From Acuticoccus sp. MNP-M23 (GTDB lineage: Bacteria; Pseudomonadota; Alphaproteobacteria; Rhizobiales; Amorphaceae): DNA of 64,000 nucleotides. Position numbers and translations under genes: made by a program. The DNA lies in NCBI RefSeq assembly GCF_031195445.1, contig NZ_CP133480.1, positions 4,518,501 to 4,582,500 on the forward strand, given 5' to 3'. Under the pieces are notes generated by a model. That model did no database searches and was not told the DNA's origin. It saw nothing but the letters and a program-made list of their open reading frames with translations. Below are positions 1-64,000 of this stretch, one piece after another (position 1 is the stretch's first letter; every line of letters begins with the position of its first letter).

Positions 1-1215
1 CTGGCGTCCGTCGGCCTCGTCTATGTGCTGGGCGTGGTGCCGTTTCTGCTGCGCAAGCGCGAATCCATGGCCGAGGCCATGCAGTCCGGCGCCGGCAAGC
101 AGTTCATTGCCGAAATTCCGATCCGGGCGGGGCACCCGCTGGTGGGCGCCACCGCCAACGCCGGGATGTTCCCTCAGCTGCGCGACATGACGGTCCGTCT
201 GGTCCAGCGCGGCGAACGGCCTTTCCTGCCGCCGTTCGAGAACGTCACGCTGCGGCCCGGCGACGTGGTGATCGTTGCGGCAACCCGCACGGCTCTGGAG
301 CGGGCACTGGCCGGTCACGGCAGCGTGCTGCGCGATGCCGAAGACGACCGGCCGCCCGGCGTCGTCACGCTGGCCGAAGCGCTGGTTGCCCCCGGTTCTC
401 GCCTGATCGGGCGGACCATTTCGCAATCGGGTCTGCGCGGCGACACGGGCTGCGTCGTCCTTGCCATCGAGCGGCGCTCGCGGATGCCGCGGATGCCACT
501 TGCCGATATCCGCATGGAGGCCGGCGATGTGCTCCTGTTCGCCGGACCGCGGCGGGGCATCGATGAACTTCGCGGCAACCGCGACATTCTGCTGATCGAC
601 TGGACCGCGGTCGACATCCCTGCCCGGCAGCGTGCCCCCATAGCGCTGGCCGTGTTCGCCTCGGTGGTGGCGTTGGCGGCGACCGGGCTGGTGCCCATTG
701 TGGTTGCCTCGCTGATGGGCGCCTTCGCCATGCTGGCCACACGCTGCCTCAACACCCGGCAGGCGGCGCGTGTGATCGACGGCCGCATCGTGATGCTGAT
801 TGCCTCCGCCATTGCCTCCGCAACGGCGCTTCAGGCGACCGGCGGTGCGGAAATTCTGGCGAACGGGCTCCTCACGGCGCTGGCCGATGCGCCGCCGCCT
901 GTTGTCATGTCGGCGCTTTTCATCATCATCGCGCTCACCACCAACATCCTGACCAACAATGCCGCGGCGGTGCTGTTCACTCCCATCGCCATCGGCGTTG
1001 CCGCCCGGCTCGGTCTGCCGGCCGAGCCTTTCGTCGTCACGGTGATCCTTGCGGCCAACGCCTCCTTTGCAACACCGGTCGCTTATCAGACCAATCTTCT
1101 GGTCATGGGACCGGGGCATTATCGCTACCGCGACTTTATGGTCGCCGGAGGGCCCCTCGTTTTGCTACTGTGGGGCACATTCTCGCTTGTGGCGCCATGG
1201 TGGTACGGTATTTGA
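1..1215 (+). CDS. SLC13-family permease with two TrkA-C (RCK_C) domains, C-terminal part
   Basis: Only the last 404 residues are present; the reading frame is open from the first base, so the 5' end lies outside the window. Two consecutive RCK_C/TrkA-C-like modules are visible, about residues 35-105 and 120-195, each ending in a 'GD-V-hydrophobic' strand (PGDVVIVAATR, AGDVLLFAGP). A hydrophobic block follows (residues 205-404), with the ion-transporter signatures ALTTNILTNNAAA and NASFATPVAYQTN. This arrangement is typical of SLC13/CitT-like permeases with TrkA-C domains in the central cytoplasmic loop, which are inner-membrane anion symporters. The substrate (sulfate, dicarboxylate or other) cannot be deduced from the fragment. 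Confidence 0.85.
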   Translation: MASVGLVYVLGVVPFLLRKRESMAEAMQSGAGKQFIAEIPIRAGHPLVGATANAGMFPQLRDMTVRLVQRGERPFLPPFENVTLRPGDVVIVAATRTALERALAGHGSVLRDAEDDRPPGVVTLAEALVAPGSRLIGRTISQSGLRGDTGCVVLAIERRSRMPRMPLADIRMEAGDVLLFAGPRRGIDELRGNRDILLIDWTAVDIPARQRAPIALAVFASVVALAATGLVPIVVASLMGAFAMLATRCLNTRQAARVIDGRIVMLIASAIASATALQATGGAEILANGLLTALADAPPPVVMSALFIIIALTTNILTNNAAAVLFTPIAIGVAARLGLPAEPFVVTVILAANASFATPVAYQTNLLVMGPGHYRYRDFMVAGGPLVLLLWGTFSLVAPWWYGI

Positions 1216-1266
1216 TGTGGTCAGGTTGATCGCAGGTCGAAACAGAGAGGGAGCTGAGCGGATTGG

Positions 1267-2127
1267 ATGATGAAATCTGAACACCGCTTCGCCAATGGCT
1301 CGAATCTCGATGCGTCGGCCGACCCAACCGCCGGTGACGATGCGCGGGAGACCGCCGCCGTCAGCCTGGACAAGCCGCCGCGGCAGCGCCGCCGCGTCAC
1401 CGTCCGCCGGTTGACCGAGCACCCGCAATTCTACCTGACATCCCCGTCCCAGTGCCCCTACCTTCCCGGACGGCTCGAGCGCAAAGTCTTCACGCATCTT
1501 GTGGGTGAGCGCGCCGAAGGCCTGAACGACGTTCTGACCCAAGGCGGCTTCCGCCGCAGCCAGAACATCGCCTACCGGCCGGCGTGCGATGGGTGCCGGG
1601 CATGCGTTTCGGTCCGCGTTGTGGTGGACGAGTTCGACTGGACCCGGTCGCTGAAACGGGTGGTGAAGACCAACAATCACATCGAGCGGATCGAGCGCCC
1701 GGCCCTCCCCTCGTCCGAACAATACGCCGTGTTTCGCGCCTATCTCGACACGCGCCACGCCGAAGGCGGCATGGCCGACATGACCGTGCTCGACTATGCG
1801 ATGATGGTCGAGGACACCCACGTCGATACCCGCGTCTTCGAGTACCGGGCACCAGGCACGGGGCACAACCGCGGTGCGCTGCTGGGCTGTGCGCTGACCG
1901 ACGTTCTGTCCGACGGGCTGTCGATGGTCTACTCGTTCTACGAGCCGGACGAGGTGGCAACCTCCCTCGGCACCTTCATGATTCTCGACCACGTGGCGCG
2001 CGCTGCAGCGCTCGGCCTGCCCTACGTCTATCTCGGCTACTGGGTCGATGGCTCCGACAAGATGGCCTACAAGACGCGGTTCCAGCCGCAGGAACAGCTC
2101 ACCAACCGCGGCTGGGCACGGCTCTAG
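1267..2127 (+). CDS. bpt: Aspartate/glutamate leucyltransferase (N-end rule aminoacyl-tRNA protein transferase)
   Basis: This cytoplasmic enzyme moves leucine from Leu-tRNA onto N-terminal Asp or Glu, marking proteins for ClpS/ClpAP degradation. The ATE/Bpt core begins near residue 56 with [20 protein letters not shown]. The cysteine motif [16 protein letters not shown] follows near residue 101, and the C-terminal GCN5-like half contains [20 protein letters not shown] and [15 protein letters not shown]. It has 286 residues, slightly longer than the usual 250 or so. The first 50 residues are charged and low in complexity, so a downstream start is possible (for example the in-frame TTG at 1411). 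Two adjacent ATGs occur at 1267 and 1270. The gene follows the permease by about 50 bp on the same strand. Confidence 0.9.
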
Positions 2128-2256
2128 GCCCGCTACCATCGCGGTGGCTGCCGCCGGTTGTGCGTCCGTCTATCGCATCGTCCCCGTCCGCGCCGCACCT
2201 TTCGCGCAAGGCTCGTCCGCTACTGAGGTTTGAGCCTCAACGGGAGCCGAACGAGC

Positions 2257-4581
2257 ATGAGCACAGAGTCGACATTCGGCCGCGCGCCAAACCTCCTCAA
2301 CAACATCACCACATCGACCAAGATCGTCGCATCAGTGCTCCTGATCTTCATGCTGTTCGTCCTGTCGCAGGGCCTGAGCTACCAGCGCGCGCGCAATATC
2401 GCGGACAATTTTACCAAGCTGGAGGCAGCGGCCAGCGAGAACCTGCATGTCATCAAGCTGGAAGAACGGCTTGCCGAGGCCTGGGCGGCTATCCTGGATT
2501 ACCGGGTTACACCGTCCAACGACCGGATGCAGGCCGTGCACGAAGCGCTGCGCGAAATGGAGCGGGAGCGCGCACATGTTCAACGCGGGGTGACAAGCGA
2601 GGCAGCCAGCCCGTTGCTCGCCGAGATCGCGGGCCTGCTTGACCGGTTTGAAATCAATGTCGCGCGCACGCTCGAACTTCAAGCGCAGCGCAGCGTGCTC
2701 GTCACAACCCTTGAGACCACCGGCAACAGCCTGACGGCCCACTTGACCGAAGCCATCGACACCGCGAACGCAGCCAGCAACCCCGAAGCAATGGAGGCAA
2801 TGCGCGCCGTCGAAGCTCTGCTCCTCAAGTCCCGCCTCTCCGTCCAGCGCTTCCTGACGGCTGGCACCCCGGCATCGCTCACCACCGCGCGGGACTATCT
2901 GTCCGAGGCGCAGGCGCTGGCCCCGCGGATGGCGCTGCTCGCATCCCAGTCAGGCGCGGCCGTTTCCGCCAGCACCTATCAGGACGGCCTCGAAAACTAC
3001 CGCACGAAATTGGATGCGCTGGGCGACATCAGCCAGGAGTTCAAGACGACGCTGGGGCAGGAAACCGGCGCGGTGAAGACCGAAATCATCGAGAAGCTCG
3101 ATCAGGTGGCGGAGCTTCTGCTGGTCGAAGAGGCTGCGTTGAACGACGCAACCGAAGGGACCATCGCCGGCATGGTCGTGTTCTGCATCGTCGTTCTGGT
3201 TGCAGGCCTCCTCCTTCTAACCGCCATCGGCTTCATTCAAATCCAGACCCTGTCGCGCCCCTTGCGCGCCGTCACCGCCGCCCTCGACGATCTGGCCCAG
3301 TTCAAAACCCGCTTTGCCGTCCGCGAAAAGAACGCAAAGGACGAACTTGGCCGGATGTGGGACAGCGTTGCGCAGCTGCGTCCGGCGCTGGCTGCTGTGG
3401 ACACACAGACCAAGATGGTGAACGGCATGTCCCTGCCAGTCATGCTTGCCGATCCGCAAAATGACTTCAAGATCACCTACATGAACGACGCGGCGAAAAG
3501 CGTTCTCGAAAAGTTGCGCGACCATCTCCCCTGCGGTCCCGACGAGATGATGGGCCGCTCCATCGACATGTTCCACGAAAACCCGGAACGTCAGCGGCGC
3601 ATCCTGAGCGATCCCAGCAACCTCCCCTGGCGCGGCATGATCGACTTCAAGGGCCTCGAATTCTTCGACCTTTACGTCGCCCCACTGTTCGACCGGGATG
3701 GCGTTTACAGCGGAACGGTCCTGTCGTGGCGCGTCGTGACGGCAGAGATGACGCGGCTGAACGAGATCGAGGACGACGTTCGTCGAACCGTCCATGACAT
3801 CAACGAGACCTTCAGCGCCATGCGCAGCCGCATCGGCAATATCGGCGACGGCGTGCAGAAAACACGCACGCACCTCAAATCCGGCTCGGAAGCGGTCTTC
3901 TCTGCATCCAGCAGCGTCCAGACCGTTGCGTCCGCCGCGGAGGAACTGTCCGCCTCCATCAGCGAGATCTCGACCCAGATGACGCAGTCGTCCCGCCGCA
4001 GTTCGGAAGCTGCCAGCGTTGCCAAGGATGTCGCAAGCCGGGCTGAAACGCTCTCGGCCGCCAGCCGCAACATCTCCACGGTGGTGGAGACCATCTCGGA
4101 AATTGCCAACCAGGTCAGCCTGCTTGCTCTCAACGCCACCATCGAGGCCGCCCGCGCCGGCGAGGCCGGCAAGGGGTTTGCGGTGGTCGCCACCGAGGTG
4201 AAGAACCTCGCCGTCCAGACGGGGCAGGCCACCGCCAAGGTCAGCGAGCAGACAAGCGCCATTCAGGAGCAGATCGCAAACGTCACCGAAGGCATCACCA
4301 ACGTGTCGCGGGTGATCGAGGAGATCAACGAAGTGTTCGTCAGCGTGGCGGCGTCTGCCGAAGAACAGCAGGTCGCCACCAGCGAGATTAGCCGGAATGC
4401 GCAGATCGCGGCTGAAGGCGCCGAGAACGCAACCACGACCATTCAGGAGGTGGAGAATTTCTCCGAGGCCAACATGGCGGCGACCCAGGAGCTCAGCCAA
4501 TCGGCCGAAGCGGTCTCGTCCGCCAACGACAATCTTGGCCGCGAAACCGACCGTTTCCTGGAAGTGCTGCGCCGGGTCTGA
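2257..4581 (+). CDS. Methyl-accepting chemotaxis protein with PAS-like region
   Basis: A 774-residue chemoreceptor. The first membrane helix (about residues 25-44) and a second (about 305-326) bracket a helical periplasmic sensor of about 260 residues. A HAMP-like linker and a PAS-like segment (about 385-500, beginning [20 protein letters not shown]) come next. The C-terminal signalling domain carries the conserved hairpin [20 protein letters not shown], which binds CheA/CheW. The ATG at 2257 is chosen because GGGAG (2242-2246) lies 10 bases upstream; an in-frame TTG at 2230 would add nine residues without better support. No che genes are nearby. The ligand is unknown. Confidence 0.92.
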
Positions 4582-4633
4582 CCGGCGCGCTGGGACCGCC
4601 CGCCGGTCGGACCCGGACACGGCACTCGCCCCC

Positions 4634-4673
4634 AAAAAAATGTCCCGCCAGCGCGTCACTGGCGGGACTTTTT
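4634..4673. terminator. Bidirectional rho-independent terminator
   Basis: A perfect 10-bp stem (GTCCCGCCAG / CTGGCGGGAC, loop of 7) is flanked by seven A on the left and five T on the right. It lies between the convergent chemoreceptor and glgX genes, so it can terminate transcription from both sides. Confidence 0.9.
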
Positions 4674-4747
4674 CGCGATGATCATGCCGACGCGTCAGCC
4701 GCACGGCCTGGGTAAAAGCGGAAGAGCCGCAACCTAGGCCTACGGGC

Positions 4748-7000
<2,253 letters not shown>

Positions 7001-7223
7001 GCAAAGATCTCATTGTTCGTGGATGCGCCGGGCTCGGGAAGAGCGAGCGTGCCGAATGCGATTAACGTTATCAGATGATCAGCGTTCCACGCAGTACAAG
7101 TGCGCGGAATGAGCGCTTTGCAAGGCTGGTATCGGCCGTCTTGGTGCAACCGGATTTCGCGGTGCCGCTGCGCGGCGTCAACCGGTTTTTGCAGCCGGCG
7201 CAGCCCGCTGCGCGCGCCGCCAG
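7001..7223. other. Intergenic region upstream of glgX
   Basis: About 220 bp separate the MarR-type gene (ending at 7224) from the glgX start on the same strand. It should hold the glgX promoter. A short palindromic TTAACGTTA-like stretch lies near 7063-7073. No ORF, hairpin terminator or recognisable operator was found. Confidence 0.4.
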
Positions 7224-7733
7224 TCAGAACGGGTGGTGGCGGATATTGGCCAGCACCGAGCGCAGCGTTTCCAGAAAGGCGTCGCGGGCGGCGTCGTCCA
7301 GCCCGCCGAGCATCCGCCTCTCCTGCTCGCGCATGAGCGGCCAGGCTGCGGCAAATGCGGCAGACCCCGCCTCGGTGAGCGCCACCTCGCGCACGCGCCC
7401 GTCATCCGGCCGCAGGTTGCGCTCGACGAGCCCCGCAACCTCCATCGCATCCAGCGTGCGGCTCATGGTGGACTGTTCCATCACCGCATAGACGGCAAGT
7501 TCGTTCACCGTCAGTCCGGGATGCACGCGCAAGACCGCCAGCGCACGCATCTTTGCCGTGGTCAGCCCGTGTTCCTTGAGGATTGCGGCCATATCCGCGT
7601 TGTAGCGAGCCGAGATGCGGTTGATGAGGTAGGGCGCGAACGCGTCGAGGCCGACATCGGCCAGCGCCGGTTCATCGGCCATGTCCGCAGGCGGCGACGC
7701 CTCGGAGCCGGTCGGGGCGGGCTGTTCGCTCAC
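7224..7733 (-). CDS. MarR-family transcriptional regulator
   Basis: A 169-residue winged-helix repressor type. The DNA-binding core is typical of MarR: LRVHPGLTVNELAVYAVMEQ (first helices), STMSRTLDAMEVAGLVERN (recognition helix) and the wing RPDDGRVREVALTEAG. I start it at GTG 7733, because that codon overlaps the stop of the upstream oxidoreductase (GTGA), implying translational coupling; an internal ATG (MADEPALADVG) is the alternative. It is co-transcribed with the FAD oxidoreductase at 7730-9307, so it probably regulates that cluster. The ligand is unknown. Confidence 0.9.
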   Translation of the reverse strand: MSEQPAPTGSEASPPADMADEPALADVGLDAFAPYLINRISARYNADMAAILKEHGLTTAKMRALAVLRVHPGLTVNELAVYAVMEQSTMSRTLDAMEVAGLVERNLRPDDGRVREVALTEAGSAAFAAAWPLMREQERRMLGGLDDAARDAFLETLRSVLANIRHHPF

Positions 7734-9307
7734 GATTTCAGATCGTTGGCCAGAAGGAACCCAGAGGTTCCGTTGAGGCCCGGTCCCGGATGGGTGGCAG
7801 CGCCGATCATGTAAACGCCTTCCACGGCTGTCTTCTGGTTGGTGTGCTGCGGCATCGGCCGGAACAGGAAAAACTGGTCGAGCCCGCACCAGCCCGCATA
7901 GGGGTCGCCGCCCACAAGGTTGATGTTGGTCGCGGCCACATCGGCAGGCGACATGGCCTTGCGCGCCACCACCGTATCGCGGAAGCCCGGCACATGCGCC
8001 TCGATCATGGCCTCCACGCGGTCCGCGTAGGCTTCCCGCACCGCTTCGGTCCATGTGCCATCGGCCGGGGTGTCGATGGTGCCCGCCGCGTCGCCCTTGA
8101 TGGTGGTGGGGCACTCGGGAAGCTGGATCCACAATACAGCCTTGCCGTCCGGGGCGCGGGACGGATCAGCCGCAGAAGGCTGGCCGACGCAGACGGTGGG
8201 ACGCGCCGGCAACATGCCCCGCTCCGCCTCGTTGCTGGCCTTGGACACGGCGTCGACACCATCGGTGAGGTGCAGGAGCTGAACGCCTTTCAGCGCCGCG
8301 TCAGCCCATTCCACCGGGCGGTCCAGCGCGTAGTGGATCTGCATGTTGCCCTTGCCGTACTGGTAGCGGGCAGTTTCTTCAGACACCGCCGGCGGCAGAT
8401 CCCAGTTTTTCAGGAGGCGGCCGTAAAGCTGCGTCGGTGTCACCGAGCAGATGATCGAGGGGCAGGAAATCTCTTCGCCGCCTTCAAGGCGCACGCCGGC
8501 CACTGCACGCCCGTCAGAGCCCGGCAGGATTGCCTCCACGTCGGCGCCGGTGCGCACCGTGCCGCGTCCGCTCTCGATCATTGCCCGCAGCGCTTCCGGC
8601 ACGCGTGCCGCGCCGCCGGTCACGACGGGCGCCCCCATCGCCTCCAGCGCGTAGGCGATCACCGCGCCCATCTGCCCCGAAAAAGGCTGCTCCGGGTTGA
8701 GGCCGGCATGCAGCGGCCATGGCGCGAACAGCGCCTGCACCAGATCCGACTGGTAGGTCTTGGTGAGGCGGCGCCGGTTGGTGGTCAGCGCATGGGCAAA
8801 GAATGTCCCGAGGCCCCGCGGGCCCATCGTCACCGCCTTGCGTGCCATGAGGCGGGCTGTTTTCCAGCCGATCAGCTTGTTGTTGAAGAGCCCGAACAAA
8901 AGCTCCGCATTGCGGTCGATCCCGCCCATCTCCGCCAGATAGCGCGCCCCGTCGCCGGGGTGGAGCGCATCGAACGCTTCGGCGTTTGCGGCACGGTCGG
9001 TCTTCAACACCAGCGAGCGGCCATCGGATGTCAGGACGCCGGTGGGCCGGTCGGTCTTCGAAAAGGTCGCGCCGTGGCGGGCGAGCGGCTTTTCCAGCGC
9101 GCCGAATGCCGGCGAGGCGTGGAACAGCACGAAGGTTGCCGCCAGCGGATCGTAGGTGAACCCGTCCGCCAGCTGGTCGGTGCGCATGGTGCCGCCGACC
9201 ACCGTCTCACGCTCCAGCACGAGCACGCGGCTCCCCTGGGACAGGATCGCCGCGCACACCAGCGCATTGATGCCCGAGCCGATGATGATGTGATCGTAAA
9301 GCGCCAA
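7730..9307 (-). CDS. FAD-dependent oxidoreductase, phytoene desaturase/PYROXD2-like
   Basis: This 525-residue flavoenzyme has an N-terminal dinucleotide-binding fold (HIIIGSGINALVCAAILSQG, then the Glu of VLVLERETVVGGTMRTD). Its C-terminal FAD-contact motif is GAATHPGPGLNGTSGFLLA. The layout matches the NAD(P)/FAD-dependent oxidoreductase group that includes carotenoid desaturases and mammalian PYROXD2. A TTG start at 9307 is preferred, since GGAGG sits 7 bases upstream and the Rossmann fold then begins at once; a GTG at 9322 would place that Shine-Dalgarno sequence inside the gene. A paralogue lies at 10305-11876. The substrate is not known; the neighbouring cyclase and MarR genes suggest a catabolic role. 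Confidence 0.85.
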   Translation of the reverse strand: MALYDHIIIGSGINALVCAAILSQGSRVLVLERETVVGGTMRTDQLADGFTYDPLAATFVLFHASPAFGALEKPLARHGATFSKTDRPTGVLTSDGRSLVLKTDRAANAEAFDALHPGDGARYLAEMGGIDRNAELLFGLFNNKLIGWKTARLMARKAVTMGPRGLGTFFAHALTTNRRRLTKTYQSDLVQALFAPWPLHAGLNPEQPFSGQMGAVIAYALEAMGAPVVTGGAARVPEALRAMIESGRGTVRTGADVEAILPGSDGRAVAGVRLEGGEEISCPSIICSVTPTQLYGRLLKNWDLPPAVSEETARYQYGKGNMQIHYALDRPVEWADAALKGVQLLHLTDGVDAVSKASNEAERGMLPARPTVCVGQPSAADPSRAPDGKAVLWIQLPECPTTIKGDAAGTIDTPADGTWTEAVREAYADRVEAMIEAHVPGFRDTVVARKAMSPADVAATNINLVGGDPYAGWCGLDQFFLFRPMPQHTNQKTAVEGVYMIGAATHPGPGLNGTSGFLLANDLKS

Positions 9308-9389
9308 GTCCGTTCCCTCCACTGGCCGCCCGTCCCGGCCGTTGCGGCCCGGCTTGTGCCGGGCCAGCGCAGTCAGCGCGTCACGCCGC

Positions 9390-10169
9390 TCAGCGCGAAA
9401 CCAGCGCCAGAGCGCGCACGGGGCTGCCGGTGCCGTTCACGATCTTCAACGGCGCCACAATGAGAATGGCGCCCTTGGGGGGCAGCTTGTCGAGATTGCA
9501 CAGGCTGGCAAGGCCGTAACGCTCGTTCTTGTGCAGGATGTTGTGGGCGGGGAACGGGGGTTCCATGCCGCCGGCTTGCCCGGCATCGGTGCCGATGCAT
9601 TCGGTGCCCCAGCCCGCTGCGCCGCGCGCCACAATGTGCTCGATGCAGTCGACCGTGGGGCCGGGCGAATGGGGGCCGGTCTCGTCCGCGTTGAGGAACT
9701 CGGCTTCCGAGCCGTTGCGCTTGTGCCAGTCGGTGCGCATCACAACCCAGGAGCCGGGCTCGATCTCGCCATGCTCCTGTTCCCACGCCTTCACGCCGTC
9801 GGCGGTGAGGAGGAAATCGGGATCCTTGGCGGTTTCGGCCGAACAGTCGATCACGCAAACCGGGGCGACGACCTTTTGCACAGGCAGGCGGTCGGTGGTG
9901 CCGTTGGCGTAGTCCTTGCCGGTGATCCAGTGGGTCGGCGCATCGAAGTGGGTGCCGGAGTGCTCGCCGATCTTCAGCCAGTTCCACGCCCAGAACGGGC
10001 CATTGCTGTCATATTCGGAGATCTTGTGAATCTCGATCTTGGGGGTGTCGACCGCCAGCTCGGGCGGCAGCTTCAGGAGCGGTGTGTCCGGCCCCAGCGG
10101 CGCCGCAAGATCCACAACCTCGACGTTTCCCGACAACAATCCGTCGGCCAATTCTTTGAGTGCTGACAT
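9390..10169 (-). CDS. Cyclase-family protein (kynurenine formamidase-like metal hydrolase)
   Basis: A 259-residue member of the 'putative cyclase' superfamily (bacterial kynurenine formamidase, isatin hydrolase). The metal-binding signature HSGTHFDAPTHW is intact, with a later acidic/His region (GTDAGQAGG, FPAHNILHKNE). The ATG at 10169 is chosen because GGAGA lies 7 bases upstream; the GTG four codons earlier would overlap that site. It lies 82 bp upstream of the FAD oxidoreductase and MarR genes on the same strand, and is divergent from the second FAD oxidoreductase. These enzymes hydrolyse amides or cyclic esters; the exact substrate is unknown. Confidence 0.85.
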   Translation of the reverse strand: MSALKELADGLLSGNVEVVDLAAPLGPDTPLLKLPPELAVDTPKIEIHKISEYDSNGPFWAWNWLKIGEHSGTHFDAPTHWITGKDYANGTTDRLPVQKVVAPVCVIDCSAETAKDPDFLLTADGVKAWEQEHGEIEPGSWVVMRTDWHKRNGSEAEFLNADETGPHSPGPTVDCIEHIVARGAAGWGTECIGTDAGQAGGMEPPFPAHNILHKNERYGLASLCNLDKLPPKGAILIVAPLKIVNGTGSPVRALALVSR

Positions 10170-10304
10170 GCCATTCTCCACGTTGCGGCGGCGACGTTAC
10201 TGCCGACTTCGCCTCCATGGCAATCGTGGGAAGGGCGATACATGCACTTGCATCCACCGTCGCCTTTCCACTTGATGGGGCGGTTCGCGATGAGGAGATG
10301 CGCC

Positions 10305-11876
10305 TTGACCACCAGCTACGATGCCGTCGTGATCGGCGGCGGCCACAATGGCCTTGCCGCCGCCATCCACCTTGCCCGCAAGGGCATGTCGGTTGCGCTG
10401 GTGGAGCGCAATGCGCGCCTTGGCGGGGCGATTGCCACCGAGGAAATTACCCTCCCCGGCTTCCGGCACGACCTTTATGCCATGAACCTGTCGCTGTTTG
10501 CCGGCTCCCCCTTTGCGCAGACCTACGGCAAGGAGCTTGGCGCCCACGGCCTCGACTGCGTTCCGGCAACCGATTGTTTTGCCAGCCCGTTCGGCGACCG
10601 CTGGCTGGGCGTTTCCACCGATGCGGAGGCAACGGCCGCGCGCATCGCCGCTTTCAGCGAAGCGGATGCTGCGCGCTGGCGCGAAATGACGGCCGCCTTT
10701 GGCGAGGATGCGCCGCATTATTTCGGCATTCTCGGCGCGCCGATGCGGCTTCGTTCGCTGGGTGCGCTTCTCTACCGCACGCTGCGTGCAAAGGGCCGCA
10801 CGTGGACGTTCGATGCGATCCGCCTCCTCCTTTCCAGCCCGCGCGATTTTCTGGACGCCAACTTCACGTCGCCCGAGGTGAAGGCCCTTCTGGCGCCGTG
10901 GGGGATGCACCTCGATTTTCCGCCCGATGCGTCCGGCGGCGCGATGTTCCCGTTTCTGGAGGCGATGGCGGACCAGGCATTCGGCATGGCCCTTGGCAAG
11001 GGCGGCGCGGATGTGGTGCCAAAGGCAATGGCTGGCCTCTTCGCCGCGTCGGGCGGTGAGGTGCGCACCGGCACCGCCGTCACCGGCATTGATGTGGTTG
11101 GCGGGCGCGCCACGGGCGTGCGCCTTGCAAGTGGCGAGACGCTGGGCGCGCGCGAGGCCGTGCTCGCCTCCGTCACGCCGTCCGCCCTTCTCTCGCTTAT
11201 CGGCGGCTCCACCGGCAAGACGTCCACCGACCGGGCGCTCGCCGGCTTCAGGCACGGCCCCGGCACCATGATGATCCACATTGCGTGCGATGCCCTGCCG
11301 GACTGGCGGGCCGGCGAAGCGCTGCAGAAATTTGCCTATGTGCACCTCGCACCCACCATGGCGGGCCTTTCCACCACCTACGCCGATGCGATGGAGGGCC
11401 GCCTCCCCGCAGAGCCCGGCATCGTGGTCGGCCAGCCCACAGCCGTCGACCCGTCCCGCGCACCGGCGGGCAAGCACATCTTGTGGGTGCAAGTGCGCGT
11501 CGTCCCCTCGGTTGTGACCGGCGATACACGCGGCGAGATTGCGCCGGGGCCGTGGAGCGGCATCAAGGAGGCGATGGCGGACCGGGTGATGGCGCTGATC
11601 GAACGGGAGGCGCCCGGCTTCGGCGCCCACGTGCTGGCGCGCACGGTGCATTCGCCGGACGATCTGGAGGCCGCCAATCCCAACCTCGTGGGCGGCGATT
11701 CCATCGGCGGCAGCCATCATCTGCGGCAGAATTTCTTCTTCCGCCCCGCCGTCGGCATGGCCGATCACACAAGCCCGGTGAAAGGCCTGCACATGATCGG
11801 CTCGTCCACCTGGCCGGGTGCGGGCGTTGGCGCTGGCTCCGGATTTCTCGGCGCAAAGCGCATTACCGGCCGCTGA
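10305..11876 (+). CDS. FAD-dependent oxidoreductase, phytoene desaturase/PYROXD2-like (paralogue)
   Basis: A 523-residue protein with the same architecture as the oxidoreductase at 7730-9307. The FAD fold is DAVVIGGGHNGLAAAIHLAR with VALVERNARLGGAIAT, and the C-terminal signature is HMIGSSTWPGAGVGAGSGFL. Both proteins share features such as 'ASVTPSALLSLI' / 'CSVTPTQLYGRLL' and 'GQPTAVDPSRAP' / 'GQPSAADPSRAP', indicating an old duplication. The TTG at 10305 is preferred because GAGGAG ends 7 bases upstream; ATG 10290 is the alternative. It is divergent from the cyclase gene, sharing a 135-bp promoter region, so the two probably respond to the same MarR-type regulator. Confidence 0.84.
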   Translation: MTTSYDAVVIGGGHNGLAAAIHLARKGMSVALVERNARLGGAIATEEITLPGFRHDLYAMNLSLFAGSPFAQTYGKELGAHGLDCVPATDCFASPFGDRWLGVSTDAEATAARIAAFSEADAARWREMTAAFGEDAPHYFGILGAPMRLRSLGALLYRTLRAKGRTWTFDAIRLLLSSPRDFLDANFTSPEVKALLAPWGMHLDFPPDASGGAMFPFLEAMADQAFGMALGKGGADVVPKAMAGLFAASGGEVRTGTAVTGIDVVGGRATGVRLASGETLGAREAVLASVTPSALLSLIGGSTGKTSTDRALAGFRHGPGTMMIHIACDALPDWRAGEALQKFAYVHLAPTMAGLSTTYADAMEGRLPAEPGIVVGQPTAVDPSRAPAGKHILWVQVRVVPSVVTGDTRGEIAPGPWSGIKEAMADRVMALIEREAPGFGAHVLARTVHSPDDLEAANPNLVGGDSIGGSHHLRQNFFFRPAVGMADHTSPVKGLHMIGSSTWPGAGVGAGSGFLGAKRITGR

Positions 11877-11942
11877 CCGCGCCGGGGGCGACGCGGGCTT
11901 TGGCCAAGGCTACACTGTACGCCATCACAACTGGAGGGCCCG

Positions 11943-12287
11943 ATGCCGAGGATCATCTTCTGCGCACTTGCAGCGTTCATGTTCGCCGCCGCTCCGGCCG
12001 CCGCGCAAAGCTTCGATTGCGCCAAGGCCAGCACGGCGGACGAGAAAGCCGTCTGCAACAGCGGCGAGCTCTCCGCCCTCGATGACGAGATGGCTGCCCT
12101 CTACAAGGACATCATGAGCCACGCCATGATGGGTGTGTCCGGCGAAACCCGCGACAGCCAGGAAGAATTCCTGAAGGACCGGGCCGCCTGCGGGGCGCGC
12201 ACGCCCTGTCTGAAACGAGCCTACAGGGCGCGTATCAAAACGCTGACGGCAACCAAGAAGGCGGTCGGCCAGGGCGCGGCGGACTGA
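11943..12287 (+). CDS. Small exported LprI-like protein
   Basis: 114 residues. A Sec signal peptide (MPRIIFCALAAFMFAAAPAAAQ) precedes a domain like the N-terminal part of lysozyme inhibitor LprI (DUF1311). The signature FDCAKASTADEKAVCNSGEL carries the two conserved cysteines, followed by LSALDDEMAALY; further cysteines occur in RAACGARTPC. The GGAGG Shine-Dalgarno sequence is 7 bases before the ATG. Members of this family are periplasmic; some inhibit host lysozyme, but most have no tested function. It stands alone between the oxidoreductase and the RTX gene. Confidence 0.82.
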   Translation: MPRIIFCALAAFMFAAAPAAAQSFDCAKASTADEKAVCNSGELSALDDEMAALYKDIMSHAMMGVSGETRDSQEEFLKDRAACGARTPCLKRAYRARIKTLTATKKAVGQGAAD

Positions 12288-12377
12288 TTTTTTTCTGCAA
12301 TATACTATTGCGCGGCGGAGGTATAAGGATACTATTCCGCCAGTATTTCGGCTAGTTTCAGAGGTAAATGCGTAATC

Positions 12378-13259
12378 ATGGTCAACCACCGCGCCGGTCT
12401 TCCGCCCGCCTATATCGAAGGAACCGAAGGCGACGATACGCTCTACGGTGACGACAGGCGGAGGGACACCATTGCGGGCCTCGGCGGTGATGACATCATC
12501 TACGCCACCTCCAATGATGTTGTCCTCGGTGGCGACGGGAACGACACGCTCAACGCCAGAAGCGCCAGCATTGCCTATGGCGATGCCGGCGACGATCTGA
12601 TCTACACGTCATACGCCCGCATCGTTCAGGGCGGAACAGGCGACGACACCATCCGCGCGGGACGGTCCGCCGACAACCTTTATGGCGGTTTTGACGATGA
12701 TCTGATCATCAGCGAGGCCGGCAGGGATACGGTACGCGGCAATCAAGGCAGAGATACGATCTTTGCAGGTGACGACGATGACTTTGCATTCGGTGGCGCC
12801 GGCAACGATTTCATCAGCGGCCAGAACGGCGACGACCGGATCTATGGCGAAAACGGCAACGATAGGCTTGCGGGCGGCGCTGGCGATGATTCCGTTCACG
12901 GCGGCAAAGGCCGCGACCGTCTTTCCGGCGGCGACGGCGATGACTTCCTGTATGCCGGTGCCGGCAACGATGTCGTCCGCGGCGGCAAGGGAGACGACAC
13001 GATCTTCGGCCAGGGCGGTGTCGACCGCGTCTTCGGAGGCGGTCACGGCGATGAGGATTTCTTCGTCCTCCAGACAAACACCAACCTTCTGATCGGGGAC
13101 TGGAGCTTCCGGCGGGACTTCCTCTCGCTTGATGAGGGCATCAGATTTCGCGATCTGGATTTTCAAGGCAGCGCCATCCGCTACGAAGGCGAAACGCTGG
13201 CGCGCCTCATCGGCCGCGATGCGACGCTGCTCACCCAGGACGATTTCGAGAACTTCTGA
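12378..13259 (+). CDS. Secreted RTX (hemolysin-type calcium-binding) repeat protein
   Basis: 293 residues, made almost wholly of nonapeptide RTX repeats (GGxGxDxUx). Clear copies include GGDGNDTLN, GGTGDDTIR, GGAGNDFIS, GGAGDDSVH, GGDGDDFLY and GGKGDDTIF. There is no N-terminal signal peptide. The C-terminus (DFLSLDEGIRFRDLDFQGSAI... DFENF) has the acidic/hydrophobic character of type I secretion signals. Ca2+ binding drives folding outside the cell. No enzymatic domain is visible and no type I secretion genes (HlyB/HlyD/TolC) lie in this window, so export must use a distant system. The promoter-like 12288-12377 stretch is AT-rich. Confidence 0.9.
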   Translation: MVNHRAGLPPAYIEGTEGDDTLYGDDRRRDTIAGLGGDDIIYATSNDVVLGGDGNDTLNARSASIAYGDAGDDLIYTSYARIVQGGTGDDTIRAGRSADNLYGGFDDDLIISEAGRDTVRGNQGRDTIFAGDDDDFAFGGAGNDFISGQNGDDRIYGENGNDRLAGGAGDDSVHGGKGRDRLSGGDGDDFLYAGAGNDVVRGGKGDDTIFGQGGVDRVFGGGHGDEDFFVLQTNTNLLIGDWSFRRDFLSLDEGIRFRDLDFQGSAIRYEGETLARLIGRDATLLTQDDFENF

Positions 13260-13353
13260 GCGCGCCGCCCAGGCATTTTACGCTGGTGTCAAACGTTCGA
13301 TTGACACGGCACGGTCGTTGCATTTCCATAATTTGAAGTCTGAAACAAAATTC

Positions 13354-13369
13354 GGGGCGCCACCGCCCC
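13354..13369 (+). other. GC-rich hairpin just before a Shine-Dalgarno site
   Basis: A perfect 6-bp stem GGGGCG-CCAC-CGCCCC lies a few bases upstream of the GGAGG that serves the solute-binding protein gene. It is outside the Shine-Dalgarno sequence, and could modulate leader stability or translation. Confidence 0.35.
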
Positions 13370-13385
13370 GGGATGGAGGACGACC

Positions 13386-14927
13386 ATGGCTTTGACCCGG
13401 CGCGCGCTTGCCACAGGCGCGCTCACCCTCGGCCTTGCCGCCGCAATTGCGGCAGGCCCCACGCTGCCCGCTGCGGCGCAGGACGACGATACCCTCACCA
13501 TCGCCTACAACGTGTCGATCCCGTCCTGGGACCCGACCGTTGGACCCTCGGCGGTCAATCCCACCATTCAGGGCATCTACCGCTCTGTGTTCGACCAGTT
13601 CATCGGCCAGTCTCCGGCGCTGGCCATCGAACCCGGCATCCTCACCGAATGGGGCTTCACCGACGACAACACCAAGATCCGGATGGTCGTGCGTGATGGC
13701 GTGACCTGGCACAACGGCGATCCGCTGACGGCCGAGGATGTGGTCTGGTCGCTGGAACGTGCGGGCACTGCGGAAACCGGCAACCCCATCCAGTTCGTCT
13801 GGTCCAAGGTCGGCAACTTTGCAATCGACGGCAACGTCATCACCGCCGATGTGCTGGAATACGAGCCGACCCTATTCAAGTGGATGGCCTTCCTCACCGG
13901 CTACGTCCTGCCCAAGGCCTACTACGAGGAAGTCGGCCCGGAAGGCTTTGCCGAAAAGCCCATCGGCTCCGGCCCCTACATGGTGGACGAGTTCCAGCAA
14001 AACGCCTTCGTGCGGCTGAAGGCCAACGCCGATTACTGGGGCGGTGCACCGGCGTACGAGACGGTCATCATCAAGTTCGTTCCGGACGCAACCTCGCGCG
14101 TCGCCGAAGTGGAATCCGGCGCCTCGGACGTGGCATTCGACATGCCCTACGAGGAATTCGACCGGCTGAAGGAGAAGGATGGCCTGTCCGGCGTCACCAC
14201 GCCGGTGTCGGACATTGCGATGATCTTCCTCAACGATGTCGGCCCGATGCTGGACGAGAACGTGCGCAAGGCAGCCGCCATGTCGGTCCCCAAGGACCTG
14301 CTGATCGACCGCCTTCTGTCGGGCTACGGCGTCCCCATCTCGACCCTGCAGACGCCTGAATACGACGCCTACGATGCCTCCATCGAAGTGCCGTACGATG
14401 TGGAGCAAGCCAAGGCACTGCTGGCGAAATCCGGGTTCGGACCGGACAACCCCGTCAAGTTCACCATCCAGACCACGCGCGGCTTCAAGCCCAAAGACTA
14501 CGAGATGATCCAGGCGATTGTCGGCGCATGGCGCCGGATCGGCATCGAGGCCGACATCGAGGTCTACGAGATCGCCAAGCACTACGAGCTGCGCGCGGCC
14601 GACACTCTGGCCCCGGCGGCGTTCTACAACTGGGGCAACGCCATCGGCGACCCGGCCACCTCCACCGGCTTTGCCATGTTCGGCCCCTCGCCGCACTCGG
14701 TATGGGATGGTCAGGAGCTGATCGAGGCAATCATCCCGCTCTGGGGTGAGGCTGACGAGGCCAAGCGGATCGAAGGCTGGAAGGCCATCGACAAGATGAT
14801 TGCCGACAACGCCTACGTGATCCCGCTCCTCCAGTACGTGCAGCCGATCATCTACGCCGATACGGTCAAGGTGACGCCCAACGTGTCCGGCGCGGTGATG
14901 CCGTCACTCATGGAGCCGGCAAGCTAG
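13386..14927 (+). CDS. ABC transporter solute-binding protein, peptide/nickel family (SBP_bac_5)
   Basis: 513 residues. The export signal has a twin-Arg-like start (MALTRRALATGALTLGLAAA) and ends near PAAAQD. The mature protein shows family 5 hallmarks: DTLTIAYNVSIPSWDPT, GVTWHNGDPLTAEDVVWSLERA, PIGSGPYMVDEFQQNAFVRLKAN, and the late DPATSTGFAMFGPSPHS. It would deliver a peptide-like or other small substrate to an ABC permease in the inner membrane. No permease or ATPase gene is next to it, and a strong terminator follows directly, so it is a single-gene unit. GGAGG lies 8 bases before the ATG. Confidence 0.9.
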   Translation: MALTRRALATGALTLGLAAAIAAGPTLPAAAQDDDTLTIAYNVSIPSWDPTVGPSAVNPTIQGIYRSVFDQFIGQSPALAIEPGILTEWGFTDDNTKIRMVVRDGVTWHNGDPLTAEDVVWSLERAGTAETGNPIQFVWSKVGNFAIDGNVITADVLEYEPTLFKWMAFLTGYVLPKAYYEEVGPEGFAEKPIGSGPYMVDEFQQNAFVRLKANADYWGGAPAYETVIIKFVPDATSRVAEVESGASDVAFDMPYEEFDRLKEKDGLSGVTTPVSDIAMIFLNDVGPMLDENVRKAAAMSVPKDLLIDRLLSGYGVPISTLQTPEYDAYDASIEVPYDVEQAKALLAKSGFGPDNPVKFTIQTTRGFKPKDYEMIQAIVGAWRRIGIEADIEVYEIAKHYELRAADTLAPAAFYNWGNAIGDPATSTGFAMFGPSPHSVWDGQELIEAIIPLWGEADEAKRIEGWKAIDKMIADNAYVIPLLQYVQPIIYADTVKVTPNVSGAVMPSLMEPAS

Positions 14928-14966
14928 AAGCAGGCTTTGCCAGCAGCCCTTGCGGGCCGCGCAACG

Positions 14967-15005
14967 AAAAAAGCGCCGGCAGGAGTTTCCTGCCGGCGCT
15001 TTTTT
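14967..15005. terminator. Strong rho-independent terminator
   Basis: A 13-bp perfect stem (AGCGCCGGCAGGA / TCCTGCCGGCGCT) with a 3-base loop is flanked by six A and six T. It lies downstream of the solute-binding protein gene and could work in both directions with the convergent small gene at 15057-15323. Confidence 0.92.
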
Positions 15006-15056
15006 CATGTCCGGGCACTGGCTCGCTGCGCGTATTCGCAAGGCCGGGCCGTGCGG

Positions 15057-15323
15057 TCAGATTGCGTTGTGGCGCACACCGACGGCCGGCGCATGGGCCG
15101 TGATGGCGCGGGCGATGCTTTCGATCTGCGGACGGACCTGATCGTCGATCCCGTTATGCAGGGCCTTGATCACGCTGGCGGAAAGTTCCTCCATCGTCAT
15201 CCGGGATCGCCCGTCGATGCCAAGCATTGCCGCCGCGTAAAGAAGGTCGCGCTTGGAAAAGCCACCGCCGCCGAAGCTCTGGGCTTTCGCTTCGACACTC
15301 TGGTTCAGTTCGCTCTGCGTCAT
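15057..15323 (-). CDS. Small protein with Rho-N/SAP-like helix-loop-helix motif
   Basis: 88 residues, no close functional assignment. The central stretch SKRDLLYAAAMLGIDGRSRM followed by TMEELSASVIKAL resembles the Rho N-terminal/SAP-like motif ('K-eLy--A-eLgI-GrskM-k-eLi-ai'), which often binds nucleic acid. An acidic/polar N-terminus (MTQSELNQSVEAKAQSFGGGG) precedes it. The ATG at 15323 is chosen because AAAGG lies about 7 bases upstream; a longer version starting at 15359 has no ribosome site. It is monocistronic. A DNA- or RNA-binding accessory role is inference only. Confidence 0.65.
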   Translation of the reverse strand: MTQSELNQSVEAKAQSFGGGGFSKRDLLYAAAMLGIDGRSRMTMEELSASVIKALHNGIDDQVRPQIESIARAITAHAPAVGVRHNAI

Positions 15324-15555
15324 CGTCCGCCTTTGCTGCTCGGTCCCGCTTCCGATCAAAGCGCGGGGGGCCGCCGCTCGCCTGTAAAGTTGCGACTATG
15401 CCACCCCATCTCCCAGTGGCTGACCTGCACACTGCAATCGAACGGGCGGCGCAGGGTGGTGGCCGCTGTCAAAGAAATGAGCGCCGCGACGAAAGGTTCC
15501 TGATTCGATTTCAGCAACCATTCAGCTTCGCGAAAAGGAGAATAATCTTAGCTGA

Positions 15556-16590
15556 TCAAACAAGGTTCAATTGATCGGCAAGAAACGCCGCAGCGATTAG
15601 AAAAATCGCGACTCCGGTCAGAAGTTGCATGAGCGGGATCGCATAGCGGGTATACCGTGCCCCGCTGGCAAGGAGTGTCGCGCCTCGCGCACTGACGGCC
15701 GAAACGGCCACCAGGCTGATGAATGCTCCGGTGCCGATGGCCATGGCCACCGTGGCCGCCACTCCCACCCAGACCAGGTTGAGCCGCCACGCGGCCACCA
15801 GCACGAACACAGCCCCCGTGCAGGGCCGTAAACCGATGCCGACGATCAGCATCAGCGCGTCGCGCCACGAATGAATGGCTTCCGCTTCCGCCAGCGTTGG
15901 CGCGTGGCGATGGCCGCAGCCGTCTTCATGGTCGTGGCCGGCGTGGTCATGATCGTGGTGGGCGTGGCCAGCCGGCGCCTCCGGCGCAGCGTCGAACCAG
16001 ACGCTCATGCCGCGCCACGCCCGCCGGATCAGCACCAGCGCGATGACGATTACCGCAACGTAGCTTGCCGGGACGAGCACCATGTCGGTGGCCATCTGGG
16101 CCCAGCCTGCGGTGATGTCGAGCAGCGAGAAGCTGCCATAGACGAGCACGATTGCCGTCACCGCCTGCGCAAGGCTCGCCAGCACCGACAACGCCACAAG
16201 GCGGACCATGGTCATCCGGCTTGCAAGCCCCGCCCCTGCAATCAGGAACTTGCCGTGGCCCGGCACCGCCGCGTGGATGAAGCCGTAGGCGAGGCAGGCG
16301 CCAATCAGCGCCACAGAGGCTGAAAACGCGTTGTCCTTCATCCCCATGAGCTGCGTGATCATGTCGTAGAAGGCGCGCTTCTGGGCGCCGGCCCAGTGGG
16401 CAAGGTCCACAAGGCCGAGGCCGCTGGAAAGGGCGATGGCAAGCGCGAAGAACGCGGCGGCCGCCACCGCAGCGCTCACCCAGGCGCGCCAGCGCGATGG
16501 CGCGGGTGCCCAGACACGCCCGCCGGGCGCGCTGCGATGGTCATCGTCCGCAGTGCGCCGCGGGATGGTGGGAACGGACATCCGGCTCAT
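15556..16590 (-). CDS. NicO-family nickel/cobalt-type metal permease
   Basis: A 344-residue inner-membrane protein with about six to seven hydrophobic segments. The NicO/RcnA signature is GFIHAAVPGHGKFLIAG, with a second motif GIGLRPCTGAVFVLV. A histidine-rich cytoplasmic loop (HAHHDHDHAGHDHEDGCGHR) separates the two halves. Family members move Ni2+ or Co2+ in or out. Here the gene lies 31 bp downstream of znuA, last in the zur-znuCBA operon, so it is probably controlled by Zur and may handle zinc or limit entry or exit of competing metals. Start at ATG 16590 behind GGTGGAGAGG; ATG 16581 is equally possible. Confidence 0.86.
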   Translation of the reverse strand: MSRMSVPTIPRRTADDDHRSAPGGRVWAPAPSRWRAWVSAAVAAAAFFALAIALSSGLGLVDLAHWAGAQKRAFYDMITQLMGMKDNAFSASVALIGACLAYGFIHAAVPGHGKFLIAGAGLASRMTMVRLVALSVLASLAQAVTAIVLVYGSFSLLDITAGWAQMATDMVLVPASYVAVIVIALVLIRRAWRGMSVWFDAAPEAPAGHAHHDHDHAGHDHEDGCGHRHAPTLAEAEAIHSWRDALMLIVGIGLRPCTGAVFVLVAAWRLNLVWVGVAATVAMAIGTGAFISLVAVSAVSARGATLLASGARYTRYAIPLMQLLTGVAIFLIAAAFLADQLNLV

Positions 16591-16621
16591 CCTCTCCACC
16601 TGTGTGCGGTCTCTGCAACCG

Positions 16622-17662
16622 TCAACTATGCGGACCGATTTCCGCTGCGATGGTCTGCGCATTGTGCGCCATCATTGCAAGGTAGCTGGACGCAGGCCCG
16701 TCCGGTCCCGACAGCGTGCCTGCGTAGAGCGTCCCGCCGATGCGCGCGTCGGTTTCGGCGGCAATCTGCCGCGACAGCCGCGGGTCGGACCCTGCCTCCA
16801 GAAACACCGCCTTCACGCCGTCGGCCCGGATTTCGGTGATGATGCGGGCCATGTCGGTTGCCGAGGGTTCGGCATCGGTGCTGAGCCCCACCGGCGCCTC
16901 GAAGCGCAGGCCGTAGTCCCGGCCGAAATAGGCAAACGCATCGTGGTTGGTGACGATCAGGCGGTTGCGGTCCGGCACTTGCGCAAAGGTGGCCGCAATT
17001 TCTTCGTGCAGCGCCTCCATCCGCGCCACATAGCGGGCAAGGTTGGCGCGGTAGATGTCAGCACCTTCCGGATCGAGGCTGATCAGCCCGTCGGCAATCA
17101 CCGCCGCATAAAGCGCGCCATTTTCAAGGCTGTGCCAGGCGTGCGGATCGAACGCGCCGTGGTGGTGACCGTGGTCTTCGGCATGGTCCGCGTGCGCTTC
17201 GGCCTCATGCGCGTGCTCCGCGTGCTCTTCATGGCCGTGCTCATCTGCGTCGTGCTCATGCTCGTCAGCGTGGGCTTCATGCTCGTGCGCATGCTCATCG
17301 GAATGGGCGTCGTGCCCATCGCTGTCGGCGGGGATCGGTTCCACGTTGGCGGTGGCGACAACCACCGGGCCTTCGTAGCCTGAACTGTCCTTCAGGCGGT
17401 CGATCCAGCCTTCCAGCTGCAAACCGTTGACGACCAGAAGGTCCGCCTCGGCAATGCTTTGCGCGTCGCGTGGGGCGGGGCGAAACACATGCGGGTCTCC
17501 GGTTTCGCCGACCAGCGAGGTGACGTTTGCCCGGTCGCCGGCCACGTTGCGCGTCATGTCGGCCAGAATGGGCATGGTGGCGACCACCCGCAGCGGTTCA
17601 GCCGAAGCGGCCGATGCGCCGAGAAGCGCGCACGCGGCAACCGCGCTCAAAAGAAATTTCAT
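16622..17662 (-). CDS. znuA: Zinc ABC transporter periplasmic binding protein
   Basis: 346 residues, cluster A-I (TroA-like) metal-binding protein. A signal peptide (MKFLLSAVAACALLGASAASA) precedes the fold. Metal-site regions are visible: GDPHVFRPAP (first His), DPHAWHS (second His), VTNHDAFAYFGRDYG (third His) and a C-terminal Asp/Glu region (FLEAGSDPRLS). A long His/Asp/Glu-rich insert (about residues 112-175, many HxH repeats) is typical of zinc rather than manganese members and probably collects Zn2+ for the site. The ATG at 17662 lies four bases after the znuB stop, with TGGAGG upstream. Confidence 0.95.
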   Translation of the reverse strand: MKFLLSAVAACALLGASAASAEPLRVVATMPILADMTRNVAGDRANVTSLVGETGDPHVFRPAPRDAQSIAEADLLVVNGLQLEGWIDRLKDSSGYEGPVVVATANVEPIPADSDGHDAHSDEHAHEHEAHADEHEHDADEHGHEEHAEHAHEAEAHADHAEDHGHHHGAFDPHAWHSLENGALYAAVIADGLISLDPEGADIYRANLARYVARMEALHEEIAATFAQVPDRNRLIVTNHDAFAYFGRDYGLRFEAPVGLSTDAEPSATDMARIITEIRADGVKAVFLEAGSDPRLSRQIAAETDARIGGTLYAGTLSGPDGPASSYLAMMAHNAQTIAAEIGPHS

Positions 17663-17666
17663 GGCG

Positions 17667-18536
17667 TTAAGCCTCCAGGTGACGCGAGCGCGGCCAGAAC
17701 CGCGCCGCCAGACTGCCGTGGGGTCCGCACAGGAGCGAGACCACGTAGAACGCACCGAGGACCAGAATGATCGCAGGGCCCGACGGCTGATTGAAGTGGA
17801 AGGAAAGGAGCAGGCCGGCCACACTCGCAAGAAGAGCGAACAGCACCGCCACGGCCGCCAGCGCACCGACGCTGACCGCCCAGAACCTCGCGGATGCGGC
17901 CGGCAGCACCATCATGCCAACCGCCATCAGCGTGCCCAGCGCATGGAAAGCCCCCACAAGGTTGACCACCGCCAGCGCCAGAAAACCAAAATGCGCCACG
18001 AACGACAGGCGACTGACCCCGCGCAGAAAATGCGGATCGAGGCATTCCATCACCAGCGGGCGGTAGAGGACTGCAAGCGCAAGAAGGGTGAGCGTTGCGA
18101 TGGCACACAGGAGGATCAGCGCATCGTCGTCCAGCGCCAGAACGGAGCCGAACAGGATGTGCATCAGATCCAGATTGTTGCCGCCGGCGGAAATCATCGT
18201 CACGCCGATGGCGAGCGAGATGAGGTAGAAGGCGGCAAGGCTGGCATCCTCGCGCAAGATGGTGGTGCGGCTGACCGCACCGGCCGCGAGCGCCACCAGA
18301 ATGCCGGCGATGAGGCCGCCAACGGTCATGGCGGACAGCGACAGCCCGGCGAGCAGATAGCCCGCCGCCGCGCCCGGCAGGATGGCATGGGCCATGGCAT
18401 CGCCGGTGAGGCTCATGCGGCGCAGCATCAGGAACACCCCCACGGGCGCTGCTCCAAGGCCCACGGCCACGCAACCCACCAGCGCCCGCCGCATGAACGC
18501 GAACTCGACGAAGGGCGAAACGATGTCGAGGCTCAT
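17667..18536 (-). CDS. znuB: Zinc ABC transporter permease
   Basis: A 289-residue, ABC-3 family inner-membrane permease with eight or so hydrophobic helices. Recognisable blocks are FLMLRRMSLTGDAMAHAILP near the N-terminus (the coupling region to ZnuC) and AFHALGTLMAVGMMVLPAAS near the C-terminus. Its ATG (18536) overlaps the znuC stop as ATGA, so the ATPase and permease are translationally coupled. It forms the membrane channel of the ZnuABC importer. A longer open frame upstream is the shadow of znuC and is not part of this gene. Confidence 0.95.
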   Translation of the reverse strand: MSLDIVSPFVEFAFMRRALVGCVAVGLGAAPVGVFLMLRRMSLTGDAMAHAILPGAAAGYLLAGLSLSAMTVGGLIAGILVALAAGAVSRTTILREDASLAAFYLISLAIGVTMISAGGNNLDLMHILFGSVLALDDDALILLCAIATLTLLALAVLYRPLVMECLDPHFLRGVSRLSFVAHFGFLALAVVNLVGAFHALGTLMAVGMMVLPAASARFWAVSVGALAAVAVLFALLASVAGLLLSFHFNQPSGPAIILVLGAFYVVSLLCGPHGSLAARFWPRSRHLEA

Positions 18537-19267
18537 GCAGCCCGCCGGCAGAAATCGGCATGGTCGTCGAACGCTTCCCCGACGGTGCGGGCGCGCGAGA
18601 TGTTTTCGCGCGACAAGACGTCCGCGGTGCGGCCATGGGCCACCAGCTCGCGGGCAAGCAGCATCGTTTGCGGAAAGGCACGGCGCACCAGGTCGATGTC
18701 GTGGACCACGGTGAGGATGGTGCGGCCTTCGGCATGCCATTTTCCGACAATTGCCAAAAGGTCCTCGATGGTCCGCTCGTCCACCGCGGCAAAGGGCTCG
18801 TCGAGCAAAATGACCTCGCAGTCCTGCAGGAGGAGCCGCGCAAACAGCACCCGCTGCATCTGCCCGCCGGACAGGGCACCGATCTGCCGCCGCTCGAAGC
18901 CGGACAGCCCCACCGCTGCCATCGCGCCGCGCGCCAGCTCCCGGTCCGCAGCCTTGAGGCGGCCGAAGGCCCCTGCCCGCGCCCAGAGGCCCATGGCGAC
19001 AACTTCAAGGACGCCGATTGGGAAGCTGCGATCGATCTCGCTCAGCTGTGGCAGGTAGGCGACGCTCTTTCGGGGCGGCCCTTCGATGCTTCCGGTGTGC
19101 GGCTTGATCTCGCCAACCAGTGCCTTCAGGAGCGTGGACTTGCCGCCGCCATTGGGGCCGACCAGCGCAGTCATCGAGCCTGGCTGAAAACTGGCCGTCA
19201 GGTGATGGACTGCCGGATGCCGGTTGTAGCCGAGGGTGACGTTGGACAGCGTGATTGGCGCGCTCAT
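18533..19267 (-). CDS. znuC: Zinc ABC transporter ATP-binding protein
   Basis: 244 residues, single ABC ATPase domain that drives ZnuAB. Walker A GPNGGGKST (residues 38-46), Q-loop AYLPQLSEID, signature LSGGQMQRVLFAR, Walker B EVILLDEP, and switch His VVHDIDLV are all intact. The start ATG at 19267 overlaps the stop of a 32-codon ORF (ATGA), and the gene's own stop overlaps the znuB start. The block zur, small ORF, znuC, znuB is thus joined by four-base overlaps throughout. Confidence 0.95.
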   Translation of the reverse strand: MSAPITLSNVTLGYNRHPAVHHLTASFQPGSMTALVGPNGGGKSTLLKALVGEIKPHTGSIEGPPRKSVAYLPQLSEIDRSFPIGVLEVVAMGLWARAGAFGRLKAADRELARGAMAAVGLSGFERRQIGALSGGQMQRVLFARLLLQDCEVILLDEPFAAVDERTIEDLLAIVGKWHAEGRTILTVVHDIDLVRRAFPQTMLLARELVAHGRTADVLSRENISRARTVGEAFDDHADFCRRAA

Positions 19268-19362
19268 GCAATGGCCCAGGCAAACAGCGCCCACAGGAGC
19301 ACTGCCAACACGGCGGCCAGCACCAGCCGCTCGGCAATGCCTGCCAGTAGGAGAGGCTTCAC
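19264..19362 (-). CDS. 32-residue single-pass membrane ORF between zur and znuC
   Basis: A 32-codon ORF whose GTG start overlaps the zur stop (GTGA) and whose TGA stop overlaps the znuC start (ATGA). The product is almost all hydrophobic after a short lead: MKPLLLAGIA, then ERLVLAAVLAVLLWALFAWA, then IA. It would form one membrane helix with a charged Glu-Arg pair at its N-terminal edge. I recognise no family. Precise coupling at both ends argues that it is translated. It may be a small partner of ZnuB, or merely a translational bridge that delivers ribosomes from zur to znuC. Confidence 0.55.
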   Translation of the reverse strand: MKPLLLAGIAERLVLAAVLAVLLWALFAWAIA

Positions 19363-19757
19363 GCTGCGCCCCGCTGGCAGCCGGCGCATACGCCATGCAG
19401 CTCGACAACGGATTTCTTGGGCGCGAAACCGCTCCGGCCGGCGCTTGCCGACAGCGATGCCACCGCATCGTGGTCGCTCACCTCGTCCACCAGGCCGCAA
19501 TCATCACAGATGGCGAACAGGGGCGATGCGTCGGTATGTTCGGCGCAGCAGGCAACGTAGGCGTTGATGGATTCAAGCCGGTGCGCAAGGCCAAGGCCGA
19601 TCAGCCGCTCCAGCGCGCGGTACGCCGTTGGCGGCGCGGCCGTGGGGCGCGTTGCGCGCAGGGCATCCAGCACATCATAGGCGCTGAGCGGCCGTGTGGC
19701 AGCGATGAGCGCATCGAGCGCGGTGCGCTGCGTGTCGTTGAGGCGTAATTCAGTCAT
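19359..19757 (-). CDS. zur: Zinc uptake regulator (Fur family)
   Basis: 132 residues, Fur-family metalloregulator. The N-terminal winged helix contains LIAATRPLSAYDVLDALRAT and TAYRALERLIGLGLAHRLES. The structural zinc cysteine pair is FAICDDCGLVDEV and the second pair is GVCAGCQ; the metal-site His residues lie between (AEHTDAS, SDHDAVA, ELHGVC). With Zn2+ bound it should repress the downstream znuCBA genes. The ATG at 19757 directly abuts a perfect 27-bp palindrome that overlaps a TATAAT box, so autorepression is likely. No Shine-Dalgarno sequence precedes the start, and the transcript is predicted to be almost leaderless. Confidence 0.93.
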   Translation of the reverse strand: MTELRLNDTQRTALDALIAATRPLSAYDVLDALRATRPTAAPPTAYRALERLIGLGLAHRLESINAYVACCAEHTDASPLFAICDDCGLVDEVSDHDAVASLSASAGRSGFAPKKSVVELHGVCAGCQRGAA

Positions 19758-19784
19758 GGCGAAGCGTATATTATACGCTTCGCC
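19758..19784. promoter_or_regulatory. Perfect 27-bp palindrome: probable Zur operator
   Basis: GGCGAAGCGTATA-T-TATACGCTTCGCC is a perfect 13-bp inverted repeat around one central base. It sits directly against the zur start codon. Fur-family regulators bind such AT-centred palindromes, and Zur genes commonly control themselves with znuCBA. The palindrome contains the predicted -10 box of the operon, so a bound repressor would block RNA polymerase. Confidence 0.8.
19770..19775 (-). promoter_or_regulatory. Consensus -10 box (TATAAT) of the zur-znu operon
   Basis: On the minus strand the palindrome centre reads TATAAT. With a start point about 7 bases downstream, the mRNA would have only some 5-7 bases before the zur ATG. 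No good -35 hexamer is seen at the usual 16-18 bp spacing. Confidence 0.55.
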
Positions 19785-19805
19785 ATCGCGCAAGCCGGTT
19801 CGTTG

Positions 19806-21005
19806 TCAGCCGTCGCGCTTGTTGAGCACGTCGAAGATGACGGCGGCGAGCAGGACGAGGCCCTTGATCATCTGCTGGTAGTCGATCCCGATTCCAAGCA
19901 GCGACATGCCGTTGTTGAGGACGCCCATGATGAATGCCCCCACCACGGCACCCAGAATGGTGCCGACGCCGCCGCGCATGGAGGCACCGCCAATAAACAC
20001 GGCGGCAATCACGTCCAGCTCCACCACTTGCCCGGCCTTGGGCTGCGCCACGTTGAGGCGCGCGGCAAAGATGAGACCGCCGAGCGCCGCCAGCATGCCC
20101 ATGTTTGCAAACACCAGCATGGTCAGCCGCTCGGTGTTGATGCCGGAGAGCTTGGCCGCCTTCTCGTTGCCGCCGATGGCATAGACGCGCCGGCCGGCCG
20201 TGGTCTTGTTGGTGATGAACGAATAGATCGCGATCAGGATCGCCATCACCACCAGGACGTTGGGCAAGCCGCGGAAGTTCGCCATCAGCCAGGACAGGTA
20301 GATGAGCGCCGCCGCCACCAGGAGCTGGCGGCCGACGAACAGCGCGGTCGGCTCGTCCTGATCGCCCTCGCCGGAGAAACGCTGCTTCATCGCGAACGCG
20401 AACACCAGCACCGCAACGCCGGCGCCGATGAGGAAGGAAAGCGTGTTGAAGCGCGTGGCATCGAACACGTCGGGCAGGAAGCCGGTGGACAGGAGACGGA
20501 AGAAGTTGGGGAACGGGCCGATGGAGGCGCCGCCCAGAATGAGCAGGATCGCGCCCTTGAAGATGAGGAGCCCGGCCAGCGTCACGATGAAGGACGGGAT
20601 CTTGAAGTAGGCGATCCAGTAACCTTGCGCCGCGCCGATGGCAAAGCCCACCGCCATGCAGACGACGGACGTGACCAGCGGGTTGATGTCGTAGGTCACC
20701 ATCATCACGGCGGCGAGCGCGCCGATGAAGCCCATCACCGAGCCGACCGAAAGGTCGATGTGGCCGGCGACGATAACGAGCAGCATCCCCAGCGCCATGA
20801 CGATGATGTAGGAGTTCTGCAGGACGAGGTTGGTGAGGTTCACCGGGCGCAGCAAGATGCCGTCCGTGGCGATCTGGAAGAACGCCATGATGACGATGAG
20901 CGCGATCAGAATCCCGTACTCGCGCATGTGATTGCGCAGGAATCCTGCCGCGAGCGCGCCGCGGCTGTCACCGCTCATCTTGCCTGCCACCTCTTGCGAC
21001 ATCAT
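19806..21005 (-). CDS. gguB: Multiple-monosaccharide ABC transporter permease (GguB/MmsB-like)
   Basis: A 399-residue inner-membrane permease of the xylose/ribose (BPD_transp_2) family. Hydrophobic blocks include GMLLVIVAGHIDLSVGSVMG (the conserved 'GGIDLSVGS'-type coupling motif), YFKIPSFIVTLAGLLIFKGA and GAVVGAFIMGVLNNGMSLLG. Size and motifs fit GguB/MmsB, partner of ChvE and GguA in Agrobacterium. The start is at a double ATG behind AGGGA. It lies 20 bp after a LysE-type gene, which itself is coupled to an ACT gene and the ATPase, so all five genes form one operon. zur follows 48 bp downstream under its own promoter. Confidence 0.9.
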   Translation of the reverse strand: MMSQEVAGKMSGDSRGALAAGFLRNHMREYGILIALIVIMAFFQIATDGILLRPVNLTNLVLQNSYIIVMALGMLLVIVAGHIDLSVGSVMGFIGALAAVMMVTYDINPLVTSVVCMAVGFAIGAAQGYWIAYFKIPSFIVTLAGLLIFKGAILLILGGASIGPFPNFFRLLSTGFLPDVFDATRFNTLSFLIGAGVAVLVFAFAMKQRFSGEGDQDEPTALFVGRQLLVAAALIYLSWLMANFRGLPNVLVVMAILIAIYSFITNKTTAGRRVYAIGGNEKAAKLSGINTERLTMLVFANMGMLAALGGLIFAARLNVAQPKAGQVVELDVIAAVFIGGASMRGGVGTILGAVVGAFIMGVLNNGMSLLGIGIDYQQMIKGLVLLAAVIFDVLNKRDG

Positions 21006-21025
21006 TAAGTCCCTAAATCATCCGT

Positions 21026-21637
21026 TCAGCGCTCGGAGAGCGCGAGTTTAACACCGAGAAGCGCGAAGCTTGCCGCGAACGAGCGGCGCAGCCAGCGCAT
21101 GACCGAAGGGCGCGAGAGCACATAGTCGCGCGCCAGCGCGGCAGCCGCGCCATAAAGGACGAAAACGCCGAACGTCATCGCCATGAACACAGCGGCCAGC
21201 CCCAGCATCTCCAGAGTTGGCCGCGCCGCATCCGCCGGCACGAACTGCGGCAGGAAGGCAAGGAAGAAGAGCGAGAGCTTGGGGTTGAGGACGTTGAGGA
21301 AGATCCCGTCGCGCACCAGCCTGACAGCCCGCACCGGCGCAGCGTTCGCCTTGACCGACAGCGCGCCGCCCTCGCGGGCAATGCCCCATGCCATATAGAA
21401 GAGATAGAGGACGCCGAGGATCTTCACCGCCTGGAACAGCGTCGCCGAGGTGTGAAGGAGCGCCGCGAGCCCCACCACGGAGGCGAAGATGTGCGGCACG
21501 ATCCCCAGCGTGCAGCCGAGCGCTGCAATGCACGACGCGCGAAAGCCGCGGCCCAGCGCGATCGCCAGCGTGTAGATCACCCCTGTGCCGGGGAGCAGCA
21601 CCACCACCAGCGCCGTCACCAGAAATTCGATGCTCAT
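21026..21637 (-). CDS. LysE/RhtB-family amino-acid exporter
   Basis: 203 residues with about six hydrophobic helices. The family signature LPGTGVIYTLAIALGRGFRA is near the N-terminus (LysE usually has 'PGP' here; the third residue is Thr in this protein), and FLNVLNPKLSLFFLAFLPQF lies in the middle. Such proteins export amino acids, homoserine or related compounds. The ATG (21637) overlaps the stop of the ACT-domain gene as ATGA. Its position inside a sugar-importer operon is unusual; the ACT partner suggests a link to amino-acid sensing. Confidence 0.88.
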   Translation of the reverse strand: MSIEFLVTALVVVLLPGTGVIYTLAIALGRGFRASCIAALGCTLGIVPHIFASVVGLAALLHTSATLFQAVKILGVLYLFYMAWGIAREGGALSVKANAAPVRAVRLVRDGIFLNVLNPKLSLFFLAFLPQFVPADAARPTLEMLGLAAVFMAMTFGVFVLYGAAAALARDYVLSRPSVMRWLRRSFAASFALLGVKLALSER

Positions 21638-22041
21638 TCGTCCGCCTCCTGAAGCTTGAACCCTGCGTCCGCCCAGGCGGCACATGCCGCCTCGCGCGTT
21701 GCCGTCTTCACCAGCACCACATCGCGCTCGAAGGTGGAGAGGACGAAGATGCCAAGCCCTGCCTCGGCCACCGGCGCGGTCACGGCCCGCACGACGCCCG
21801 GCGCATCCAGCGCCCCCGCTGCGGTGACGCGGAAAGCGGCCCACGGCCCCTCCTGCTCCACACCGGCGGGAATGCGGTCGGACCGGCAGACCGCTGTAAG
21901 AGACCCGTCGCCCACCAGGGCAAACACCCCCTCGCCGGCCAGCCAGCCCGGCACACCGGCGCCGTCCGCCAGCCGTGCCACGCCATAGTCGCCGGAAAGG
22001 GCAGTCAGGCCAAGATCGGACGGCCTTGCCAGCGCGATCAT
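21634..22041 (-). CDS. ACT-domain protein (amino-acid sensing type)
   Basis: 135 residues. The C-terminal half is a recognisable ACT fold: [20 protein letters not shown] with the ligand-loop 'Gxx', then [20 protein letters not shown]. The N-terminal half ([31 protein letters not shown]) resembles the CASTOR/ACT_7-type partner domain of small stand-alone ACT proteins. There is no enzyme domain. It overlaps both neighbours by four bases (ATGA): gguA upstream and the LysE gene downstream. A role as a regulatory subunit that senses the exported amino acid is plausible but inferred from context. Confidence 0.78.
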
Positions 22042-23600
22042 CGGGACGCGCGGATAATCATCTGCATGATCTTTTCCTGGCTGGCCTCGCGGATCGGCAG
22101 CTCGCCCACAAACCTGCCCTCGTTCATCACATAGACCCGGTCGCACACGCCGAGGATCTCCGGCAGCTCGGACGTGATGACGATCACCGCCCGTCCCTCC
22201 GCCGCCAGCTGGTGGATGATCGTGTAGATTTCGAACTTGGCGCCAACGTCGATGCCGCGGGTGGGCTCGTCGAGGATCAGGACCTTGGGCTCGGTGAAGA
22301 GCCACTTGGACAGCACTACCTTCTGCTGGTTGCCGCCCGAAAGATTGACGGCAGCCTGCCGCACGGAGGACGACTTGATCTTCAGCTTGTCGCGATATTC
22401 GCGGGCGACGGCCAGCTCCCTGGCGTCGGAGATGATGCCGTTGTCGGACACCCCCTCCAGCCGCGCCAGCGGGATGTTGCGCTGAATGGAATCGTCCAGC
22501 ACCAGACCGTACTGCTTGCGGTCCTCGGTGACGTAGGCAAGGCCCGCATCCACCACCCGGTGCACCGAAGACGTGTCGAGCCGCTCGCCGCCGATAAAGG
22601 CCTCGCCCGAAATGTTGCGCCCGTAGGTGCCGCCGAAAAGGCTCATGGCAAGTTCGGTCCGCCCTGCCCCCATCAGGCCCGAGATGCCGACGATTTCGCC
22701 AGCGCGCACGTTGAGCGATACATCGTCGACCGCACGGCGCTCGGGGTGGGCGGGGTCGTGCACGGTCCAGTTCCGGACCTCGAACAGAACCTCACCCAGC
22801 GGCCGGTCGAGGTCTCGCTGGGGAAAGCGGTCCGACAGGTCGCGGCCGACCATGTCGCGGATCACCCGCTCCTCGGTCACCTCGCCGCCGTGAGCGGCCA
22901 GCGTCGACACAACCTCGCCATCGCGAATAATGGTGACGGTGTCGGCCACCTTCTCGATCTCGTTGAGCTTGTGGGAAATGAGGATCGAGGAGATCCCCTT
23001 GGCCTTGAACTCCAGCAGCAGGTCGAGGAGCGCGGCACTGTCGGCTTCGTTGAGGCTGGAGGTGGGCTCATCCAGAATGAGAAGCTTCACGTCCTTGGCG
23101 AGCGCCTTGGCAATTTCGACGAGCTGCTGCTTGCCAAGGCCAAGGTCGCCGACGCGGGTGCGCGGATTTTCGGAAAGGCCGACGCGCGCCAGAAGCTCTG
23201 CGGTGCGCTTGTGCGTGGCGTTCCAGTCGATGACGCCGCGGGAGGACTGCTCGTTGCCCAGAAAGATGTTTTCAGAAATGGACAGGAGCGGCACCAGCGC
23301 CAGCTCCTGATGGATGATGACGATGCCGACCTTCTCGGACTCGGCCAGCGAGCGGAATTTCTGGCTCTCGCCCTCGTAGATGATCTCGCCGTCGTAGCTG
23401 CCGTGGCCGTAAACGCCGGACAGCACCTTCATCAGCGTGGACTTGCCGGCGCCGTTTTCGCCGACCACGGCGTGGATCTCGCCGCGGGTGACCGAAAACG
23501 TGACATCGCTCAGCGCAGTGACGCCGACGAAGCGCTTGGTGATGCCGCGCATCTCCAGAATTGTGTCGGCTTCTGGCTCTATCCGTTCCGCAACGCTCAC
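22038..23600 (-). CDS. gguA: Multiple-monosaccharide ABC transporter ATPase, two ABC domains (GguA/MmsA-like)
   Basis: 520 residues with two tandem ABC domains, as in XylG, MglA and GguA. Domain 1 has Walker [12 protein letters not shown]-loop [10 protein letters not shown], signature-like [14 protein letters not shown] and Walker B LLILDEPT. Domain 2 has the degenerate P-loop [10 protein letters not shown] typical of the family, the canonical signature [16 protein letters not shown] and [14 protein letters not shown]. It powers uptake of sugars bound by ChvE. The start is 93 bp after chvE; the stop overlaps the ACT-domain gene (ATGA). Confidence 0.93.
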
Positions 23601-23693
23601 CGGTCACTCCCAAAAGGCACGTTCGCGCCCATCGGCACGGGTGGTCGAAAGACCGGGGGCGGCGCACAGTCGGCGCCCCCGGCCATGGCGCAA

Positions 23694-24755
23694 TTATTTC
23701 AGCTGATCAGCTGTATAATAACCGCTGGAGATGACGGTAGACTCGATATTGTCCTTCGTCACCGACACCGGCTCAAGAAGGTAGGACGGGACCACCTTCA
23801 CACCGTTGTCGTAGGTTTCGGTGTCGTTGATGGTGGGCTCGCGGTCGTTGAGGATGTCGTCGACCAGCGCAACGGTCACCTTGGCCAGCTCGCGGGTGTC
23901 CTTGAACACCGTGGAGGTCTGGTCACCGGCCTGGATGGCCTTCAGCGACGGGATCTCCGCATCCTGGCCGGAAATCACCGGCATCGGCTGATCGCCCGAA
24001 CCATAGCCGACACCCTTCAGCGAGGAGATGATGCCGATGGACAGGCCGTCGTAGGGGGAGAGCACGGCGTCCACGGTGTCGTCGGTGTAGTAGGCGCTGA
24101 GGAGGTTATCCATCCGGGCCTGAGCGACCGAACCGTCCCAGCGCAGGGTGCCGACCACGTCCATGCCGGTCTGGCCGGACTTCACGTTCAGCTTGCCCGA
24201 ATCGATCAGCGGCTGCAGCACGCTCATGCCACCGTCGTAGAAGAAGAAGGCGTTGTTGTCGTCGGGCGAGCCGCCGAACAGCTCGATGTTGCAGGGGTCG
24301 CAATTGTCCATGTCGAGCGCGTCGACCAGGGACTGGGCCTGCTGCACGCCAACCTTGAAGTTGTCGAACGTGGTGTAATAGCTGACATCGCCCGAATCGC
24401 GGATGAGGCGGTCATAGGCGACCACGGGCACATCCATGGCAGCCGCATTGGCGAGGACGTTGGACAAGGTGGTGCCGTCGATGGCGGCAATCACCATGGC
24501 GTCGACGCCGCGCACCAGCATGTTCTCCACCTGGGAGAGCTGGGTCGGAATGTCGTCTTCGGCGTACTGGAGAATGGTCTCGTAGCCGGCTTCCTCGAAC
24601 TGCTTCACCATGGAATCGCCGTCGGAAATCCAGCGGGTCGACGACTTGGTGGGCATCGCAATGCCGATGGTGCCCTTGTCCTGGGCGAAAGCGGGCGCTG
24701 TCGCCGCGCCAGCCACAGCAACCGCAGCTGCGGCGAGAATGATTGTCTTCTTCAT
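23694..24755 (-). CDS. chvE: ChvE-like periplasmic multiple-sugar-binding protein
   Basis: 353 residues, type I periplasmic binding protein (Peripla_BP_4). A Sec signal ([24 protein letters not shown]) precedes [20 protein letters not shown], typical of ChvE/XylF. It binds aldoses such as glucose, galactose, arabinose or xylose and hands them to GguAB. In Agrobacterium ChvE also signals to VirA and chemoreceptors. The conserved [20 protein letters not shown] segment matches the ChvE subfamily. A strong GGGAGG Shine-Dalgarno sequence precedes the ATG. First gene of a five-gene operon, divergent from the Na/Pi transporter. Confidence 0.92.
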
Positions 24756-25132
24756 TGGGTCCTCCCCTCGTGTTTCGGCGCCCGGTCCGCAGGATGCAAA
24801 CGATAACATCGACAGCCGGGACGAACGTCGCCGGACCTAAACCATGGGTTTTAACGACGGGCAAATGAAATATCGGACGAATTGGCGCCGGACGATAACG
24901 CTGTCGTTAATCAAGGAAAACAGCAGCCGGATCCCTGGTAGAATAAATCGGTTGGTGAGCCATTGCGGATCCGGGCGTGCGCATGCGCCAGCGGGGCGTG
25001 TACAATGTCACGTACGCGGAAAGTCTAATCTTTACATCAGGTCAGACTTGCGCAGGGTTAAAGGATGCGCTCGTTCATCCGGGCCGGCCGCATCCGGCGC
25101 CCGAAATTGATCCTTCAAAGGTTGCACTGTCT
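24756..25132. promoter_or_regulatory. Divergent promoter region between chvE and the Na/Pi transporter
   Basis: 377 bp without a convincing gene. It must hold the chvE operon promoter leftwards and the transporter promoter rightwards. A small inverted repeat TAACG-CTGT-CGTTA is at 24896-24909, and the half-palindromic TTTAACGACGG lies near 24849. A sugar-responsive regulator (for example the LysR-type GbpR known for chvE) could act here; no such regulator gene is in the window. Confidence 0.45.
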
Positions 25133-26728
25133 ATGCTGACTTCGTTCATGGAAATCATCGCCGGGCTCGGTCTTTTCCTGTACGGGGTGCATCTTCTCGG
25201 GGCCAACCTTCGGGGTCTTGCCACCCGCCGCGTCCAGTCACTGATCCGCAATGCCACCAACAACCGGGTGCGCGCGTTTTCTGTTGGCCTCGTCGTCGGC
25301 GGTGTATCGCAAAGTCTTGCGGGCATCACGTTCATCTGCGTCGGCCTGCTCTCGGCCGGCATGATAAATCTGAGCTCGGCTCTGCCGATCATCATCGGCG
25401 GGAACGTGGGCGGGACGCTTCTTCCGCTCTTCGCCTCGCTCAACATCCGGCCTGGCGTCCTCTTCGTCCTCGGGGTCGCCGGCTACATCCTTGCCACGGA
25501 GCAGTTCCCGTCGCTGCGGCATGTCACCGGCGTGCTGCTGGGCGCGGCGCTCCTGTTTCTCGGCCTCGACCTCGTCAACACCGGCGCCCTGCCCTTTGCC
25601 GACGATCCCGATTTCGCCAGCGCCATCACCACCGCAGGATCGTCGCCCCTTCTCGCTCTGGTGGGGGGAACCATCCTTGCCGTCCTCGTCCAGGGCTCAG
25701 TCGCAATCGCGATCCTCACCATGTCCCTCTACCGGGAAGGGCTGCTGAACTACGAGAGCGCGATCATGCTCACCTACGCGGTCAATATCGGGTCTTCTCT
25801 GTCCCTGGCGCTCCTCAGCGTCCAGTTGCGCGGGGCGGCGCGGCAGGTGGCAGGCTTCAGTGTCATCTTCAACTTCCTTGGCGCGATCGTTCTCCTCCCC
25901 CTGTTCTTCATCGAGGTTTGGGGGGATGTGCCGCTGGTGCTGGCCGCCCTGAAATATCTGGTCCCGTCGCCGGGGCTGCAGGTGGTCACCGCGTACATCA
26001 TGTTCAATCTGGTGGCGGCGGTGGTGGCGTTCATCTTTTCCGGGCCGCTGGGCCGGTGGCTGGCCCGGCGCTACCCGGAGGATGCGGGCGCTGCCGCAGG
26101 GCGGGCGATGTATCTGGACGACCACGTTCTGCGCAACCCGGTGCTGGCGCTTGCGCTGGTGGAGCGCGAACAGGAACGGGTGCTCAATCTCATCGGGCGT
26201 CTTTCCGATGTCGGCCGCAACAGCGACCCCGATGCCCGTGTCGAGGTTGCCGCCGTGGAGCGCGACCGGATCAACGCGGTGCTGAAGGAGATCAACGCCT
26301 ACATGAAGGCGATCGCCAGCGACCCGGCAGATGCCGAGTTTGCCGACCGGCTGCACACCCGCCTCGAAAACCAGCACCAGCTCGAAGACCTTGCGTTCAC
26401 CTTTGGCGAGCTGGCGTCGTTTGCGCCGCGCGGCGGCCCGGTGGTGGACGATTTCAGGCTGACGGTGATGGAGGCTGCGGATACGGCGCGCCTCGTCCTG
26501 CTCGACGCGCTGGAAACGCCGGACGACACCGAGCTGCGCCAGATGCTGGCCACCCTGGTCGCCGAGCGCGGCAACAGCGTTGCGGGTGTGCGCGAGCGGT
26601 TCCTTGCGGATTCGGACGGCCCCCCGGCAGCAGTCCGCCTCGCCCTCCTCGATATCACGACCTTGTTCGAACGCTCCATGTGGCGCCTCCGGCGCCTCAA
26701 GAACGACATGCTGCCGGGGACCGTGTAG
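25133..26728 (+). CDS. Na/Pi-cotransporter-family protein with PhoU-like C-terminal region
   Basis: 531 residues. The first 320 or so are a Na/Pi (NptA/PNaS) transporter: GLGLFLYGVHLLGANLRGLA, SQSLAGITFICVGLLSAGMI and GNVGGTLLP form the first QSSS-like repeat, and a second repeat includes VLVQGSVAIAILTMSLYREG. Canonical QSSSA is altered to QSLAG and QGSVA, so phosphate may not be the substrate. Residues from about 350 form a helical PhoU-like domain (LALVEREQERVLNLIGRLSD). The ATG at 25133 precedes the first hydrophobic helix; earlier in-frame codons encode no recognisable sequence. The promoter region is shared with chvE. Confidence 0.87.
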   Translation: MLTSFMEIIAGLGLFLYGVHLLGANLRGLATRRVQSLIRNATNNRVRAFSVGLVVGGVSQSLAGITFICVGLLSAGMINLSSALPIIIGGNVGGTLLPLFASLNIRPGVLFVLGVAGYILATEQFPSLRHVTGVLLGAALLFLGLDLVNTGALPFADDPDFASAITTAGSSPLLALVGGTILAVLVQGSVAIAILTMSLYREGLLNYESAIMLTYAVNIGSSLSLALLSVQLRGAARQVAGFSVIFNFLGAIVLLPLFFIEVWGDVPLVLAALKYLVPSPGLQVVTAYIMFNLVAAVVAFIFSGPLGRWLARRYPEDAGAAAGRAMYLDDHVLRNPVLALALVEREQERVLNLIGRLSDVGRNSDPDARVEVAAVERDRINAVLKEINAYMKAIASDPADAEFADRLHTRLENQHQLEDLAFTFGELASFAPRGGPVVDDFRLTVMEAADTARLVLLDALETPDDTELRQMLATLVAERGNSVAGVRERFLADSDGPPAAVRLALLDITTLFERSMWRLRRLKNDMLPGTV

Positions 26729-26875
26729 CCACAATCGCCAGGCGCAGTCGGTGTGCACCCGCCGCCGGATGCGCCGGATTGTCAGAAGAAGTCTGGCATG
26801 GTCTGTCAGCCGGGTCTTTCCCGGCCGGCTCAGGCGGGGCATGGATCGCCAAATCGCGAGGACGGAGATTTCCCG

Positions 26876-27817
26876 ATGCTGAAACTCGGACTGGTCGGAA
26901 TCGGGGCGATTGCCCGCAAGGCGCACGTGCCTGCCATCGAGAGCAACCCGGACCTTGCCCTCGTGGCCGCTGCAAGCCGCCACGGCACCCTCCCCGGCAT
27001 CGCCAGCTACACCAACCTCACAGATATGCTGGAGGGGTCGCCGGAGATTGAAGCGGTGGTGCTGTGCGTGCCGCCTGAACCGCGGTTCGACATGGCACGC
27101 GAGGCCATCGCCGCCGGCAAGCACGTCTTTCTGGAGAAACCGCCGGGGGTCACCGTGTCGGAGGTGCACGCGCTGGAGGCGGCGGCGAGAGACGCCGGGG
27201 TGACGCTGCTGGCAAGCTGGCATTCGCGCTATGCCCCCGGCGTGGAGACATTGCGCCAGCGCCTGTTCTCCACCCCGCCCACCAGGGTGAACGTCACCTG
27301 GCGCGAGGACGTGCGCGTGTACCATCCCGGCCAGAGCTGGATCTGGGAGCCCGGCGGCTACGGCGTGTTCGACCCTCTCATCAACGCATTCTCAATCCTC
27401 ACCTACATTCTGCCCCGGCCGTTCCGCGCGGTGTCCTCAAGGTTCGAAACCCCGTCCAACTGCGCGCAGCCCATCGCAGCGCAAGTGCTGTTCAAGGACA
27501 CCGAAGGCGTCGAGATCCACTGCGACGCCAGCTTCGACCAGCCCGACCCGCCCACCTGGGACATTGTGGTGGAGACCGGGGCCGGCACCTTCCACATGCA
27601 AAAAGGCGGCGCGATCCTGTCCCACGACGGCACGGTGCTGGTGGACGAGCCGGAGACTGAATACGCAAACCTTTACGCGCTGTTTGCCGGTCTCGTGCGC
27701 GCCGGGCGAAGCGACGTGGACGTCACCCCCCTTGCCCACGTGGCAGACTGCTTCCTCCTTGCAGACCACCACACGGTCGGCCCGTTTGACGAAAGCATCC
27801 CCGCGCCCGGGGCCTGA
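26876..27817 (+). CDS. Gfo/Idh/MocA oxidoreductase, L-arabinose/D-galactose 1-dehydrogenase-like
   Basis: 313 residues. N-terminal NAD(P) fold LKLGLVGIGAIARKAHVPAI, then the family catalytic motif HVFLEKPPGVT (Lys-Pro). Further blocks ASWHSRYAPGVE, TWREDVRVYHPGQSWIWEPG, GVFDPLINAFSI and GRSDVDVTPLAHVADCFLL closely match the Azospirillum L-arabinose 1-dehydrogenase (AraA) and rhizobial D-galactose 1-dehydrogenase as I remember them. Those enzymes oxidise the aldose to the lactone in the non-phosphorylative pathway. The nearby ChvE-type importer would supply the sugar. The ATG has GGAG 8 bases upstream; the gene follows the Na/Pi transporter by 147 bp. Confidence 0.86.
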   Translation: MLKLGLVGIGAIARKAHVPAIESNPDLALVAAASRHGTLPGIASYTNLTDMLEGSPEIEAVVLCVPPEPRFDMAREAIAAGKHVFLEKPPGVTVSEVHALEAAARDAGVTLLASWHSRYAPGVETLRQRLFSTPPTRVNVTWREDVRVYHPGQSWIWEPGGYGVFDPLINAFSILTYILPRPFRAVSSRFETPSNCAQPIAAQVLFKDTEGVEIHCDASFDQPDPPTWDIVVETGAGTFHMQKGGAILSHDGTVLVDEPETEYANLYALFAGLVRAGRSDVDVTPLAHVADCFLLADHHTVGPFDESIPAPGA

Positions 27818-27988
27818 CACTGCCCGCTTGCCGCAGTGCGGCCTCAATAGGCCCATGCCGCGCCTGAAGGAGAAGGTTGCCGATGGCACCGGGGGGCACA
27901 TCCGCCTGATGGGTGGCCGTGAACGCCATGCCACCGGCAGACGGGCCCCACCAACTGCGGCAAGGCCCGAGCGAAGACGGAGACGACA

Positions 27989-28054
27989 ATGGCGTTCAAG
28001 GAACCGGTCCTTGCGGCAGACAGCGGTGTGCGGCTCGCAAGGCCTGCGGGCTGA
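27989..28054 (+). CDS. 21-codon ORF overlapping the start of the alpha/beta hydrolase gene
   Basis: ATG 27989 has GGAG 6 bases upstream and encodes MAFKEPVLAADSGVRLARPA plus Gly before a TGA that overlaps the next ATG (TGATG). It could be a leader that couples translation to the hydrolase. Alternatively, the hydrolase once started here and a frameshift has separated its first residues. No attenuator hairpin is evident. Confidence 0.35.
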   Translation: MAFKEPVLAADSGVRLARPAG

Positions 28055-28854
28055 TGGCGTTCGACCATGTGGGCGCGCGCCCGCGCATTGCGATCGAATG
28101 GCAGGGCAGCGGCCCGCTTGTGGTTTTCCTTCACGGAATTGGCGGCAATCGCACGAACTGGCGCGGCAACCTTCCCGCAGTTGCTGAAAAATTTACCGCA
28201 CTAGGCTGGGACGCCCGCGGCTATGGCGAAAGCGACGATTATGACGGCCCGTTCCGCTTTGCGGACGCCGTTGCCGATCTTGCCGCCGTTCTGGACCGGA
28301 TGGACGCGGCAACGGCGCATCTGGTCGGCCTCTCGCTGGGCGGGCGAATTGCGGCGCACTTTCATGCAGCGCACCCGGCGCGCGTTGCTTCGCTGACGCT
28401 GTGCGACACCCACCTCGGCTTCGGCCACTATCCTGAAAAGGTGCGCAAGCGCTTTGTGCAAAGCCGGCGCGATCCACTTCTGGCGGGCGCGACAATGGAT
28501 GAACTTGCGCCGGCCATCGCGCGCACGCTGATCGGCGATCCCACCGACGCCGAAACGCTCGGGCTCCTGACCGCCTCGATGGGCGCCGTCCGGCGGGAAA
28601 GCTACATCAAGACCGTGACCGGCTCGGTGGAGGACGACATGACACCCAAGCTCGACAATGTGCGCGTGCCGGCGCTGGTTCTCACCGGCCAGCACGACCG
28701 GATCACGCCGCCATCCATGGCGCGGGAGATTGCGGCCCGCATTCCGGGCAGCACCGTCGCGGTGCTGGACGGGGCGGGCCATCTGTCGAACGTCGAGCGG
28801 CCGGACGCATTCAACCGGACGATCATGGCGTTTCTGGAAGCGGTGGAGCGCTAG
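28054..28854 (+). CDS. Alpha/beta hydrolase
   Basis: 266 residues of the 3-oxoadipate enol-lactonase-like group. The oxyanion motif is HGIGGNRTNW, the nucleophile elbow is GLSLGG (Ser), the acid is in TGQHDRI and the catalytic His in GAGHLSNVE. It is cytoplasmic (no signal). Given the upstream sugar 1-dehydrogenase, one possible job is opening the lactone product, but sugar lactonases are usually SMP-30 types, so this is only a suggestion. The ATG at 28054 overlaps a short upstream ORF as TGATG and has no good ribosome site of its own. Confidence 0.82.
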   Translation: MAFDHVGARPRIAIEWQGSGPLVVFLHGIGGNRTNWRGNLPAVAEKFTALGWDARGYGESDDYDGPFRFADAVADLAAVLDRMDAATAHLVGLSLGGRIAAHFHAAHPARVASLTLCDTHLGFGHYPEKVRKRFVQSRRDPLLAGATMDELAPAIARTLIGDPTDAETLGLLTASMGAVRRESYIKTVTGSVEDDMTPKLDNVRVPALVLTGQHDRITPPSMAREIAARIPGSTVAVLDGAGHLSNVERPDAFNRTIMAFLEAVER

Positions 28855-28873
28855 AGCGTTTCTCGCTCTAGCG
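28849..28873. terminator. Palindrome spanning two convergent stop codons
   Basis: CGCTAGAGCG-TTTCT-CGCTCTAGCG is a perfect 10-bp inverted repeat with a 5-base loop. It contains the TAG stops of both the hydrolase (plus) and ureA (minus). It has no long T tracts; it is probably a bidirectional terminator or RNA end-stabilising hairpin. Confidence 0.6.
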
Positions 28874-29170
28874 GATCGGCTCGTGGACGGTGACGAGCTT
28901 GGTGCCGTCCGGGAAGGTCGCCTCCACCTGCACGTCGTGGATCATCTCGGCAATGCCGTCCATCACCTCGTCGCGGGTGAGGACGCGGGCGCCGGCTTCC
29001 ATCAGGTCGGACACCGAACGACCGTCTCGCGCGCCTTCCACCACAAAGTCCGAAATGAGGGCGATGGCTTCGGGGTAGTTCAGCTTGACGCCCCGCTCAC
29101 GGCGCTTTCGGGCAACTTCGGCTGCCATGGCGATCAGGAGCTTGTCTTTCTCGCGGGGGGAAAGGTTCAT
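28868..29170 (-). CDS. ureA: Urease gamma subunit
   Basis: 100 residues, exactly the usual UreA size. The sequence [40 protein letters not shown] and [20 protein letters not shown] is canonical. UreA is a structural subunit of the cytoplasmic nickel urease (urea to ammonia and CO2). It lies 12 bp after ureD. The rest of the operon (ureB, ureC, ureEFG) should follow but does not: the next gene is a convergent hydrolase. So this subunit is either orphaned or works with ureBC elsewhere. Confidence 0.96.
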
Positions 29171-29182
29171 GGGTCGGTCTCT

Positions 29183-29998
29183 TCAGAGTTGCCAGGCGCG
29201 GGGCGGTGGCGCGCCGCTGAGGTGGGTGACGACACGCGCCAGTTCATCCTGTAGCGCACCATGCGAAGGCGCAAGCAGTCTGACGACCAGAATGCCCGCC
29301 ACAACGCTCGCGCCGCCATGGCGGAGCACCGCTGCAAGACTGTCCCGCGCCCCTGCAAGGTCCGGACCGCGGTGGAGCACCAGCCCGAAGGCAAGGTTGT
29401 CCCCCAGCAGCGCCGGGTTGCCGGTTCGCGCAAGGTCCGCCGTGTCGAGGCGCACGGCATCGGCAAAGACGAGCCTTCCGGCCAGATGCACCTCGGTCCA
29501 GTCGCGCAAGTGGAGGGTGTTGACGGTCTCGCCCATGGCCTGCCGGCCAAGCACCATGCCTTCGCAGAATGTGAGGCGCGCTCCCTCCTCCAGATTCACA
29601 TTGGTGCGGCGGGTGAGGCCCGAGCCGTCAAACAGGATTGTCGGCTGCGGCATGTGGCGGAGTGTTGCGCCGGACGCCACGCGCAGTGTCTGGACGACGC
29701 TCGCCCGTCCGCCTTCGGCGCGGTAGATCCGCTCGCTGGCCTGGGTGGAGGTGGTCAGCGCGTGGGCCGCGACATCGACCTCAAGCGAAAACACATCGCC
29801 TCCCGCAAGGCCACCGGCGGTGTTGAGCACCATCGCTTCCATGCCGGACGCAACGCGCGGAAAGCGCAGCTTGCCGGAGCCGGACTGGTAGGAGCGCGCA
29901 AGTCGCGGCCGGCCGCGATCGTCGTCCAGCGTGATGCGCACATCGCCCGTGGCACGCTGGTAGACAAGTGGCGCAGAAACCGCGTCCACGCCGGTCAA
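29183..29998 (-). CDS. ureD: Urease accessory protein UreD
   Basis: 271 residues. UreD/UreH scaffolds UreF and UreG on apo-urease for nickel insertion. Family blocks are visible: NTAGGLAGGDVFSLEVDVAA, TTSTQASERIYR and FCEGMVLGRQAMGE. The start is taken at TTG 29998, which overlaps the stop of the aldo/keto reductase (TTGA); a GTG three codons later is possible. ureF and ureG are absent from the window. The arrangement aldo/keto reductase, ureD, ureA is not standard and suggests rearrangement. Confidence 0.92.
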   Translation of the reverse strand: MTGVDAVSAPLVYQRATGDVRITLDDDRGRPRLARSYQSGSGKLRFPRVASGMEAMVLNTAGGLAGGDVFSLEVDVAAHALTTSTQASERIYRAEGGRASVVQTLRVASGATLRHMPQPTILFDGSGLTRRTNVNLEEGARLTFCEGMVLGRQAMGETVNTLHLRDWTEVHLAGRLVFADAVRLDTADLARTGNPALLGDNLAFGLVLHRGPDLAGARDSLAAVLRHGGASVVAGILVVRLLAPSHGALQDELARVVTHLSGAPPPRAWQL

Positions 29999-31071
29999 AG
30001 GCCGAGGAAGCGGCGGCCGACGGGACGAGCGCGCGGGTCGAGCCGCTGCGGCTGGTCCGCGAACCAGGCCTGCTGCCCGTTGCGGATAAACGCGGTGGGG
30101 AAGCCCAGCGGGATCGCGCTTGCCTCTTCCAGCACGGCCATCACGTCCTCCGGCACAATCAGGTCAGCCGCTTTCAGATTGTCTGCCACATGCCGGGCAG
30201 AGCGGGCGCCCACCACCGGAATGTGCATGTCGGACTTTGCGCGCAACCAGGCCAGCGCCAGACGGGCCGGCGTGGTGCCAATCTCCTCGGCGCAGGCAAT
30301 CAGCACGCTGACGAGCCGGTTGGCGGTGTCCGACTTGTACTTGTCGAACGTGCGGGCCACGGCGGAGGTGGCGACGCGGCCTTCGTAATTCTCCTCAGGG
30401 TCCGGGCGGACCAGCTTGCCGGTGAGCGCCCCGCCCCCCAGCGGCGACCAGTCGAGCACCGAAAGGCCGAGCGCGTCGGCCATGGGGACCAGCTCGCGGT
30501 CCCCCTCGCGCATGGCAAGGTTGTACTCGATCTGGATGCAGGCCGGCCGGGTGAGCCGGGCCATCTCGGCATAAAGGTCGGCGCGCGAAACCATCCACGC
30601 CGGAAAATCCGACAGGCCGACGTACAGGATCTTCCCTGCGCGCACCGCGTCGTCCAGCGCGCGCATCACCTCCTCGATGGGGGTGAACCCGTCGAACATG
30701 TGGGCGTAATAAAGGTCGATGTGGTCGGTGCCGAGGCGCTTGAGGCTGGCGTCGATGGCACGGGCAAGGCTCTTGCGGTGGTTGCCGCCGCCGTTGGGGT
30801 CGGCCTTGTCCTCGGAGATGGTGTACTTGGTCGCGATCACGTAGCTGTCGCGCATTCCGGCCACGAACTTGCCGACCATCCGTTCCGCAGTACCACCGGT
30901 GTAGGCGTTGGCGGTGTCGATGAAATTGCCGCCGGCATCGGTGTAGGCGGCAAAGATGCGCTGCGCCTCAGCCTCGTCGGCGCCCCATCCTGTTTCCGTG
31001 CCGAAGGTCATGGTGCCGAGGCAATATTCGGAAACGCGCAGGCCGGTGCTGCCGAGGAACGTGGTTTTCAT
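29995..31071 (-). CDS. Aldo/keto reductase
   Basis: 358 residues, (beta/alpha)8 NAD(P)H oxidoreductase. The catalytic tetrad positions are visible: Asp in GNFIDTANAYTGG, Tyr in the same segment, Lys in VIATKYTI and His in LYYAHMFDG. The NADP-binding end is PVVGARSARHVADNL. Most like the YajO/Kv-beta-type group. The ATG at 31071 overlaps the stop of the WYL regulator (TGATG), and its own stop overlaps ureD. It sits in the operon VOC, WYL regulator, AKR, ureD, ureA. The physiological substrate (an aldehyde) is unknown. Confidence 0.92.
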   Translation of the reverse strand: MKTTFLGSTGLRVSEYCLGTMTFGTETGWGADEAEAQRIFAAYTDAGGNFIDTANAYTGGTAERMVGKFVAGMRDSYVIATKYTISEDKADPNGGGNHRKSLARAIDASLKRLGTDHIDLYYAHMFDGFTPIEEVMRALDDAVRAGKILYVGLSDFPAWMVSRADLYAEMARLTRPACIQIEYNLAMREGDRELVPMADALGLSVLDWSPLGGGALTGKLVRPDPEENYEGRVATSAVARTFDKYKSDTANRLVSVLIACAEEIGTTPARLALAWLRAKSDMHIPVVGARSARHVADNLKAADLIVPEDVMAVLEEASAIPLGFPTAFIRNGQQAWFADQPQRLDPRARPVGRRFLGL

Positions 31072-31799
31072 CAAGGGTCGCTTTCCCGTGGCGGCGTTAT
31101 CGGGCGGGGCCGCTCACGCTGGCAGGTTTCGAGCTGGCGCATGAAGGTGGCGAGTGCACGTTCGGGGGACTTCTTGAACGTTCGCCCAGCCAAGTGCAAT
31201 TGGCCGATCCTGTCGAGCCGGAACATGCGGAAATCGTCCCTGAGCTCGCACCAGGCGACCAGCGTCCACACCTTGCCCCAGAACCAGAGGCCCAGCGGAT
31301 GGACTTCGCGGGTGGTCGCAGCGCCATTCTCATCCGTATAGGCAAAGGCGAGAACGGCGCTGTCTTCGATGGCCCGTTCGGCAGTGTCCACGTCGGCGCG
31401 CACGGCCTCGCTCATGCCGTAGCCATTGGCAAAGATCTTGGCTTCCAGCGCCCGCCCGCGGTCGCCCTGCGGGATCACCGCTTCGATCTTGACCAGCGCC
31501 TCCTCCGCCGCGCGCGCCATGGCAATCCCGCCCCAGCTGCGCACCATGCGCGCCCCCGCGACAAGCGCGACAATCTCGTCGCGGGTGAACATCAGCGGCG
31601 GCAGCTCGAAGCCGCCGCGCATGACGTAGCCGACGCCCGCCTCGCCATCCACCGGCACGCCGGTGGACTGGAGGTCGGCAATATCGCGGTAGATGGTGCG
31701 TTCGCTGACCTCCAGCCGCGCTGCGAGCGATGCCGCGGTGACGAGCCGGCCGCCCCTCAGATATTGCACGATCTGGAAGAGGCGGTCGGCCCTGCGCAT
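31071..31799 (-). CDS. YafY-family (HTH_11 plus WYL) transcriptional regulator
   Basis: 242 residues. The N-terminal winged helix is RRADRLFQIVQYLRGGRLVT and LEVSERTIYRDIADLQSTGV. The central WYL region includes DENGAATTREVHPLGLWFWG and a C-terminal WYL-cap-like helix. WYL domains sense ligands or single-stranded nucleic acid. It starts three bases after the VOC gene stop and overlaps the aldo/keto reductase. A strong palindrome upstream of the VOC gene (32215-32238) is its likely operator, so it probably represses its own operon. Confidence 0.92.
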   Translation of the reverse strand: MRRADRLFQIVQYLRGGRLVTAASLAARLEVSERTIYRDIADLQSTGVPVDGEAGVGYVMRGGFELPPLMFTRDEIVALVAGARMVRSWGGIAMARAAEEALVKIEAVIPQGDRGRALEAKIFANGYGMSEAVRADVDTAERAIEDSAVLAFAYTDENGAATTREVHPLGLWFWGKVWTLVAWCELRDDFRMFRLDRIGQLHLAGRTFKKSPERALATFMRQLETCQRERPRPITPPRESDP

Positions 31800-31802
31800 C
31801 GA

Positions 31803-32168
31803 TCAGCCCTCGAAGATGCCGATGGAGTTGCCCTCGGTGTCGATGCCATAAAAGAAGCTGCCCGCCGGGATGGTGATGACGTCGCTGACCACCTGGCCGC
31901 CGGCGCCCTTGATGCGGGTCATCGCTTCGGCAAGCTTGCACTCCACCGCAAGGTGGATGGTCGGTCCGGCGCCGGCCGTTGCGGGCGTGCCGGGGTAGAT
32001 GTTGGCCGAGCGGCCGCCCTTGCCGCCATAGGGGAGCAGCGCGATCGGGTTCGGCCCGCCCTCCTCGTCAATGAGCGTTTCGCCGAGAACGGCGGCGTAA
32101 AAAGCCTTGGCGCGGCCAAAGTCGGCGGCGGGAATTTCGGCCCAGACGATGCGGTGTTCAATGGTCAC
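31803..32168 (-). CDS. VOC-family protein (glyoxalase/bleomycin-resistance fold)
   Basis: 121 residues, single VOC domain: RIVWAEIPAADFGRAKAFYA at the start, IHLAVECKLAEAMTRIKGAG in the middle and FYGIDTEGNSIGIFE at the end. GTG 32168 is chosen as start because AAGGAG lies 7 bases upstream; the longer version from 32210 runs into the regulatory palindrome. First gene of the operon with the YafY-type regulator and aldo/keto reductase, a combination that suggests detoxification of a reactive carbonyl. The substrate is unknown. Confidence 0.88.
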   Translation of the reverse strand: MTIEHRIVWAEIPAADFGRAKAFYAAVLGETLIDEEGGPNPIALLPYGGKGGRSANIYPGTPATAGAGPTIHLAVECKLAEAMTRIKGAGGQVVSDVITIPAGSFFYGIDTEGNSIGIFEG

Positions 32169-32214
32169 TGGCGTTCTCCTTGCTGGTGTTGCCTGGACCC
32201 GTGATGCCACACCC

Positions 32215-32238
32215 CTCCTGACACCATTCTGTCAGGAG
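32215..32238. promoter_or_regulatory. Inverted repeat, likely operator of the YafY-type regulator
   Basis: CTCCTGACA-CCATTC-TGTCAGGAG is a perfect 9-bp inverted repeat 47 bases upstream of the VOC start. There is no T tract, so it is not a simple terminator. Its TGACA-N6-TGTCA core is the kind of site bound by HTH_11/WYL dimers. Confidence 0.6.
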
Positions 32239-32251
32239 TGTGGTGCTGCAA

Positions 32252-32710
32252 TCAATCAATCCGCGCCGGAAGTCCGCGCCCGTTGTTCCACCACCTGTTG
32301 GGATTGTTGCTGTTGGGGTCATAGGCGGCGCGGCTTGCCCAGTCCTCGCGCACGAAGATCACCGGCTCCTCGTAGTGGTGGGCGCCGATGATGGCGTCCA
32401 TCACCGCTTCCAGCGCCTGGGCGTCACGGTCGATGGAGATCTTCAGCTCGACCATGGGGTAGGTCTCGGTGGTGCCGGCCGCGAACCCGTCCACATGCGT
32501 GGTTGTGGTGGAGCCGGGTTCGGGCTGGGCCGTTTCCCTGCCCGGTGCGGAAATGCTGGCATTGCGCTGGTAGCGGCCGAACCTGAGCGGATGCACCGTC
32601 ATCACGGCATCGAGGATCCTGTCAGTATCCTCCGCCAGCGTCTGCACCTCGATGGTGTAGACCGGCACGAGCCGCCCCGATTTTGCACGATAGTCCGCCA
32701 GATCAGCCAT
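32252..32710 (-). CDS. Nif3/CutA-like C-terminal-domain protein of unknown function
   Basis: 152 residues. After a disordered-looking start (MADLADYRAKSGRLVPVYTI) comes a ferredoxin-like fold. The late motif AIIGAHHYEEPVIFVRED resembles the 'HPYEEP' motif found in NIF3/YqfO and CutA-like trimers. A polar loop (REQTAQPEPGSTTTTH-like, Thr-rich) lies in the middle. The ATG at 32710 has GGAGG 6 bases upstream; a longer start at 32764 is unlikely. It is on the same strand as thrS, 108 bp downstream of it. Function unknown; metal or nucleotide binding is a guess from the fold. Confidence 0.6.
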   Translation of the reverse strand: MADLADYRAKSGRLVPVYTIEVQTLAEDTDRILDAVMTVHPLRFGRYQRNASISAPGRETAQPEPGSTTTTHVDGFAAGTTETYPMVELKISIDRDAQALEAVMDAIIGAHHYEEPVIFVREDWASRAAYDPNSNNPNRWWNNGRGLPARID

Positions 32711-32776
32711 CAACACCTCCGAATTTGTTCCCGCATTGTTCTGGCGGATCAACGCAGTCGTCAAGTGCAGAGGTTG

Positions 32777-32800
32777 CCCGGCACACAGATGCGTGCCGGG
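32777..32800. terminator. Hairpin downstream of thrS
   Basis: An 8-bp stem CCCGGCAC-N8-GTGCCGGG lies 18 bases beyond the thrS stop. It lacks a U tract, so it may be a weak terminator or a transcript-end stabiliser. Confidence 0.45.
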
Positions 32801-32818
32801 TGATCGTGGATCTGAGTG

Positions 32819-34969
32819 TCAGACGGCGACGTCGACGCGGGTCGTCTCGCCCGCAAGGGTGGACACCACGGCAATCCCGCCGCCGCGTTCGACGAGGATG
32901 CGGCGTGCGGTCTCCAGCGCCTCCTCGCGCGTTTCGAACACGTCGGACGACAGACCCTCCGCACCGTCGTTGACGACAAAGCCCTCGAACACCTCCACCA
33001 CGTCGATCCGCTGCTCGGCGGGACCGGGGCGCTGGGTTTCCGCGCGCTCGCGGCGAACGTCGGGCGGGGTCGCCTCGTCCGCCAGCATCTTCACCACGTC
33101 GTCGAGCGCGATGGTCTTGCTGTCGCGCGAACCGAGACGGCGCATGTTGACCGTCCCCTCCTCCGCCTCGCGTGCGCCCACAACCAGAATCACCGGCACC
33201 TTGGCGGCGGAATGCTCACGAACCTTGTAGTTGATCTTCTCGTTGCGCAGGTCCGCCTCGGCAACCAGCCCGGCTTTCTTCAGCGCCGCAACCACTTCGA
33301 GCGCGTAGTCGTCGGTCTCTGACACGATGGTGCAGACGGCGACCGGCATCGGCGACAGCCACAGCGGCATGTGGCCGGCAAAGTTCTCGATCAGGATTCC
33401 GAGGAAACGCTCCAGCGAGCCGACCATCGCGCGGTGCAGCATGACGGGCGTGTGCTTCTCGCCGTCGGCGCCGATGTAGAAGGCGCCAAGGCGGCCCGGC
33501 ATGTTGAGGTCGACCTGAATGGTGCCGCACTGCCACTCGCGGCCGATGGCGTCGCGCAGCGTGTATTCGAGCTTCGGCCCGTAGAACGCGCCCTCGCCGA
33601 CGTTGGTGGACCACTTGCGGCCGGTGGAGTTGAGGACGTCCACCAGCGCCTTCTCGGCCTGATCCCACACATGGTCCTCGCCAACGCGCACCGGCGGCCG
33701 GTCGGAGAACTTGATGATGACGTCGTGAAAGCCGAAATCCTCGTAGATGGAGAGGATGAGGTCGTTCATCTTCAGACATTCGGCGGCGATCTGCTCTTCG
33801 GTGCAGAACACGTGCGCATCGTCCTGGGTGAAGGCGCGCACGCGCATCAGCCCGTGGAGCGCGCCCGACGCCTCATAGCGGTGCACCTTGCCGAACTCGG
33901 CCACCTTGTGCGGTAGCTCGCGGTAGGAGCGCAGCCCGTTCTTGAAGACCTGGACGTGGCCCGGGCAATTCATCGGCTTGATGGCGTAGGTGCGCTCGTC
34001 CGGCGTGGTGGAGAGATACATGTGGTCGCCGAATTTTTCGGCGTGGCCGGAAGCCTCCCACAGCGCAATGTCCATCAGCTCGGGCGTGTTGACCTCGTGG
34101 TAGCCGGCGGCTTCGTTGCGCCGGCGCACATAGTTGACGAGGTCCTGGAAAACGCGCCAGCCCTTTTCGTGCCAGAATACGGCGCCCGGTGCCTCCTCCT
34201 GGAAGTGGAAGAGGTTCATCTCGCGCCCGAGGCGGCGGTGGTCGCGCTTTTCGGCCTCTTCCAGCATGTGGAGATAGGCGTCGAGGCCCTTCTTGTCCGG
34301 CCAGGCAGTGCCGTAGATGCGCGTCAGCATCTGCCGGTTCGAATCGCCGCGCCAGTATGCGCCCGCCACCTTCATCAGCTTGAACGCATCGCCCACATTG
34401 CCGGTTGAGGCCATGTGCGGCCCGCGGCAAAGGTCGAACCACTCGCCCTGACGGTAGATGTTGAGGTTCTGGTCCTCGGGGATCGCATCGACCAGCTCGA
34501 CCTTAAAATCCTCGCCCATGTCGGCGAAGGTCTGCCGTGCCTTGTCGCGCGACCAGACTTCCTTGGTGAACGGGGCGTTCGCCTGGATGATCTGGCGCAT
34601 CTTCGCTTCGATCTTGGGCAGATCGTCGGTGGTGAAGGGCGTATCGCGGTAAAAATCGTAGAAGAAGCCGTCCTTGATCACCGGGCCGATGGTGACCTGG
34701 GTGCCGGGGTAGAGGCTCTGCACGGCCTCGGCCATCACGTGCGCGGCGTCGTGGCGGATCAGCTCCACGGCTTCGGGGTCGGCGCGGGTGATGAAATGGA
34801 GTGTCGCGTCACGCTCGATCTTGTCGGAGAGGTCGGCCACGGTGCCGTCCAGTTTCATCGCGACAGTTTTCTTGGCGAGCGATTTGGAAATGGACGCCGC
34901 AATTTCGGCGCCCGTGGTGCCGGCCGCATACTCGCGGGAGGCGCCGTCGGGGAATGTGATGGTGATCAT
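32819..34969 (-). CDS. thrS: Threonyl-tRNA synthetase with C-terminal extension
   Basis: 716 residues; the usual length is about 640-660. Domains in order are: TGS (1-65, [20 protein letters not shown]), the SAD editing domain (about 70-225, with [11 protein letters not shown]), the class II catalytic core (about 240-535, with the zinc/active-site [10 protein letters not shown], the [18 protein letters not shown] motif and GGG-type motif 3 region [17 protein letters not shown]), and the anticodon domain (about 540-637). The last 79 residues are extra: a linker, then [20 protein letters not shown] with [10 protein letters not shown], like a DUF2188 domain. The enzyme charges tRNA-Thr in the cytoplasm. 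Confidence 0.96.
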
Positions 34970-35073
34970 GGTCTCTCTCTGTGCCCACTCGCTGCCTACA
35001 AATGCAGGTAAGCTTTCGTCGTCCTAATGGTGCGCAAGGCGCCGTGTAAACCCGCGCGGCGCCCGGTGCGAGC

Positions 35074-35379
35074 TTAAAGGTCCAGCCTTTGCTCTGGCGG
35101 GATATGCCGGCCGGTCCAGCGGGCGTGGCGCCAGGGGCGGCGCGCCGCATCCGGCGGCAGGTCCGGCACGGGGTCGAAACCCGAGGCGCCGAACGGGTTG
35201 CAGCGCAGGATCCGCGCCAGCGTCAGCCAGCCGCCACGCCACGCGCCGTGCCGGCGCAGCGCCTCATCGGCATATTCCGAACAGGTGGGGAAATAGCGGC
35301 ACTGGCGGCCGATCAACGGGCTCAGCGTCACACGGTAGGCGAAGACGAGGCCCCGCAGTGCCGCCGCAACCGGCCTCAC
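35074..35379 (-). CDS. yidD: Membrane protein insertion efficiency factor
   Basis: 101 residues. The YidD signature is complete: LVFAYRVTLSPLIGRQCRYF, PTCSEYADEALRRHGAW, and RILRCNPFGASGFDPVPD. YidD assists YidC-dependent membrane insertion and sits at the inner membrane through an amphipathic N-terminal helix. The GTG start (35379) overlaps the stop of the IscU-type gene (GTGA). It is last in this short operon; thrS follows about 100 bp later on the same strand. Confidence 0.94.
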   Translation of the reverse strand: MRPVAAALRGLVFAYRVTLSPLIGRQCRYFPTCSEYADEALRRHGAWRGGWLTLARILRCNPFGASGFDPVPDLPPDAARRPWRHARWTGRHIPPEQRLDL

Positions 35380-35813
35380 GCCGCCTGATGCAGCGCGGCC
35401 TGCTTTGCCGCCTCCAGCGTGGCGCCGAAGGTGAGCAGCGTGGACGCATGGCGCGACTTGTGCTCGGCCACCGGCGCGAGACACGCGAACTCTGCAAACT
35501 TGCCTTCGGGCGGCGGCCCGCCCTCCTTCAGCATCGCGGTCATGGTGGCCAGCAGCGCCTCCAGCTCCTCGGTGGTGGCGCCGATCACGGTCTGCGCCAT
35601 GATGGCGGACGACGCCTGACCGAGCGCACACGCCTTCACGTCATGCGCAAAGTCCGCGACACGGCCATCGCGCATCACGAGATCCACCGTGACCTGCGAT
35701 CCGCACAGGCGCGAGCGGTGTGTCGCGCTGGCGTCCGGATTGTCCAGACGGCCAAGGCGCGGAATGTTGGCCGCATGGGCCAGGATCTTCTCGTTGTAGA
35801 GATCGCTGAGCAT
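35376..35813 (-). CDS. IscU/SufU-type iron-sulfur cluster scaffold protein
   Basis: 145 residues, NifU N-terminal-domain fold. It starts MLSDLYNEKILAHAANIPRL and keeps three cysteines in scaffold-like places: SRLCGSQVTVD, KACALGQASSAI and FACLAPVAEHKSRH. These would hold a nascent Fe-S cluster, though spacing differs from classical IscU. The start has GGAGG 6 bases upstream. It is divergent from hisI by 62 bp and coupled to yidD, a neighbourhood common in Rhizobiales. No iscS or suf genes are nearby. Confidence 0.85.
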   Translation of the reverse strand: MLSDLYNEKILAHAANIPRLGRLDNPDASATHRSRLCGSQVTVDLVMRDGRVADFAHDVKACALGQASSAIMAQTVIGATTEELEALLATMTAMLKEGGPPPEGKFAEFACLAPVAEHKSRHASTLLTFGATLEAAKQAALHQAA

Positions 35814-35875
35814 GACATCCTCCGGGCGCCCCCGATATATAGAGCGTCCCACCGGCCTGCGAAAGACGAGTTGAA

Positions 35876-36274
35876 ATGTCCCACTTCTCCCCCCCTGCCG
35901 ACGACAAGACGCTGCAGGAGCACGGCACCGCTTTTCGCCCGAAATTCGATGCCGCGGGGTTGGTCACCGCCATAGCGCAGGACGACGGGGATGGCGCCAT
36001 CCTGATGGTGGCGCACATGAACGAGGCCGCACTGGACGAAACGCTGCGGACCGGCATTGCCCACTACTGGAGCCGGTCGCGCGCAAAGCTGTGGAAGAAG
36101 GGCGAGACCTCCGGCCAGCTGCAGACCGTGCAGCGCATTCTGGTCGACTGCGATCAGGACGCGCTGGTCCTGCGCGTAACCGTGGGCGGGGACGGCGGTG
36201 CGTGCCACACCGGCGCGCGCAGCTGCTTTTACCGCACCGTGACGGCAGAACGCGCGCTGAAGCCGGACAGCTGA
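35876..36274 (+). CDS. hisI: Phosphoribosyl-AMP cyclohydrolase
   Basis: 132 residues. The enzyme opens the purine ring of PR-AMP, the third step of histidine synthesis. Metal-binding motifs are present: [32 protein letters not shown] and [14 protein letters not shown], which carry the conserved Asp and Cys ligands. It is the monofunctional form without a HisE domain. It stands alone on the plus strand, divergent from the IscU-type scaffold gene and convergent with the CBS-protein gene; no other his genes are here. Confidence 0.95.
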
Positions 36275-36324
36275 AGGTGGCGGACGCCGGGGCGCAGCCT
36301 CAGGCGCCGGCGCCCCCGTCGAAT

Positions 36325-36753
36325 TCAGATCGAGTGGATGTACTCGCGCATCTGGTCGCGCTCGCGCACCGCTTCCTCGATCCGGCGTTTGACCACATCG
36401 CCGATGGAGACGACGCCCACCAGGCTGCCACCGTCCACCACCGGCATGTGGCGGAAGCGCGATGACGTCATGCGCTCCATCACGTCGTCGATCATGTCGT
36501 CGAGGCCGCAGGTCTCCACCTTGGCCGTCATCACGCTGGACGCGGACGTTTTCAGCGCATCGGCGCCGGCCTTGGCAAGAACGCGCACCACATCGCGCTC
36601 GGACAGGATGCCGGCCAGATGGTCACCCTCGGTTATAAGCACGGCGCCGACCTTGCGCGCTGCCAGCTCACGCACGACATCGGCAAGGGTTGCGTCCGGC
36701 GACATGGAAAAAACGCTGCCGCCCTTCTCGTTCAGAACTGCCTTTACGGTCAT
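36325..36753 (-). CDS. CBS-domain-pair protein
   Basis: 142 residues made of two CBS motifs (Bateman module): about residues 10-60 ([32 protein letters not shown]) and 75-130 ([40 protein letters not shown]). Such stand-alone modules bind adenosine nucleotides and regulate partner proteins. The ATG at 36753 has GGGAG 9 bases upstream. It follows the rhomboid gene by 61 bp on the same strand. The partner is unknown. Confidence 0.92.
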
Positions 36754-36814
36754 TGGGGCCACTCCCTGCAATCTCAGATTATGGGATATTGTACTCCCAA
36801 TTTTGCAGATCTGC

Positions 36815-37597
36815 CTAACGCGGAACCGGATCGAACAAGCGGAACGCAAGCAAGCCGACCAGAAAGCCGCCCAGATGGGCCTCCCACGCGATGGATAGCC
36901 CGCCGGCGTAAGAGCTGCCGAGCCCGACCGCCAGGTTGATGGCAAACCAGATGACGATGAAGGCCAGCGCGCGCCGGTTGCGCAGCGTAACCAGCAGCGG
37001 CCGTGCCGGTTTGAGGAATTTCGCGTCGCTTCCGCCGCTGCCGAACACCAGCGGTCCGTCCCGGTCGAAGACGAAACGGGTGGCCGCCGCCATCAGCCCG
37101 GCAATGGCTGCGGAAGCACCCACCACCGGGATGCCCTCGCCCCAGTGAAACACAAGGTGAAGACCAGCGCCGCCCGCAGCTGCCACGGCGGAGAACACCC
37201 AGAACCTCCATGCGCCGAAACGCCGGGCCACCGCCGACCCGAATGCCAGGAGCCAGATGGCGTTGGTGACGATGTGCAGCACCGAACCGTGGAGCAGCGC
37301 ATAGGTGACGAATGTCCACACATCCGCTGCAAGGCCGCCCGGCAGCTGCGACCAGGCGCTGGCATACCGCGCGGGAATGAAGGCGAACCAGGCGAGCACC
37401 GCAATATCGTCTTCGAACGAGAGCTGCGAGCGCAGGGCATGGACAATGCCGAGCACCGCAATCATCACGATGACCGAAGTGGGCATGGTGAACATCGGCT
37501 CGCGTCCGCGCGGCGGCTGAGGCGGGGGCGGCGGCTCGGATGGGCGCTGCCAGCGGGGCGGCTCGTCCTGGCGGGGAATGTTCGGAATGTGGTTCAC
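36815..37597 (-). CDS. Rhomboid-family intramembrane serine protease
   Basis: 260 residues. A proline-rich cytoplasmic tail (PPPPPQPPRG) precedes about six membrane helices. Rhomboid signatures are HGSVLHIVTNAIWLLAFG, the nucleophile motif VVGASAAIAGLMAA (Ser of GxSx) and the partner His in AHLGGFLVGLLAF. It should cleave membrane proteins within the bilayer. It lies between gamma carbonic anhydrase and the CBS gene on the same strand. Substrates unknown. Confidence 0.9.
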   Translation of the reverse strand: MNHIPNIPRQDEPPRWQRPSEPPPPPQPPRGREPMFTMPTSVIVMIAVLGIVHALRSQLSFEDDIAVLAWFAFIPARYASAWSQLPGGLAADVWTFVTYALLHGSVLHIVTNAIWLLAFGSAVARRFGAWRFWVFSAVAAAGGAGLHLVFHWGEGIPVVGASAAIAGLMAAATRFVFDRDGPLVFGSGGSDAKFLKPARPLLVTLRNRRALAFIVIWFAINLAVGLGSSYAGGLSIAWEAHLGGFLVGLLAFRLFDPVPR

Positions 37598-37681
37598 GCC
37601 GCGGTCCAGTCCGTGCCGGAGGGCTTTCGCCGGGCCGCCGGCATCTGGTCAGGTGTCATGCGCACTGGCATCGGGGCCCGC

Positions 37682-38203
37682 TCAAATTTCACGGCAGGAG
37701 GCAGTGTAGCGGCGCGCGTTCTCGATATAGCGGGCCGTTCCGGCTGCAATGGCATCCACCTGCGCATCGTTCAATTCACGCACCGCGCGGGCGGGCGCGC
37801 CGACCGCAAGCGTCCGAGGTGCAATTTCCCTGCCCTCGGGCACCAGCGCGCTGGCGCCGATCAGGCACTGGCTGCCGATGATCGCGTGGTTGAGAACGGT
37901 GGCGCCCATGCCGATCAAGCTCCCCTCACCCACGGTGCAGCCATGCAGGATGGCCGCGTGGCCCACGGTCACGCGCGGCGCGATGGTGAGCGGCGCGCCC
38001 ATGTCGGTATGGCACACCACGCCGTCCTGGACATTGGCGCCCTCGCCAAGTTCGATCCACTCATTATCGCCGCGCAGCACGGCGTTCCACCAGACGGAGG
38101 CGCCGGCTTTCAGACGGACGCGCCCGATCAGGACGGCCGTCGGCGCAACCCATGCGCCGGGCGCAATATCGGGCTCGACCCCGTCCAGGCTGTAAAGGGG
38201 CAC
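37682..38203 (-). CDS. Gamma-class carbonic anhydrase family protein
   Basis: 173 residues of left-handed beta-helix hexapeptide repeats. The three zinc-ligand histidines are in place: VVCHTDMG, VGHAAILHGC. The conserved RGDNEWIELGEGANVQDG motif and the C-terminal helix (AVGAPARAVRELND) match the YrdA/CaiE/Cam group. Carbonic anhydrase activity is not guaranteed for this subgroup. It lies three bases downstream of the DUF3126 gene. Confidence 0.92.
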   Translation of the reverse strand: MPLYSLDGVEPDIAPGAWVAPTAVLIGRVRLKAGASVWWNAVLRGDNEWIELGEGANVQDGVVCHTDMGAPLTIAPRVTVGHAAILHGCTVGEGSLIGMGATVLNHAIIGSQCLIGASALVPEGREIAPRTLAVGAPARAVRELNDAQVDAIAAGTARYIENARRYTASCREI

Positions 38204-38206
38204 GGA

Positions 38207-38422
38207 TCAGGCGCCTTCGACGTCCATTTCCAGGATCGCCATCGTGAAATTCCAGGACAGCTCGCCCTCGTCCTCGTCACGGTACATCACGCCGATGAAT
38301 TCCTCGCCGAGATAGACTTCCGCGGAATCGTCCTTGCGCGGCCGGGCTCGGATATTTAGCGCATCGTTCGCGAACTTCGCGCGCATGTATGCTTCGAGCT
38401 TCGCGATTTCGTTCTTGTCCAC
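38207..38422 (-). CDS. DUF3126-family small protein
   Basis: 71 residues. The sequence MDKNEIAKLEAYMRAKFAND, PRKDDSAEVYLGEEFIGVMY and WNFTMAILEMDVE fits DUF3126, a small family restricted to alphaproteobacteria and usually next to cysE, as here. The GTG at 38422 is chosen because AAGGAG lies 5 bases upstream and it yields the family N-terminus. Function unknown. It is followed at three bases by the gamma carbonic anhydrase gene. Confidence 0.88.
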   Translation of the reverse strand: MDKNEIAKLEAYMRAKFANDALNIRARPRKDDSAEVYLGEEFIGVMYRDEDEGELSWNFTMAILEMDVEGA

Positions 38423-38605
38423 AGTCACTCCTTGGTCTGCCGCTTCATGCGGCATGCACGGTCCGGTCTGCCGCGAGGTGCGGAGGCCGTGGGCGAGAGC
38501 GCGGTGCCGGAAACAGCCCCGGCGCCCCGCCGCGGTCGTGCGATGGGTTTGGATTTTACGCTGCCCGAATGGCCCCGCGCAATCAACAGCGCGCGGAAGA
38601 GAAGA

Positions 38606-39421
38606 TCAGCGCTGGGAGAGGTCCGCGAGGATCTGGTGCATGGACCGCGAAGGCTCCTGGCACCCGGCTTCACCCACGACCTTGGCAGGAACGCCGGCCA
38701 CCGTCACGCAGGGCGGCACCGCCTGAAGCACCACAGAACCCGCCGCAACGCGCGAGCACGAGCCGATGGAGAAGTTGCCGAGAACCTTGGCGCCGGCACC
38801 AATCAGCACGCCGCGGCCGATTTTCGGGTGGCGGTCGCCCCGCTCCTTGCCGGTGCCGCCAAGGGTGACGCCCTGCAGCATCGACACATCGTCGCCAACC
38901 CGCGCGGTCGCCCCGATGACGATGCCGGTGCCATGGTCGATGAAGATGCCGCGGCCCATCGGCACTGCTGGATGGATATCCACCTGGAGCGCGGCAGACA
39001 TGCGGCTTTGAAGCATCAGTGCGAAATCGCGCCGGCCGCGGGTCCACAGCGAGTGTGCGACACGGTGCGCCGTCAGCGCATGAAACCCCTTGAAATATAG
39101 GAGCGGTTCGATGAGCCGCTCGCACGCAGCATCGCGGTCGCGCACGGCCACCATGTCGACGCGGAAAATGTCGGCAAGTTCCGGTTGATCGTCGAGCGCA
39201 TCGGCAAAGGCGTGGCGGATGTGGGTTGCCGGCAGCGCAGCATCCGCAAGCCGCGCCGAAACGCGCTCGGCAATGGCCTCTTCCAGCGACGGCTGATCGA
39301 GCACGGTGGCATGGACGAGCCCGCCAAGGGCCGGCTCATGCCGCGCAATGCTCTCCGCGTCTTCCCGAACGATCCGCCAGACGGGATCGTGGTGCGACAG
39401 TGCGACGGCCTGCTCGCTCAT
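38606..39421 (-). CDS. cysE: Serine O-acetyltransferase
   Basis: 271 residues. CysE makes O-acetylserine from serine and acetyl-CoA for cysteine synthesis. The N-terminal helical domain (WRIVREDAESIARHEPALGG) is followed by hexapeptide repeats with the catalytic DIHPAVPMGRGIFIDHGTGI and TLGGTGKERGDRHPKIG. The C-terminal tail, normally bound by CysK, is EPSRSMHQILADLSQR rather than the classical ending in Ile; complex formation may therefore differ. It precedes the DUF3126 gene on the same strand. Confidence 0.95.
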   Translation of the reverse strand: MSEQAVALSHHDPVWRIVREDAESIARHEPALGGLVHATVLDQPSLEEAIAERVSARLADAALPATHIRHAFADALDDQPELADIFRVDMVAVRDRDAACERLIEPLLYFKGFHALTAHRVAHSLWTRGRRDFALMLQSRMSAALQVDIHPAVPMGRGIFIDHGTGIVIGATARVGDDVSMLQGVTLGGTGKERGDRHPKIGRGVLIGAGAKVLGNFSIGSCSRVAAGSVVLQAVPPCVTVAGVPAKVVGEAGCQEPSRSMHQILADLSQR

Positions 39422-39499
39422 GGCGTCTCCCCCGGCTCTCGCTGCCTATATTCGGTCGCTTTGGCCATTTCGCAACCTCTGGTCCGATCAAACCTTCGT

Positions 39500-40248
39500 T
39501 CAGTGCCGTTTGAGGAAGGCCAGAACCGCCTCCTTGTGCCCCTTGTCGCCCACCGCGGTCATGTGGTCGCGCCCCGGAAGGGAAACGGGCTCGGCATTTT
39601 GCATCAACGCCGCCAGGCCCTCGGCAGATCCCGCGATGTCGTCTTTATCACCGGCCACCACCAGTGTCGGGGCGGTGATCTCGTGCACCTGCGCCTCGCT
39701 CAGCGTCTGGCGGGATGCGCGGATGCAGGCGGCCAGCGCCTTGCGGTCGCTCTTCGTCTGCTCGGCAAACACGCGGAAGGCTCTGGCGCCGGGGTCGGTC
39801 ACGTCCGCAACACTGCCGGCTTCCATGGCTGCGGCAATCTCCGCGCCGCCGTCCACCCCGTCGACAAGGTTGCTGGCAAGGCCGGACAGGATCAGCGCGC
39901 TCACGCGCTCCGGCGCCGCAAGCGCTGTGAAGGCGGCAATCCGCGAGCCCATGGAATAGCCCATCACCACCGCAGTATCCGCGCCCAGATGGTCGAGCAG
40001 CCTGACCACGTCGGCAGCCATCTCGCCGGTCTGGTAGGCGGCGCTGTCGTAGAGCTTCTCGGACTTGCCGTGGCCTCTGTTATCGAGCGCCACCACCCGG
40101 TAGCCGGCCCCGGTCAGCGTCTTCACCCACGACGTGTTGTGCCAGTTGATGGTGCGGTTGGAGGCGTAGCCGTGGACAAGGACCATCAGCGGCCCCTCCC
40201 CGTCGTCCGAATAGTCGATGGTGACGCCGTTGCTGTCGAACTGGGGCA

Positions 40249-40249
<1 letters not shown>
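39500..40249 (-). CDS. Alpha/beta hydrolase
   Basis: 249 residues. The oxyanion strand is VLVHGYASNRTINW, the nucleophile is in GYSMGSRIAA, the acid is in VVAGDKDDIAG and the catalytic His in PGRDHMTAVG. Its ATG overlaps the stop of the ferredoxin-NADP reductase gene (TGATG), so the two are translationally coupled. Cytoplasmic. The substrate is unknown; esterase or enol-lactonase activity is likely from the fold. Confidence 0.88.
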
Positions 40250-41611
<1,362 letters not shown>

Positions 41612-41977
41612 GGTCCCTCGCGCGGTTAACGCCGCGACATACAAGATGGGCAGGCTGCGTCAAGCGACCGACGGTTCGTGCGGCTCTTGGCCAGGTAAGG
41701 ACGGAACAGCGGATCAATTGATGCAATTTTATTCAAATCCGCTCAAGGGTTAACAGAATTAACCATACGCCCGTCCCCCCAATTGGCTTTCTTGTTTGAG
41801 TATCTAGAGTATGGCATTAGCGATTTGTTAACGACTGACTGTGGCGCTCCTTGCCAGCAGCGCGAATGCCGCAGACAGCTTGTGTAAACAACCGGTGCCT
41901 GTCCTGGGGCTAGGCACCATCCCGGCGGCGAACAATGTCGTTCGACGCGATGTAGCGTATCCACTGAGGCGATGAAC
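41612..41977. promoter_or_regulatory. Divergent promoter region between ferredoxin and the giant protein gene
   Basis: 366 bp with no convincing ORF. It is AT-richer than its surroundings and holds several TTAAC motifs: near 41623, the symmetrical GGTTAA-CAGAA-TTAACC at 41748-41764 (continuing as TTAACCAT), and near 41828. TTAAC elements are half-sites of the cell-cycle regulator CtrA, though the spacing here (N5) is not the classic N7. GAGG at 41966-41969 is the ribosome site of the giant gene. Confidence 0.5.
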
Positions 41978-44900
41978 ATGGCCACTGACCCGACCCGCTC
42001 TTCGGAAGCACCCGGCTCTGATGCTTCTGATGCAGCGCTGACAGCCGTCGAGAAAGCGCTGAAGTTCAATCTCGATCCCGTGGACGCGGAGGAAGGCAAC
42101 CTTGCCCGCAAAATCGACGATGCGCTGCTCGGAGACGACCTGATCGGCCCATCCGTGGGCGATTCCGGTCCAATCCACGCGGACGATGCGGACGATGCGG
42201 ACGATGCGCTGACCCCTGCCAACGATGCGCCGGATGCCTCGCCCCAGTCGCGCCTGCGTCGCCGCCGCAACCGGATCGCAGCACGCCAGAAATCGGCCGC
42301 CAATGACGATCGCGCCCGCTTCGCCGAAGCTTCGGCCGAAGGCAGGCGCCGCGGTGCCGCCACGTTCGGCGTCGCGTTCTTCGCCTCGCTGGTGTGGGCT
42401 GCCCTCGGCGCCACCATCTTCTTCGTCGCCGCCAGTTCCACCGGCCTTCTGGCGTTCGCCACCTCCCCCGCCGCCTTTGCGGTCATTGCGGCCACCATCG
42501 CTCCCATCATCCTCTTCATGATGATTGCGTCGATGTCGCGCCGTTCCCACGAATTGCAGCTCAGCGCCCAGTCCATGGGCGAGATCGCGCGCCGCCTCAC
42601 CGAGCCGGAGGTCAACGCCAGCGAAGGCGTCGCCACCGTTGGCCAGGCAATCCGCCGCGAAGTCGCCGGCATGAGCGACGGCATCGAGCAGGCGCTGGAG
42701 CGTGCCTCCGAACTCGAAGTGCTCGTCCACCGCGAAGTCGCAGCGCTGGAGCGCTCGTACGGTGACCACGAGGCCAAGATCCGCGCCCTCTTCGAAGAGC
42801 TCGTGGCCGAGCGCCAGATGCTCATGGCCAACTCCGACAAGATGCGCGACGAGCTGGACGCTGCGAAAACCGGCCTCGCCGCCCTCATCGGCGAGTTGCG
42901 CACCACCGTGCTGGAAAGCCTGACCGAAACCACCGGCAAGATCGGCACCAGCTTCGAGACCGAACGCACCCGGATCACCGAGAACCTGAATTCATCCGGT
43001 CAGGCCCTGCTCGATTCGTTCGCCAACACCGGCGACGATTTCGTCACCAAGCTGCTCGACCGCGCCCAGGAGCTGGAGCAGCGCCTCACCTCCACCGGCA
43101 CCGACGTGGCCGGCCGCCTCGAAACCGTCAGCCAGACCCAGGCCGACGCCCTGCAGCACTTCGTCGAAGCGCTGATCAACGCCATCAACGACCAGTCCGA
43201 GGCGACCATCGCTGCGGTCAAGTCCGCTTCCGAGACGCTGGTGGGCAGCCTCCACTCCGAAACCGGCCAGACCGTTGAAACGATCCGCTCCACTGCGGAA
43301 TATCTGGTTGGCAGCCTTCAGGCCGAAGCAGGCTCCGCGTCCGAGACGATCCGCTCCACGTCGGACATCCTGATCGACTCGATCGTCGGCCAGTCCAAGG
43401 AAATCACCGACGAGTTCGGCCGCGTCGGCCAGGAGATGGTCGACACCCTCGCCGACCGCACCGCCGCAATGACCGAGAGCTTCACCGCCACCAGCTCGTC
43501 CATGGCCGACACGGTCCTGGAGCGCGCCGAGGACGTCACCAAGGTGCTGATGTCAGCTGGCGAGGACGTCTCGAATGCCATCAACGAGGTGAACGGCACG
43601 CTGACCATCACGCTGGACGAGAAGATGGAACGCCTCGCCGGTGTCATCACCGAAGCCAGCAACAAGTTCGACGACACCATCACCGCCCGCATGGGCGCGC
43701 TGGACGGCACCGTCAACATGTCGGTCGAGCGCCTCAGCAACGTGGTCGAGGACCGGATGAACACCGTGGACACCACGGTGTCCTATGCTGCCGAAAATCT
43801 CACCTCCACGCTCGACGAGCGGCTGGAAGCCATCGAGAACATCATCACCGGCGCGTCCGAAACCTTCGCAAGCCTGGTCGAAACCTCCATGGCCGGCATC
43901 GACGGAACGCTTGAGCGCTCCTCGCGCGAGCTGATCGAAAGCGTCGAGACGCATCTTGGCGAAGCCGACGGGACGATGCGCCGCACGTCCGAGACGCTGA
44001 TCAACACCATGTCGGAGCGCTCCGGTGCGGTCACCACCGAGCTGACGCGCGCCAACGAGACGCTGACCGCCACGTTCGACCAGCAGCTCGCGAGCATCGA
44101 CACCACCCTCACCCGCGCCTCCGAAGAGGTGGTCACCATCGTCGACGAGCGGCTCGCCACCATCGAGTCCACCCTCGTCACGGCATCGCAGACCCTGGAA
44201 AACGAGGTTGGCGCCCGCCTCACCCTCGTCACCGACCAGATGGCGCTGGCCGGCGAGAACCTCACGGGCGTCGTCACCAACAGCCTCACCCACCTCGACA
44301 CCACGCTGTCCGATGCCGCTTCGCGCATCGGCGGCATGATCGAGGGCCGCCTCAGCGAGATCGACGGACGCGTCGACGCCGCATCGCAGCACATCTCCAC
44401 CACGGTGGGCGAGCGCATGTCGATCATGGAACGCGAAGTGGCCGACAGCGCCGAACGCGCCGGCGAGACCATCACGCTGCGGGCCACAATGGTCGACGAG
44501 CGGATGACCGAGACCGCCTCGCGGGTGGTCGCCTCGCTGGAATCCAAGGTCGGCGAGCTGGACGCCACCATCGCCCAGGGTGGCTCCATTGCCGCCAGCG
44601 CCATCGCAGGCGCCTCCGAAGAGCTGTCCAACCAGCTCATCACCCAGGTGGACCAGGTTTCGTCCACCCTCGGCGTCCTCGGCGATCGTCTGACTGATGC
44701 CATCACCACCTCGTCCGGCGCGATGAGCGACACGCTGATCACCCGCGCCGACCAGATCGAGGTGACCCTCAACACGCTGGGCGACCGCCTGACCGATGTT
44801 CTGGGCAGTGCCTCCAACCAGTTCAGCGACACCATCGGCCGCCAGGTCGACGATATGGAGCAGCGCCTGCACATCCTGTCGGAGACGCTGTCGGGCACCG

Positions 44901-47900
44901 TCCAGTCCACCACCACGGCGATGCTGGAAAGCTTCGACGGCCGGATGAACGAATCCGAGGAGCGGCTTTCCCACCTGTCCGACCGGATGAGCGAATCGCT
45001 TCAGGGCACCTCCACCCAGCTGCAGGATTCGGTGCTGGCCCAGATCGACCAGATCGAAAGCTCCATGGGCGCCCTTGGCGACCGTCTGACCGACGCCGTG
45101 GCGCAGACATCCACCGCCCTGTCCGAAACCCTGCTCACCCAGGCCGACCGCTCCGAAAACCTCCTCAAGGAGCGTCAGCAGCTCCTTGAAGAGAGCTTCA
45201 TGAGCCACGCCAGCACCTTCGAGAAGACTCTGATCTCCTTCAACGAGGCACTGGACCGCACCTTCACCGAAGGGACCGAGGTGGCCGGCAACCAGCTTGC
45301 GACGCGCACCGACACGCTGGTGGAGCGCATCTCCGGCGAGGTCGACCGCGTGGCCGATGTGGTCGCCGGGTCCGGCTCCAGCCTCGTGGAAGACATCGGC
45401 CTCAGGATCGACAGCTTCAGCGAACGGCTTGAGGGCTTCCAGGGTGCCATCGCGCAATCCCTCACCGGCGACGGCGCAGACCTTGCGCTGCGCATCGAGG
45501 GGACTGCCGAGCGCATCGAGAAGGCGATCGTCACCGAAGGCGCGTCGCTGGACGCACTGCTGCGGTCCTCCACCGAGGCCTTCCAGGAGAACATGCGCGA
45601 GCAGACGGAGATTGCCCGCACCACGCTCGGCGACAGCGCGCAGGACATTTCCGGCGCCATGCGCCGCCATAGCGGCGAGATTGCCGAGACCCTGGCCCGC
45701 GCCGGCGCCGAGATCGCCAACGCCGTAACGGACCGCGCAGCCAGCGCTGCCGAGGAAATCAACCGCTCCGCCGGCTCCATCGCCGACATCATCGCAGAGC
45801 GCGGCGATTCCATCCGCGTCAGTCTCGACAACGAGGCCAATGCGTTCGCCGCCCGTGTCGACACGATCCGCGATACGATTGCGGGCGACATCTCCCGCCT
45901 CAGCGCGCTGATCGAAGACCGTGCGGTGCCTGTCTCCGGCGAGCTCACCGAAGCGATTTCCCGCTACGACGAGCTCGTCAACGAGCGCTCCACCGAAGTG
46001 GTCAGCGCGCTCACCACGCACGCTGCCGAGGTGGCCACCGTTCTCACCGAGCGGCTGGACGCCATGGAAGATGCGCTGGACGGCCGCGTGGAGAAAGTCT
46101 CGCAGGCTCTGGTGGAGCGCGCCCGCTCCATCTCCACCGTCCTGTCCGATGGTCAGGCGACCATCAACGATGCCTTCGCAGCCCGGCTCGACGAAATCAC
46201 CGCCCTCACCCGCGATGCGGTGGAGACGGTCTCGGACGGCCTCAGCGCCGAGGGCCAGCGCGCCCAGGTCTCGTTGCGCGAAAGCGTCGACGCTGCCCGC
46301 CGCGATGTGCTCGACCCGATGCGCGAAATCTCCACGCAGCTTTCCGAGGAGACCAGTGCGGTCAACCGGATGCTGGCCGAGACCATGGCATCCATGTCCG
46401 GCGAGGTCGCATCCGGCGGCAAGCTGATGCAGGAGGCGATGGTCGATGCGCTCGACCAGCTTCTCGGCATGATCGACGAGCGGACAGAGAACACCCGCAA
46501 CCAGATCACCGAGACCATGAAGCACGCCCACCATGCATTGGCCGAGGAAGGCTCGCGCACCACGGAGGCGATGCAGGTGGTGGCCCGTGATGCGGCGGCG
46601 AGCCTGTCGGACCTGCGCGTCGTCATCGACGAGCATGGCGACCAGTTCCTCAACGCCCTGGCGGAGCGTGGTGGCAACGCCATCTCGGAACTTCGCGAAA
46701 CGCACCGTGCCCTGATCGACGAGCTCGGCGGCACCCTGTCGCGGGTGGAGGACACCAACAAGTCGCTCCACGAGATGCTGGGCTCGGTCGGTGCCACGCT
46801 CGCCGACATGGAGGGCAATCTTGCCACCCGCGGTGACGACCTGAAGGCTGTGCTCGACCGCTCGCTGGCCGACACCGACCGGACGGCCGAGGAAATGGCA
46901 CGCCAGGCCTCGCAGCTGCGCGACACTTCGGATGCCTCGCTCCGTGATCTTTCGGCCATTGCGGACCGGATCGAGCGGGACAGCAAGTTCCTCGCCGCCT
47001 CCGTCGACAGGTTCGACCAGGACGCTTCCACCTTTGACGAGCGGATGGAAAACCGCCGCCGCGGGCTGGAAGAGCTGTCGACCACGCTGATGGGCAAGTC
47101 CGAAGAAGTGGACAGCCTGATGCGCGCCTTCACCGAGCAGGTGGATGCCCAGCTCCGCTCGACCGAAGAGCGGGCCCACGATGCGCGTCATCTTCTGGAG
47201 CGCACGCTGGAAGAGGCATCCAGCGCCATCGGCCCCCAGCTTGCCGGTTTCCACGAGGCGGCAAGCGCCGATGCGGACCGGATCCGCGAGGATCTGCGCC
47301 TGACCAACGAGGCCGTCGCCGCCGACATGGTCGAGGCCCTGCAGCAGGTGGCCAAGCGGTTCACCGAGGCAACCGAAGAGATGCGTCAGTCGGCCCGCTC
47401 GGTGCAGGAAGAGTTCGAGACCACCCGGAACGCGCTGGAACGCTCCGTGCTCGAACTGCCGGACGAGACGGTGCAGAATGCCGATGCACTGCGCCGCGCC
47501 GTCACCGACCAGCTGGATGCGGTGCGTGAGCTTGGTGCCATAGTTGCGCGCCACACTGGCGGCGGCGAGCCCATCGAGGCCAACACCGACGCCGTTGCCC
47601 GCCGCCGCGAGCGCACCGAAATGCGCCGCGCCGAACCCAACGGCCGCACCCGCTTTGCAGAGGCCGAAGCGCCGGCCACCAACGGCCGCGGCCGCCATGT
47701 CGACGACGCGCAGGACAGTGCCCGTCCCGCCGATGGCAACGGTATCTCACGGCTCGCCCGCTCCGCCGCCAAAGCGGTTGAAGACGGCGTCTACCGGGAC
47801 CTTTGGGCGCGCTTCAACCGCGGCGAGCGGCAGATCTTCTCGCGTCAGCTCTACACCCTCGACGGGCAGCAGACCTTCGAAGACGTGCGCCGCCGTTACC

Positions 47901-48073
47901 AGCGCGACCGCGACTTCCGCAGCGAGGTCGACCGGTATGTGGACGAGTTCGAGATCGTGATCGGGGATGCCGGCCGGGCCGACACCTCCGGCCGCCGCCG
48001 CCGCGACACGCTGATGAGCGAAGACGGCAAGCTCTACACGCTTCTGGCGCACGCGGCGGGCCGCCTCGCCTGA
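41978..48073 (+). CDS. Giant membrane-anchored coiled-coil protein, Growth Pole Ring (GPR/RgsE)-like
   Basis: 2,031 residues. An acidic, disordered N-terminus (1-125) is followed by two hydrophobic helices (about 131-151 and 162-185), then some 1,650 residues of heptad-rich, Ala/Ser/Thr/Asp/Glu repeats such as TLNTLGDRLTDVLGSASNQF and LGVLGDRLTDAITTSSGAMS, resembling apolipoprotein/spectrin-type helices. A distinct C-terminal domain (about 1,920-2,031) contains VYRDLWARFNRGERQIFSRQ. The size, topology and order fit GPR of Agrobacterium tumefaciens and RgsE of Sinorhizobium, which build a ring at the growing pole of unipolar-growing rhizobia. ATG 41978 is chosen over 41972 because GAGG lies 8 bases upstream. 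A strong terminator follows. Confidence 0.85.
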   Translation: MATDPTRSSEAPGSDASDAALTAVEKALKFNLDPVDAEEGNLARKIDDALLGDDLIGPSVGDSGPIHADDADDADDALTPANDAPDASPQSRLRRRRNRIAARQKSAANDDRARFAEASAEGRRRGAATFGVAFFASLVWAALGATIFFVAASSTGLLAFATSPAAFAVIAATIAPIILFMMIASMSRRSHELQLSAQSMGEIARRLTEPEVNASEGVATVGQAIRREVAGMSDGIEQALERASELEVLVHREVAALERSYGDHEAKIRALFEELVAERQMLMANSDKMRDELDAAKTGLAALIGELRTTVLESLTETTGKIGTSFETERTRITENLNSSGQALLDSFANTGDDFVTKLLDRAQELEQRLTSTGTDVAGRLETVSQTQADALQHFVEALINAINDQSEATIAAVKSASETLVGSLHSETGQTVETIRSTAEYLVGSLQAEAGSASETIRSTSDILIDSIVGQSKEITDEFGRVGQEMVDTLADRTAAMTESFTATSSSMADTVLERAEDVTKVLMSAGEDVSNAINEVNGTLTITLDEKMERLAGVITEASNKFDDTITARMGALDGTVNMSVERLSNVVEDRMNTVDTTVSYAAENLTSTLDERLEAIENIITGASETFASLVETSMAGIDGTLERSSRELIESVETHLGEADGTMRRTSETLINTMSERSGAVTTELTRANETLTATFDQQLASIDTTLTRASEEVVTIVDERLATIESTLVTASQTLENEVGARLTLVTDQMALAGENLTGVVTNSLTHLDTTLSDAASRIGGMIEGRLSEIDGRVDAASQHISTTVGERMSIMEREVADSAERAGETITLRATMVDERMTETASRVVASLESKVGELDATIAQGGSIAASAIAGASEELSNQLITQVDQVSSTLGVLGDRLTDAITTSSGAMSDTLITRADQIEVTLNTLGDRLTDVLGSASNQFSDTIGRQVDDMEQRLHILSETLSGTVQSTTTAMLESFDGRMNESEERLSHLSDRMSESLQGTSTQLQDSVLAQIDQIESSMGALGDRLTDAVAQTSTALSETLLTQADRSENLLKERQQLLEESFMSHASTFEKTLISFNEALDRTFTEGTEVAGNQLATRTDTLVERISGEVDRVADVVAGSGSSLVEDIGLRIDSFSERLEGFQGAIAQSLTGDGADLALRIEGTAERIEKAIVTEGASLDALLRSSTEAFQENMREQTEIARTTLGDSAQDISGAMRRHSGEIAETLARAGAEIANAVTDRAASAAEEINRSAGSIADIIAERGDSIRVSLDNEANAFAARVDTIRDTIAGDISRLSALIEDRAVPVSGELTEAISRYDELVNERSTEVVSALTTHAAEVATVLTERLDAMEDALDGRVEKVSQALVERARSISTVLSDGQATINDAFAARLDEITALTRDAVETVSDGLSAEGQRAQVSLRESVDAARRDVLDPMREISTQLSEETSAVNRMLAETMASMSGEVASGGKLMQEAMVDALDQLLGMIDERTENTRNQITETMKHAHHALAEEGSRTTEAMQVVARDAAASLSDLRVVIDEHGDQFLNALAERGGNAISELRETHRALIDELGGTLSRVEDTNKSLHEMLGSVGATLADMEGNLATRGDDLKAVLDRSLADTDRTAEEMARQASQLRDTSDASLRDLSAIADRIERDSKFLAASVDRFDQDASTFDERMENRRRGLEELSTTLMGKSEEVDSLMRAFTEQVDAQLRSTEERAHDARHLLERTLEEASSAIGPQLAGFHEAASADADRIREDLRLTNEAVAADMVEALQQVAKRFTEATEEMRQSARSVQEEFETTRNALERSVLELPDETVQNADALRRAVTDQLDAVRELGAIVARHTGGGEPIEANTDAVARRRERTEMRRAEPNGRTRFAEAEAPATNGRGRHVDDAQDSARPADGNGISRLARSAAKAVEDGVYRDLWARFNRGERQIFSRQLYTLDGQQTFEDVRRRYQRDRDFRSEVDRYVDEFEIVIGDAGRADTSGRRRRDTLMSEDGKLYTLLAHAAGRLA

Positions 48074-48099
48074 TCAGCCGGACCAGCGCGGAAGACACG

Positions 48100-48134
48100 A
48101 AAAAGGCGGCGCCCCGAAGCGCCGCCTTTTTTTT
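48100..48134. terminator. Rho-independent terminator after the giant gene
   Basis: A GGCGGCG / CGCCGCC stem with an 8-base loop is flanked by five A and eight T. It lies 26 bases after the stop codon and could also act leftwards. Confidence 0.92.
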
Positions 48135-48356
48135 GTTGAAGCATCATCACAGCCCGCAGGCTGCGCCTTGATGGGCCTGGTCGAACCCGCGAAGCGTCAG
48201 TCGGAACGCCGGCCTAAGTCTGAGAAAATCAAAAACGGAGTATCCCGAACCTCGGCACGGGCGGATCAATGCGCGTCGCAACAGCCGAAAGGCAGAACCA
48301 ATGTGCGATGATGGCCGCGCCAGACGAACCGGCCCGCCGCCGCTGCACAATGCGTT
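48135..48356. other. Intergenic stretch without a recognised feature
   Basis: About 220 bp between the terminator and the end of the convergent membrane-protein gene. I looked for tRNA-like T-arms and small RNAs and found no convincing cloverleaf or promoter. Confidence 0.3.
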
Positions 48357-48920
48357 TCAGTGGCTGGCGGCCTGGAGGGCTGCGAGGCGCGCGCCGATGG
48401 CATCAGCCGGCAGCCCCAGCGTATGCAGCGTCACGTGGATGGCGCCGCCCTTGCGGCGGGCGTTGGCTGCGCACAGCCGTCCGAGGAGCCCGATCCGGTC
48501 CGGCACGGCGATCGCCTCCTTCAGCGGCCGCCGGGTCTGCACGATCAGCGTCGACAGATGCATCGTGCGAAGCGCCCGGTGCCGGACACCGATTTCGGCG
48601 ATCTCGCTCCACGGGATCATCCCGAAACGGGCGATGAAGATGCCCTCGGTGTCGGCACCGAGCTGAGGCGTGTTCAGGTCGAGGGTCGGATGGAAGTACA
48701 GCGCGCAGAGCGAACCGACGATGCTGGCGATGAAGAACACGGGCGAGCCGTGGACCACCGCCGCCAGAACCCCCACCAGCGTCATCATCGCGCCGCCATA
48801 GACCATCATGTCGCCGGTATGGGGCCGGTATCCTACGGCGAAGGCCTTCGGCACACCGCCCTCACCGTTGCCGTCGCCACCGCCGCCACCGCTGCCCGGG
48901 AACGGAACCTGCGCGTCCAT
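48357..48920 (-). CDS. Small inner-membrane protein of unknown function
   Basis: 187 residues. A glycine-rich cytoplasmic lead (GSGGGGGDGNGEGG) precedes a pair of membrane helices (MVYGGAMMTLVGVLAAVV and FFIASIVGSLCALYF). A cytoplasmic part follows: GIFIARFGMIPWSEIAEIGV, then a basic segment QTRRPLKEAIAV. This layout resembles small bacterial-PH-like membrane proteins, but I recognise no named family. Its ATG overlaps the ribB stop (TGATG), so it is translated with ribB. The role is unknown. Confidence 0.72.
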   Translation of the reverse strand: MDAQVPFPGSGGGGGDGNGEGGVPKAFAVGYRPHTGDMMVYGGAMMTLVGVLAAVVHGSPVFFIASIVGSLCALYFHPTLDLNTPQLGADTEGIFIARFGMIPWSEIAEIGVRHRALRTMHLSTLIVQTRRPLKEAIAVPDRIGLLGRLCAANARRKGGAIHVTLHTLGLPADAIGARLAALQAASH

Positions 48921-50002
48921 CAGCCGTCCACCGACTTGGTGCCCGTGATGGTGATGCCGAACCCTTCCAGCCCCACGTAACGGCGATCCTGTGAGGCCAG
49001 CAGAACGATGGAATTGACGCCAAGGTCGCGCAGGATCTGGGCGCCGAGGCCGACATCGCGCCATTCGCGCTCGCGGCTTTGCGCACTTTCGTGGCCCTCG
49101 TCCGGGTCGGCAGCCGCAACGCCGGTCGCCCCGTCGCGCAGGTAGATCATCACACCGCGCCCGTCGGCGAAGATGCGGTCGAGCATCCGCCTGGGCGCCG
49201 CTTCACCCAGAATGTCCTCCACCACAGACTCGCGCATGATGCGAACGAGAACGTCCGCCCCGTCGCGAATGTCGCCAACCACAATGGCGACGTGCTGCAT
49301 CGGGTCGAACCTTGTGGCGTAGGAGACGACCCGCGCCGTGCCACCCGCGAGCGTGCGCGTTTCGTCCACCACCCGCTCGACCAGCCGTTCGGTCCGCTGG
49401 CGCCAGGCAATCAGGTCGTTGACCGAAACCTCGGCCAGCCCGTGCGTCCTTGCAAATTCGCTCACCTGCGGCCCGCGCATGACGGTCCCGTCATCGTTGA
49501 CGAGCTCGGACAGGACACCAACCTCCGGCAGCCCGCACAGGCGGCAAAGGTCCACCGCAGCTTCCGTGTGACCGGAGCGGATCAGCAGGCCCCCGTCCCG
49601 TGCCACCAGCGGAAAGACGTGGCCGGGGCGCACGAAATCGCTGGCGCCGGAATTGGGGTTGGCAAGGCTGCGCACGGTGTTGGTGCGCTCCTCCGCCGAA
49701 ATGCCCGTGTTGAGCCCGTGCTTGACGTCGACCGAGACCGTGAAAGCCGTTGCGAGCGGCGCGTCATTGTCGGCGACCATGGGGGCAAGGTGCAGTCGGC
49801 GGGCCGCGTCCCGCGTCATCGGCGCACAGATGATCCCGGAGGTGTGGCGCACCATCAGCGCCATCATTTCCGGGGTGGCGAGGGAGGCTGCGCAGATGAG
49901 GTCGCCCTCATTCTCCCGGTCGTCGTCGTCGGTGACGACCACCAGCTCACCGCGTTCGAAGGCGCGCAATGCCGCCGCCACCCGTGTGTTCACGTCGCTC
50001 AA
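48920..50002 (-). CDS. ribB: 3,4-dihydroxy-2-butanone 4-phosphate synthase with degenerate GTP cyclohydrolase II half
   Basis: 360 residues. The N-terminal DHBP synthase is intact (about 1-205): VVVTDDDDRENEGDLI, SGIICAPMTRDAARRL, RPGHVFPLVARDGGLLIRSG and HTEAAVDLCRLCGL. It makes the four-carbon unit of riboflavin from ribulose 5-phosphate. The C-terminal half follows the GTP cyclohydrolase II fold, but the three zinc cysteines are gone: where 'CLTGDVFGSxRCDC' is expected it reads SVVEDILGEAAPRRM. So only the RibB activity is likely. TTG 50002 is chosen as start because AAGGG lies 6 bases upstream. No FMN riboswitch was recognised upstream. Confidence 0.9.
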   Translation of the reverse strand: MSDVNTRVAAALRAFERGELVVVTDDDDRENEGDLICAASLATPEMMALMVRHTSGIICAPMTRDAARRLHLAPMVADNDAPLATAFTVSVDVKHGLNTGISAEERTNTVRSLANPNSGASDFVRPGHVFPLVARDGGLLIRSGHTEAAVDLCRLCGLPEVGVLSELVNDDGTVMRGPQVSEFARTHGLAEVSVNDLIAWRQRTERLVERVVDETRTLAGGTARVVSYATRFDPMQHVAIVVGDIRDGADVLVRIMRESVVEDILGEAAPRRMLDRIFADGRGVMIYLRDGATGVAAADPDEGHESAQSREREWRDVGLGAQILRDLGVNSIVLLASQDRRYVGLEGFGITITGTKSVDG

Positions 50003-50215
50003 AATGAACCCTTTCGACCAAGCACTGGCTCGACATAGGCGATAGCGCGCCACGGTGCCAAGCGCCAGATTGCCCCGGCGCCCGCCGGCACGCCTCAGAT
50101 CGACAGTCGAGACGCGCGAGAGCGCAGGCCGTGCCCCGATCCGGCCGTGCGGCCGCCCCCCGGTCATCGTGGCCTCTCTTTTGCAAATATTCTTGCGACC
50201 AAGAAAGAGAGACCA

Positions 50216-51595
50216 ATGAAACAGACCTCAACTTCCGGCCTCATGCGGTCCACTTGCGTGATCGCACTGATGACCGGCGTCCTTGCCACAGGGCATGCCA
50301 ATGCACAGGGCACACCGCCCGAAGCGTGCGGGGCGACCGCCGAAACCGCCAGCCACCACACAATTCCCGCCAGCGCCGATACCGTGCACTGGGGCTACTT
50401 CTCCAAGGGGCTGGAGCCGTCCGCCGTCATCAGGTCCGGCGACCTCGTCACCATCGAGACGCTGACCCACCACGCCTACGACGATGCATCGCGGATGGTG
50501 GAGGGCGACCCCGGCGCCGAGAGCGTGTTCGCCTGGGAGCCCGGCAAAAAGGGCGTGGAGCGGCGCGGCGCAGGACCGATGGACGCCTCGATCCACGGCC
50601 GCGGCGCGGGTGAAGGCTTCGGCGTTCACATCCTCACCGGCCCGATCTATGTGTGCGGCGCCGAGCCCGGCGACGTCCTTCAGGTCGACATCCTCGACCT
50701 CGCGCCACGCCCGTCCGGCAACCCGGACTATGCCGGCCGCACCTTCGGCTCCAATGCCGCCGCGTGGTGGGGCTACCACTACAACGACATGATCGAAGAG
50801 CCGAAGCCGCGCGAAGTCATCACCATTTATGAACTCGACGCCACTGGTGACGAGAACTGGGCGAAGGCCGCCTACAGCTTCCGCTGGACACCGCAGACCG
50901 ACCCCGACGGCGTGGTCCACGAACTGATCGACTACCCCGGCGTGCCGGTCGACCATTCGACCGTGGAAGAAAACCATGAAGTGCTGGAAGGCGTGCGCGT
51001 GCCGATCCGCCCGCACTTCGGCACCATGGGCGTTGCACCGGCGGGGCCTGACTTTGTCGATTCGATCCCGCCGTCCTCGTTCGGCGGCAACATCGACAAC
51101 TGGCGCGTCGGCCCCGGCGGGACAATGTACTACCCCATCGCGGTTGAGGGCGCGCTGCTGTCAGCCGGTGATCCGCATGCGGCGCAGGGCGATTCAGAGC
51201 TTGCCGGCACCGCCATCGAGACCTCGCTGACGGGGCTGGTGCGTGTCACCCTCCACAAGGCCGCCGACCTCGAAGGCACCCCGGTGGAAGGGCTCGACTT
51301 TCCGCTACTGGAAACCGCCGGCGAATATGTCGTCCACGGCTTCTCCTATCCCGACTATCTCGCCGAACTGGGGGACACGGCCCAAAGCGAGATCTACTCG
51401 AAGTCGTCAGTGGACCTTGCGATGCGGGATGCGTTCCGCAAGATGCGCACCTTCATGATGACCAACTACGGGCTTTCGGAAGACGAGGCGATCTCGCTGA
51501 TGTCGGTCGCGACAGACTTTGGCGTCACGCAGGTGGTGGACGGCAATTTCGGCGTCCATGGCGTGCTCGACAAGGCCGTCTTCGCGGGCCGCTGA
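50216..51595 (+). CDS. Exported acetamidase/formamidase-family protein
   Basis: 459 residues. A Sec signal peptide (MRSTCVIALMTGVLATGHANAQ) implies a periplasmic location, unlike the usual cytoplasmic enzymes. FmdA_AmdA features are: ADTVHWGYFSKGLEPSAVIR, GRGAGEGFGVHILTGPIYVC, EPGDVLQVDILDL, then PHFGTMGVAPAG, SFGGNIDNWRVGPGGTMYYP and GALLSAGDPHAAQGDSELAG. These carry the usual metal/amide-site residues (GDxHxxxGxxE variant). Amide hydrolysis in the periplasm is likely; the substrate is unknown. It is divergent from ribB and convergent with aroC. Confidence 0.88.
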   Translation: MKQTSTSGLMRSTCVIALMTGVLATGHANAQGTPPEACGATAETASHHTIPASADTVHWGYFSKGLEPSAVIRSGDLVTIETLTHHAYDDASRMVEGDPGAESVFAWEPGKKGVERRGAGPMDASIHGRGAGEGFGVHILTGPIYVCGAEPGDVLQVDILDLAPRPSGNPDYAGRTFGSNAAAWWGYHYNDMIEEPKPREVITIYELDATGDENWAKAAYSFRWTPQTDPDGVVHELIDYPGVPVDHSTVEENHEVLEGVRVPIRPHFGTMGVAPAGPDFVDSIPPSSFGGNIDNWRVGPGGTMYYPIAVEGALLSAGDPHAAQGDSELAGTAIETSLTGLVRVTLHKAADLEGTPVEGLDFPLLETAGEYVVHGFSYPDYLAELGDTAQSEIYSKSSVDLAMRDAFRKMRTFMMTNYGLSEDEAISLMSVATDFGVTQVVDGNFGVHGVLDKAVFAGR

Positions 51596-51627
51596 GCATC
51601 AAGGCCGGGCAGACACGCCCGGCCGCT

Positions 51628-52728
51628 TCAGACGATTGGCCAGACCGGGCCGCCGCGTCCGGTCTGCGCCCGGTGCCGCAGGAAATGGTCCGCCAGAACC
51701 AGCGCCATCATCGCCTCGCCCACGGGCACGGCACGAATGCCGACACAGGGGTCGTGCCGGCCGGTGGTGGACACGTCGACCTCCGCCCCGGCGCGGGTGA
51801 CCGAGCGGCGCGCGGTGTGGATCGAGGACGTCGGCTTCACCGCAAAGCGCACCACCACAGGCGCACCGCTTGAAATGCCGCCGAGCACACCGCCCGCCTT
51901 GTTGGACTGGAACGCAGGCCCGTCCGCGCCCATCCGCATCTCGTCTGCGTTCTCCTCGCCGGAGAGGCGGGCAGCGTTGAAGCCCTCGCCGATCTCCACG
52001 CCCTTCACGGCATTGATGGACATCATGGCGCTGGCGAGATCCTGATCGAGCTTGCCGTAGAGAGGCGCGCCCCACCCCACCGGAACGCCGGACGCCTCCA
52101 CCTCCACGACGGCACCCAGAGACGAGCCGGCCTTGCGGGCAGCGTCGAGCCTTGCCTCCCATCGGCGCGCGGCATCGGGGTCGGGGCAGAAGAAATCGTT
52201 GGTGCGCACGGCGTCCCACTGACGCGCCTCGGCACGGTCGCCGCCCATCTCCACCAGCGCGCCGCGGATTGTTACGCCGGGCACCACGGCGCGGGCGATG
52301 GCGCCGGCAGCGACCCGCACGGCGGTCTCGCGGGCGGAGGAGCGCCCGCCGCCGCGATAGTCGCGCAGGCCATATTTGGCGTCGTAGGTATAGTCGGCAT
52401 GGCCGGGGCGGTAGCGCTCGGCAATGTTGGTGTAGTCCTTGGAGCGCTGGTCCACGTTCTCGATCAGCACCGTGATCGGCGTGCCGGTGGTCACCAGCCC
52501 GTCGTCCGTGTCCAGCACGCCGGAGACGAGCCGCACGGTGTCCGGTTCGCGGCGCTGGGTGGTGTGGCGGGACTGGCCGGGGCGGCGCTTGTCCATCTCG
52601 GCCTGGATTGCCGCCAGCGACAGGACGATGCCGGGAGGGCAACCGTCCACCACGCCGCCGATCATGGGGCCATGGCTCTCGCCGAAGGTGGTGAGGCGGA
52701 AGAGGTGGCCGAACGTGTTGTGCGACAT
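51628..52728 (-). CDS. aroC: Chorismate synthase
   Basis: 366 residues. AroC converts EPSP to chorismate, using reduced FMN. Signature motifs are present: [19 protein letters not shown], the [14 protein letters not shown] segment, [20 protein letters not shown], and [20 protein letters not shown]. Full length. It is last of the fabI, histidine phosphatase, aroC operon, 10 bases after the phosphatase gene, in an order familiar from Rhizobiales. Confidence 0.97.
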
Positions 52729-52738
52729 GGGCGCCCTT

Positions 52739-53341
52739 CTAGATCAGCGCGACGGTGCCGTCCGCAAACACCGAGAACCGGTCCTGCGGCGCAGGCAGGC
52801 CCGGCACCTCGTGCCACGGCCGGTCGCACAGGTGGCCGTGTAGCACGCGAAACACCCCGCCGTGGGTGACGGCAACGGTGTCGCGCTCAATGGTTTCGAG
52901 CCACGCGCCAATGCGGCTGGCAAGCTCGCCATAGGTCTCGCCGCCGGGGGGCCGGAACGCCCATTTGTCCTTCTTGCGCGCCTTCACCAGCTCGCGTTGG
53001 CCGCCCTCTTTCAGCTCCTCGTAGGTGAAGCCGGACCATTCGCCGAACGCGATCTCCTTCAGCCGATCGTCGGTGGCAAAGTTGCCATCGAGGCCGAGCT
53101 CGGTGCGGGCGATGGTCATCGTCTCGCACGAGCGCGACAGCGGCGAGGCCACGAAGTCGAGCGTGTCCGGCGCAATCCCCTCCGCGGCCAGCCAGTCGCG
53201 CAGGGTACGGCCGTTGCGATGCGCCTGGCCGCGCCCGGTGTCGTTGAGCGGAATGTCGAGCTGGCCCTGGAGGCGCCCTTCCACGTTCCAGTCCGTTTCA
53301 CCGTGCCTGAGGTGGATGAGGCGCACGCCCTGTGGCAGCAT
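52739..53341 (-). CDS. Histidine phosphatase (phosphoglycerate mutase-like)
   Basis: 200 residues. The catalytic [18 protein letters not shown] motif contains the phospho-accepting His; the second conserved His is in [14 protein letters not shown]. Cofactor-independent broad-specificity phosphatases share this form, so a glycolytic mutase role is not implied. Its ATG overlaps the fabI stop (TGATG), which couples it to fatty-acid synthesis and aroC expression. The substrate is unknown. Confidence 0.92.
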
Positions 53342-54171
53342 CAGCTCTTGTCTTCCGCGACCGCCTTGGTGATGTCCGGCGCGTCCACGGCCTTCATGCC
53401 GACGACGTGGTAGCCCGAATCAGCGTGGTGCACTTCACCGGTGACGGCCGACGACATCGGCGACACGAGATAGGACGCGGCGCTCCCCACTTCCTCGATG
53501 GTGACGGTGCGGCGCATCGGCGCGTTGTACTCGTTCCATTTGAGAATGTAGCGGAAGTCGCCGATGCCGGAGGCGGCCAGCGTCTTGATCGGGCCGGCCG
53601 ACAGGGCGTTGACGCGGATGCCGCGGGGGCCAAGATCGGCGGCGAGATAGCGCACGGACGCTTCGAGAGCGGCCTTGGCAACGCCCATCACGTTGTAGTG
53701 CGGCATCACCTTTTCGGCGCCGTAATAGGTGAGCGTCAGCATCGAGCCGCCCTCGTTCATCAGCGGCTCCGCGCGGCGCGCGATGTCGACGAACGAGTAG
53801 CAGGAGATTGCGAGCGACTTGTGGAAATTGTCGGCGGACGTGTCGATGAACCGGCCGGTCAGCTCGTTCTTGTCGGAGAAGGCGATGGCGTGGACGATAA
53901 AGTCGAGACCGCCCCATTCCTGCTTCACGCGGTCGAACACGGCGTCCATGGAGGCCGGGTCGGTGACGTCTAGGTGGCCGAACACGTCGGCATCAAGGGT
54001 CGCGGCGAGCGGCTCAACGCGCTTTCTCAGCGCATCACCCTGGTAGGTGAGGCCGAGCTTGGCGCCGTGATCCGCCACGGCCTTCGCGATTCCCCACGCG
54101 ATCGACCGGTTGTTCGCGACTCCGAGGATCAGACCGCGCTTTCCCGCGAGAATGCCGGAGTCAATAGTCAT
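53341..54171 (-). CDS. fabI: Enoyl-[acyl-carrier-protein] reductase (NADH), FabI type
   Basis: 276 residues, short-chain dehydrogenase fold. The nucleotide site LILGVANNRSIAWGIAKAVA and the Tyr-x6-Lys active site YNVMGVAKAALEASVRYLAA are as in FabI. It performs the last reduction in each fatty-acid elongation cycle; it is the target of triclosan in related species. The first gene of the fabI, phosphatase, aroC operon; divergent from the flavoprotein gene with a 107-bp promoter region. Confidence 0.96.
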   Translation of the reverse strand: MTIDSGILAGKRGLILGVANNRSIAWGIAKAVADHGAKLGLTYQGDALRKRVEPLAATLDADVFGHLDVTDPASMDAVFDRVKQEWGGLDFIVHAIAFSDKNELTGRFIDTSADNFHKSLAISCYSFVDIARRAEPLMNEGGSMLTLTYYGAEKVMPHYNVMGVAKAALEASVRYLAADLGPRGIRVNALSAGPIKTLAASGIGDFRYILKWNEYNAPMRRTVTIEEVGSAASYLVSPMSSAVTGEVHHADSGYHVVGMKAVDAPDITKAVAEDKS

Positions 54172-54278
54172 GGAAATCCAACCTTTTGGGACGGGGCCGA
54201 AGATATGCCCTAATGGGTGCCGTCATAGCCATCACCCTCCTCCCTCGCAAGATTGACCACGAGTTAAGAGCCAAGCCC

Positions 54279-55733
54279 ATGTCCATCACGTCACACATCC
54301 CAACCGACAAGCCCGACTTCGACGCTCTGCGCAAGGCTCTCTCCGCGGAGCTCGGCGACAGCGCGCTGGTGACGGACCGTGACGCGATGCAGCCCTACCT
54401 CACCGAATGGCGCCATCTTTACCACGGGGCGACGCCCTTTGTGGTGCGGCCGGCCGACACCGAAGGCGTCGCCACCGCGCTTCGCCTTGCCGCCAAATTT
54501 GGTGTGGCCATCGTGCCGCAGTCGGGCAACACCGGCCTGGTGGGCGGGCAGATGCCGTCCGAATCGGGCGAGGAGCTTTTGATCTCCACCGACCGGCTGA
54601 CGAAAATCGAAACCGTCGATCCCGCCGGCAACACGCTCCTGTGCGGCGCAGGCACGATCCTGGCCGACGTTCAGTCGGCTGCCGAAGAGGCCGGCCGGCT
54701 GTTCCCCCTCTCCCTTGCCTCCGAGGGCTCGGCGCGGATTGGCGGACTGATCTCCACCAACGCCGGCGGCACGGGCGTGCTGGCCTATGGCAACATGCGC
54801 GACCAGGTGCTGGGCCTCGAAGTTGTGCTGGCGGACGGCCGCGTCTGGAATGGCCTTCGTGCCCTGCGCAAGGACAACACCGGCTACGACCTCAAGCACC
54901 TTTTCATCGGCGCCGAAGGGACGCTTGGCCTCGTCACCCGCGCCATGCTCAAGCTGCGCCCGCTGCCAACTGCGCGGGACGTTGCGATGGTGGGCGTTGC
55001 GGACCCTGCCGCCGCGCTCACGCTGCTCGGCATGGTGCAGTCGACGCTGGGCGAGGCGATCACCGCGTTCGAGCTGATCCCCAAATTCGGCATCGAGATG
55101 GTGCTGCGCCACGGGGCCGGCACCCGCAACCCGTTCGAGACGATCCCCGAATGGGTGGTGCTGATCGAGGCCAGCACCTTCTCGCCCGACCGCCCCATGC
55201 GCGAGCCGCTGGAAACCGCGCTGATGGCGGCCTATGAGGCAGGTGTTGCCAACGATGCGCTGGTGGCCCAGTCCATTGCCGAGGCTGCCGATTTCTGGCG
55301 CCTGCGCGAGCTTCTGTCCGAAGTGCAGAGCTTTGAGGGCGGCTCGATCAAGCACGACGTTTCAGTGCCGATCCACGCCCTGCCCGCCTTTCTGGCCGAA
55401 GGCACGGCGGCGGCGCTGGAGGCGATCCCCGGCTGCCGCCCGGTGCCGTTCGGCCACCTGGGCGACGGCAATATCCACTTCAATTTCACCCAGCCCGAAG
55501 GCGCCGACAAGGACGCCTTCCTTGCCCAATGGGACAAGCTGAACACCGCAGTCCACGCGGTGGTCGCCAAGCACCACGGCTCCATTGCGGCCGAACACGG
55601 CGTCGGCCGGCTGAAGGCAAAGCTGGTCCCCACCGTGCGCAGCCCGCTGGAGCTGGAGATGATGCGCAAGATCAAGTCCGCGCTCGACCCGGACGGCCGG
55701 ATGAACCCCGGCCGCATCCTGCCTCTGGAATAG
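54279..55733 (+). CDS. FAD-linked 2-hydroxyacid dehydrogenase (D-2-hydroxyglutarate dehydrogenase-like)
   Basis: 484 residues of the GlcD/D-LDH flavoprotein family. The PCMH-type FAD domain holds VAIVPQSGNTGLVGGQMP, SLASEGSARIGGLISTNAGG and FIGAEGTLGLVTRAMLKLRP. The C-terminal oxidase domain has the metal/substrate residues PFGHLGDGNIHFNFTQPEG and AEHGVGRLKAK. These are most like D2HGDH, which oxidises D-2-hydroxyglutarate (formed, for example, by SerA) to 2-oxoglutarate. D-lactate dehydrogenase is the alternative. ATG 54279 is chosen with AAGAG nearby; no signal peptide. Confidence 0.9.
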   Translation: MSITSHIPTDKPDFDALRKALSAELGDSALVTDRDAMQPYLTEWRHLYHGATPFVVRPADTEGVATALRLAAKFGVAIVPQSGNTGLVGGQMPSESGEELLISTDRLTKIETVDPAGNTLLCGAGTILADVQSAAEEAGRLFPLSLASEGSARIGGLISTNAGGTGVLAYGNMRDQVLGLEVVLADGRVWNGLRALRKDNTGYDLKHLFIGAEGTLGLVTRAMLKLRPLPTARDVAMVGVADPAAALTLLGMVQSTLGEAITAFELIPKFGIEMVLRHGAGTRNPFETIPEWVVLIEASTFSPDRPMREPLETALMAAYEAGVANDALVAQSIAEAADFWRLRELLSEVQSFEGGSIKHDVSVPIHALPAFLAEGTAAALEAIPGCRPVPFGHLGDGNIHFNFTQPEGADKDAFLAQWDKLNTAVHAVVAKHHGSIAAEHGVGRLKAKLVPTVRSPLELEMMRKIKSALDPDGRMNPGRILPLE

Positions 55734-56435
55734 TCAGAGGAGCCGCGGCTCCTCCTCGTCCTTCGGGGGAGCCGGCGGTTCGGGCGCATCGGGCGTCATC
55801 AGCGCTTGCCCCTCGTTGCGGGCGTTGGACAGTTTTCGCGAGACGGGGCGCGCGGTGAACGCGGCCTTCTCGGTCAGGAGGAGCGCCTTCTCGCCCTGGT
55901 CGTTGGCAGGGTCCAGCCAGTCGCCAAAATTCTTGCGCGGGACGGTGAGCGGCATCCGGTCGTGATACTCTGCCGGGACGCCTTCGGCAGCTGCGGTCAG
56001 CACCGCGACAGTGTCCAGCTCCTCGCCATCGGGACCCATCCAGGTTTCCCACAAACCGGCAAGGGCGATGGGGGCCTCCGGCTCGAAGAAAAAGGGCTGC
56101 TTCCCGTTGTCTTCGCGCAACCATTCGTAAAAACCAGTTGCGGGAAGCAGCGCCCGGCGCCGCCGCAGCGCGTTGCGGAAGGTGGGCTTTTCCGCCGCCG
56201 TTTCCGACCGGCCGTTGATGACGAGGGGAAAATCCTTCGGGTCTTTGACGAACGGCGGCAAAAGGCCCCACCGCATCAAGGTCACTGCGCGCCCGCCCGG
56301 CACCGAGCGCACCACATGCACCGGCTGCGTCGGCGCAATGTTGTAGCGCGGCGGATAGGGCGCGGTGTCATTGGCCACCGCAAAGATCTCCCGCATCATC
56401 TCCAGCGGGATGGTCAGCTGGAAGCGGCCGCACAT
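55734..56435 (-). CDS. SOS response-associated peptidase / abasic-site DNA-protein crosslinker (YedK/HMCES)
   Basis: 233 residues. The essential Cys2 (MCGRFQLTIP) is in place for forming a thiazolidine crosslink with abasic sites in single-stranded DNA. Other SRAP residues are: YNIAPTQPVHVVR (Asn), RWGLLPPFV, INGRSETAAEKPTFR, ATGFYEWLRE (Glu) and AEYHDRMPLTV (His). It protects stalled forks. Its stop is base-adjacent to the convergent flavoprotein stop, so the two transcripts must overlap. It follows a LysE-type gene by one base. Confidence 0.95.
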   Translation of the reverse strand: MCGRFQLTIPLEMMREIFAVANDTAPYPPRYNIAPTQPVHVVRSVPGGRAVTLMRWGLLPPFVKDPKDFPLVINGRSETAAEKPTFRNALRRRRALLPATGFYEWLREDNGKQPFFFEPEAPIALAGLWETWMGPDGEELDTVAVLTAAAEGVPAEYHDRMPLTVPRKNFGDWLDPANDQGEKALLLTEKAAFTARPVSRKLSNARNEGQALMTPDAPEPPAPPKDEEEPRLL

Positions 56436-56436
56436 G

Positions 56437-57087
56437 TCAGATCACCTCGAAATACGTCACCGAAAGCCGCCCCAATATAAGCGCACCGAAGCCGAGGAGA
56501 AGCGCCCCGGCAATCACGTTGAACTTGGCAATCATCGTCTCGTTGAGGCGCACGCGCATCTTGGTCACGGCGCCGGACAGGACGCACCACCACCCCAGCG
56601 TCCCGATGGCGACGCCCAGCACCATCTGCCCCGTGCCCACATAGTCGCCCTTGTCCGGCGCCCACTCTCCGAGCGCACTGAAATAGGCCACGAAGCCGAA
56701 GATGGTGGCGGGGTTGGAGATGGTGAGAAAGAACGTGCCCACCGACATTTCGGCCGCGCTGCGACGCCGCGTCTCTTCGGGCAGCGGCTTGTCAAACCCC
56801 GGCTGGCGCCACAGGATGCGCGCACCGATGAACCCCACAATCAGCCCGCCGACCAGCTGGATGATGCGCGAATGCCCTTCGATGAAGCCGCTGACGGTGG
56901 AGACCGAAAAGGCGGCGGCACTGGCAAACACCACGTCGGCAAGCGCAGCACCCACGCCGGCGCCAAGGCCCGACACGAACCCGTAACGCAAAGCGCGCTG
57001 CATGATCAGAACATTGACCGGACCAAGCGGGGCCGTCACAAAAACACCCCCGAGAATCCCGAGAGCGATGAACGCAAGGGGCGTCAA
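56437..57087 (-). CDS. LysE-family amino-acid exporter
   Basis: 216 residues with about six helices. The family motif GGVFVTAPLGPVNVLIMQRAL is near the N-terminus (canonical 'PGP' is PLGP here). Later blocks are GAGVGAALADVVFASAAAFS and MSVGTFFLTISNPATIFGFV. It exports amino acids or similar. The start is a TTG at 57087 with no clear ribosome site, so the true N-terminus is uncertain. It forms a two-gene unit with the YedK-type gene. Confidence 0.85.
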   Translation of the reverse strand: MTPLAFIALGILGGVFVTAPLGPVNVLIMQRALRYGFVSGLGAGVGAALADVVFASAAAFSVSTVSGFIEGHSRIIQLVGGLIVGFIGARILWRQPGFDKPLPEETRRRSAAEMSVGTFFLTISNPATIFGFVAYFSALGEWAPDKGDYVGTGQMVLGVAIGTLGWWCVLSGAVTKMRVRLNETMIAKFNVIAGALLLGFGALILGRLSVTYFEVI

Positions 57088-57175
57088 TTTGGCATTTCCG
57101 TCTGCAAGAGGACTGTCGCCGTTGCGGCGCAGGGTGGGGAGACTGCGCGATTGCGCACGGAGTTTCTACTCCCCA

Positions 57176-57916
57176 TTGCCCAACCCCCGCAGACCACTAT
57201 TGGTTCTGTCTTTTGTGGGAGCAATCGCAGCAGCATCCGCTCCAGCGCTCGCCTACTCGCCCGAAGTCGAGCTCGACACCGGGGCCGATGCCCCCCGATC
57301 CGGCGCAACATTGCCGTTCACGCTGGACACCGCGCCCGGCGGAGCGACGGAAAGCATTTTGCCGGCACAAGATGGTGGGGAGGAATTCGACGGGCATTCT
57401 GCCGATTATGATGCAACGCATGTGCCACGGGAGCCCCGCGCCGGACTTGCGGACCTGCGCACCGGCGAGACCGACCTGCCGCCCGCCGTGGCAGCCGCCC
57501 GCACCGCGCTGCTGGCCGCCGCAATGAGCGGCGAGATCGATGCGCTGCGCGAGATCTTCGCCAGCCAGCGCGTTGCCCCCATCGTCGGCGGCTACGGCGA
57601 CATGCCGGCCGCGGTGGAGGCGCTGCGCCTCCAGTCCGGCGATGACGAAGGCCGGGAGATCCTGGCGATTCTGGCGGAAATCCTGGAGAGCGGCCACGTC
57701 GCGGTCGGCAAGGGGTCGACGCTGACCTATGTGTGGCCCTACTTTGCGGAGGTTCCGCTGGATGCGCTGGAGCCGCCCCACATGGTGGACGTCTACCGCA
57801 TCCTCACCTCGGCCGACGTGGAGGAAATCCAGCGGCAGGGGCGCTACACCTTCTACCGCGTCGGGATCGCACCCGACGGCCGCGTGCGCTACTTCAGCGC
57901 CGGTGACATCGAGTAA
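57176..57916 (+). CDS. Exported protein of unknown function
   Basis: About 246 residues. A signal sequence (RRPLLVLSFVGAIAAASAPA) is followed by an acidic, low-complexity section and a folded helical part, including AVAAARTALLAAAMSGEIDA and LRLQSGDDEGREILAILAEI. The conserved-looking C-terminus is MVDVYRILTSADVEEIQRQG with RYTFYRVGIAPDG. No named family recognised, although this type is frequent beside ygfZ in Rhizobiales. The start is uncertain: TTG 57176 places the signal at the N-terminus; GTG 57134 is an alternative. ygfZ begins six bases after the stop. Confidence 0.68.
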   Translation: MPNPRRPLLVLSFVGAIAAASAPALAYSPEVELDTGADAPRSGATLPFTLDTAPGGATESILPAQDGGEEFDGHSADYDATHVPREPRAGLADLRTGETDLPPAVAAARTALLAAAMSGEIDALREIFASQRVAPIVGGYGDMPAAVEALRLQSGDDEGREILAILAEILESGHVAVGKGSTLTYVWPYFAEVPLDALEPPHMVDVYRILTSADVEEIQRQGRYTFYRVGIAPDGRVRYFSAGDIE

Positions 57917-57921
57917 CCGCC

Positions 57922-58725
57922 ATGATTTCCGCCCTTCCCGGCCGCAGCGTCATCTCCGTTTCCGGCGCAGACAGTGCCCGTTTTCTGGACGGACTCCTCA
58001 CCGTCCAGGTCGAGAGCCTGGAAGACGGTGCCCTTGCCTACGGCGCGCTCCTCTCCCCCCAGGGCAAGATCCTCACCGACATGATGGTCTTTCGCCGCGG
58101 CAACGGCTTCGCGCTGGACGTGCCGGCAGAGGCTGCCGACGACCTTGTCCGCCGTCTCACCATGTACAAGCTGCGCGCCGCGGTGGACGTTGCGCTGACG
58201 GGCGAGCACGTTGCCATCTCGGCGGACGAAGGCATTGCCGACCCCCGCGGCTCCAACCTCCTCAACCGCCTCCTCACCGCCGATGCGGCACCGCAAGGCG
58301 ACGCGCTCAGCGCCTACACCCGCGCGCGTATCAGCGCCGGCGTGCCGGACGCCGTGATCGACTTTCCGCTGGGTGACGCCTTTCCCCACGATGCCAACAT
58401 GGACCTCACCGGCGGCGTCGACTTCCACAAGGGCTGCTTTGTCGGCCAGGAGGTGGTCTCCCGAATGCGCCACCGCGGCACCGCCCGCCGCCGCACGGTG
58501 CTGGTTTCGGGCAAGGCGCCCCTGCCCGCCCCCGGCACCGCGCTGACGCTGGATGGCCGCGCCGTCGGCCGGATGGGCGTCAGCGACGGCGACAGCGGAC
58601 TTGCGCTGATCCGGATCGATCGAACCGACGGGACGGCAGAAGCGGACGGCAGAGCGCTCAGCCTCGCCCCGCCCCCCGGCGCCCCGTTCGTGCTCGGCCG
58701 CACGGCAGGCAGCGATGAGGCCTAG
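57922..58725 (+). CDS. ygfZ: Folate-dependent Fe-S/tRNA-modification factor YgfZ (GcvT-like)
   Basis: 267 residues. The family signature KGCFVGQEVVSRMRHRG, with its conserved cysteine, is complete. The N-terminal GcvT-like fold begins ISVSGADSARFLDGLLTVQV. YgfZ binds tetrahydrofolate and helps maintain certain Fe-S enzymes, including the MiaB tRNA methylthiolase. It overlaps the HD-hydrolase gene by 11 bases and follows the exported protein by six, so all three are co-transcribed. Confidence 0.94.
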   Translation: MISALPGRSVISVSGADSARFLDGLLTVQVESLEDGALAYGALLSPQGKILTDMMVFRRGNGFALDVPAEAADDLVRRLTMYKLRAAVDVALTGEHVAISADEGIADPRGSNLLNRLLTADAAPQGDALSAYTRARISAGVPDAVIDFPLGDAFPHDANMDLTGGVDFHKGCFVGQEVVSRMRHRGTARRRTVLVSGKAPLPAPGTALTLDGRAVGRMGVSDGDSGLALIRIDRTDGTAEADGRALSLAPPPGAPFVLGRTAGSDEA

Positions 58726-59359
58726 CGCCAGACCGCGGCGCACCCGCCGGGCAGCAGAGGCGCCGGACCGCGCCTGGCAGCGCATGCTGTCCGGCCGCCG
58801 CCTCAATATCCTGGACCCCTCGCCGCTCGACATCGAGATCCGCGACATTGCGCACGGCCTTGCGCGCGTCTCGCGCTGGAACGGCCAGACCACGGGCGAC
58901 TGGCCTTTTTCCGTGGCGCAGCACTCCTTGCTGGTGGAGGCGCTGATGCCCGCAATCACGTCCGCACCAACCCCGATGGAAAGCCTTGCCGCCCTCCTCC
59001 ACGACGCCCCGGAATACGTCGTCGGCGATCTCATCTCCCCCTTCAAGGCGGCTATCGGCGAATCCTACAAAAGCGTCGAACACCGGCTGGAAGCGGCGAT
59101 TTTCCTCCGGTTCTCCGTCCCGGCTGATCCGTCCGGGGCGCGCAAGGCGGCCATCAAGGCAGCCGACCGCATTGCCGCCCACCTCGAAGCCACGGCAAGA
59201 GCCGGCTTCACACCGGCCGAGGCCGACGCCATCTTCGGCCGCCCCGCCATTGAGCCGGAACGCTTTGCCCCGCTTCTGACGCCCTGGCCGACCGGCGAGG
59301 CGGCGGACCGGTTCCTCGCCCGCTTCGAGGCTCTGGAAGCCGGCACCGCAGCGGTCTGA
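58715..59359 (+). CDS. HD-domain hydrolase (YfbR-like 5'-nucleotidase type)
   Basis: 214 residues. The HD metal motif is VAQHSLLVEALM (first His) and LLHDAPEYVVGDLISPFK (His-Asp pair), then a distal Asp in KAADRIAAHLEA. These match YfbR-type phosphohydrolases acting on deoxynucleoside monophosphates. The N-terminus is Arg-rich (RPSARPRRTRRAAEAP). The start is embedded in ygfZ (11-base overlap). The last core-genome gene before the accessory island. Confidence 0.88.
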   Translation: MRPSARPRRTRRAAEAPDRAWQRMLSGRRLNILDPSPLDIEIRDIAHGLARVSRWNGQTTGDWPFSVAQHSLLVEALMPAITSAPTPMESLAALLHDAPEYVVGDLISPFKAAIGESYKSVEHRLEAAIFLRFSVPADPSGARKAAIKAADRIAAHLEATARAGFTPAEADAIFGRPAIEPERFAPLLTPWPTGEAADRFLARFEALEAGTAAV

Positions 59360-59375
59360 CAAGGCCTGCGGCGGG

Positions 59376-59438
59376 GTCAAGGCGCCGCCCGGAGCCACGC
59401 ACAGCCGAAGGCGAGCATGGCGAGGACGGCACCTTGAC
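59376..59438. repeat. Imperfect inverted repeat at the island's left edge
   Basis: GTCAAGGCGCCG (59376-59387) and CGGCACCTTGAC (59427-59438) pair at 11 of 12 bases across a 39-base spacer. They lie directly after the HD-hydrolase stop, within a gene-free 214-bp stretch (59360-59573). This may be a transcript-end structure or a remnant of an insertion end. Confidence 0.4.
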
Positions 59439-59573
59439 GCCGTCGCGGGCCGCCCAACGCTGGCAAAGGGGATCAGAACAGGCAGATGCGAAGCAGCTGA
59501 ATGGCCTGAACCCCTGCCCATCGGCGCGGTGTTAGGTAGCAAGCGCACCAAGGGTGCGGCAGTGATGTGGGCG

Positions 59574-60455
59574 CTAGTTGTTCTTGGGGTCTGGGTGAGT
59601 GAGGCCAGCGCTGGGACGCACGCGCAGGCGGCCCGTCACTTCGTTGGGCGGATAGACGAGGTCGACCGAGAATTCAAAAATGGTCGCGGGCACTGTTTCA
59701 AATACCGTGTCATACTCGATTTCACCATTAACCCTAAAGATCGGGTGGTCGCCCGGATAATTCCCCTTCATCCCCTTGGGAATCGGGAAGTTTTCTTTTC
59801 GCAACATCTCAACCCCGCGCTCGCCAGCTGTTATGTCCCTTCCGTAAACAAGCCTCCGCCCCATAATAAAAAGCGTCGGGAATACGCTTGGGCAGCTAAG
59901 GGTAACTTCGAATCTAGTGTTAATAGCTGGCGATTGGCCGGTATTGCCCAAAGTCACTATAACAGAAATTGTTTGCCCGATTCCGTCGATATCGCGGACC
60001 ACAGCTGTAACTTCTGGAACGCCGATATAGGCGCGCGTCTGGGCGACCCCAATTTCGCGGGTAATTCTGGCGGTGCGGTCTGTGGCACGAGCTGCCCATC
60101 CGGCAAAAAACACTGCCGCGACAGTGGCAGCCAGAGTCGCGCCTGTAATCCACAGCATCAAATCCGCGGCGCGAGCCATCGACTCCTGAGCCGCAAGATC
60201 GCGCCAGTCCCGCTCATCGTCAAATTGTTGTTCGTTGTAGGCTTTATTGGCGCGGGCGCCGGGGTCGGACTCGCGCTGTTCTTCCGTTGGACCTACGGAT
60301 GGGGAATGTTGGTCGCTGGCTTGGCGGCTTCCGCCTACTGCTACGCCATCCTGCTTGGACCAAGCCTCGTATAGAATGGCAATCGTCAAGGTTGCGATTG
60401 GCACAAACACACACAGTACGACAATTGCTAGTGCCTTTAGCGTCTTGCGGTCCAC
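59574..60455 (-). CDS. Accessory membrane protein of unknown function
   Basis: 293 residues. One N-terminal membrane helix (ALAIVVLCVFVPIATLTIAI) and a second near residues 98-120 (LMLWITGATLAATVAAVFFA) flank a charged, Gln/Asp-rich stretch. After RTARITREIGVAQTRAYIGV comes a beta-rich C-terminal domain (SVIVTLGNTGQSPAINTRFE). Such two-helix proteins recur in islands and prophages without known function. The GTG start lies two bases after the DUF6471 gene's stop, so they form an operon; no Shine-Dalgarno site is seen. Base composition is lower in GC than the core genes. Confidence 0.72.
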   Translation of the reverse strand: MDRKTLKALAIVVLCVFVPIATLTIAILYEAWSKQDGVAVGGSRQASDQHSPSVGPTEEQRESDPGARANKAYNEQQFDDERDWRDLAAQESMARAADLMLWITGATLAATVAAVFFAGWAARATDRTARITREIGVAQTRAYIGVPEVTAVVRDIDGIGQTISVIVTLGNTGQSPAINTRFEVTLSCPSVFPTLFIMGRRLVYGRDITAGERGVEMLRKENFPIPKGMKGNYPGDHPIFRVNGEIEYDTVFETVPATIFEFSVDLVYPPNEVTGRLRVRPSAGLTHPDPKNN

Positions 60456-60457
60456 GT

Positions 60458-60685
60458 TTAATCAACTAATCGGATCGAATTAGATCCAATGGCTTCATAG
60501 CACTGCGCCATAAACGCAGCGGTGAACTTCCCGCGCGATAGCTTGTTTCGCACGTTAACCTCTTTTTCCTCAACGCCGATCTCAGCCAGCTTTTCGACAA
60601 GCTGGCTGTAGGTCACACCCTTCCTCTTCAACTCCGCCTTTAGAAGGTTCGCCACGCGGGCTTCCCAGTCTGTCCGCTCTGCCAT
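60458..60685 (-). CDS. DUF6471-domain protein
   Basis: 75 residues that fit DUF6471: DWEARVANLLKAELKRKGVT, YSQLVEKLAEIGVEEKEVNV and RNKLSRGKFTAAFMAQCYEA. The helix pattern is like a small lambda-repressor/XRE-type DNA-binding fold, and family members are common next to transposase genes in rhizobia. Divergent from the IS1595-type transposase, with two palindromes between; it may regulate that gene or itself. First gene of a pair with the membrane protein at 59574-60455. Confidence 0.85.
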   Translation of the reverse strand: MAERTDWEARVANLLKAELKRKGVTYSQLVEKLAEIGVEEKEVNVRNKLSRGKFTAAFMAQCYEAIGSNSIRLVD

Positions 60686-60739
60686 GCCGCATCGTCCTCG
60701 CGATAAAAGTGACGTTTGCGATACGTATGCCCTTGTCTC

Positions 60740-60757
60740 TAGTACGTCAACGTACTA
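60740..60757. promoter_or_regulatory. Palindrome between DUF6471 and transposase genes (1)
   Basis: TAGTACGT-CA-ACGTACTA is an 8-bp perfect inverted repeat, centred in the 105-bp divergent region. It is likely an operator for a dimeric regulator; the adjacent DUF6471 protein is the obvious candidate. Confidence 0.55.
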
Positions 60758-60761
60758 CATA

Positions 60762-60777
60762 CGTTACATAGGTAACG
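60762..60777. promoter_or_regulatory. Palindrome between DUF6471 and transposase genes (2)
   Basis: CGTTAC-ATAG-GTAACG is a perfect 6-bp inverted repeat four bases after the first palindrome and 13 bases before the transposase ATG. It is placed to block transposase transcription or translation initiation. Confidence 0.5.
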
Positions 60778-60790
60778 CAGAGACAGACAA

Positions 60791-61753
60791 ATGGCACAGC
60801 ACTTCCTCCTCTCCGCATCGGCCCGCACCCTTCGCCTGAAGGACATCTACAGGGCTGGCGAAGAGAAGGCATACGAGACGTTCTGCGCGATCCGCTGGTC
60901 TGAGAACGACGGCAAGCCGGTGTGCCCGCGCTGCGGTTCAGTTGAAGCCTACAGCATCACCACCCGCCGCAAGTTCAAGTGCCGTCAGGCTGAGTGCCGC
61001 CACCAGTTCAGCGTCACCAGCGGCACGATCTTCGCCAGCCGCAAGATGGACTTCACCGACCTTCTCGGCGCCATCGCAATCTTCGTGAACGCGGTGAAGG
61101 GCGTGTTCGCGCTCCAGCTCTCCCGTGACCTCTGCGTCCAGTACAAGACGGCCTTCGTGCTGGCTCACAAGCTGCGTGAGGCGCTGTCCGCTGAGATTGA
61201 CCAGGAGACCCCGCTTGAAGGTGACGTTGAAGTCGATGGCGCCTACTTCGGCGGTCACATTCGCCCGGCGAACGAAAAGAAGGATCGCGTTGACCGCCGC
61301 CTGAAAGAGCATCAGACCGGCAAGCGCCGCGTCGTGGTCGCCTTCCGTGAGCGCGGCGGGCGCGTGGTCCCGTTCATCTGCCGCGAGGAAGGCGAAGGCG
61401 TGGACATCGCGCAGCACATCGTGTCCCGCATGGCGACGATGCACGCTGACGAGGCTTCCCATTGGGATCGCCTGCATGCTGGCTGGACGGTCGGCCGCAT
61501 CAACCACTCCATCGCCTACAGCACCCCTGAGAGCTGCACCAATCAGGTTGAATCGTTCTTCTCCCGCCTGCGTCGCATGGTTGTCGGGCAGCACCACGGC
61601 GTGTCCGCGCAGTACCTCTACCAATACGCCAACGAGGCCGCTTGGAAGGAAGACAACCGCCGCGTGGACAACGGTACCGCTTTCCGGAAGACGCTGCGCA
61701 ACGCGCTCACTTCGCCGGTGAGCCGGGCTTGGGCTGGGTACTGGCAGCGGTAG
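60791..61753 (+). CDS. IS1595-family (ISXO2-like) transposase
   Basis: 320 residues. An N-terminal zinc ribbon (CPRCGSVEAY ... KCRQAECRHQFSVTSGTIF) is followed by the ISXO2-like DDE domain. The first Asp is in GDVEVDGAYFGGH, the second in the THADE-type MHADEASHWDRL, and the C-terminal catalytic Asn/Glu region is TNQVESFFSRLRRMVVGQHH. The ORF is intact. I found no terminal inverted repeats or target duplications around it, and its 3' end overlaps the convergent membrane-protein gene by 47 bases. So it may be an immobile or domesticated copy. Confidence 0.92.
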   Translation: MAQHFLLSASARTLRLKDIYRAGEEKAYETFCAIRWSENDGKPVCPRCGSVEAYSITTRRKFKCRQAECRHQFSVTSGTIFASRKMDFTDLLGAIAIFVNAVKGVFALQLSRDLCVQYKTAFVLAHKLREALSAEIDQETPLEGDVEVDGAYFGGHIRPANEKKDRVDRRLKEHQTGKRRVVVAFRERGGRVVPFICREEGEGVDIAQHIVSRMATMHADEASHWDRLHAGWTVGRINHSIAYSTPESCTNQVESFFSRLRRMVVGQHHGVSAQYLYQYANEAAWKEDNRRVDNGTAFRKTLRNALTSPVSRAWAGYWQR

Positions 61754-62126
61754 GTGATGTCGCCCCGCCGAAAACACCGCGGCTCACAATAACTGCTAAT
61801 CCTATAACGGATGCCGCTGTACTACCGACGAGCGTTATTAGCACCCCGTCCGCTAATATAAAGCCACCGATTTTAAAGCCGCTCAATAACAAAATTACGA
61901 ACACACCTAGCGCATATATAGCTAGGCATCGTTCCACAAATTTCTGATTTCTAGCTCGCGCACTGCGGTTATACTTAATTTCCGCTAAATCTTCCGTAAG
62001 CTTAGCAAGCTCCGCGTCATTTGCCTCAAGCGAAAAAGCTAGACTATGGCCTTCTTCAGCTGCCTTAGATTCTTGCTCTTGCGCGACCTTCTTAATTGCG
62101 TCAAATATATCAGCCCTACGTGGCAT
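61707..62126 (-). CDS. Two-helix membrane protein, putative toxin partner of the Panacea protein
   Basis: 139 residues. A cytoplasmic, charged helical N-terminus (about 1-65, RRADIFDAIKKVAQEQESKA) leads to two membrane helices: FVERCLAIYALGVFVILLLS and LITLVGSTAASVIGLAVIVS, with a short tail. Its ATG (62126) lies inside the upstream SocA-like gene (11-base overlap), so the two are co-translated. Toxins paired with Panacea antitoxins include membrane-acting types, which makes this a candidate toxin. The sequence itself matches no family I know. The 3' end overlaps the transposase gene. Confidence 0.65.
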   Translation of the reverse strand: MPRRADIFDAIKKVAQEQESKAAEEGHSLAFSLEANDAELAKLTEDLAEIKYNRSARARNQKFVERCLAIYALGVFVILLLSGFKIGGFILADGVLITLVGSTAASVIGLAVIVSRGVFGGATSPTAASTQPKPGSPAK

Positions 62127-62601
62127 TGCGGTTGCTAATAAGTGACTTGTAATGGCGAACGATTTCATCGTCACTAATGGTTGTATTCTGCCCGCGGCTA
62201 AACGCATTACTCCAAGGGGTTTCACGTTTATGCGTTATCCGAGAGAGAGTTTCACCACTCATATGGCCGTAAGATTGGTAAACTCGCTGGATAAGCGCGA
62301 CCTCATCATCGGAGAGATTCGATGATACAGTCTTGGGCGCCCAACCGAGTCCCCTCTTCCGGATCGGCTCGCTGACGGCGCTCCTGCCGTAACTGCGAAG
62401 CTCTGCGCGCAGGCTCGGGATGACTGGACCGTAGTCCCACGCCTCAATCCTATCGTTAACCAGAGGGGTCCCCAACAGCGCCAGGGACCATCCGTGCGCG
62501 ATGTATACAAGCTTTTGCAGCTGCATCTGCGTCAGGCCATTGCCTTCCGCGTTTGCAAGACGAAGAAATTCATTCGCGATTGCAGCTGAATCATGCGGCA
62601 C
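62116..62601 (-). CDS. Panacea-domain (SocA-like, DUF4065) antitoxin-type protein
   Basis: 161 residues. Typical Panacea/SocA features are present: NEFLRLANAEGNGLTQMQLQ with KLVYIAHGWSLALLG, then IEAWDYGPVIPSLRAELRSY, and the later SGETLSRITHKRETPWSNAF. SocA is the Caulobacter antitoxin; the Panacea domain is known as a promiscuous antitoxin fold. A GTG start at 62601 has GGAGT about 10 bases upstream. It overlaps the downstream membrane-protein gene, the classic antitoxin-first order. DNA here is AT-richer than the core genome. Confidence 0.85.
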   Translation of the reverse strand: MPHDSAAIANEFLRLANAEGNGLTQMQLQKLVYIAHGWSLALLGTPLVNDRIEAWDYGPVIPSLRAELRSYGRSAVSEPIRKRGLGWAPKTVSSNLSDDEVALIQRVYQSYGHMSGETLSRITHKRETPWSNAFSRGQNTTISDDEIVRHYKSLISNRNAT

Positions 62602-62650
62602 GATTAGTTACTCCAAAGATGGCTTGCGAATCACGATAGGGAGTCAAGAC

Positions 62651-63040
62651 TTAATTTTCAATGCCACCGCCAAACCACACCCATTCCCCCGTCCGCGCCT
62701 TCTGCCGCTGCAACTGCCCACGCTGAAACGCCTTGTACAGCGACCGATCCACCCGCTTGGCGACGGCGCTCAACTCCTTGCCGTCGGCCCCGCTGATGCG
62801 CTCCGCGATCTGCCGGCATGACAGCGGCCCTGCCTCGCGCAGCGTCGTGTATATCAGCCGCCGCAGTTGCCCGCGCTTGAACATGGGGTTCTGCGCCACG
62901 GTGGGCATGGCGTCGTCGGGGTCATGCTCATAGCCGAGGATGCGCAACGTGCGGTCCATCGCGGCAATGTCGTCGTCCAACTCCACCAGGGCGGCACGGG
63001 CTTCTTGCCGCGTCCGGTATAGCTCGGCACGCTTCGTCAT
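62651..63040 (-). CDS. Hypothetical winged-helix-like protein
   Basis: 129 residues. A coiled-coil N-terminus (MTKRAELYRTRQEARAALVE with LDDDIAAMDRTLRIL) precedes a small winged-helix-like domain: RGQLRRLIYTTLREAGPLSC, RQIAERISGADGKELS and RVDRSLYKAFQRGQLQRQKA, ending GEWVWFGG. DNA binding is plausible. An upstream ATG at 63100 would add 20 residues. GC content here is again high, like the core. No named family recognised. Probably part of the accessory island. Confidence 0.65.
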   Translation of the reverse strand: MTKRAELYRTRQEARAALVELDDDIAAMDRTLRILGYEHDPDDAMPTVAQNPMFKRGQLRRLIYTTLREAGPLSCRQIAERISGADGKELSAVAKRVDRSLYKAFQRGQLQRQKARTGEWVWFGGGIEN

Positions 63041-63179
63041 TATCCCGTTGATGGTCGGGCCAAAGCACTTCGTCTGGAATCTGTGGCGGCGTATGGTCAT
63101 GCGCCAAGGGTAAGCGTTTCCGGGGCTTTCTGCTTGGTGCGTTTGCTACCGAAGGCCGCATCGGCGAGATGGAGGGTGC

Positions 63180-63200
63180 GCGAGGGAGGAAATCCCTCGC
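63180..63200. terminator. Hairpin downstream of glgP
   Basis: GCGAGGGA-GGAAA-TCCCTCGC is an 8-bp perfect stem 50 bases past the glgP stop. It has no U tract. It may end the glgP transcript or mark the right edge of the island. Confidence 0.45.
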
Positions 63201-63250
63201 CTTGCCAACAAGAAAGCCGGCGCGCAGCGGCGTCCGGTCATGGCGCCGGA

Positions 63251-64000
<750 letters not shown>

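Follow-up and report, generated by a model that had tools for sequence, protein, structure and literature searches.

The open reading frame between zur and aztA in the window (the whole stretch of 64,000 nucleotides analysed here, from Acuticoccus sp. MNP-M23), named smp in this work, recurs widely: 117 of the 135 distinct AztAB-type loci compared have a homologue just upstream of aztA. It is encoded next to aztA and was found nowhere else in the 40 genomes searched, and its protein is under purifying selection. We conclude that smp is a genuine conserved micropeptide gene, and we consider it likely that its product serves the AztAB-type (cluster A-I) zinc importers as an accessory subunit. 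The accepted components of a zinc ABC importer are a binding protein, a permease and an ATPase; an extra micropeptide at this frequency changes the parts list for functional and structural cloning, and it gives a defined test of the assembly or regulation of AztAB importers.

The smp gene and its operon

In the window, the operon is arranged in the order palindrome, zur, smp, aztA, aztB and aztC, with the following features:

19756..19786: perfect palindrome of 31 bp (15+1+15), over the zur start codon
19359..19757, minus strand: zur-like regulator of the Fur family, 132 aa, stop overlapping the smp start
19264..19362, minus strand: smp, single-helix membrane protein gene, GTG start, 32 aa
18533..19267, minus strand: aztA-like zinc ABC transporter ATP-binding subunit (NF040873), earlier labelled znuC
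17667..18536, minus strand: aztB-like permease, 289 aa, start overlapping the aztA stop, earlier labelled znuB
16622..17662, minus strand: periplasmic zinc-binding protein (aztC/znuA-like), PF01297 at 280.8 bits on a longer reading frame

Read from 19362 to 19264, smp consists of 32 codons, beginning with GTG, and a stop, and its product is KPLLLAGIAERLVLAAVLAVLLWALFAWAIA. The zur stop TGA (19361-19359) shares bases with the smp GTG (19362-19360), and the ATG of the aztA-like gene (19267-19265) shares bases with the smp TGA (19266-19264), giving four-base overlaps on both sides. The frame and its two overlaps are therefore as given in the preliminary description, which left the strand (minus) unstated. 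That description also held that coupling at both ends together with a clean membrane segment would rarely arise by chance; the overlaps are real, but such four-base overlaps are a habit of this operon, as the aztA/aztB junction is likewise overlapped (ATGA at 18536-18533), and taken alone they are weak evidence. The case for smp as a gene thus rests on comparative data. The AlphaFold model of the product is a single helix spanning residues 9-31 (mean pLDDT 94.3), and the window member has no His-rich tail.

The two genes following smp had been named znuC and znuB, labels that have to be replaced by aztA-like and aztB-like. The ATPase scored 228.7 bits against the AztA family NF040873, above the cut-off of 220, and only 85.5 bits against the ZnuC profile (cut-off 306). 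The permease, which matched PF00950 at 164.9 bits, reached 251.4 bits against AztB NF040871, under the cut-off of 280, and 71.2 bits against the ZnuB profile (cut-off 284); it is thus AztB-like without being a formal member of that family. Judged by these profile scores, the window transporter is AztAB-like rather than a classical ZnuBC. The operon also departs from the classical aztABCD arrangement, in which aztD lies nearby and there is no extra small gene: smp is present, and no AztD match was detected between positions 10001 and 28000 of the window. The zinc-binding protein (16622-17662) contains a very long loop rich in His, Glu and Asp.

The regulator matched the FUR domain PF01475 at 26.2 bits (cut-off 23.1), and its best NCBIfam match was Zur NF008646 at 99.7 bits, below the cut-off of 167 that defines membership of that family. 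The palindrome over its start codon is likely to be an autoregulatory Zur operator of the window operon. With up to 3 mismatches allowed, the genome contains the 21-bp core of the palindrome only once, and the core GCGTATAATATACGC, in a 15-bp version, also occurs at the zur start of another locus (L009). The sequence of the window palindrome is unlike the GTTATAATATAAC type.

Distribution of smp among AztAB-type loci

The regulator, used as a query, matched 12 times in 8 genomes of the genus, and the GTDB contig collection gave 48 loci; nine distinct loci other than the window carried the regulator followed by an AztA-type gene on the same strand. A homologous ORF lies in the gap from zur to aztA in all nine of these junctions; when the window is counted as a tenth, nine of the ten have a start codon that shares bases with the zur stop. 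The comparison of this junction among relatives that the preliminary description proposed has thus borne out its expectation, with the frame, the rough length and the hydrophobic helix all kept. At one locus (L053) where the AztA-type gene is divergent from zur, the smp ORF is absent, and on plasmids smp ORFs were found at AztA-type loci without zur in front.

For a wider survey, genome-wide AztA searches were carried out at the level of family (10 genomes), class (385 genomes) and phylum (398 genomes, overlapping), and up to the best 30 loci of each were taken, together with 60 further regions. In all, there were 192 distinct AztA-like loci, and the 135 with at least 180 bits for AztA and at least 200 bits for AztB (tblastn) constitute the AztAB-type set. 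An smp profile built from 36 seed proteins of the same set was run on the loci against all six-frame stop-to-stop ORFs with a length of 18 codons or more. The 117 homologues just upstream of aztA comprise 113 scoring at least 14 bits and four judged by eye (L177, L186, L187 and L198); among non-seed loci alone, 77 of 99 reach 14 bits. Away from this position, no unexplained decoy ORF of the loci scores above 9.6 bits. By source, genome loci carry smp in 105 of 115 cases, plasmid loci in 8 of 15 and contig loci in 4 of 5. The distance from the smp stop to the aztA start ranges from -107 to +13, and the start codon of smp is uncertain in several members.

The 57 loci failing the AztAB test include four with an AztA-type gene and an smp score of at least 14 bits: two at which the sequence runs out (L123 and L125), one without an AztB match in the stretch examined (L168), and one on a plasmid of Gemmobacter aquarius (L102). 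One further locus (L159) has a borderline score of 13.6, and the other 52 score 6.1 or less. In the Gemmobacter locus, the aztA match at 3329-4046 is divided between two frames and aztA is missing from the gene table at this place, so that this aztA looks interrupted. The smp gene exemplifies an easily overlooked class: at the seven smp-bearing plasmid loci with a gene table, it is annotated as "hypothetical protein" in four and unlisted in three (the tables are incomplete, and the original records may differ).

In the remaining 18 AztAB-type loci, smp is displaced in one, fused in another and absent from 16. The displaced copy (L171; 245-1509, minus-strand reading) lies about 1 kb from aztA, with a transporter-like gene, EamA-like by eye, between them. 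In a plasmid of Bradyrhizobium sp. 155 (L224; 4988-5674), there is no smp before aztA, and an smp-like N-terminal segment is found on the gene after the binding-protein gene; this fusion gene is annotated, with a later start, as an NxxGxxAF choice-of-anchor repeat protein. Another fusion was seen at a locus from which aztA, aztB and most of aztC are missing (L031; 3354-3716): here zur precedes an smp whose frame continues into the C-terminal portion of the aztC zinc-binding protein. This looks like an operon deletion or, the source being a MAG, an assembly fault. The smp scores of these three loci all lie above the 9.6-bit decoy, and the copies appear real.

To examine whole genomes, an alignment (A1) of 55 members was searched against 40 genomes chosen as carriers and non-carriers. 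All 27 matches at E<=1.5e-5, in 26 genomes, adjoin an AztA-type gene known from the genome-wide AztA searches, the copy in G024 lying about 1.1 kb off, and the next best match, among at most 150 first-look candidates scored per genome, has E=0.011. No match at that level was obtained in 14 of the 40 genomes, three of which (G641, G563 and G671) have an aztA of the smp-lacking clade described below. Because of this limit on candidates, and because the model drew rows from many of the very genomes searched, this search is a test of exclusivity, not of discovery.

A same-strand zur-like gene within 500 nt in front of smp was detected in 21 of the 117 loci and in the other 96 none was detected (tblastn at 1e-8, which more diverged regulators would escape). 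The candidate role of smp as a partner of Zur was rejected on this count. Within 500 nt upstream, 32 of the 96 smp loci without a detected zur contain GTTAT-N(1-4)-ATAAC, a Zur-box-like pattern that was settled after some of the upstream sequences were known, three patterns having been tried. The same pattern occurred in 0 of 96 cases inside aztA/aztB, in 0 of 96 shuffled sequences (one mononucleotide shuffle per sequence), and in 2 of the 18 loci that have no smp ahead of aztA. These upstream sites are similar to Zur sites given for Caulobacter in PMC4176598. The preliminary description had assigned the small protein to the Zur/Znu system; a small membrane component is indeed real, but it is tied to AztAB importers, and zur was detected next to it at only the 21 loci mentioned.

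Selection on the peptide and its possible role

The coding function of smp was evaluated with 28 independent pairs, no locus being reused, picked at an AztA protein identity of at least 78%. Pooled dN/dS was 0.31 for smp, but reading these sequences in frames +1 and +2 gave 1.29 and 1.89; smp evolves faster than AztA, for which the value was 0.14. Single pairs gave values from 0.04 to 0.86 for smp, with two of the 28 above 0.8. An earlier listing was dropped, as its pairs had been picked by the identity of the peptide itself and were biased. The synonymous bias by which the preliminary description proposed to judge the frame is thus present, and only in the smp frame.

In the aligned core, an Arg before the helix is found in 115 of the 115 rows with a letter there, a Leu-Trp pair within the helix is conserved (L in 102 and W in 110 of 117), and a second Trp (89 of 112) is followed by Ala (102 of 111). 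The conservation of a short Ala/Leu-rich helix can partly reflect composition; however, the invariant Arg, the conserved Trp and the frame control disfavor a composition artefact. Net charge is higher before than after the helix in 92 of 117 members, equal in 19 and lower in six. By the positive-inside rule, smp is therefore predicted to have its N-terminus inside and its C-terminus outside. Ahead of the helix, 24 of the 117 have a His-rich stretch (at least 6 His in 20 residues, at most 100 codons from the stop), in which the position of the start codon is unproven.

We envisage smp as a single-pass protein of the inner membrane that would pack against the AztB dimer, its N-terminus with the Arg lying on the cytoplasmic side and its Trp-rich end facing the periplasm. 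By analogy with KdpF and CydX in their complexes, it might aid the assembly, stability or activity of the importer under zinc scarcity, and the His-rich cytoplasmic tail of approximately one-fifth of the members could also bind or detect zinc where it leaves the importer. The suggestion in the preliminary description of a real small membrane component, perhaps a partner of the permease, is supported by the conserved frame and helix and by the dN/dS values, with binding to AztB as the conjectural part.

An alternative hypothesis is that smp sits on AztAB as a cytoplasmic zinc sensor or gate, whose tail would sense zinc inside the cell and slow import when zinc is plentiful. The N-in topology predicted from charge, the His-rich stretches before the helix and the Zur-box-like sites upstream of smp loci without a detected zur are all consistent with this role. 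However, a His-rich tail is lacking in the window member and in the majority of the others, and the helix is so short that there is no clear sensing domain; we regard this explanation as unlikely, if the best placed of the alternatives.

Still less probable is that smp serves not as a partner of the permease but as a membrane tether or assembly factor for another protein of the zinc operon (AztA, Zur or the periplasmic binding protein). The two fusions, to the NxxGxxAF repeat protein and to the aztC tail in the deleted operon, point in this direction, but each was found only once and the latter looks like a deletion, and at 96 of the 117 loci zur was undetected in front of smp.

The preliminary description had also mentioned a translational bridge, that is, a leader at whose end ribosomes re-initiate at aztA while the peptide itself is unimportant. 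At 85 of 117 loci, the smp stop and an in-frame aztA start share bases in an NTGA overlap and, as described above, the overlap with the zur stop is present in 9 of the 10 junctions compared; translational coupling may be a secondary effect of smp. As its sole role, a bridge has a slightly lower standing even than a tether: it would not account for selection on the amino acids, for the invariant Arg and conserved Trp or for the His-rich stretches, nor for the varying distances between stop and start, the copy kept about 1 kb upstream in L171 and the N-terminal segment located elsewhere in L224. Finally, a chance open frame without a protein product, which could be suspected in GC-rich DNA that often leaves long open frames, and in a region where many ORFs of the window overlap one another, can be regarded as refuted, given the contrast in dN/dS between the frames and the association with aztA.

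Relationship to known small proteins and zinc importers

Small subunits of transporters are a known kind of protein. KdpF, CydX and AcrZ are short one-helix proteins that bind larger membrane complexes, their partners being a P-type ATPase, an oxidase and an RND pump, respectively, and not an ABC importer. The smp product resembles them in being short and single-helix, and shares with the KdpF type of small subunit a single helix, a gene encoded with the transporter and conservation. It has no match to a sequence family, and the neighboring transporter is an ABC importer. The closest printed analogue met is ZrgD of the Vibrio cholerae zinc system zrgABCDE, which is presented in PMC9820375 as a single-helix hypothetical protein of 101 aa encoded in an operon for a zinc ABC transporter. 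The permease ZrgB is there predicted to be a MacB-like protein with 4 TM segments, and single knock-outs are described as without effect; the permease is thus of a different kind, and the likeness to smp is one of description only.

Searches of family databases led us to reject smp as a member of a known small-protein family. The window member matched nothing in Pfam or NCBIfam; among 47 members (A2), there was no NCBIfam match at E<=0.1, and stray Pfam matches involved six families with one or two members each (best E 0.004). In ten members, including plasmid and His-rich ones, all Pfam and NCBIfam matches were below the cut-offs, and these included two one-helix families, each in one of the ten: the "MFS transporter small subunit" NF047966 (10.7 bits, cut-off 24) and YshB NF033841 (17 bits, cut-off 34). 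No PADLOC family scored above its cut-off, and phmmer with the peptide against PDB sequences returned nothing at E<=10. No title or abstract describing smp was found in the literature searched, which took in few subscription journals. As far as these searches go, a small subunit for an AztAB-class zinc ABC importer is new.

The possibility that smp is a split-off or missing helix of AztB was also considered and rejected. The median length of AztB is 289 aa with smp (110 loci) and 289.5 aa without smp before aztA (18 loci), and the AlphaFold model of AztB aligned with the PsaBC chains (7KYP) over 270-290 columns, if loosely (TM-score ~0.6, rmsd ~10). Given the equal lengths and the nearly full-length match to the PsaBC permease, smp is an addition.

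The closest known systems are the AztABCD importer of Paracoccus denitrificans and possibly the rhizobial ZniCBA. The 16 loci that lack smp upstream of aztA include Paracoccus and Shinella plasmids annotated as aztABC/aztD, and their AztA and AztB are 50-57% and 58-64% identical, respectively, to those of the window (tblastn). The accessible portions of two reports (PMC5387054, PMC12183173) describe AztABCD-type zinc import under Zur and, in treating the AztABCD and rhizobial importers, make no mention of a small membrane protein. We infer that the P. denitrificans and R. leguminosarum importers belong to the smp-lacking clade. A bolder proposal, which we put forward tentatively and with more doubt than belief, is that AztAB importers are normally three-part, comprising AztA, AztB and a micro-subunit, and that the cytoplasmic tail of this micro-subunit, His-rich in approximately one-fifth of the members sampled, is a zinc-responsive gate. 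The micro-subunit would have been missed because the studied aztABCD systems (Paracoccus type, rhizobia) are probably in the smp-lacking clade, often with AztD instead.

When AztA was placed in a tree of 135 rows, all 16 smp-lacking loci fell into a single group (100/99); the presence of smp requires three changes, which match this group, L171 and L224 (the latter two both scored as "none"). The tree was midpoint-rooted and carried long-branch warnings, including those for L104 with L171 and L192 with L130; the 16-locus group could represent one loss or, under another root, one gain on the other side. As one clade of related transporters of the aztABCD type does without it, smp is not mechanistically indispensable. 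Of the 14 smp-lacking loci examined, nine have an aztD gene close to aztA, two of these having supplied the queries, and five show no AztD in the stretch; among 21 smp-bearing loci, with the window counted, aztD was found in none. This contrast is confined to one clade and is thus one evolutionary pattern rather than many events. Within a single family (f175), some genomes carry smp (L216 and L217) and others have the smp-less type, suggesting that the type of operon, not the species group, decides whether smp is present.
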